From Fidelibacterota bacterium (GTDB lineage Bacteria > Fidelibacterota > Marinisomatia > SCGC-AAA003-L08 > D37C17): 32,846 bases of DNA. Position 1 is the stretch's first letter, and the number at the start of each line of letters is the position of its first letter. Shown piece by piece: positions 1 through 32,846 of the stretch. The stretch lies in NCBI GenBank assembly GCA_002704685.1, contig PAHD01000027.1, positions 1 through 32,846 on the forward strand, written 5' to 3'. The translations under genes were made by a program, and so were the position numbers. The notes under the pieces are model-generated. The model was not told the origin of the DNA, ran no database searches, and was given only the letters and a program-made list of their open reading frames with translations.

Positions 1-90
1 ACTGATAAGCCTGAACCTGCAGCTCCTGCAGCCCCTGCTCCAGATATGGGTGGTATGGGAGGTATGGGTGGTATGGGTGGTATGATGTAA
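1..90 (+). CDS. groEL: Chaperonin GroEL, C-terminal tail (partial)
   Basis: Frame 1 is open from the window edge to TAA at 88-90 and encodes a Pro/Ala-rich linker followed by GGM repeats ending in MM. A Gly-Gly-Met tail of this kind is the hallmark of bacterial GroEL, where it projects into the folding chamber. Only the last 29 residues are present, so none of the ATPase or apical domain can be inspected. A strong intrinsic terminator follows within about 20 bases, which fits the end of a groESL operon. The alternative would be another Gly/Met-rich protein, but the sequence is typical of GroEL. Confidence 0.9.
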   Translation, partial: TDKPEPAAPAAPAPDMGGMGGMGGMGGMM

Positions 91-110
91 TATACTTTAT
101 AATATTATCT

Positions 111-146
111 AAAAAAAAGCAGAACATAAAGTTCTGCTTTTTTTTT
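111..146 (+). terminator. Intrinsic terminator after groEL
   Basis: GCAGAAC (119-125) pairs perfectly with GTTCTGC (131-137) around the 5-base loop ATAAA. The flanking A8 (111-118) can pair with the first eight of the T9 run (138-146), giving a stem of about 15 bp. This is a textbook rho-independent terminator. The A-tract also makes it potentially active in the reverse direction, but no minus-strand gene is seen. It separates groEL from the smpB cluster. Confidence 0.92.
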
Positions 147-183
147 ATATTACTATATTGATTATTTTGGATAAAATTTAATT

Positions 184-627
184 ATGAATATAATTTCTAC
201 TAATCGCAAGTCTTCTTATCTTTATGATATTATATCTAAGTTTGAAGTAGGTATCCAATTAAAAGGATTTGAAGTTAAGGCTATTAGAGAGGGTAATGTT
301 AATATAACTGAGTCTCATGTAACTATAAAAAATAATGAGATTTTTATTATAGGTATGCACATTGGTGAATACTCTCATTTAGGTTATGCTAATCATGATC
401 CATTAAGAGATAAAAAATTATTAATGCACAAATATGAAATATTAAAAATAAAATCAAAATTTGAAACAAAAGGTTTTGCAATAGTGCCTTTGAAACTGTA
501 TTTCAAAAAAGGGAAAGCAAAAATAGAAATAGCATTATCTAAAGGTAAAAAGAAATGGGATAAGAGAGAGACTATCAAGAAGAGAGATATTGATAGAGAA
601 ATAAAACGTTCTATGAAAGGTAATTAA
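184..627 (+). CDS. smpB: SsrA-binding protein SmpB
   Basis: SmpB binds tmRNA and brings it to stalled ribosomes for trans-translation. The 147-residue protein has the usual family length. It shows the family landmarks in order: N-terminal beta-barrel with the GFEVKAIREG segment, NHDPLR near residue 68, LHKYEI-type helix, PLKLYFKKGKAKIEIALSKG, and the basic tail KGKKKWDKRETIKKRD that inserts into the decoding site. The usual GTEVK is GFEVK here, with the conserved Glu kept. The ATG lies 37 bases after the groEL terminator and has no Shine-Dalgarno sequence. I could not settle a promoter in that gap. It overlaps tyrS by one base (TAATG), so the two are probably co-transcribed and translationally coupled. 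Confidence 0.97.
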   Translation: MNIISTNRKSSYLYDIISKFEVGIQLKGFEVKAIREGNVNITESHVTIKNNEIFIIGMHIGEYSHLGYANHDPLRDKKLLMHKYEILKIKSKFETKGFAIVPLKLYFKKGKAKIEIALSKGKKKWDKRETIKKRDIDREIKRSMKGN

Positions 628-1832
628 TGGGATTTATGTCTGTAGACAGTCAGTATGATATTTTAACATCAAGAATTGAAGAAATTCTTCCTAAGAAAGA
701 ATTTATGTATAAGCTTGAAAAATCTGTAAAAAATAATATTCCTTTGAATATTAAACTTGGGTGTGATCCAAGTAGACCAGATTTACATATTGGTCACAGT
801 GTTGTTTTAAATAAATTGAAGCAATTTCAAGATTTAGGTCACAATATCATATTGGTAATTGGTGATTTTACAGCAATGATTGGTGATCCTACAGGAAGAA
901 ATAAAACTAGACCACAAATAGATTTAAAAGAAACCAAAGAAAATTCTAAGACATATATAAGTCAAGTTTCAAAAATTCTAAATATTAAGAAAACAAAAAT
1001 TGTTTATAATTCAAAGTGGCTTAATGAAATTAATTTTAACAAATTAATAAAATTATCTTCAAAATTCACTTTAGCACAATTTTTAGAACGAGATGATTTT
1101 AGTAAAAGATATAATAGCGGGTTACCTATTTCACTGCATGAATTCATGTATCCTTTAGCTCAAGCTTACGATAGTGTTTATTTACGTTCAGATATAGAAA
1201 TTGGAGGTACAGACCAAAAATTCAATTTATTGCTTGCAAGAGATTTACAGAAAGAGTTTGGTATGGAACCTCAAGTAGTTTTAACAATGCCGCTTATTGA
1301 AGGAACTGATGGTTTTGAGAAAATGTCTAAATCATATGAAAATTATATTGCTTTTAATGATTCTCCAAATGAAATGTATGGAAAAATATTATCCATACCT
1401 GATAATTTAATTTTCAAATATTTTAAATATATTTCTAGTTTAACTTTAAAAGAAATCATTGATTTTCAATTATCTCTTAAAACTAATAAAATAAATCATA
1501 GAGATTTAAAAAGGAAGCTAGCTCGTGATATTGTATCAATTTATTATGATAATAAAAGTGCATCTCAAGCAGAAGAAAACTTTGATCGCGTTATTGTCAA
1601 TAAAGGCATTCCAAAAGATATTAAAATAATTTCAATTTCAGAAAGAGTAAAGTTATTAGACTTTTTATTTGATAATAATCTCATTTCAAGCAAAGGTGAA
1701 GGAAAAAGATTAATTAAACAGTCTGCTATTAAATTAAACGATGAAATAGTAAAAGATTTACATTTTAATTTAGAAATTAAAAAAGAATATACTATAAAAG
1801 TAGGCAAAAGAAGATTTATAAAAATTAAATGA
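627..1832 (+). CDS. tyrS: Tyrosyl-tRNA synthetase
   Basis: This class I aminoacyl-tRNA synthetase charges tRNA-Tyr. The N-terminal Rossmann domain carries the HIGH signature as HIGH (residues 54-57) after GCDPSRPDL. The KMSKS loop is exact at residues 232-236. The C-terminus (about 340-400) looks like an S4 RNA-binding domain (LLSSKGEGKRLIKQ-like). KLGCDPSRPDLHIGH matches the TyrRS subgroup that continues with GDFTAMIGDPTGR rather than the E. coli-type sequence. The 401-residue length is normal. ATG overlaps the smpB stop; a second Met at codon 4 is an equally possible start. Confidence 0.97.
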   Translation: MGFMSVDSQYDILTSRIEEILPKKEFMYKLEKSVKNNIPLNIKLGCDPSRPDLHIGHSVVLNKLKQFQDLGHNIILVIGDFTAMIGDPTGRNKTRPQIDLKETKENSKTYISQVSKILNIKKTKIVYNSKWLNEINFNKLIKLSSKFTLAQFLERDDFSKRYNSGLPISLHEFMYPLAQAYDSVYLRSDIEIGGTDQKFNLLLARDLQKEFGMEPQVVLTMPLIEGTDGFEKMSKSYENYIAFNDSPNEMYGKILSIPDNLIFKYFKYISSLTLKEIIDFQLSLKTNKINHRDLKRKLARDIVSIYYDNKSASQAEENFDRVIVNKGIPKDIKIISISERVKLLDFLFDNNLISSKGEGKRLIKQSAIKLNDEIVKDLHFNLEIKKEYTIKVGKRRFIKIK

Positions 1833-1833
1833 A

Positions 1834-2619
1834 ATGCAAATTAAAGAATGTATAGTTAAAACAAGTAATGCACCATTATACTTTGAACCAACTTTTAAAT
1901 CTGAAATGGTATCTCAAGCATTAATATGGGAATATTTAAATATAGTTGATTATCATGAGGATTGGTATGAAATAGTACAATGGGATAAATACAAAAGCTG
2001 GATACATAAGTCATATGTTATTCAAAATAATTTAGAAAAAAATATTAAAAATAAGTATGAATGGTGTTTCTTAAAAGAATTTATATATCGTGATAACATA
2101 TTGTTAAGTTTTGGATCTTATTTACCAGTATTTAGTAAAAATAAAAATAATTCTATTGACTTATTATTACCAAATCAAAATCAAATTATTGTAGATCGAA
2201 ATAAATTAATTTTTAATAATGATTCTTTATCAAGAGTTGGTCTTGTTAGTTTAGCCAAGAGCTTGTTAGGTACTCCTTACTTGTGGGGTGGTAAATCTTC
2301 ATTTGGCTATGATTGTTCGGGTTTTATTCAGTCTATTTTTCGTTTGAAAGGAATTCTATTGCCAAGAGATTGTTCAGAACAAGTAAAAAGTAACGCAATT
2401 AAAAAAAAGACAACTAATGATATTATTCTTTGTGATTTGATTTATTTTAAAGAAAACTATAATTTTACCCATGTTGGAATGTTTATTAATAATGAGGAAT
2501 TCATCCATGCATCAGGACAGGTAAAGATAAGTTCTATTGTTAAAAATAATAAAAATTTTTGTGAAAATTTGTCCAGTTTAGATTTTAATATTTTTGAGAT
2601 AAATAATGAATATAGATAA
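1834..2619 (+). CDS. NlpC/P60-family peptidase with SH3-like N-terminus
   Basis: This is a probable gamma-D-Glu-diamino-acid endopeptidase acting on cell-wall peptides. Residues about 1-65 look like a bacterial SH3 domain (WYEIVQWD...SWIHKSYV). Residues 136-235 form the NlpC/P60 domain. The catalytic Cys161 lies in YDCSGF, the catalytic His213 in THVGMF, and a third polar residue, His225, in FIHAS. GTPYLWGGK precedes the Cys, as is typical. No signal peptide or lipobox is visible, so it may work in the cytoplasm on recycled muropeptides, as YkfC-type dipeptidyl peptidases do; that is inference. It starts one base after tyrS and overlaps the HNH gene by 14 bases. Confidence 0.9.
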   Translation: MQIKECIVKTSNAPLYFEPTFKSEMVSQALIWEYLNIVDYHEDWYEIVQWDKYKSWIHKSYVIQNNLEKNIKNKYEWCFLKEFIYRDNILLSFGSYLPVFSKNKNNSIDLLLPNQNQIIVDRNKLIFNNDSLSRVGLVSLAKSLLGTPYLWGGKSSFGYDCSGFIQSIFRLKGILLPRDCSEQVKSNAIKKKTTNDIILCDLIYFKENYNFTHVGMFINNEEFIHASGQVKISSIVKNNKNFCENLSSLDFNIFEINNEYR

Positions 2620-3115
2620 AAAAGTTTTGCTTTTAAATAATAGCTATGAACCAATACAAATTATTGGTGGTAAAAAAGCTATAATTATGTTACTTCTTGA
2701 AAAAGTTGATTTAATAGAAAAAACAAATTCATTTATTTGTTCAGAAAAATTGAAGTTAAGTTTTCCAAGTGTAATAAAATTAAAAAAATATGTATTTATT
2801 AAGATAAAAAATATACCTCTAACAAGAAAAAATATATTGAGTAGAGATAATAATGTATGTCAATATTGTGGAAAAAATTCAAAAAAAATGACAATTGACC
2901 ATGTTATTCCTAAGGATAAAAGTGGAAAAGATACGTGGACAAATTTAGTTTCTGCTTGTAGTAAATGCAATATAAAGAAAGGAAATTATTTATTAAGTCA
3001 GATAAATATGAAATTATTAAATAAACCTAAAAAACCATCACATATATATCATATGCAAAAATTAGTTAAAAGTGGTAATGCTTTATGGAAGCCATATTTA
3101 TTTATGAACAAATAG
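2606..3115 (+). CDS. HNH endonuclease family protein
   Basis: This is a 169-residue HNH protein of the stand-alone type common in Bacteroidetes and other bacteria. The N-terminus VLLLNNSYEPIQII is typical of this family. The HNH zinc finger runs from C85-x2-C88 through DH (98-99), an Asn near 113 and C118-x2-C121. The putative catalytic His is H99 in TIDHVIPKDKSGK. The biological role of this family is not settled; a housekeeping DNA-processing role has been suggested by its wide distribution rather than shown. There is no sign that it belongs to an intron, intein or restriction system. It overlaps the preceding gene by 14 bases and is followed by trpS after 9 bases. Confidence 0.88.
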   Translation: MNIDKKVLLLNNSYEPIQIIGGKKAIIMLLLEKVDLIEKTNSFICSEKLKLSFPSVIKLKKYVFIKIKNIPLTRKNILSRDNNVCQYCGKNSKKMTIDHVIPKDKSGKDTWTNLVSACSKCNIKKGNYLLSQINMKLLNKPKKPSHIYHMQKLVKSGNALWKPYLFMNK

Positions 3116-3119
3116 GAGA
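3114..3119 (+). promoter_or_regulatory. Ribosome binding site fixing the trpS TTG start
   Basis: AGGAGA lies 5 bases before TTG at 3125. This is one of only two clear Shine-Dalgarno sequences I see in the window, and it supports the TTG as the start codon. Confidence 0.8.
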
Positions 3120-3124
3120 ATATT

Positions 3125-4123
3125 TTGGATAAAAAAACAATATTATCAGGTATACAACCTTCAGGTAATTTATGTATTGGCAATTATATCGGAGCACTAA
3201 AACATTGGAACAAATTACAGAAAGATTATGAAAGTATTTTTTTAGTTGTTGATATGCATGCTATTACAACAAATCAGGTGCCATCAGAATTAAGAAAAAG
3301 ATGTTTATCATTTGTTGCTCAGTATATTGCTTGTGGTATTAATCCAGAAAAAAATGATATAATTATTCAATCACATAATTCTCATCATGCTGAATTGATG
3401 TGGATATTAAGTTGTTTTACATATCAAGGAGAATTGTCTAGAATGACTCAGTACAAATCTAAGTCAAAAAATTTAAAAAATATTAACACAGGTTTATTTA
3501 CATATCCAATTTTAATGGCAGCAGATATTTTACTCTATCAGGCAGATTTAGTGCCGGTTGGTTCAGACCAGAAACAGCATCTAGAGCTCTCAAGAGATAT
3601 TGCACAAAGATTTAATAAACACTATACAGATACTTTTAAAATTCCTGAACCTTTTATACCTAAAAATGGTTCAAGAATTATGAGCTTACAAAATCCAAAT
3701 AATAAAATGTCAAAATCTGATTCTAATTCAAACAATATTATTTCTTTATTAGACGATCCAAATTTAATAAGAAAAAAAATTAATAGAGCTGTTACAGATT
3801 CAGGTAGTGAATTAACTTTTGATAAAAAAAATAAACCTGGTCTTTCAAACTTAATTACTATTTACAAAGCACTCACTTCTGATTCAATTGATGTAATTGA
3901 AAAAAGGTTTTTGGGTAAAATGTATTCACATTTTAAATCAGATTTAGCTGATATAATTATTGAAACTTTGTCCCCAATACGTGATGAGTATAATATGTTA
4001 ATTAAAGATAAAGATTATTTAATGAAAATATTAGCTAAGGGTTCTAATAATGGATTTAGAAAATCAAGAAATACTATATCTAAAGTTTATAGAAAAGTAG
4101 GTTTTTTACCTAAATTAAAATGA
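3125..4123 (+). CDS. trpS: Tryptophanyl-tRNA synthetase
   Basis: This class I synthetase charges tRNA-Trp. The start is TTG, supported by AGGAGA 5 bases upstream. The sequence opens directly into SGIQPSGNLCIGNYIGA, so no later start is possible. The HIGH-equivalent is CIGN; the first position varies in TrpRS (TIGN in E. coli), so this is not a defect. KMSKSD is present near residue 195. GSDQKQHLEL and the MAADILLYQAD helix are also family hallmarks. The 332-residue length is standard. It overlaps the next gene by four bases (ATGA). Confidence 0.97.
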   Translation: MDKKTILSGIQPSGNLCIGNYIGALKHWNKLQKDYESIFLVVDMHAITTNQVPSELRKRCLSFVAQYIACGINPEKNDIIIQSHNSHHAELMWILSCFTYQGELSRMTQYKSKSKNLKNINTGLFTYPILMAADILLYQADLVPVGSDQKQHLELSRDIAQRFNKHYTDTFKIPEPFIPKNGSRIMSLQNPNNKMSKSDSNSNNIISLLDDPNLIRKKINRAVTDSGSELTFDKKNKPGLSNLITIYKALTSDSIDVIEKRFLGKMYSHFKSDLADIIIETLSPIRDEYNMLIKDKDYLMKILAKGSNNGFRKSRNTISKVYRKVGFLPKLK

Positions 4124-4833
4124 GATTAAATAAATATTTAGCTAAGTGTGGCATTGGATCAAGAAGAAAATGCGACGAGTATATAAAAAATGGGAAAATT
4201 AAAGTAAATGGTAAAGTAATTTCTGATTTTTCTTACAACGTTAACCCTGGTTCTTACATTCAATTTAATAATAAGTTGATAAATAAGCTTGAAGATTTAA
4301 CTTATATTTTAAATAAACCTAAAGGTTATATTTGTAGTAAGAAAGATAATTTAGATCGAAAAATCATTTATGATTTAATTCCTGATGGTTTAAATTTTTT
4401 TTCAATTGGGAGATTAGATTATGATACATCTGGTATCATTATTATTACAAATGATGGTGATTTAAGTTATAGTTTATCTCATCCAAAATTTAATTTTAAA
4501 AAAAAATATTATGTATTTAGTGATAAAAAATTTTCATATGAGAATTTAAAAAAAATAAAAAAAGGTATAAAAGTAGGTAATGATTTTCTTAAAGCAGATA
4601 TAAAATTTTTAGAATATATTAACAATGGCTATTTTTGGGATGTGATATTAACTGAAGGTAAAAATAGAGAAATAAAAAAAATTTTCAACCAGTTTGATAA
4701 TAAAGTTTTAAATCTTCATAGATATGAATTTGCTGGAATTAAGTTGAATGGTTTAAAAGAAGGAAAATATAAAAAAATAAGCAAAAAAAAAATAAATGCA
4801 ATTCTTAGAGAAAAAAAAAATAATAAATATTAA
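4120..4833 (+). CDS. RluB/RsuA-family pseudouridine synthase
   Basis: The protein converts uridine to pseudouridine in rRNA. An S4 domain at the N-terminus (MRLNKYLAKCGIGSRRKCDE) is followed by the RsuA/RluB/E/F catalytic domain. The catalytic Asp is D100 in SIGRLDYDTSG. LNKPKGY near residue 65 and LTEGKNREIKKIF near 180 are also conserved. RluB (large-subunit helix 89 region) is the likeliest orthologue because of the S4 domain and context, but RsuA and RluE/F relatives share these motifs, so the target is not proven. The C-terminus is short and Lys/Asn-rich, with an A10 run at 4811-4820. ATGA overlap with trpS indicates coupling. Confidence 0.92.
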   Translation: MRLNKYLAKCGIGSRRKCDEYIKNGKIKVNGKVISDFSYNVNPGSYIQFNNKLINKLEDLTYILNKPKGYICSKKDNLDRKIIYDLIPDGLNFFSIGRLDYDTSGIIIITNDGDLSYSLSHPKFNFKKKYYVFSDKKFSYENLKKIKKGIKVGNDFLKADIKFLEYINNGYFWDVILTEGKNREIKKIFNQFDNKVLNLHRYEFAGIKLNGLKEGKYKKISKKKINAILREKKNNKY

Positions 4834-4834
4834 T

Positions 4835-4863
4835 TTTACATATCTCAATAAATATAGTATATT
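4835..4863 (+). promoter_or_regulatory. Probable sigma70-like promoter for cmk-rpsA
   Basis: TTTACA (4835-4840) and TATATT (4858-4863) are separated by 17 bases, close to the TTGACA-N17-TATAAT consensus. They sit in a 63-base gap, the longest in the cluster without a terminator. Such matches arise easily in AT-rich DNA, so confidence is limited. It would let cmk-rpsA be expressed independently of the upstream genes. Confidence 0.4.
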
Positions 4864-4879
4864 ATCAAGCTTTTTGAAC

Positions 4880-4885
4880 GAGGAG
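4880..4885 (+). promoter_or_regulatory. Ribosome binding site of cmk
   Basis: GAGGAG lies 11 bases before the cmk ATG. It is the second of two obvious Shine-Dalgarno sequences in the window. Both occur at genes that do not overlap their upstream neighbour. Confidence 0.7.
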
Positions 4886-4896
4886 AAATTGGCAGT

Positions 4897-5556
4897 ATGA
4901 TTATATCTATAGATGGGCCAGCAGCATCGGGTAAATCAACAACCGCTAGATTATTAGCGAAGAAGCTTGATTTTATACATTTAAATACTGGTTTATATTA
5001 TAGAGCTATTACCTATATTTTTATAAAAAATAATCTTTTTGATTCAAACCAAAGTAGTATTGATGATTTTTTTAATAAAAATAATATTGAATTAAAAGGT
5101 GAAAGTCTTAATCAAGTTTATTGGAATGAAATTAATATTTCTTCATTTCTTTTTGAAAACATAGTAAATGAAAAGATTCATATTACTAGTAACAACCCAA
5201 TAATTAGGAAAAAATTAGTTTCAATGCAAAGATTAATTGGTCAAGATAATAATATCGTTTGCGAAGGAAGAGATATAGGATCAGTAGTTTTCCCTAATGC
5301 CGATTTCAAATTTTTTTTAGTTGCTGATCTTAAATCTAGAATTCAAAGAAGGTTTAATGAATTAAAACTCAAAAATCCTCTTTTGGATATTAAAGATGTT
5401 GAAGATTCATTAACTTCAAGGGATTATAATGATAGTACAAGAATTAATTCTCCTTTGATAAAACCACTAGAATCGATAGAGATTGATACAACAAAAATGA
5501 CTATTGAAATGCAGGTAAACTATATATATAAATTAATAAAACAGGAACAAAACTAA
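4897..5556 (+). CDS. cmk: Cytidylate kinase
   Basis: Cytidylate kinase phosphorylates CMP and dCMP to their diphosphates. The P-loop GPAASGKST spans residues 7-15. LNTGLYYRAIT follows as the usual substrate-binding segment. EGRDIGSVVFP near residue 122 and the lid region with SRDYNDSTRINSPL are diagnostic. At 219 residues it is the usual short form. It ends immediately before rpsA (TAAATG). The cmk-rpsA pair is a widely conserved arrangement in bacteria, which supports both calls. It has its own RBS and a possible promoter. Confidence 0.96.
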   Translation: MIISIDGPAASGKSTTARLLAKKLDFIHLNTGLYYRAITYIFIKNNLFDSNQSSIDDFFNKNNIELKGESLNQVYWNEINISSFLFENIVNEKIHITSNNPIIRKKLVSMQRLIGQDNNIVCEGRDIGSVVFPNADFKFFLVADLKSRIQRRFNELKLKNPLLDIKDVEDSLTSRDYNDSTRINSPLIKPLESIEIDTTKMTIEMQVNYIYKLIKQEQN

Positions 5557-7335
5557 ATGACAAATGAACAAATAGAAAATGTTGAAAATGTAAAATCTAA
5601 TAATGATTTATCTAATGACAATGTAATAATAAGTCATGATGTAAAAAATTATTTAGATGCAAAGATTTTAAATGTTAAATCATATAATTTTGAAGAAATT
5701 TCAAAAATTGATAAAAAAATTGATTTATCTAACAATGAGCTTGAAGAATCTGAAATATATAATAAAAACATTGTTGAATTAAATGAAAAACAGCTTGTAA
5801 AAGGAACTGTCGTATCACTTAACAATAAGGAAGTTTTAGTAGACATAGGATTCAAATCTGAAGGAACTATAAGCTTATCGGAATTTGAAGTTATTCCTGC
5901 AATAGGCCAGGAAATAGATGTTTTTTTAGTTGTTTTTGAAGATAGACATGGTAGATTGATTTTATCAAAAGAAAGAGCTGAGTTTGAGAAAAAATGGATG
6001 AGTTTACGTTCTGCTGCAAGTGATGAAACTATTATAAAGGGAACAATATTAAAAAGAATTAAAGGAGGAATGGTAGTAGATTTGAATGGTATAAATGCTT
6101 TTTTGCCTGGTTCTCAAATTGATGTTAAGCCTGTCTCTGATTTTGACTCTTATCTAAATCAAGAATTTGAGTTTAAAATTGTTAAGTTTAATGAGTTAAG
6201 ACAAAACATTGTAGTATCAAGAAAAGCAATAATGTCAGAAAATTCTGATGTTAATAAAAAAGAAATTTTTGACTCTATTGAAAAAGGTATGGAGATAGAT
6301 GGAATTGTTAAAAATATAACTGATTTTGGAGCTTTTATTGATTTGGGAAGTGGAGTAGATGGATTACTGCACATAACAGATATTACTTGGGGCCGTATTA
6401 ATCATCCATCAGATAAATTATCTATTGGTGATAAAATAAAAGTAAAAATTATCGATATTGATGTTAATAAGAGTCGTTTATCTTTAGGTACAAAACAATT
6501 ATCTCAAAATCCATGGGATAAAATTCAAGATAACTTCAAAGAAGGTGATAAAGTTAAAGGAAAAATTGTAAACATCATGAATTATGGTGTTTTTATAGAA
6601 ATAGAGGAAGGTATTGAAGGTTTAGTGCATATTTCTGAATTTTCATGGACAAAGCATATTAAACATCCTGCTGATATTTACAAAGTAGGTGATAAAGTTG
6701 AAACTATTATTTTATCAATTGATCAAGAAAATAAAAAAATATCTTTAGGTGTTAAGCAATTAATTGATAATCCTTGGGTTCAAGTTGAAAGTAAATATAA
6801 AGTTGATGAAGTATATAATGGAAAAATATCGTCAATTGTTCAATCTGGTGTTTATGTTCAAATATCCGATGAAATTGAAGGTTTCGTAAATAATGAAGAT
6901 ATATCTTGGACAAGAAAATTAAAATCTGCTAATAATATATTTAAACAAAATGATGAAGTTAAAGTTAAGGTTTTAGATGTTGTGGCTTCTGAAAGAAAAT
7001 TATCCTTAGGTATTAAACATACTTCTGATGATCCTTGGTTAAATATAAATGACTTTTTTGAAGAAAAATCTACAGTTAAAGGTACAGTTTTATTTAGTAT
7101 GGATAAAGGGGTTGTAGTTCTACTTGATAATGATTTTGAAGGTATTGTGCCAGCAAGTAAAATTAAAAATTCTGTTACTGATTATCAGACGAATGATATT
7201 CTTTCTTTAAATATTGAAGAAATCAATGCAGATAATAGAAGAATTGTTTTATCAATTGATGATAAATCAGAAGAATCAGAAGATTCATCATCTGAGGAAA
7301 ATAAAAGCTTAGATGAACAAGATAAATCTGAATAA
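5557..7335 (+). CDS. rpsA: 30S ribosomal protein S1 (six S1 domains)
   Basis: Ribosomal protein S1 binds single-stranded mRNA and helps initiation. An acidic, Asn-rich N-terminal region (about 1-80) precedes six S1 OB-fold repeats. They begin near LVKGTVV (1), IIKGTIL (2), EIDGIVK (3), KVKGKIV (4), VYNGKIS (5) and TVKGTVL (6). Repeats 3-5 carry the strong HI(S/T)(D/E) and SLGxKQL...NPW signatures; repeats 1, 2 and 6 are more divergent. An acidic Ser/Glu tail ends the protein. The 592-residue length fits six-domain S1. In a genome with few Shine-Dalgarno sites, S1-assisted initiation could matter more than usual; that is inference. Confidence 0.96.
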   Translation: MTNEQIENVENVKSNNDLSNDNVIISHDVKNYLDAKILNVKSYNFEEISKIDKKIDLSNNELEESEIYNKNIVELNEKQLVKGTVVSLNNKEVLVDIGFKSEGTISLSEFEVIPAIGQEIDVFLVVFEDRHGRLILSKERAEFEKKWMSLRSAASDETIIKGTILKRIKGGMVVDLNGINAFLPGSQIDVKPVSDFDSYLNQEFEFKIVKFNELRQNIVVSRKAIMSENSDVNKKEIFDSIEKGMEIDGIVKNITDFGAFIDLGSGVDGLLHITDITWGRINHPSDKLSIGDKIKVKIIDIDVNKSRLSLGTKQLSQNPWDKIQDNFKEGDKVKGKIVNIMNYGVFIEIEEGIEGLVHISEFSWTKHIKHPADIYKVGDKVETIILSIDQENKKISLGVKQLIDNPWVQVESKYKVDEVYNGKISSIVQSGVYVQISDEIEGFVNNEDISWTRKLKSANNIFKQNDEVKVKVLDVVASERKLSLGIKHTSDDPWLNINDFFEEKSTVKGTVLFSMDKGVVVLLDNDFEGIVPASKIKNSVTDYQTNDILSLNIEEINADNRRIVLSIDDKSEESEDSSSEENKSLDEQDKSE

Positions 7336-7354
7336 ATATAATTAAACTATATTT

Positions 7355-8350
7355 ATGATTATTTTAGGAATTGAAACTTCGTGTGATGAAACATCTGCAT
7401 CAGTTCTTAAAGATGGGAAAATATTATCAAATGTAGTTAATACGCAGCTAATCCATTCTAAATATGGAGGAGTTGTACCCTCACTAGCATCTAAAAATCA
7501 TGAAAAATTAATTAACTATGTTGTTGATAAAGCTATTGATGATGCAAAAATTAATTTATTAGATATAAATGCAGTAGCAGTTACACAAGGTCCAGGATTA
7601 ATTGGAAGTTTAATGGTTGGTTTAAATTATGCAAAAGGTTTATCGATTGGTTTAGGCATTCCCCTAATTGGAGTAAGTCATTTAGAGGGACATTTATTTT
7701 CAGGTCAAATTGATAATAATTTAAGATTTCCTTATTTATGTTTACTTGTATCTGGAGGTCATACTCAAATATGGAAATTAGATAGTTTTAATGATTATAA
7801 AATACTATGTACAACAGTTGATGATGCAGCTGGAGAAGCATTTGATAAAGGTGCAAGAATTCTTGGATTAAAATATCCAGGAGGTCCAGAAATTGAGAAA
7901 GCTTCGACTGGTGGAGATATTAATAAATATAAATTTAAAATTCCTTTTGTTAAATCAAATCCATTAAACTTTTCATTTAGCGGACTAAAAACTGCTTTGC
8001 TTTATTTATCTCAAAAATTTAGTAAGGTTGAATTAGATAAAGAATTATCTAATATTGCAGCAGGTTACCAAGAGTGTATTATTGATTCATTACTAAAAAA
8101 ATTATCTTTAGTGGTTGATTTGCACCATCTTGATAATATTTTAATAGCAGGCGGTGTTTCTGCTAATAAAAGATTTAGATTAAAGTCTAGTATTTTAGAA
8201 AAAGAAAAAAATATTAAAATACATTTTCCAGATTTTAAATACTGTACAGATAATGCTGCGATGATTGCAATGGTAGGATATAAAAAAATGCTTCAAAATG
8301 ATATATCTAAATTAGATATATTACCTTTTTCTTCAATTGAACATGCTTAA
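7355..8350 (+). CDS. tsaD: tRNA N6-adenosine threonylcarbamoyltransferase TsaD
   Basis: TsaD transfers threonylcarbamoyl to A37 of ANN-decoding tRNAs, acting with TsaB and TsaE. The ASKHA ATPase fold begins MIILGIETSCDETSAS. Metal-binding histidines are H109 and H113 in SHLEGH. VSGGHTQI near residue 132, DDAAGEAFDKGAR near 170, the SGLKTAL segment and AGGVSANKRFR are conserved. At 331 residues it has standard length. The ATG has no Shine-Dalgarno sequence; the 19 bases before it are AT-only apart from one C. It overlaps the next gene by eight bases from the preferred start. Confidence 0.97.
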   Translation: MIILGIETSCDETSASVLKDGKILSNVVNTQLIHSKYGGVVPSLASKNHEKLINYVVDKAIDDAKINLLDINAVAVTQGPGLIGSLMVGLNYAKGLSIGLGIPLIGVSHLEGHLFSGQIDNNLRFPYLCLLVSGGHTQIWKLDSFNDYKILCTTVDDAAGEAFDKGARILGLKYPGGPEIEKASTGGDINKYKFKIPFVKSNPLNFSFSGLKTALLYLSQKFSKVELDKELSNIAAGYQECIIDSLLKKLSLVVDLHHLDNILIAGGVSANKRFRLKSSILEKEKNIKIHFPDFKYCTDNAAMIAMVGYKKMLQNDISKLDILPFSSIEHA

Positions 8351-10307
8351 AGTTGATTTCAGCTATATTTATATAGTTTTTATAGTAATTTTTTCTTTTT
8401 TCATATACAATTATATAAAACTTTTAAGTTACAAAGTAAAAAAGTTCTTTTATCATTTAATACTAATTAGATCTATTGTTATTATTATTTTGGTAACATT
8501 AATAATTAATCCATCAATAACTTTCTCTTCGGTTTCAAATAAAACTTTTGACTTAGTTATTGATAATTCTAAAAGTATGAAAAAACATAGTCAAAATATA
8601 ATAAACAACATAAAAGAAATTAAAGATTGGGGTCAAAAAAATAAAATTAATTTTAATTTTTATATTTTTGGAAATTCTTTAAGGAAGATTTTTGATCTTG
8701 ATGAAATAGATTTTAGTGATAGTTACACAAATTTTAGTGACTTTGTAAATGAATATAAATCAAATAATGAAGTTATTCTTTTTTCAGATGGACTTAATAA
8801 TCATGGTTTAACTGATATTGATTATAAAAATTTAAATAGCGTTAATATTATTGGTTATGGAAATCAGATGGTATCAGATTTAGATATTAGTATAGAAATT
8901 TTGGATACAGTAATTTATAATGATAGCATAAAAGTTAATGTTTTAGTTAAAAAAAATATAGAAAATATTCGTGTTAATGGATCTATACATTTAAATAATA
9001 ATTTTTATAAAAATTATAGTTTAAATGATTATAATCTTGAGGAAAATTCTTATCAAGAAATTACTTTTACTTTACCAATAAATAAAATAGATAGATTTAA
9101 CGCAATTTATATAACAAATAACTATTTTGAATCAAATTATTTAAATAATAGTTTAGAATTATTCATACCAGCAAATAAATTTTCAAGTAAAAAACTATTA
9201 TTAATAAGTGGATCTATATCAAATAATACTAGTTATATAAAAAAAATTATAAAAAATAATTTATATGATTACAATATTGATCACATATATAGATTAAATA
9301 ATAATTTATGGAATAAATCAATGAACGATTTTAATTTTGAGGATTATAGTCTTCTAGTTTTTGATGATTTTCCAATATATAATGATGATAAGTCAATTAT
9401 TAATAATTTTGAAATAAATAATCAGAAGATTATTTATTTTCTTGGACCAAATAATTATTCTAGAAATTATATATTAGATTTTTGTAATTGTGATTATAAA
9501 AATATTGATAATTTAGTGGTCAATAAGTTTGGTAATGAGTATTTTTATAAGGGTAATTATTATATTCTTCCCTCCAGCGAAGTTAATCATATAATTCAAT
9601 GCAATAATGATGCAAATATATCTTATGATAATGGAAATACATTTATTTCAAAGCATAAAAATATTATTTTATTTCTAATTCCAAATTTAAAAGAAAATTC
9701 TTACCAAATTGATGATACTAGTTTAATGCTTGAGGATTTGATTTTATCTGTAATTGACAATGAGGTATATTCAAATAATAGAATATTTGAAATTTTTGTT
9801 GATACATACAGTGTAAATATTAATACACCTTTAGATGTGAAAATTAAGCTTTATAATAATAAAAATATTAATGATTTATTTTTAAATATTTATAAAGATA
9901 ATCAGCTGTATATGCAGTTTAATGATTTGGAAAAGAAATCTGTAGATTTTTTTTCCAAAGAAATAGTTTTTTATAAAAGTGGTGAGTACGTAATGCAAGC
10001 TGGTATAAAATTAGATAATAATAATATTAAAAGTAATTTCATAAATATAAAAGTTAATAAGATTGATAGAGAAATTTCTGTAGATGGTATTAATATGGAT
10101 TTTTTATCTGTTATATCAAATAATACTGAAGGAGTTTTTTACAAAAGCATTAATTTAGATGAGTTTTTAGAAAATATTGAAATTTCAAAAGTTAATACCG
10201 TAAATTATACTAAATTTGACTTAAATAATTTATCTTACCTTTTGATAGTAATTATAATCTTGCTATCATTAGATTGGTATATTAGAAACAAAGTTGGACT
10301 TGTATAA
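8343..10307 (+). CDS. Membrane-anchored VWA-like protein
   Basis: The 654-residue protein has two N-terminal membrane segments (about 8-25 and 38-57). A von Willebrand factor A-like domain follows, with a MIDAS-type motif D74-N-S76-K-S78 and a later LFSDGLNN segment. After a long extracytoplasmic region, a C-terminal membrane helix ends LDWYIRNKVGLV. This plan resembles a family of large BatA-like or uncharacterised VWA membrane proteins in the FCB group. The ligand and role are unknown. It precedes the polysaccharide genes with a one-base overlap, but a functional link is unproven. The ORF track starts at TTG 8337; ATG 8343 is preferred and sits two codons later. Codons are extremely AT-rich with many Asn. 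Confidence 0.75.
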   Translation: MLKVDFSYIYIVFIVIFSFFIYNYIKLLSYKVKKFFYHLILIRSIVIIILVTLIINPSITFSSVSNKTFDLVIDNSKSMKKHSQNIINNIKEIKDWGQKNKINFNFYIFGNSLRKIFDLDEIDFSDSYTNFSDFVNEYKSNNEVILFSDGLNNHGLTDIDYKNLNSVNIIGYGNQMVSDLDISIEILDTVIYNDSIKVNVLVKKNIENIRVNGSIHLNNNFYKNYSLNDYNLEENSYQEITFTLPINKIDRFNAIYITNNYFESNYLNNSLELFIPANKFSSKKLLLISGSISNNTSYIKKIIKNNLYDYNIDHIYRLNNNLWNKSMNDFNFEDYSLLVFDDFPIYNDDKSIINNFEINNQKIIYFLGPNNYSRNYILDFCNCDYKNIDNLVVNKFGNEYFYKGNYYILPSSEVNHIIQCNNDANISYDNGNTFISKHKNIILFLIPNLKENSYQIDDTSLMLEDLILSVIDNEVYSNNRIFEIFVDTYSVNINTPLDVKIKLYNNKNINDLFLNIYKDNQLYMQFNDLEKKSVDFFSKEIVFYKSGEYVMQAGIKLDNNNIKSNFINIKVNKIDREISVDGINMDFLSVISNNTEGVFYKSINLDEFLENIEISKVNTVNYTKFDLNNLSYLLIVIIILLSLDWYIRNKVGLV

Positions 10308-11863
10308 TGAATTTTATATTTTTAATAATTATAAGTTTTTTATTTACTCAAGATAATTCTTTCGATAAATGGAATTTGGAAAAACTATATTCTAATCAGT
10401 TAAAAAATAAACAAATAAATTTACAGAATCATAAAAATGTCAATCCCATAAATAACCCTATTATATTAGAAGAGTATATAGTAGGACCTGGAGATGAATT
10501 TTTTATTAGTTTTTCAGTTAATGATATTGTTTTTAGCGACTATATTGTTATTTCACAATTAAATGATATTGTTATCCCAGGTATTGGTATGATAAACTTA
10601 GAAAAGTTATCATTAAAAGAATCATATGATAAAATTAAAAGTATTTTTGCAAAAAAATATACAGATTCTAATCTTGATATTACATTAACAAATATAAGAA
10701 AATTTTATATTAATATTTTTGGTACAAATTCTGGTCCAACAAAAATTTTAACTAACCCTCTAGATAAGGTATCTGATGTATATGAAAAAATAATTAAGCA
10801 AATTAATATTAAAGAAGATTATAATTTAACTTATAGGAATGTAGTGTTAAAACGCAAATCTAATTTTTATAATATTGATTTGTTAGAATATAAAAGATTA
10901 GGCTTAGGAAATAATCCTCAACTCCTTGAAGGAGATGAGATTTATTTAAAAAATTATACAAAATATATTGATATTTATGGTGGTATAAATAGCCCAGGAA
11001 GATATGAGTATAAAAAAAATGAAAGATTAGCTGATTTTATTGCTGTTTGTGGTGGATTTAAAAATGATATTGAAACGGAAAAATTTAAGATTTCACGTTT
11101 TATAAAAAATAAAGATTTACCATCAGAAATTACTATAAATAATGATAGTCTTGATATATTTATTAATGAGTATGATCATATTATTATACCTGAAAAAGAT
11201 TTTTCTAAGAAAATGGTTTTTATTAATGGGGAAGTGAAAATTCCTGGTTATTATTTTCTTGAAGAAAATATGACCGTATATGAGCTTATTTTAAAAGCTG
11301 GTGGATATACTGATAGCGCAGATAAAAATAAAATAATACTTAATAATGATATTTTAGGTGATATCAAGGATTTAGAATTAGCGAGGATTAACTTGATACC
11401 TCCACAAAACAGGTCCTTATCTGAAATATCATACATTCAGTCAAGAAGTTTAATTGAAAAGGGTTCTGTAATTTCAAATAATAAGGAGTTTACATCTGAA
11501 GTACTTGCTTATAATTTAAATATTGATGATAAGGTATATATTCCTGTTTTAATAAGTTATGTTGAGGTAATTGGTGCAATTGAATATCCTGGTAGATATC
11601 CTTATGTAGATGGCCAAAGTATAGAGGATTATATAAAAAATGCTGGAGGAAAAACAAATAAATCAAGGGGTAATATATATATTGTTAATTCTTTTAATCA
11701 AAAGATAAAAGTATCAAGTAAATTTACTGAAATCTATAATGGTGAAACAATTTTTGTTGAAACTAAAGAAAATTTTAATACATGGAATAAATTGAAAGAA
11801 TCTATGAGTCTTATTGGTCAATTAGCAACTTTAATTGCTGTCATACAAAGTGCATCAAATTAA
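10307..11863 (+). CDS. Polysaccharide export protein (Wza/OPX type, SLBB repeats)
   Basis: This is a probable outer-membrane polysaccharide export protein. A short hydrophobic N-terminus (MNFIFLIIISFLFTQD) looks like a signal peptide without a lipobox Cys, unlike E. coli Wza. The poly-export domain begins near residue 55 with YIVGPGDEFFIS. At least three SLBB-type beta-grasp repeats follow, each with a G-x-x-x-x-PG(R/Y)Y core: GGINSPGRYEY near 225, NGEVKIPGYYFL near 308 and GAIEYPGRYPY near 424. Each is followed by an AGG-type turn. The C-terminus ends in a hydrophobic stretch (MSLIGQLATLIAVIQSA), which could cross or associate with the outer membrane. It forms a pair with the Wzz-like protein downstream, two bases apart at the codon level. 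Confidence 0.88.
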   Translation: MNFIFLIIISFLFTQDNSFDKWNLEKLYSNQLKNKQINLQNHKNVNPINNPIILEEYIVGPGDEFFISFSVNDIVFSDYIVISQLNDIVIPGIGMINLEKLSLKESYDKIKSIFAKKYTDSNLDITLTNIRKFYINIFGTNSGPTKILTNPLDKVSDVYEKIIKQINIKEDYNLTYRNVVLKRKSNFYNIDLLEYKRLGLGNNPQLLEGDEIYLKNYTKYIDIYGGINSPGRYEYKKNERLADFIAVCGGFKNDIETEKFKISRFIKNKDLPSEITINNDSLDIFINEYDHIIIPEKDFSKKMVFINGEVKIPGYYFLEENMTVYELILKAGGYTDSADKNKIILNNDILGDIKDLELARINLIPPQNRSLSEISYIQSRSLIEKGSVISNNKEFTSEVLAYNLNIDDKVYIPVLISYVEVIGAIEYPGRYPYVDGQSIEDYIKNAGGKTNKSRGNIYIVNSFNQKIKVSSKFTEIYNGETIFVETKENFNTWNKLKESMSLIGQLATLIAVIQSASN

Positions 11864-11864
11864 T

Positions 11865-12884
11865 ATGGATACAACATCATCTTTTACAAAGTATGTTTTT
11901 AAAAATAAATTAAATATAATGAAGTATTTAGTATTATCATTTTTTATATCTATTTTCTATTCTTTTTATGCTAAAGTTTTTTTTAAATCAGAAATTACAC
12001 TTTATCCAGCAGGTGAGCTATCCTCAAGTAATGAAATTTATAGTGACTTTAAAGATGCGATAGAATCTTTTGGATTCGAATCATCAAATTCAGATAATAA
12101 TTTTTATATACCTGATATAATTGAGAGTCGAAGATTAAAAAAAGAAATATTATACAAGAAATGGAATTCAAAAAAATTTTCTAACCCAGTTAATTTAATT
12201 GAATACTGGGAATTAGATGATTTAAATATTTTGAACCGTTTTCTATTATATTTTAAAACTTTATTTAATTCTTTTGAATATAATTCAAAATTAAAGTTCG
12301 AAGAAGATGCTATCAAATTGCTTGATGAACTTATTGATGTTGATGAAAAAAATTCTGGATTAATAGAAGTAAAAGTTCTAATGGATGAACCTCAATTAGC
12401 AGCTGATATTGCAAATTTTATTTCAAATTATGTAATTATGTACGTAGGTAATGAACAAAAACATTTTGCAACAAAAACTAAGCTTTTTCTAAGAACAATG
12501 CTGGACTCTTCTAAAATAGATTTAAAAGAATCAGAGCTCGAATTAACTAGTTTTAAGAAGAAAAATCCACTAAGTCTAGATACTCCAGATTTACAATTAA
12601 AAAGATTAAGATTAACTAGAAATGTCGAAGTTAATCAAGAGGTCTATATAACAATAAGAAAGCAATATGAATTATCTAAAATTGAGGAATCAAAAGAAAG
12701 ACTATTTGTTAATATATTAGATAATGCAAAACCTTCTTTGTATAAGGAATATCCTAATAGATTGATTATTATAATTAGTTTTACATTTCTTGGAACTTTA
12801 TTGCTTATCTTATGTCAAAGAATATATTTTGAGTTTAAAAGTATTAAAAGAAATTTTACATCTAATTTTCATGAAAACAAATAA
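11865..12884 (+). CDS. Wzz-type chain-length / polysaccharide co-polymerase protein
   Basis: The protein probably sets polysaccharide chain length in the inner membrane. It has a membrane segment near residues 20-40, a periplasmic alpha/beta and coiled-coil region, and a second membrane segment near residues 303-325. A GNVR-like stretch (RLTRNVEVNQEVY) precedes the second helix, followed by a reduced Pro-rich motif (AKPSLYKEYP). No Walker A or tyrosine-rich tail follows, so there is no fused BY-kinase. The ORF track begins at TTG 11835 inside the export gene; ATG 11865, one base after that gene's stop, is the better start. That gives 339 residues. It overlaps the sulfotransferase gene by 14 bases. 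Confidence 0.85.
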   Translation: MDTTSSFTKYVFKNKLNIMKYLVLSFFISIFYSFYAKVFFKSEITLYPAGELSSSNEIYSDFKDAIESFGFESSNSDNNFYIPDIIESRRLKKEILYKKWNSKKFSNPVNLIEYWELDDLNILNRFLLYFKTLFNSFEYNSKLKFEEDAIKLLDELIDVDEKNSGLIEVKVLMDEPQLAADIANFISNYVIMYVGNEQKHFATKTKLFLRTMLDSSKIDLKESELELTSFKKKNPLSLDTPDLQLKRLRLTRNVEVNQEVYITIRKQYELSKIEESKERLFVNILDNAKPSLYKEYPNRLIIIISFTFLGTLLLILCQRIYFEFKSIKRNFTSNFHENK

Positions 12885-13755
12885 TTTACCTGATTTTTTT
12901 ATATTAGGTGTTCAAAAAGCAGCAACATCATCAATACATAAAATTTTAAAACAAGATTATCGTATTTCTTTACCATATCAGAAAGAAACACATTTTTTTA
13001 GTCATAATTTCGATAAAAAAATTGAGTGGTATATTAATCAATTTAAAAATAAAAAAAAATATATTGTTAGAGGGGAAGTGGATCCATCATATATTTTTTT
13101 TAAAAAATCTGCTATAAATATAAAGAAATATATAAAAAATCCTAAATTCGTACTAGTTTTAAGGAAACCTATTGAAAGAGCTTTCTCTCATTATCTAATG
13201 TCAAAATCAAGAGGCTATGAAAAAGAATCTTTTTTTGATGCATTAGAATTAGAAGAAAAAAGATTAAAAAGTAGCAGTAGTTTTTTTTTATCACATTATA
13301 GTTACTTGAAACGAGGGAACTATTACCAGCAAATTATTGATTTTAAAAATATATTTCCAAAATCTAAGTTTTTATTTTTAAAATATGAAGATTTTAAAAA
13401 TATTAAAAAACAAAGAAAATTTATAAGTATGATTTATGATTTTTTAAATTTAAAAATGCAGAATAATCTCAACTTTTCAATTCACGAAAATAAATCTGGT
13501 TTGATGCGTTTTGAATTTGTAAGAGATTTAACTCATACTGATAATAATATAAGAAACTTTATTAAAAATCTTATCCCATCTGAATATATAAGGTTTAAAA
13601 TTTTAACATTTATAAATAATTTAAATAAGATGAATGGTGATAAAGAAAAATTAAATTATAGATTACTTAAAATCAAATATATTAAATGGAATAATGAACA
13701 AACAGATTTATTATCAAAAATATGTGATTTAGATGTTAATGATTGGAAAATATGA
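12871..13755 (+). CDS. Sulfotransferase (NDST/heparan-type fold)
   Basis: This is a PAPS-dependent sulfotransferase, probably acting on a sugar. The 5'-phosphosulfate loop is ILGVQKAATSSIHKIL with Lys16. KETHFF (39-44) matches the KEPHFF-like segment next to the active site. The 3'-phosphate site is LRKPIERAFSHYLM (97-110). RGNYYQQI and FLKYEDF are later landmarks of the same family. The track start at 12790 adds 27 unlikely residues read out of the Wzz gene; ATG 12871 opens directly into the domain. That gives 294 residues, normal for the family. A T9 run at 13281-13289 is in frame. Marine bacteria often sulfate their surface glycans, so a sugar acceptor is inferred. Confidence 0.88.
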   Translation: MKTNNLPDFFILGVQKAATSSIHKILKQDYRISLPYQKETHFFSHNFDKKIEWYINQFKNKKKYIVRGEVDPSYIFFKKSAINIKKYIKNPKFVLVLRKPIERAFSHYLMSKSRGYEKESFFDALELEEKRLKSSSSFFLSHYSYLKRGNYYQQIIDFKNIFPKSKFLFLKYEDFKNIKKQRKFISMIYDFLNLKMQNNLNFSIHENKSGLMRFEFVRDLTHTDNNIRNFIKNLIPSEYIRFKILTFINNLNKMNGDKEKLNYRLLKIKYIKWNNEQTDLLSKICDLDVNDWKI

Positions 13756-14591
13756 AGTTAACTTCACCTTTAATTGTTACTGGAATGCATAGAAGTGGAA
13801 CAACACTTTTAGTGAAAATTCTTGAAAAAAATGGTGTTTTTTTTGGTGCTTACCAAGATAATAATAGTGAGTCAATATTTTTTCAAAGATTAAACAGATG
13901 GCTTGTATCTTTTAATAATTCATATTGGGATAATCCAAAATCATTTGATACTTTAGATAATATTAACCTTGATTTTTTAATTTCAAAGTGTAATAGAACA
14001 ATTCAAAATAAAATATTAACTTTATACTATTTTGGATTGAAAAATATTTTTTTAAATAATAGTTTTTCTTCTTATGATTTGCCATGGGGTTGGAAAGATC
14101 CACTGAATACATTCACCCTAGATATATGGTCTAAAATTTTCCCTTGTATTTCTATCATTAACATAGTAAGAAATCCAATTGACGTATCATGTAGTTTAAT
14201 TAATAGACAAAGTAAAATGAAATCTCACGATTTGAAAAATTTAAAAAAATATTTTAACTCTCTAGTTCCTATTTTATCTATAAACAAAGGAGCTGTTTTT
14301 AGATCATTTGAAATCAATACAATAGATGATTGTTTGATTTTATATAAAAAATATCAAGATAAAATTAAACTGAATAATTTAAAAAATATTAAGCAGATAA
14401 ATATAAAATATGAAGATCTTGTAAATAATACAGAAGATGAATTAATTAAAATATATAGTTTTTGTGGAATTAATAATTTTAATTTGAAGCAAGATTCAAA
14501 ATTAATTGATAAAAATATTGCTAATAAATACAATAATTTAGATATCTCTTTTGATAGTAAGCTGTTAGACCTAATTTCTTATGATAAATAA
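13752..14591 (+). CDS. Sulfotransferase family protein
   Basis: This is a second PAPS-dependent sulfotransferase, from a different subfamily. The phosphosulfate loop is VTGMHRSGTTLLVKIL at residues 9-24. WGWKDPLNTFTL and the 3'-phosphate loop NIVRNPIDVSCSLINRQ are typical of the Sulfotransfer_3-like group. IKYEDLV near residue 220 is also conserved. The acceptor cannot be deduced; in this neighbourhood a polysaccharide or glycolipid is likely. ATG 13752 overlaps the previous stop (ATGA), which is preferred over TTG 13743 in the ORF track. The protein has 279 residues and overlaps the glycosyltransferase gene by 11 bases. Confidence 0.85.
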   Translation: MKLTSPLIVTGMHRSGTTLLVKILEKNGVFFGAYQDNNSESIFFQRLNRWLVSFNNSYWDNPKSFDTLDNINLDFLISKCNRTIQNKILTLYYFGLKNIFLNNSFSSYDLPWGWKDPLNTFTLDIWSKIFPCISIINIVRNPIDVSCSLINRQSKMKSHDLKNLKKYFNSLVPILSINKGAVFRSFEINTIDDCLILYKKYQDKIKLNNLKNIKQINIKYEDLVNNTEDELIKIYSFCGINNFNLKQDSKLIDKNIANKYNNLDISFDSKLLDLISYDK

Positions 14592-15147
14592 TTATAATTC
14601 ATGTTCAATAATTACTGTAAATTACAATTCATTTTTATACACGAAGAACTTAATAAAAAATTTAGAATATATAAGCACTAAAAACTTTAACTTATTCATT
14701 ATTGATAATTTCTCAGACGATAATTCTTATCAAAAAATTTTCAATTTATTAAAATTTTCATCAAAAAATATTTTCTTTTTAGAAGATAATAAAATTTTAG
14801 AATCATTTAAGAAAAATAATATTTTTTTAATTAGATTAAAATCTAACTATGGCTATTCTGCTGCTGTTAATATTCCACTAAATATGAATGATAAAATATA
14901 TTTAAGTAAGTTTTTTTGGATAATTAATAATGATGTTGAAATTGAAGTAAATACTTTAGATATTTTGAAAAAAGAATACATTCTAAATTCAATTACAACA
15001 CCAATGGTTTACGATTTAAATAATAAAAATAATATTCAATCTTTAGGGTGCACAATAAATTCACTATTATTGACAACAAAAAATTTAAAAAATCTTAATA
15101 ATTTTAATAAAATTGATTTTATATCAGGTGTATCTCTTTTTTTTTGA
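14581..15147 (+). CDS. Family 2 glycosyltransferase, N-terminal part (frameshifted gene)
   Basis: This is the N-terminal two thirds of a GT-A fold glycosyltransferase. SIITVNYNS at residues 9-17 is the nucleotide-binding start. FIIDNFSDDNS follows, then SNYGYSAAVN (the usual N-x-G-x-x-x-x-N helix), and IINNDVEI stands in the place of the DxD motif. The frame ends at TGA (15145-15147) just after FISGVSLFF, exactly where the family continues with an acidic acceptor region. That region is present in the next frame. Dropping one T from the T9 run at 15137-15145 joins the two into a single 289-residue protein of normal family length. Whether the gene is broken, switched or recoded is open. Confidence 0.85.
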   Translation: MINNYNSCSIITVNYNSFLYTKNLIKNLEYISTKNFNLFIIDNFSDDNSYQKIFNLLKFSSKNIFFLEDNKILESFKKNNIFLIRLKSNYGYSAAVNIPLNMNDKIYLSKFFWIINNDVEIEVNTLDILKKEYILNSITTPMVYDLNNKNNIQSLGCTINSLLLTTKNLKNLNNFNKIDFISGVSLFF

Positions 15148-15451
15148 TAAAAATGTTTTAAGAATAAATGGCAATTTACCTGAAGAATATTTTATGTATT
15201 ATGAAGATGTAGATTGGTGCAAAAAAGCTACTGATAATGATATTAAATTAATAATTAATACAAACACTAAAATTTTCCATAAAAAAAATAATAATGTTGA
15301 TTTCAAGCTTAAATTTTTTTCTATTTTAAATAGGTTGAGATTCTGTTCAAAGTTTCATCCTTATAAAATACCTTTAGTGCTTATATATAGTATTTTTGGT
15401 TTAATATATCATTTCACAAAATATTTACTTAATTTTAAAAATGTTAAATAA
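15113..15451 (+). CDS. Family 2 glycosyltransferase, C-terminal part (frameshifted gene)
   Basis: Frame 2 carries the missing C-terminus: FDKNVLRINGNLPEEYFMYYEDVDWCKKA, in the order expected of a rhamnosyltransferase-like GT2, with the acidic ED of YYEDVDW near the acceptor site. A hydrophobic C-terminal segment (VLIYSIFGLIYHFTKYLL) follows. The ORF-track start (TTG 15113) is only the open frame boundary; there is no convincing start or RBS, so this part is very probably made only as a fusion with the preceding frame. The stop overlaps the polymerase gene by 11 bases, so the original operon architecture is intact. Confidence 0.75.
   Translation: MILYQVYLFFFDKNVLRINGNLPEEYFMYYEDVDWCKKATDNDIKLIINTNTKIFHKKNNNVDFKLKFFSILNRLRFCSKFHPYKIPLVLIYSIFGLIYHFTKYLLNFKNVK
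15137..15145 (+). other. T9 homopolymer at the glycosyltransferase frame change
   Basis: Nine consecutive T residues separate the two frames of the glycosyltransferase. In frame 1 the reading is CTT-TTT-TTT-TGA. With eight Ts it becomes TTT-TTT-GAT and continues as a full-length protein. The same frame would be reached by a +1 slip on UUU before the UGA. Possible explanations are an assembly error, phase variation, transcript slippage or ribosomal frameshifting. Confidence 0.9.
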
Positions 15452-16676
15452 ATTTGTTTATATATCAATTATTTTATGTATTTCTCTAATTGGAGCTGAT
15501 AGAATTAATTTAATGAGTCAAGCATTTGAATTCTTTGTTTTTACTCCTTATTTACTATTAAGCTTATTAATTTTATTTACTTTGTTTTTATTCAATAGAG
15601 ATTATTTTGATTTTAAATGGTTATTAAATAATAATATATTTTTATTATTTTTTTTAATATACATAGTTACATGTATTATAAGTATTTTTTTTTCAATTGA
15701 TATTTATATTTCAATAAAAAGATTTATACTATTAATATATCTTTTATTATCTTCGATTATAATTCAATCTTACTTTAAAAATAATCAGGAATTGTTGAAA
15801 GTTTTAATTAAGTCATCATTATTAGGATCTTTTATTTTTTTTATATTTAATTTTCTTTTATTATTAAATTGGTTTTCTGATTTTGATTTTTCGAATTCCT
15901 ATATAAATCTTGAACCAGATAAGCTTGCATATTTTTTACCAAGATTAGGGGGATATTCAATGGACTCTAATAGGGGAGGTATCATACTATTCTTCTTCAC
16001 TTTTGTTTTATTTTTTTTTGGCAATAAAAACAAACTTAATTCATCTATTATAATTCTAAATATACTGTTCTTGTTTCTTAGTTTTTCAAGAACTATTTAT
16101 TTATTATTAATAATGGTTTTTCTTTTTCAACTTTTAATTAGTGAAAAAGAAATAAAAAAAAATATGCTAAAGAAAATCTTTTATAGTTTGATATTTTTTT
16201 TATTAATAATAGGATTTTTAACATTTAATCAAAATATTAACTTATATTTAGCTTTTCAGGAAAGAATAGATATATTTGAAATTTCACGTTTTTCATCGGC
16301 TGGAATTCATTTAAAATTAATTTTAGAAGGATTTGCAAAAGCATTTAACGATTTTAAAATATTATTTTTTGGTTCAGGTTTTGGAACATCATTTCTATTG
16401 ATCAAAGGATATTATTGGAGTGGTATTAAATATGGTAATTATCATTCATTATATATTACGACATTAGTTGAGTGTGGGATTTTCAATACAATATCAATGT
16501 TTATAATATCTTTTTTACTACCTTTTATAATTGATTATAAAAATCATATTTTCACTTTACTTTTTGGTTTATTGTTTTTTAATATTTTTTATCAATTAAT
16601 TATGGAACCAGTTTTTTGGTTTTCAATTTTATTATTTTATAAGTTTAATTTTAGTGAATTAAAAAATGAAAAATAA
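15441..16676 (+). CDS. O-antigen polymerase/ligase family membrane protein (Wzy/WaaL-like)
   Basis: The 411-residue protein is a polytopic membrane protein with about ten to twelve hydrophobic helices. Between the late helices lies a periplasmic loop with GSGFGTSF followed by NYHSLYITTLVECGI. That pair, a Gly-rich turn and an (N/H)-H-(N/S) segment before a helix, is typical of the Wzy_C/O-antigen ligase superfamily. FSRTIYLLL after a helix is also common there. Polymerase versus ligase cannot be separated by sequence; the neighbouring Wzz-like and export genes favour a polymerase. An in-frame T9 run lies at 16011-16019. It overlaps both neighbours by 11 bases. Confidence 0.8.
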   Translation: MLNKFVYISIILCISLIGADRINLMSQAFEFFVFTPYLLLSLLILFTLFLFNRDYFDFKWLLNNNIFLLFFLIYIVTCIISIFFSIDIYISIKRFILLIYLLLSSIIIQSYFKNNQELLKVLIKSSLLGSFIFFIFNFLLLLNWFSDFDFSNSYINLEPDKLAYFLPRLGGYSMDSNRGGIILFFFTFVLFFFGNKNKLNSSIIILNILFLFLSFSRTIYLLLIMVFLFQLLISEKEIKKNMLKKIFYSLIFFLLIIGFLTFNQNINLYLAFQERIDIFEISRFSSAGIHLKLILEGFAKAFNDFKILFFGSGFGTSFLLIKGYYWSGIKYGNYHSLYITTLVECGIFNTISMFIISFLLPFIIDYKNHIFTLLFGLLFFNIFYQLIMEPVFWFSILLFYKFNFSELKNEK

Positions 16677-17727
16677 CATTGTTATTGATATTAGAATGTT
16701 AAAAAATTCAGGTATAAGTAATTATATCCAAAACATAGTGCCAAATGTAGTAAATCACTTTAAAAATACTAACTTTATAATTCTTACTGCATCTGATAGT
16801 GATTATAAATATATTATTAATAAAATTTACAGTAATAATTATAAAATTCTTAAAATCAATTCTCAAGTTTATAGTTTTTTTGAGCAGATTGAAATAGTTT
16901 TAAAATTAAAATTTTATAAAATTAATTTATATTGGGCTCCAAACTATAATATTCCAATTTTTCTAAATGCAAATTTTTTAATTACAATACATGATTTATG
17001 GCACTTAATTGATAAATCATGGAATAGATTTTATAGAAGACTATATTCTAAAATAATGTTTTTTGTAATTAGTAAAAAGAATTCTAGCATTATAGCAGTT
17101 TCAAATTTCACTAAAAATGAAATTATTTCTAATACTAAAATAAAGAATAATATTTCAGTAATTAAGCATGGAATAGAAAGACATTGGATTTCAACAAAGT
17201 CTTTTAAGAAAAATAAAGATATTCTATTTGTTGGAAATATAAGAAATCACAAAAACATTAAGTTGCTTATTGATACATTTATTAACTTGAATCTAAAGTC
17301 TATTAGTTTGATATTAATAGGCCAAAATAATAATTATTTAGATGAAACCAAATATTTAAATAAAAATATTAAATTTATTAAAGAAATTAGTCGAAAAAGA
17401 TTAATCGATTACTATAATAACGCTAGATTACTTATTCTTCCCTCTAAATATGAAGGATTTGGCTTTACACCACTTGAAGCAATGTCTTGTGAATGTCCTG
17501 TTTTATTGTCAGATATAGAGCCTTTAAAAGAAATTTGTGGAAATGGAGCGTATTATTTTGATTTAAAAAATAGTAAAGATTTAAAAAATAAAATTTTACT
17601 TTTAATTAATAATGAAAGTTTGTGTGATGAGCTTATAGATAATGGTAAATTAAATATAAAGAAGTATAGCTGGGAAAAAACATCCAATGAAACTATAAAA
17701 AAAATTGATAAACTATTAGTAAGTTAA
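16666..17727 (+). CDS. Family 4 glycosyltransferase (GT-B fold)
   Basis: This is a GT1/GT4-type retaining glycosyltransferase, probably cytoplasmic and adding a sugar to the polysaccharide repeat. The N-terminal domain starts IVIDIRMLKNSGISNY and has TIHDLWHLID near residue 107 and VIKHGIE at the domain junction. The C-terminal domain begins ILFVGNIRNHKNI (186-198). The E-x7-E nucleotide-sugar motif is EGFGFTPLE with E263 and E271. The family mixes mannosyl-, glucosyl- and rhamnosyltransferases, so the donor is unknown. It is the last gene of the polysaccharide block; a 39-base gap then leads to serS. Confidence 0.9.
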   Translation: MKNNIVIDIRMLKNSGISNYIQNIVPNVVNHFKNTNFIILTASDSDYKYIINKIYSNNYKILKINSQVYSFFEQIEIVLKLKFYKINLYWAPNYNIPIFLNANFLITIHDLWHLIDKSWNRFYRRLYSKIMFFVISKKNSSIIAVSNFTKNEIISNTKIKNNISVIKHGIERHWISTKSFKKNKDILFVGNIRNHKNIKLLIDTFINLNLKSISLILIGQNNNYLDETKYLNKNIKFIKEISRKRLIDYYNNARLLILPSKYEGFGFTPLEAMSCECPVLLSDIEPLKEICGNGAYYFDLKNSKDLKNKILLLINNESLCDELIDNGKLNIKKYSWEKTSNETIKKIDKLLVS

Positions 17728-17766
17728 AATGCTAATTTTAAATAATTTATATAATTTAGAAATTTT

Positions 17767-19023
17767 ATGCTAAGTTTAAAATATATAACTGAAAACACTG
17801 AACTTGTAAAAGAAAGTATTCAACATAAAAAATGTGATGTTAACATTAGTGATGTTTTATCTTTAGATAAGAGTCGAAAATCTATTATTAATAAAGTAGA
17901 AAAACTTAAAGCCAATAGAAATAATTTAAATAAAGAAATATCAAAAAGTAGAAACGATAAATCTAATTTTTCAAATACTTTAATTAATGATATGAAGAAA
18001 ATTTCTAAAGAAATTAAAGAATTAGATAAAGAACTTAATGTTATTAAAAATAAATTAAATAATAAATTACTTTATATACCTAATATCATTCATAGTTCTT
18101 GTCCAAGAGGCACTGTAGATGATAATGTTGTCATTAAAGAATGGGGAGAAAAGCCTAAATTTACATTTGATATAAAAGATCATAAGGATTTATGCGAAAT
18201 AAATAATTTAGTTGATTTCAAAAGAGCTGCAAATATTTCTGGTTCTGGATTTCCTCTTTACACAAATTTAGGTGCTAAATTGGAAAGAGGCCTTATTAAT
18301 TTTATGCTTGATATTCATTCTAAAAGCGGATATGTAGAATTATTTCCTCCTTTTTTAGTTAATACAAATTCACCTAAAACTACAGGTAATCTACCAAAAT
18401 TTTCTGAAGATATGTATTTTATTGATAATGATAATTTATATTGTATTCCTACTGCAGAGGTACCAGTTACTAATATGTATATAAATGAAACTTTGAACGA
18501 AGATAATTTACCTAGAAAATATGTTGCTTACAGTGCATGTTTTAGAAGAGAAGCTGGTAGTTATGGTAAAGATACTAAAGGCCTATTAAGATTGCACCAA
18601 TTTAATAAGGTAGAATTAGTAAAATTTGTAAAGCCTGAAGAATCTTATAATGAATTAGAATTATTATTAATTGATGCAGAAAAAATATTACAAAAATTGA
18701 ATTTGCATTATAGAGTTATTAGCCTTGCCTCAGGTGATTTATCATTTTCAGCTGCAAAATGTTACGATATAGAAGTTTGGTCTCCATATGAAAATAAATA
18801 CTTAGAAGTGTCTAGTTGCTCAAATTTTGAATCATTTCAATCAACAAGGGGCAACATTAAGTTTCGAAATAAAAAAACAAATAAATTAGAGTTTCTTCAT
18901 ACTTTAAATGGTTCTGGATTAGCTACTCCTAGATTGATGGTAGCTTTATTAGAAACTTTTCAAGATGAAAATGGTAATATAAAAATTCCGTCAATTTTAA
19001 ATCAATATATGAATTATGAATAA
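17767..19023 (+). CDS. serS: Seryl-tRNA synthetase
   Basis: This class II synthetase charges tRNA-Ser and, in most bacteria, tRNA-Sec. The N-terminal antiparallel coiled-coil arm covers about residues 25-105. Motif 1 lies near 165-200. Motif 2 contains YSACFRREAGSYGKDTKG, and TAEVP lies before it as expected. Motif 3 is NGSGLATPRLMVALLE near the C-terminus. At 418 residues its length is standard. The ATG has no Shine-Dalgarno sequence, and the 39-base upstream gap is too AT-rich to assign a promoter. It overlaps the transglycosylase gene by 8 bases. Confidence 0.97.
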   Translation: MLSLKYITENTELVKESIQHKKCDVNISDVLSLDKSRKSIINKVEKLKANRNNLNKEISKSRNDKSNFSNTLINDMKKISKEIKELDKELNVIKNKLNNKLLYIPNIIHSSCPRGTVDDNVVIKEWGEKPKFTFDIKDHKDLCEINNLVDFKRAANISGSGFPLYTNLGAKLERGLINFMLDIHSKSGYVELFPPFLVNTNSPKTTGNLPKFSEDMYFIDNDNLYCIPTAEVPVTNMYINETLNEDNLPRKYVAYSACFRREAGSYGKDTKGLLRLHQFNKVELVKFVKPEESYNELELLLIDAEKILQKLNLHYRVISLASGDLSFSAAKCYDIEVWSPYENKYLEVSSCSNFESFQSTRGNIKFRNKKTNKLEFLHTLNGSGLATPRLMVALLETFQDENGNIKIPSILNQYMNYE

Positions 19024-20602
19024 TATAAAATATTTTTCATTTATACTATTATCTTTTGTTTATTTACAAGATTTAGATACAACTAATTCATTGGATTTTA
19101 CATATGAGCCTTTATCTGCAAGTGATTCACTTGAATTCCAAGAAAATAATTTGTTTGAACAATTATTAAATGAATCAAAATTATTCTATGCTGATGCTAT
19201 AATATCTGATTTGAAAGGAGATACTCTTAACACTCTATATTATTTTGATAATTTATTTAAAGCCTTGGCTCAACTAGAAGAAATAAGTAAAAATGTTCCA
19301 GAAATTGCAAAAGTAAAGTATCAAAATATATTGTCAGCTTCTATTGAGTATTATGATAATAAAGTAAGTTCTGTTGATCATACCAAGTCTGGCTTATCAA
19401 CCGCTGTATTTAAAGATAAACTTGAAGAGTATATTTATAATCAAAATCTGTATGATATAATTGATATTGAAGAAACAGTCGAGATAATAGAGGGACATGT
19501 ACCAATTACATATAATAAGCAGGTAGCAAGTATAATTAAGTATTATCAGAATCAAGGTAGACCATATATTAAGCAATGGTTGAATAGGGAAGATAAATTC
19601 AAAGAGATTATCTTACCTATTTTAAAAGAAGAGGGTTTACCTCCAGAGATATTTTATGTTGCAATGGTTGAAAGTGGATTAAAAACTGATGCGAAATCTT
19701 ATGCCTCTGCTGTTGGACCTTGGCAGTTTATTGCAAGTACAGCAAAATCTTTTGATCTTGAAAAAAATTACTATATTGATGAACGTAGAGATATTGAAAA
19801 ATCAACAAGAGCTGCTGCTAAATATCTTAAAAGATTGCATAAACAATTTGGTGATTGGTATTTGGCTTTTGCTGCATATAATTGTGGCGAAACAAGGGTC
19901 CAAAGACATATTAATTATTTCAATACAAGAAATTTTTGGGAATTGAAAAATTTACCCAAGGAAACTCAAAATTATATACCTAGTATATTAGCCATTATAT
20001 TTATTTCAAAGAATCCAGAGAAATACAATTTTAAAGTTAATCCAGACCCTCATTTTGAATGGGAAAACATTGAAATAAATAAATCTGTTAAAATTAAAGA
20101 TATTGCTAAGTGTAGTGGTATAAGTCAAAAAATTTTGAAGCAATATAATTCAGAACTTTTAAGAGATATTGTTTACGTTAATGGTAATAAACCTTACATG
20201 TTTAAAATGCCTATAGGATATAATCCTGATTTTGACTCTCTTTTTGCTTTAATTCCTGAGTCTAAATCTGAAGGTACATATATTATTAGTCATAAAGTTA
20301 AATCTGGTGAAAGCTATTGGCTTTTAGCAACTAGACATAATACAACAATTACTGCTATATGTGAATTAAACAATTTAGATAGAAATAAACCTTTAAGAAT
20401 GGGAAAAATTATTAAAATTCCTGTTGGTGATAAATCTAAATATAAAAAACAACTTACCAAGCATATTTATAAAGTTAAAAGAGGTGATTCTCTAAGTAGA
20501 ATTGCTGTTAAATATAAAATTAAAGTATCAAAAATTAAAAAATGGAATAATCTTAAAAGTGATTTCATTAAGATTGGTCAAAAGCTTATTATTTATAAAT
20601 GA
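19016..20602 (+). CDS. MltD-like membrane lytic transglycosylase with two LysM domains
   Basis: This is a wall-cleaving lytic transglycosylase. A short signal peptide is apparent at residues 1-18, with no lipobox Cys, so it is probably periplasmic rather than a lipoprotein like E. coli MltD. After a helical N-terminal region, the SLT domain runs from about 205 to 330. The catalytic Glu is E219 in MVESGLKT, followed by SAVGPWQFIASTA and AFAAYNCGE. Two LysM domains close the protein: SHKVKSGESYWLLA (about 425-468) and YKVKRGDSLSRIA (about 483-527). These bind peptidoglycan. The 528-residue length fits the MltD type. It overlaps sppA by four bases (ATGA). Confidence 0.93.
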   Translation: MNNIKYFSFILLSFVYLQDLDTTNSLDFTYEPLSASDSLEFQENNLFEQLLNESKLFYADAIISDLKGDTLNTLYYFDNLFKALAQLEEISKNVPEIAKVKYQNILSASIEYYDNKVSSVDHTKSGLSTAVFKDKLEEYIYNQNLYDIIDIEETVEIIEGHVPITYNKQVASIIKYYQNQGRPYIKQWLNREDKFKEIILPILKEEGLPPEIFYVAMVESGLKTDAKSYASAVGPWQFIASTAKSFDLEKNYYIDERRDIEKSTRAAAKYLKRLHKQFGDWYLAFAAYNCGETRVQRHINYFNTRNFWELKNLPKETQNYIPSILAIIFISKNPEKYNFKVNPDPHFEWENIEINKSVKIKDIAKCSGISQKILKQYNSELLRDIVYVNGNKPYMFKMPIGYNPDFDSLFALIPESKSEGTYIISHKVKSGESYWLLATRHNTTITAICELNNLDRNKPLRMGKIIKIPVGDKSKYKKQLTKHIYKVKRGDSLSRIAVKYKIKVSKIKKWNNLKSDFIKIGQKLIIYK

Positions 20603-21444
20603 TTAATTATTTAAAAAAAATAAAAAAGAAGTATTATGTTTTTTTATTATTATTTCTATTAATACTGTTCCTTCCATCAAAAAATATCAAAAATAATAGT
20701 ATTGCAGTTGTTAATATTCAAGGAGTTATTTTAGAATCAAAAAAAATCATAAAAGCATTAGATAAGTTTAGTAAAGATGATAATATCAAAGCTATAGTTC
20801 TTAGAATAAATAGTCCTGGTGGTAGTGTTGCTCCTAGTCAAGAAATTTTCCATAAGGTTAATGATATAAAATCTTCAAAAGTAAAACCAATAATTACTTC
20901 TGTTGGTAATGTTGCCGCTTCTGGAGGATATTACATTGCAATAGGATCTGATGTTATAGTTGCAAATTCAGGTTCAATTGTAGGGTCAATTGGTGTAATT
21001 ATGAGTTATCCAATTGCTGAAAAATTTCTAGATAATATTGGAGTAAATTTTAATACATATAAAAGTGGAGAATTTAAAGATTCAGGAAGTCCTTATAGAC
21101 AAAACACAGAAAATGATGATGAATATTTTAATGAAGTTGTATCTGACTTGCATGCTCAATTTACAAAAGAAGTATCTGTTCATCGAAACATTGATTTAAA
21201 GTACTTAAATAATTATTCAAAAGGTCAAATTTTTACCGGAAATAAAGCTTATAGTATTGGTTTAATTGATACAGTTGGGACTTTTGAAGATGCTTTGAAT
21301 ATATCAAAGAATTTAGCTAATATATCGGGTGATTTGGATATTGTATATCCAGATTATGAAAAATATAGTTTTTTAAATGAATTCATTAGTTTTTATAATT
21401 TGACTTTTAAAAATTATCTATTACCAATGTTTTTAATGAATTAG
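20599..21444 (+). CDS. sppA: Signal peptide peptidase SppA (short form)
   Basis: SppA is a membrane-anchored serine/lysine-dyad protease that degrades cleaved signal peptides. The N-terminal transmembrane anchor covers about residues 12-26. RINSPGGSVAPSQEI is the ClpP/crotonase-like core. The likely nucleophile is S108 in NVAASGGYYIA. The likely general base is K160 in YKSGEFKDSGSP, 52 residues on, as in the short Bacillus-type SppA. The single-domain length of 281 residues also matches the short form and not the 600-residue E. coli protein. The region around GSIVGSIGVI is typical. ATGA overlap with the preceding gene suggests one operon. Confidence 0.93.
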   Translation: MINYLKKIKKKYYVFLLLFLLILFLPSKNIKNNSIAVVNIQGVILESKKIIKALDKFSKDDNIKAIVLRINSPGGSVAPSQEIFHKVNDIKSSKVKPIITSVGNVAASGGYYIAIGSDVIVANSGSIVGSIGVIMSYPIAEKFLDNIGVNFNTYKSGEFKDSGSPYRQNTENDDEYFNEVVSDLHAQFTKEVSVHRNIDLKYLNNYSKGQIFTGNKAYSIGLIDTVGTFEDALNISKNLANISGDLDIVYPDYEKYSFLNEFISFYNLTFKNYLLPMFLMN

Positions 21445-21451
21445 TAATTTT

Positions 21452-21745
21452 ATGACAAAAATTGAGATAATTAAAAAAATATCTATTGAGACAGGCTTTA
21501 CAAATGTTGAAGTTGAACTTTTTTTGGATAGTTTTATAAACTCTGTCAAATCATCCTTATCGAAAGGTGATAGAGTTGATATAAGAGGATTTGGTAGTTT
21601 TGTAATTAAAAAAAGAAAAGCAAGAAAAGCTCGAAATCCATTAACTAACCAAATTGTTAGCTTGGATGAAAGATATATACCTTTTTTTAAAGTATCAAAA
21701 ATTTTGAAAGAGTATGTTAATAAAACAATAATAAGAGGATTTTAA
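21452..21745 (+). CDS. HU-family DNA-binding protein
   Basis: This is a 97-residue histone-like DNA-bending protein. The N-terminal helices (MTKIEIIKKISIETGFTN) form the dimer, and the beta-arm signature is GDRVDIRGFGSFVIKKRKARKARNP, where the arm carries RNPLT in place of the classical RNPQTG. The C-terminus FFKVSKILKEYVN is typical. HU and IHF subunits cannot be separated with confidence; the segment RVDIRGFGSF with KKRKARKARNP leans towards an IHF/HU-like member. It lies 7 bases after sppA. It has no Shine-Dalgarno sequence but is followed 3 bases later by the COX24-like microprotein. Confidence 0.93.
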   Translation: MTKIEIIKKISIETGFTNVEVELFLDSFINSVKSSLSKGDRVDIRGFGSFVIKKRKARKARNPLTNQIVSLDERYIPFFKVSKILKEYVNKTIIRGF

Positions 21746-21748
21746 TTT

Positions 21749-21844
21749 ATGCCTTGTGGTAAAAAAAGAAAAAAGAAAAAAATGAACACTCACAAACGTA
21801 AAAAACGTTTGCGCTCAAATAGACATAAAAAGAAAGTAAGATAA
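21749..21844 (+). CDS. COX24/AURKAIP1-like basic microprotein (31 aa, probably ribosomal)
   Basis: This gene is too short for the ORF track. It encodes a 31-residue protein starting MPCGKKRKKKK and continuing NTHKRKKRLRSNRHKKK. More than half the residues are Lys, Arg or His. The pattern closely follows the small proteins annotated in Bacteroidetes as AURKAIP1/COX24 domain-containing, which typically begin MPSGKKRKRHK and carry a THKRKKR..NRHKKK core. That family is related to the mitochondrial small-subunit protein mS38, so ribosome association is likely but not shown here. ATG starts three bases after the HU stop, so it is co-transcribed. The terminator follows 25 bases on. A chance AAA/AAG-rich ORF is unlikely given the conserved HKRKKR and NRHKKK order. 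Confidence 0.85.
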   Translation: MPCGKKRKKKKMNTHKRKKRLRSNRHKKKVR

Positions 21845-21869
21845 ATTTTTTTTATAATGATTTAGTTTT

Positions 21870-21908
21870 GCCCATCTATGAATTGATTATTTATGGATGG
21901 GCTTTTTT
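21870..21908 (+). terminator. Intrinsic terminator before xseA
   Basis: GCCCATC (21870-21876) pairs with GATGGGC (21896-21902). The stem extends inwards through weaker pairs, with two G-T pairs, to about 13 bp around the loop TTGATTA. T6 (21903-21908) follows. It is placed to end transcription from sppA, HU and the microprotein. Its T-run ends only five bases before the preferred xseA start, so it may act as an attenuator or its hairpin may shape xseA translation. Confidence 0.85.
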
Positions 21909-21913
21909 ATGAT

Positions 21914-23107
21914 ATGAACAACCAATTAATATATACAGTAACTCAAATAAATAATTATTCAGCTGATTTACTTAAAAAAGAATTGTCAAATGTGTGGGTA
22001 TCTGGAGAAATATCATCACTTAAAAAATATCCATCTGGATTTGCATATTTAACTTTAAAAGATAGTATTTCAGAATTATCATGTATATCTAATCATGAAG
22101 TAATTTCAAATATAGAAGTTGGCATGGAAGTTACAGTAAATGGTTCAATAGATATTTATACAATTAAAGGTAATTATCAATTTCGTATTAATAATGTATT
22201 TTTAAAAGGTAAAGGTAATCTATGGTTAAAATATAATAAATTAAAAGATAAGCTTTCAAAAGAAGGTTTGTTTGATATGAAATATAAGAAAAAATTACCT
22301 CCCTTACCTCAAAATGTAGGAATCATCACTTCGAAAGAAGGCTCTGTTTTAAGTGATATAAGAAATATAGTAAATAGACGATCTCCATATGTTAGTTTAT
22401 TTGTTATGAATACAAAAGTTAGTGGACAAAATGCAGTTGCTAGTATTTGTGAATCAATTAAAAATTTCAAGGAATTAAAATTTATTGATGTGATTATTGT
22501 TGCTAGAGGTGGTGGAAGTATTGAAGATTTATCAGTTTTTAATGAAGAAAAATTAGTAAGAGAAATTTTTAAATTAAATACTCCTGTAATTTCAGCAATT
22601 GGACATGAAACAGATTTTACGCTCTGTGATTTCGCTTCAGATTTAAGAGCTTCAACGCCGTCAGAAGCAGCTCAATTATGTTGCATATCAACTAAAGAGT
22701 TACTAGAAAAAATATGTTACGATTTTGATAAAATTATTTCAAAGATTCAGTATACTATTAATAATAAACAAGAAAATTTATCTAGAATAGATTCAGTTAT
22801 TAATAAAAAATTAGAAAAAAACATGATTATTAATAAACAAGAGAGGGTAGAATTTTTTTTTAATCTAATACAAAAGAGAGTTTTTAATAAAAAAAATTTT
22901 TTATTAAGTCTAATTAAAAGTAATCAAAAAGTTTTTAAAAAATATGATGATTATAAAATTAAAAAACTAGGTTATTCGATAATAAAAAAAAATAATACTA
23001 TTATAACAGATATTGATAAACTTAATAAAAATGATAATATAGAAATTGATATGTTTAATGGGAGTATCAATGCAAAAATCAAGGAATTAAAAAAAAATGA
23101 AAAATAA
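21914..23107 (+). CDS. xseA: Exodeoxyribonuclease VII large subunit
   Basis: XseA is the catalytic subunit of exonuclease VII, which degrades single-stranded DNA from both ends. The N-terminal OB-fold has VWVSGEISSLKK, SGFAYLTLKD and GMEVTVNGSIDIY. The catalytic domain carries VGIITSKEGSVLSDI, VARGGGSIEDLSVFNEE and the signature GHETDFTLCDFASDLRASTPSEAA. A helical, Lys-rich C-terminus follows. The ORF track starts at ATG 21893, which lies inside the terminator stem; ATG 21914 opens MNNQLIYTVTQIN, where the domain normally begins. That gives 397 residues, near the usual length. It overlaps xseB by 11 bases. No separate promoter or RBS could be assigned. Confidence 0.95.
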   Translation: MNNQLIYTVTQINNYSADLLKKELSNVWVSGEISSLKKYPSGFAYLTLKDSISELSCISNHEVISNIEVGMEVTVNGSIDIYTIKGNYQFRINNVFLKGKGNLWLKYNKLKDKLSKEGLFDMKYKKKLPPLPQNVGIITSKEGSVLSDIRNIVNRRSPYVSLFVMNTKVSGQNAVASICESIKNFKELKFIDVIIVARGGGSIEDLSVFNEEKLVREIFKLNTPVISAIGHETDFTLCDFASDLRASTPSEAAQLCCISTKELLEKICYDFDKIISKIQYTINNKQENLSRIDSVINKKLEKNMIINKQERVEFFFNLIQKRVFNKKNFLLSLIKSNQKVFKKYDDYKIKKLGYSIIKKNNTIITDIDKLNKNDNIEIDMFNGSINAKIKELKKNEK

Positions 23108-23324
23108 AAAAGAACCACAAAATTTTGAAGATGCTTTAAAAGAACTTGAAGAGTTAAGTGAAATGATTCAAGATGATTCAACTTCATTAGATCAAATGCT
23201 AGAAATTTTTGAGAGAGGTTCATATTTATCAAAATATTGTAAAAATAAATTAGCAAATGTCGATGAAAAAATATCAATTTTGATAAAAAAAAATGAAGAT
23301 ATAGAAATAAAAGAGCTTAAATAA
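23097..23324 (+). CDS. xseB: Exodeoxyribonuclease VII small subunit
   Basis: XseB is the small subunit that stabilises exonuclease VII. The 75-residue protein has the classic helical pattern: NFEDALKELEELSEMIQDDSTSLDQMLEIFERGSYL, then YCKNKLANVDEKISIL. Length, acidic helices and position directly after xseA all agree. It overlaps xseA by 11 bases and nadK by one base, which suggests coupled translation. Confidence 0.95.
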   Translation: MKNKKEPQNFEDALKELEELSEMIQDDSTSLDQMLEIFERGSYLSKYCKNKLANVDEKISILIKKNEDIEIKELK

Positions 23325-24184
23325 TGAATGTTTTATGTACAGGAAATAAAAATAAACCAAAAATTAATACTATAGTTAATAATCTTTACAGTCTTTTTGA
23401 AAATACAGACCATAAATTATATATTGATAAAAAAATTGAAAATGTAGTAAAAGAAAAATCTTTTGATTATTTAAGCTTGTACAAACCAAGTAAACATATT
23501 GATTTTGTTGTTTCTATAGGAGGTGATGGTTCAATTTTATCAGCTGTAAGAAGAATGGGTGATAGTCAATTACCTATTGTTGGAATACATATTGGAAACT
23601 TAGGTTTTTTAAATAAATTAAATAAAAATGATTTTATCAAAGTTTTTAAAGATATTTTAACGAGCAAGAAATTAAAATATGAAAATAAAATACTACTTAA
23701 AGCATCATTTATTAATAATAAGAATATTAATGATTCTATTTTAGCTTTGAATGAAATTTATATTAAACAAGGAGAAATATCTAGATTATTAACACTTGAC
23801 GTAGATATTAATAATAAATATCTAAATACGTATAGATGTGATGGTTTAATTATCTCTACTCCATTAGGTTCAACAGCATATTCTTTGTCTGCTGGAGGGC
23901 CTATTGTTTCTTATGATGTCGATTGCAATATTATAAATCCAGTATCTCCTCATACATTATCTTCAAGACCAATAGTAATTAATTGTAATAATGAAATAAC
24001 AATTAAATGTCCTGATAAAAATTCTAATATAATGATTTTTTCTGATGGTCAAGATTCAAGATTTATTAAAAAAAATACAAAAATATTAATTAAAAATTCA
24101 GATATATCTGCAAAATTTTTAAAATTAAAAAATGATACATCATATTATGAAAAATTAAGATCAAATCTTGGGTGGCATAAATAA
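23324..24184 (+). CDS. nadK: NAD kinase
   Basis: NAD kinase makes NADP from NAD and ATP or polyphosphate. The diagnostic GGDGS loop sits at residues 66-70 (D68), followed by GIHIGNLGFLN. LNEIYI lies near residue 142. The nucleotide-binding glycine-rich segment is DGLIISTPLGSTAYSLSAGGPIV. HTLSSRPIVI precedes the C-terminal beta-strands. The 286-residue length is standard. The protein ends in a Trp-His-Lys tail. It overlaps both neighbours by one base. Confidence 0.96.
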   Translation: MNVLCTGNKNKPKINTIVNNLYSLFENTDHKLYIDKKIENVVKEKSFDYLSLYKPSKHIDFVVSIGGDGSILSAVRRMGDSQLPIVGIHIGNLGFLNKLNKNDFIKVFKDILTSKKLKYENKILLKASFINNKNINDSILALNEIYIKQGEISRLLTLDVDINNKYLNTYRCDGLIISTPLGSTAYSLSAGGPIVSYDVDCNIINPVSPHTLSSRPIVINCNNEITIKCPDKNSNIMIFSDGQDSRFIKKNTKILIKNSDISAKFLKLKNDTSYYEKLRSNLGWHK

Positions 24185-25812
24185 TGAAAATTTATAAATA
24201 TGCGATTTGTTTTCTATTTTTAATAAGTTGTAATTCGAAAAATACAAATAATTTTTTAATTTTAAAGGAAGCATTTGTAGACTGGTATAATAAGAATCAC
24301 TTAACAAATAACTATAATTACGATGTTTCGTATTTTTCCTTAATTAATAACTTATCATCAATGAATTATTATGAAGATATAAGTAGATTTAAACTCGAAT
24401 TAAGTCAAATAAATAAAAATGAATTGAATTCATATAGTAAAATAGATTATGAAATCATGCTATCAACTATTACTCGAATTAATCTTTCTAATTCGTCATT
24501 AAAAGATAAAAACAACAGTTTAAATAATGTGGTATTAAATATATATAATTCATTTTATTTAATTATAAATGATAATAAGTTTAGTGATTTTAATAAAATT
24601 ATCTTGTTAGAAAAGCACCTTCCAGATGTGTTGAAATATTTAAATAATTCAAAAGAAAATTTGTCATCTGAAAATAATTCAAAACTTATCAGTCAATTTA
24701 ATGAGTCTTATTATATACTTATTAATTATTTAAATTACATAATAGATTTGCTTGAAATAAATGAGAATAGCTATAATATTTTATTTGAAAATATTAATCT
24801 TCTTAGAGCTGATTTAAAAAAATTTTTTAACTGGGTGAATTATGATTATTCATTTACATCATCAAATTTATCTTTTTTAGAAAGTGAAAATAATTATTAC
24901 GATTTATATAAAAATAATTTATTTGAAAATGAATTATATAATTATTCTAACACAATAAATTTTTTAAAAAATAAAGTAAATATATTAAAAAATAATTTAT
25001 TCAATGAAAGTTTATCAATTTATTTAAATTTTAATGATGAGCCTGTATGGGTTGATAAATCTGATACATTAAATGTAATAAACTGGGTTGTTAATAATAA
25101 AATTAAAGTAAGTACTATTAATGTAGACGATTTTGTTGAAAAAATATCTGGAAATTATAAAAATATTTTAGATCATTATAAAAATTTAAATATCCAAAGA
25201 TTTGATACTTCTGCTGCAAAAATCATTTTAAAAAAAGATTATAATATCCGCTCAAATTATTATTGTCATGGAAGTTTTGTTTTAGATTTATATGATAAAA
25301 ATTCTTTACAATTAAATGATTATTTTATAACAAATTTAATTTTTGAAAAAATTTTTTCTATGCATAATATATATGGTTCTTTAATTGGTAATAATAATAG
25401 TTTAAGAAATATAGAAAATGAATTGTACTCATCAGGTATTTCACTTTTTTTATATGAGCTTTATATTAATGATTTAAGTGAAAAATTTAAGTTAAATAAA
25501 ATACTCTTTTATTTAAATATAATTAAAAAAATAGAAATTGCTATTTTACAAGATAAACATAATAATAATTTGGATGAGAATAAAATAACAGAAGCTTTTA
25601 AAACAAATGATTTTTTTTCCAATTATTTAGTAGATATAGATCCCAGCAGTTTAAACAATTCAAATATTCTTTATTTAGAATCTATATTATCTTATTTACA
25701 TCTATTGAATAAATATGAAGAGAAGGTATTAATAAAGAAGAAGTTAAAAAAAAATGAATTTATTAATAATATTTTTGAATCTGGATATGTTAACTACTAT
25801 ACAATTAATTAA
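24184..25812 (+). CDS. Putative lipoprotein, degenerate DUF885-like metallopeptidase homologue
   Basis: I recognise this only distantly. The N-terminus has a lipoprotein signal (FLFLISCNSK), with Cys16 as the likely lipidated residue. The order of segments follows DUF885 proteins: an FVDWYNKNH-like start, INKNELNSYSKIDYEIM (compare the usual L-S-x-x-x-x-IDY), then a C-terminal stretch RSNYYCHGSFVLDL...TNLIFEKIFSMHNIYGSL. In DUF885 the equivalent of the last part is HExxPGHHLQ, the probable zinc site. Here the first His is Phe and Pro-Gly-His is Phe-Ser-Met, leaving only Glu and one His. EGW-x-LY, the later family motif, corresponds to SGISLF. It may therefore be a non-catalytic relative. Its role is unknown; it lies between nadK and parE. 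Confidence 0.6.
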   Translation: MKIYKYAICFLFLISCNSKNTNNFLILKEAFVDWYNKNHLTNNYNYDVSYFSLINNLSSMNYYEDISRFKLELSQINKNELNSYSKIDYEIMLSTITRINLSNSSLKDKNNSLNNVVLNIYNSFYLIINDNKFSDFNKIILLEKHLPDVLKYLNNSKENLSSENNSKLISQFNESYYILINYLNYIIDLLEINENSYNILFENINLLRADLKKFFNWVNYDYSFTSSNLSFLESENNYYDLYKNNLFENELYNYSNTINFLKNKVNILKNNLFNESLSIYLNFNDEPVWVDKSDTLNVINWVVNNKIKVSTINVDDFVEKISGNYKNILDHYKNLNIQRFDTSAAKIILKKDYNIRSNYYCHGSFVLDLYDKNSLQLNDYFITNLIFEKIFSMHNIYGSLIGNNNSLRNIENELYSSGISLFLYELYINDLSEKFKLNKILFYLNIIKKIEIAILQDKHNNNLDENKITEAFKTNDFFSNYLVDIDPSSLNNSNILYLESILSYLHLLNKYEEKVLIKKKLKKNEFINNIFESGYVNYYTIN

Positions 25813-27657
25813 ATGAGTAATAAAAATAAATATAGTGCTGATTCTATAAAGTCTTTAGATTGGAAAGAACATATACGTTTAAGACCAGGAATGTATATAG
25901 GAAAGCTTGGGAATGGTTCATCAGTAGATGATGGTATTTACATTCTAATTAAAGAAATCATTGATAATTCCATTGACGAATTTATAATGGGTTTTGGTAA
26001 AAGAATAAATGTTGAGCTTAATGATAATACAATATTTGTAAGAGATTTTGGAAGAGGAATTCCTCTATCTAAACTTGAAGATTGTGTATCTAAAATTAAC
26101 ACAGGTGGAAAATATGATTCTCAGGCATTTAAGAAATCTGTTGGTTTAAATGGTGTAGGCACTAAAGCGGTAAATGCACTTTCAGAAAAATTTCAAATTG
26201 AATCAATAAGAGATAATAACAGTTTGAAATTAATATATGGAAGGGGTGAATTAATAGATAAAATAGAGTCTAAAAAAACAACCTCTAGGAATGGTACAAA
26301 AGTTAAATTTATCCCAGATTCTAATATTTTTAAAAAGTTTAATTTTATAAACGACTATATAGAAACTCAAATATCAAATTATGTTTTTTTAAATTCAGGT
26401 TTAACTATTTATTACAATAAGAAAAAATTCTTTTCAGAGAATGGACTAAAGGACCTACTTGTAAAATATACAGAAAATCAAAAAATTTCTTATCCTATAA
26501 TACATTTAAAAGATAAAGATATAGAAATTGTATTAACTCATGGATACCAATATGGAGAAGAATATTATTCTTTTGTTAATGGTCAAAATACATCAAGTGG
26601 AGGTACTCACTTAGCAGCTTTTCGTGAAGCGATTGTGAAAACTATTAGAGATTTTTATAAAAAAGATTTTGATGCATCAGATATCCGAGCATCAATTATT
26701 TCATCTATTAGTATTAGAATCCAAAATCCTATTTTTGAATCTCAAACAAAAACTAAACTTGGTTCAACTGAAATTGATGAAAACGGTTTAACAGTTAGAG
26801 TATTTATTAATGATTTTGTTAAAAAAAATCTAGATAATTTCTTACATAAAAATACTAATGTATCAGATGAATTATTAAAGAGGATTTTACAATCAGAAAA
26901 AGAAAGAAAAGCTCTTTCAGGTATAAAAAAAATCGCTAATCAAAGAGCAAAATCTGCAAATCTTCATAATAAAAAACTAAGAGACTGTAAATATCATTTT
27001 AATTCAAAAAATATTGATGATGAACTAAGATTGAATACTTCAATTTTTATTACAGAAGGCGACTCCGCATCTGGATCAATTACTAAATCTAGAGATGTTA
27101 AAACTCAAGCAGTTTTTAGTTTGAGAGGAAAGCCATTGAATAGTTTTGGGCTTACTAAAAAAATAGTTTATGAAAATGAAGAGTTTAATTTATTGCAACA
27201 TGCATTAAATATTGAAAATGGAATGGATTATCTAAGATATAATCAGATAATTATTGCTACAGATGCAGATGTTGATGGTATGCATATAAGATTATTATTA
27301 TTAACATTTTTTCTTCAATTTTATCCAAAATTAGTTAGAAATGGTCACATATATATATTGAAAACTCCCTTGTTTAGAGTAAGAGATAAAAATGTGACGA
27401 TTTATGCATATGATGAAAATGAAAAAAATAATGCAATTAATAAACTATCATCAAATCATGAAATCACTCGTTTTAAAGGTCTAGGAGAGATTTCTCCAGG
27501 AGAATTCAAAAATTTCATAAATAATAATATTAAACTTGAGCCTGTAATTTTTAAAGAAAATACATCTATTCAAGAAGTTTTAAGTTACTATATGGGTAAG
27601 AATACTCAGGATAGACAAAATTTTATAATAGAAAATTTAATAATTGAAAATACATAA
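25813..27657 (+). CDS. parE: DNA topoisomerase IV subunit B (Bacteroidetes-type ParE)
   Basis: This ATPase subunit of a type IIA topoisomerase probably decatenates chromosomes with ParC. The GHKL ATPase domain has [22 protein letters not shown] with E48 and N52, GRGIPL, and [14 protein letters not shown]. The TOPRIM domain has TEGDSASGS with E415, LRGKPLN, and DADVDG with D484, D486 and D488. The start through [25 protein letters not shown] closely resembles Bacteroidetes topoisomerase IV B. The length of 614 residues and the ParC-like partner favour ParE rather than GyrB. It begins directly after the previous stop and overlaps parC by one base. Confidence 0.92.
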
Positions 27658-30182
27658 TGTCAAAAAATAATAGAAATATTTCAAATATGTATGAAGATTG
27701 GTTTTTAGAATATGCTTCATATGTAATACTTGAAAGAGCTGTTCCGAAGATCGAAGATGGATTAAAGCCAGTTCAAAGAAGAATTTTACATTCTATGAGA
27801 GAAATGCATGATTCTAGATATCATAAGGTTGCTAATATTATAGGTAATACAATGCAATTTCATCCACATGGTGATGCAGCAATTAGAGATGCACTTGTGA
27901 ACTTAGGACAAAAAGACTTATTAATTGATACTCAAGGAAATTGGGGAGATATAAGAACTGGAGATAGAGCTGCAGCTCCAAGGTATATTGAGGCGAGATT
28001 ATCAGAGTTTGCATTAGAAGTTTCTTTTAATAAAGCAATTACGGATACTCAACTTTCTTATGATGGAAGAAAAAATGAACCAATTTCATTGCCAGTGAAA
28101 TTTCCTTTATTGTTAGCTCAAGGTGCTGAAGGAATTGCTGTTGGATTATCTACTAAAATTTTACCTCATAATTTTAATGAATTATTAAAAGCCTGTATTC
28201 AAATATTAAAAGAAAAATCTTTTAAGATCTATCCTGATTTTCTAACTGGTGGATTAATAGATGTTTCTCAATATAATAGAGGAAAAAGAGGCGGAAGAAT
28301 TAGAATTAGATCACATATTGAAGTTATAGACAAAAACACTTTGAAAATTTCTAGTATTCCTTATTCAGTAACAACATCAAGCTTAATTGATTCAATAGTA
28401 AAAGCAAACAATTCTGGTAAAATAAAAATAAAAAGTATTGAAGATAATACAGCTGAAAAAATTGAAATAATAATAAATTTAGTTAAAGGAGTATCTCCTG
28501 ATGTAACTATTGATGCACTTTACTCATTCACTAACTGTGAAGTATCTGTTTCACCAAATTGTTGTGTTATTAATGATAATAAACCAGAATTTATAAGTGT
28601 TAACGAATTGTTGAAAATTTCAACTAATAATACTTTAAATTATTTAAAACTAGAACTCCAACATAAGTTAGAAGTCTTAAAAGAAAAATGGCATTTACTA
28701 TATCTTGAAAAAATATTTATAGAAAATAAAATATATAGAGATATTGAAGAATGTGATACTTGGGATTCAATAATAAATACTATTTTATCAAAATTAAAAC
28801 CTCATCTTAAAAAGCTTAATAAAGAAGTTTCAAAAGAGGATATTGCAAAACTAACTGAGATTAAAATTAAAAAAATTACTAAGTATGACAAAAATAAACA
28901 AAAAAATACAATTAAAAATATTGAACATGAAATAGATGAATTGAAAAATGATATTAAACATATTGTTGAGTATACTGTAAGATATTATGAACATCTTATT
29001 AAAAAATATGGTAATGATAAACAAAGAAAAACACAAATATCAGAATTTGATTCTATTTCAGTTAAAAGTGTATCAATTGCTAATAAAAAGTTATTCGTTA
29101 ATAGAAAAGAAGGCTTTATTGGAACTAAATTATCTAAAGATGAGTTTGTTAGTAAATGTTCTAATGTTGATGATGTAATAGTTTTTTTAGATGATGGTAG
29201 GTATATTGTAACAAAAGTAAGTGATAAAAAATATTTAGGAAAAAATATAAAGTATATTTCAACTTGGAAAAAAAATGATAATCACATGATATATAATGTT
29301 GTTTATAAGGATGGAAAGTCAAAATTTTCTTATGTTAAAAGATTTTCTGTACCAACTTTAATTAGAGATAGATTTTACAATATAACTAAAAATTCTGAAA
29401 ATAGTAAAATATTATATTTCACAGCAAATCCTAATAGCGAATCAGAAATTATAAATATTTATTTAAATAGTAAAACTAAAGCCAAAAATAAAGTTTTTGA
29501 ATACGATTTTAAATCTATTAGTATAAAAAACAGATCATCTAAGGGTAACATATTAACTAAATACTTAGTTAGAAAAATAACTCAAAAATCATTAGGCGAA
29601 TCTACTCTTGGAGGTAGAAAGTTGTGGATTGATGAAAGTATAGGTAAAATTAATTTAGAAGATAGAGGTTTGTATTTAGGCAGTTTTAATTCAAAAGATA
29701 AGATTATCATTTTTTATAAAGAGGGAAATTATGAAGTTATAGAATTTGATTTAAATAAAAGGTTTAAAATGTCTGATATATTTATAATTGAAAAATTTGA
29801 TAATAGTAAAGTATATACTGTTTTATATAAAGATGGTAAAAGTAAGCAATATTTTATCAAAAGATTTAAGATAGAAACTTTATTATTAGATAAGAAATTT
29901 TATTTAATCCCAGAAACTCGAGGTACAAAGTGTAAATTAATATCTAAATTCAATAAATTATCTGTTAGGTATAATTATAAGCTTAAAAATAATGATAAAG
30001 TTTCTAAAGAAATTAATGTTAATGATTTTATTGAAATTAAAGGATATAAATCTATTGGCAAGAGACTAGATAATAAATCTCATATGAGTGGTTTTACTTT
30101 CAAAGAAATTTTAAATGAAAAAAATGAAGAAGATTCTGCGGAAAGTGAAAACAAAGAAAATAATGAATTAACTTTATTTTAA
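27657..30182 (+). CDS. parC: DNA topoisomerase IV subunit A (Bacteroidetes-type ParC)
   Basis: This is the DNA-cutting subunit of topoisomerase IV. The winged-helix region has GLKPVQRRILHSM, and the active-site Tyr is Y110 in AAPRYIEARL. NTMQFHPHGDAAIRDAL covers the quinolone-resistance region; the Ser83-equivalent of GyrA is Ala74, as in Bacteroidetes ParC, and the Asp87-equivalent Asp78 is kept. A coiled-coil tower with IFIENKIYRDIEECDTWD follows. The C-terminal domain (from about 470) opens NRKEGFIGTKLSKDEF and lacks the QRRGGKG GyrA box, which supports ParC. The 841-residue length fits. It overlaps parE and the next gene by one base each. Confidence 0.92.
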   Translation: MSKNNRNISNMYEDWFLEYASYVILERAVPKIEDGLKPVQRRILHSMREMHDSRYHKVANIIGNTMQFHPHGDAAIRDALVNLGQKDLLIDTQGNWGDIRTGDRAAAPRYIEARLSEFALEVSFNKAITDTQLSYDGRKNEPISLPVKFPLLLAQGAEGIAVGLSTKILPHNFNELLKACIQILKEKSFKIYPDFLTGGLIDVSQYNRGKRGGRIRIRSHIEVIDKNTLKISSIPYSVTTSSLIDSIVKANNSGKIKIKSIEDNTAEKIEIIINLVKGVSPDVTIDALYSFTNCEVSVSPNCCVINDNKPEFISVNELLKISTNNTLNYLKLELQHKLEVLKEKWHLLYLEKIFIENKIYRDIEECDTWDSIINTILSKLKPHLKKLNKEVSKEDIAKLTEIKIKKITKYDKNKQKNTIKNIEHEIDELKNDIKHIVEYTVRYYEHLIKKYGNDKQRKTQISEFDSISVKSVSIANKKLFVNRKEGFIGTKLSKDEFVSKCSNVDDVIVFLDDGRYIVTKVSDKKYLGKNIKYISTWKKNDNHMIYNVVYKDGKSKFSYVKRFSVPTLIRDRFYNITKNSENSKILYFTANPNSESEIINIYLNSKTKAKNKVFEYDFKSISIKNRSSKGNILTKYLVRKITQKSLGESTLGGRKLWIDESIGKINLEDRGLYLGSFNSKDKIIIFYKEGNYEVIEFDLNKRFKMSDIFIIEKFDNSKVYTVLYKDGKSKQYFIKRFKIETLLLDKKFYLIPETRGTKCKLISKFNKLSVRYNYKLKNNDKVSKEINVNDFIEIKGYKSIGKRLDNKSHMSGFTFKEILNEKNEEDSAESENKENNELTLF

Positions 30183-30643
30183 TGAAAAAAATTAGATTAA
30201 AAGTATCAAAAATTAAAAATAATTTTTATATGAGAATACCTTCTATTATTTCAGACAAATTGAATCTTAGTAATGGATTAGATTTAGAAGTTACTATTCA
30301 TGGTCAAGCAAAAGAAAACCAAGTAGAAATTTGGGATTTACATCCTGAAGATATAAATGAAATTAATTTAACAATAACTGAAGATGTCCATACTATGAAC
30401 ATGTACAATAGAATTTATATTCCAGAAAAATATCGATTTTTTTTCCCAGCTATAAATAATGATTTTATTTTAACTACAAATGTTGGTAATATCAAAACTC
30501 ATCTTACCTCAAATGGATATTTTACAAAAGGGTTAAGGCAATGGTTTGCAGTAAATGGGCCAATAATGCCTAATGATAAAATTAAAATTGAGTTAGTTGA
30601 TGAAAGTTCATATTCTTATCAATTAAATTATTTAAAGGGTTAG
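30182..30643 (+). CDS. AbrB/MazE-like two-domain protein of unknown function
   Basis: I do not recognise a named family. The first 45 residues (NFYMRIPSIISDKLNLSNGLDLEVTI) read like a swapped-hairpin AbrB/MazE DNA-binding domain, with IP-x-x-I-x-x-x-L-x-L-x-x-G-x-x-x-x-V. A linker with WDLHPEDINEI follows. The second half (about 85-150) has its own MYNRIYIPEKYR start and ends LRQWFAVNGPIMPNDKIKIELVDE, which resembles a beta-barrel DNA-binding domain such as B3 or EcoRII-N-like folds. Two DNA-binding folds in one small protein would suit a regulator; this is inference. The gene overlaps parC by one base and precedes tnaA by one base, so a link to either is possible. Confidence 0.5.
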   Translation: MKKIRLKVSKIKNNFYMRIPSIISDKLNLSNGLDLEVTIHGQAKENQVEIWDLHPEDINEINLTITEDVHTMNMYNRIYIPEKYRFFFPAINNDFILTTNVGNIKTHLTSNGYFTKGLRQWFAVNGPIMPNDKIKIELVDESSYSYQLNYLKG

Positions 30644-30644
30644 T

Positions 30645-32015
30645 ATGAAAACTATTATTGAACCATTTAAAATAAAGTCAGTAGAGCCTATAAAGATGAA
30701 TTCTATTGATGATAGAAAAAAAATTATTATTAATAATAATTATAATTTATTTCAAGTTAGATCAAATGATGTTATTATAGATTTATTAACAGATTCTGGT
30801 ACTGGAGCAATGAGCTCTAAGCAATGGGCAGGCATAATGAATGGAGATGAATCCTATGCTGGAAGTAATAGTTATTTATATTTCAAAGATGTTATACAGG
30901 ATATCTTTGGTTTCAAGTATATTTTACCTACACACCAAGGAAGAGCATCAGAAAGAATTTTATTTTCTACACTATGTAAAGAAGGAGATATTGTTCCGAA
31001 TAACACACATTTTGATACTACTAAAGCTAATATTTTATTTCAAGGATCAAAGCCAGTTGATTTAATTGACGAGGAATATAAGAATACTCAATCAATCTTT
31101 CCATTTAAAGGAAATATGTCAGTAAAAAAGCTAGAAAAATTATTATCAACTACTGATTTAACTAAAATTCCATTAATTATGTTAACAATTACAAATAATA
31201 GCGGAGGTGGTCAGCCTGTATCAATGCAAAATATAAGTCAGGTTAGTAAAGTAGCAAAAAAATATAAAATACCACTTTATATAGATGCATGTAGATTTGC
31301 TGAAAATGCTTATTTTATCAAACAAAGGGAGGATAAATATAAAAATTGGACAATAAAAAAAATTGTTCAGAAAATTTTTTCTTATGCTGATGGATGTACA
31401 ATGAGTGCAAAAAAAGATGCTATTGTTAATATTGGTGGATTTCTATGTACAAATAATGATGAAGTTGCAGAAAAAAATAAAAATCTTTTAATTTTAACTG
31501 AAGGTTTTCCTACTTATGGTGGTTTAGCTGGAAGAGATCTTGAAGCAATAGCTATTGGGCTTAATGAAGCGATGGATATTGATTATTTGAATTATAGAGT
31601 TAAATCAATAGAATATTTAGGAAACAAATTACTAGAGAATAATATTCCAATTTTACAGCCAACAGGAGGACATGCTATATATATTGATGCTTCATTATTT
31701 TTAAAACATATAAATAAAAATAGATTTCCTGGTCAAGCATTAGCCTGCGAATTATACATTGCTGGTGGAATAAGATGTTCTGAGATAGGAAGTTTAATGT
31801 TTGGTGGTATTGATGAGAATGGGAAAGAGTATTTTTCAGATAATGAATTAGTTAGGTTAGCTATGCCTCGAAGAACATATACTCAAAGCCATATTGATTA
31901 TGTTATAGAAGTAATAATTGATGTATATAAGAGAAGGAAAAATATTAGAGGTTTAAAAATTATTGAACAGTCAAAATATTTAAGACATTTCACAGCTAAA
32001 TTAAAAAAGGTTTAA
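30645..32015 (+). CDS. tnaA: Tryptophanase
   Basis: Tryptophanase (beta-elimination lyase) splits L-Trp into indole, pyruvate and ammonia using [14 protein letters not shown] and THQGRASER are PLP-lyase landmarks; the PLP lysine is K257 in MSAKKDAIV. Tryptophanase and tyrosine phenol-lyase are close relatives. At the two positions that discriminate between them, this protein has Asp124 (HFDTTK), as in tryptophanase, and Ile381 (SEIGS) where tyrosine phenol-lyase has the phenol-binding Arg. The C-terminus (GQALACELY...[10 protein letters not shown]) is also tryptophanase-like. VNIGGFLC and GLAGRD are closer to tyrosine phenol-lyase, so the assignment is strong but not absolute. At 456 residues it is normal in length. 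No TnaC-type leader peptide is seen. Confidence 0.88.
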
Positions 32016-32016
32016 A

Positions 32017-32846
32017 ATGATAAAAGAAAAATTTAATTACCCAAAAGTTAGTGATAGTATTGTAAAAGAGCATGGTATATCAAAAGATGAATATATTAAA
32101 ATAAAAAAAACTTTAGATAGAGAACCTACGTTTGTTGAACTTGGTATATATTCAGTGATGTGGAGTGAGCATTGTTCATATAAAAGCTCTATTAAAATGC
32201 TTAAAACACTCCCAAGGTCAGGAGACAAACTTTTGGTAGATGCTGGGGAAGAGAACGCTGGTTTAGTTGATCTTGGAGATGGTCTAGCAACATCATTTAA
32301 AATTGAATCTCACAATCATCCATCTGCTGTAGAACCATATGAAGGTGCAGCAACAGGAGTTGGTGGAATAATGAGAGATGTTTTTACAATGGGTGCTCGT
32401 CCAATTGCATCATTAAATTCACTAAGATTTGGGAGTTTGGATGTTCCAAGAAATAGATTTTTATTAGAACATGTTGTTGAGGGTATTGCAGATTATGGGA
32501 ATTGTTTAGGAATCCCAACTGTAGGTGGAGAAGTTGTTATCGAAGATAGTTATTCTGGTAATCCATTGGTAAATGCTATGACTGTTGGAATAATGAATTC
32601 TAAAGATTTGATTAGTGCAATTGCAGAAGGTACAGGTAATCCAGTTTTTATAGTAGGTTCATCAACAGGAAGAGACGGAATACATGGAGCTACATTTGCA
32701 TCTGAAGAGTTAACTGAAGAAACAGAATCTAAAAAATCTAATGTACAAGTTGGTGATCCTTTTACTGAGAAGCTATTACTTGAAGCTTCTCTTGAGCTTG
32801 CAGGTAAGGATTGGCTTGTTGGTATGCAAGATATGGGAGCCGCAGG
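32017..32846 (+). CDS. purL: Phosphoribosylformylglycinamidine synthase subunit PurL (partial)
   Basis: PurL makes FGAM from FGAR in purine synthesis, with PurQ and PurS. The first 276 codons are present; the gene runs off the window. [13 protein letters not shown] (48-60) and [39 protein letters not shown] are strong landmarks of the small, separate-subunit PurL type, because the N-terminus starts directly at the catalytic domain and not with a PurS-like extension. [15 protein letters not shown] near residue 218 and [13 protein letters not shown] follow. It starts two bases after tnaA, with no Shine-Dalgarno sequence. Confidence 0.95.

Follow-up and report, generated by a model that had tools for sequence, protein, structure and literature searches.

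A glycosyltransferase gene split at a T9 tract in a SAR406 draft genome: very probably a run-length change in one of two redundant contigs

The locus studied here raises the question of why a glycosyltransferase (GT2) gene of a marine bacterium, Candidatus Neomarinimicrobiota (SAR406), is divided between two reading frames at a run of nine T, and whether the full enzyme could nevertheless be made. The window, by which we mean the whole stretch of DNA analysed, comprises bases 1-32846 of contig C34, from a genome of 46 contigs (1.67 Mb, 93.0% complete, 8.4% contamination); all features given below for the window lie on its forward strand. The open reading frame beginning at the ATG at 14581 ends after codon 188 at an in-frame TGA (14581-15147) and was assigned by PF00535 and comparison with homologues. 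The +1 frame is free of stops from a point before the tract through 15451, and its part from 15148 to 15451 encodes residues 189-289, including the FMYYEDVDW motif, as recognized by homologue comparison and profiles. Between the two lies the T9 run (15137-15145); positions 15130-15147 read GTA TCT CTT TTT TTT TGA, and the stop (15145-15147), which arises from the T9 frame, is followed by another T.

The initial annotation had proposed that the two frames hold consecutive parts of one GT2 enzyme, and our comparisons bear this out. Aligned to an intact homologue, the two frames account for residues 1-188 and 189-289, with no second lesion. The match to the TIGR01556 rhamnosyltransferase profile runs across both frames and is split between them, and a profile built for the genus matches positions 1-218 (reading through stops past the break) and 189-292. 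The neighbouring overlaps described as intact are indeed undamaged: the upstream sulfotransferase gene (13743-14591; ORFs and profiles) shares 11 bases with the GT2 start (14581-14591), and the downstream Wzy/O-antigen-ligase-like gene (15441-16676; PF04932 slightly under the cut-off) shares 11 bases with its end (15441-15451).

The decisive evidence came from the assembly itself, which holds a second copy of the gene. Window positions 1-26743 align to positions 58368-85106 of contig C36 at 99.5% identity, with 0.2% substitutions when N bases are set aside. In C36 the tract is T8 and the GT2 gene is a single open reading frame of 289 amino acids, the length predicted for a sequence with one T fewer; within the gene the two copies differ solely in the length of the tract, so that the gene is otherwise undamaged, as had been claimed. 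In the aligned part of C36 there are 67 N bases, the majority facing window positions 10396-13215, as expected of a consensus built from disagreeing sequences. The two contigs derive from different strains or samples, and a true strain difference in the tract is therefore possible.

The same picture emerged from the related genomes, a comparison that had been put forward as a check. We compared three congeners, the Candidatus Neomarinimicrobiota MAGs EAC649 (G001), SAT2619 (G002) and NAT224 (G003). All three carry an intact GT2 orthologue between the same neighbours, with 93, 55 and 52% identity, respectively; the tract is T8 in G001 and G002, and G003 has TATTTTTT at this position, without such a run. 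All three congeners and C36 read in one frame and none has T9, which is private to one contig. Within the family the orthologue was found in this genus only, as a profile search of 19 other family genomes gave no match at E <= 1e-30. A pattern scan of viral contigs for either tract length gave no hits. The T8 run itself exists because the conserved residues L-F-F-D are spelled with AT-rich codons.

The gene product is an ordinary member of its class. The PF00535 (GT2) score of the intact copy exceeds the gathering score, the GT-A catalytic motifs are present, and N116, D118, E208 and D211 are invariant across 19 relatives. The TIGR01556 score is 39 bits against a curated cut-off of 200.55, which does not place the enzyme in the rhamnosyltransferase subfamily. 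A structure model of the G001 orthologue (pLDDT 91.4) resembles GT-A enzymes, and its best PDB matches are GlfT2 chains; when the PDB was searched by sequence, the genus profile made from four sequences gave no hits, whereas a broader profile did. In the G001 model the break would fall in a strand at residues 185-189. The N-terminal piece retains the NND motif (116-118) and lacks the FMYYEDVDW motif (E208, D211) and H233. In GT2 enzymes such as GlfT2 the catalytic base comes from the matching acidic motif in the C-terminal part, and we therefore expect neither fragment to be active. One distantly related GT2, from a Chitinophagales MAG (L079:3001-3834), has a stop within the matched stretch.

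How unusual such a break is can be judged from the rest of the genome. With all 46 contigs joined (1,674,183 bases, 27.5% G+C, 6,885 N), A/T runs number 975 of length 8, 200 of length 9 and 36 of length 10-11, and of 190 Leu-Phe-Phe occurrences in ORFs of 250 amino acids or more, 13 are spelled CTTTTTTTT; a run of T9 length is thus not remarkable here. Fourteen contig overlaps, with 104,385 aligned bases, contain 356 substitutions and seven one-base indels in A/T runs. The remaining differences are a 3-base gap within an A run rich in N and a single base where an alignment ends. One-base A/T-run indels also split the genes of a MORN-repeat protein in C33 (C1:1876 / C33:15532), a GT4 glycosyltransferase in C10 (C10:2180 / C26) and pdxT (SNO glutaminase) in C17 (C17:45304 / C46), each of them whole on the overlapping contig. 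The overlap of the window with C36 holds two more, in the last codons of their genes: the pseudouridine synthase gene has A10 in the window (4783-4792) and A9 in C36, and xseA has A9 in the window (about 23089-23097) and A10 in C36. One of the seven indels is intergenic, and mid-gene breaks affect four genes in the 104 kb of doubly covered sequence. The substitutions have a pN/pS of 0.148, with stops gained or lost in none of 321 coding changes, and look like real strain variation under purifying selection. The indels are distributed between coding and non-coding runs as the abundance of such runs would predict (94 coding against 10 non-coding ones of at least 8), and the support for this pattern consists of seven indels only.

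Similar breaks are found in G003. Its serS gene (G003:C3:92972-94224), of which that MAG has no second copy, is broken close to a T7 run; that an organism should have lost seryl-tRNA synthetase is biologically not credible, and such errors therefore occur in these MAGs. A second G003 gene, the orthologue of window positions 24184-25812, is split at T10. The isolate names of the relatives fit the Tara Oceans MAG set, which was built by per-sample Megahit assembly and Minimus2 merging (100-base overlap, 95% identity), and in which drafts above 90% completeness were accepted at below 10% contamination (PMC5769542). The studied MAG shares with that set redundant near-identical contigs, single Ns, relatives in the same MAG series and one-unit A/T-run differences that split unrelated genes. 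The comparison differs in that the pipeline of the Tara Oceans set is published, whereas for the studied MAG the close relatives, the Ns in the sequence and the redundancy of the overlaps lead us to infer the same kind of merging.

Considering all the above results, we are confident that the split is a change by one unit in the length of the T run, present in one of two contigs that redundantly cover the gene in a merged assembly of marine metagenomes. The initial annotation had listed a sequencing or assembly indel among its alternatives, and with the T8 copy in the same assembly this becomes the reading that we prefer. Such a change is favoured because an intact T8 copy exists in the same assembly, because all three congeners have intact syntenic orthologues, and because the seven A/T-run indels break or change genes of unrelated function, each in just one of the two copies. 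The extra T probably came from slippage noise during library preparation, sequencing or the building of the contig consensus. A possible but less probable origin is a slippage mutation that arose recently in a minor strain; the gene would then be non-functional, save for possible trace rescue by slippage. We infer error over a true rare variant, and both tract lengths may truly occur among the cells sampled.

Three further explanations of the T9 gene were weighed. The initial annotation had likened the junction to prfB, with a slip at UUU-UGA-U, in which case a programmed +1 ribosomal frameshift would yield the full enzyme. The likeness to prfB (RF2) lies in a UGA directly after a U-rich codon and in the continuation of the protein in the +1 frame, and UUU_U does allow +1 re-pairing, and a small minority of species have it in their prfB (PMC5009743). 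However, the conserved signals of prfB are a CUU before the stop, a Shine-Dalgarno-like sequence 3 nt upstream and a C after UGA (PMC5009743), and the GT2 site departs from each of them: the shift codon at 15142-15144 is UUU, the sequence at the required 3-nt spacing is TCTCTT (15133-15138), which is not Shine-Dalgarno-like, and the base after UGA (15148) is U. Nor is the predicted downstream RNA structure better than that of shuffled sequences (z -0.07), and the T9 site is not conserved, being absent from the C36 copy and from all three congeners. The genuine cassette is found elsewhere in the genome, in its own prfB (C17 near 59277), which carries the canonical AAGGAGTTATCTTTGAC and whose protein continues in the +1 frame. 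We conclude that the GT2 site is not a programmed recoding site, and we give the prfB-like mechanism practically no credence. Slippage of RNA polymerase on T9, by which some of the transcripts would regain the frame as they do in Buchnera and Blochmannia, is also highly improbable. It is established that bacterial polymerases slip on runs of 9 A or T, with up to 6 nt added (PMC5009743), and in Blochmannia genes frameshifted at homopolymers are otherwise kept intact (PMC3017870); the AT-rich genome, the frameshift at a 9-base run and the otherwise intact gene recall those endosymbiont genes (PMC3017870, PMC5574713). Yet the GT2 frame needs a -1 or +2 change, and single-base insertions, the dominant type of slippage at A/T runs, with deletions much rarer (PMC5574713), do not restore it. 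Moreover, slippage is relevant only where T9 is real, and unlike the Buchnera and Blochmannia cases (PMC3017870, PMC5574713) the T9 state occurs in a single contig, alongside an intact copy, and is unconserved in the relatives. Cells with T9, if real, could make traces of full-length product through a +2 or -1 slip.

Phase variation, also raised in the initial annotation, would make the tract a contingency locus at which T8 (on) and T9 (off) coexist in the population and switch a surface glycan. The GT2 gene does sit in a surface-polysaccharide cluster, and both lengths occur in one assembly, on two contigs whose difference may reflect error or polymorphism. Phase-variable homopolymers in glycan genes are well known, for example Cj1295 of Campylobacter (PMC3068675), with which the GT2 gene shares a one-unit homopolymer difference inside a glycan gene. 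The GT2 tract differs in lying within codon expectation, in not being kept in all relatives, G003 having no such run, and in the similar changes to non-surface genes. When synonymous codons were shuffled, the T8 copy of the GT2 gene showed 2 runs of at least 8 against 1.94 expected, a tract no longer than its codons predict, and the polysaccharide cluster showed 15 long runs against 13.5 expected, with no excess. Across 28 window genes, runs of at least 8 are close to the shuffled-codon expectation, which only the pseudouridine synthase gene exceeds (P 0.03). Because the run counts match this expectation, a single struck glycan gene carries no signal, and the same kind of change strikes pdxT, xseA and the genes for the MORN protein and pseudouridine synthase, for which a switching role is not plausible. 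The proposal thus found no positive evidence, and we consider it very unlikely that T8 and T9 are the states, one per contig, of a genuine switch by which free-living SAR406 bacteria turn a glycosyltransferase for surface polysaccharide reversibly on and off.

The one-unit run-length change in a redundant contig, which we prefer, calls for caution in other genomes. In AT-rich draft MAGs whose contigs were merged, genes are split at A/T runs often enough that a second copy or a close relative should be sought before recoding, phase variation or gene loss is invoked. Redundant contigs within a bin offer a ready internal control.

The GT2 gene itself is an ordinary, conserved enzyme gene of a polysaccharide cluster (10307-17727; ORFs and profiles), which comprises genes for an SLBB export protein, a GNVR/Wzz-like protein, two sulfotransferases, the GT2, the Wzy-like protein and a GT4. 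The two sulfotransferase genes adjoining export, polymerase and glycosyltransferase genes suggest that SAR406 may produce a sulfated exopolysaccharide. Opposite window positions 10396-13215, the C36 genes for the export protein, the Wzz-like protein and the first sulfotransferase are dense in single Ns, a pattern that the merging of divergent alleles would give.
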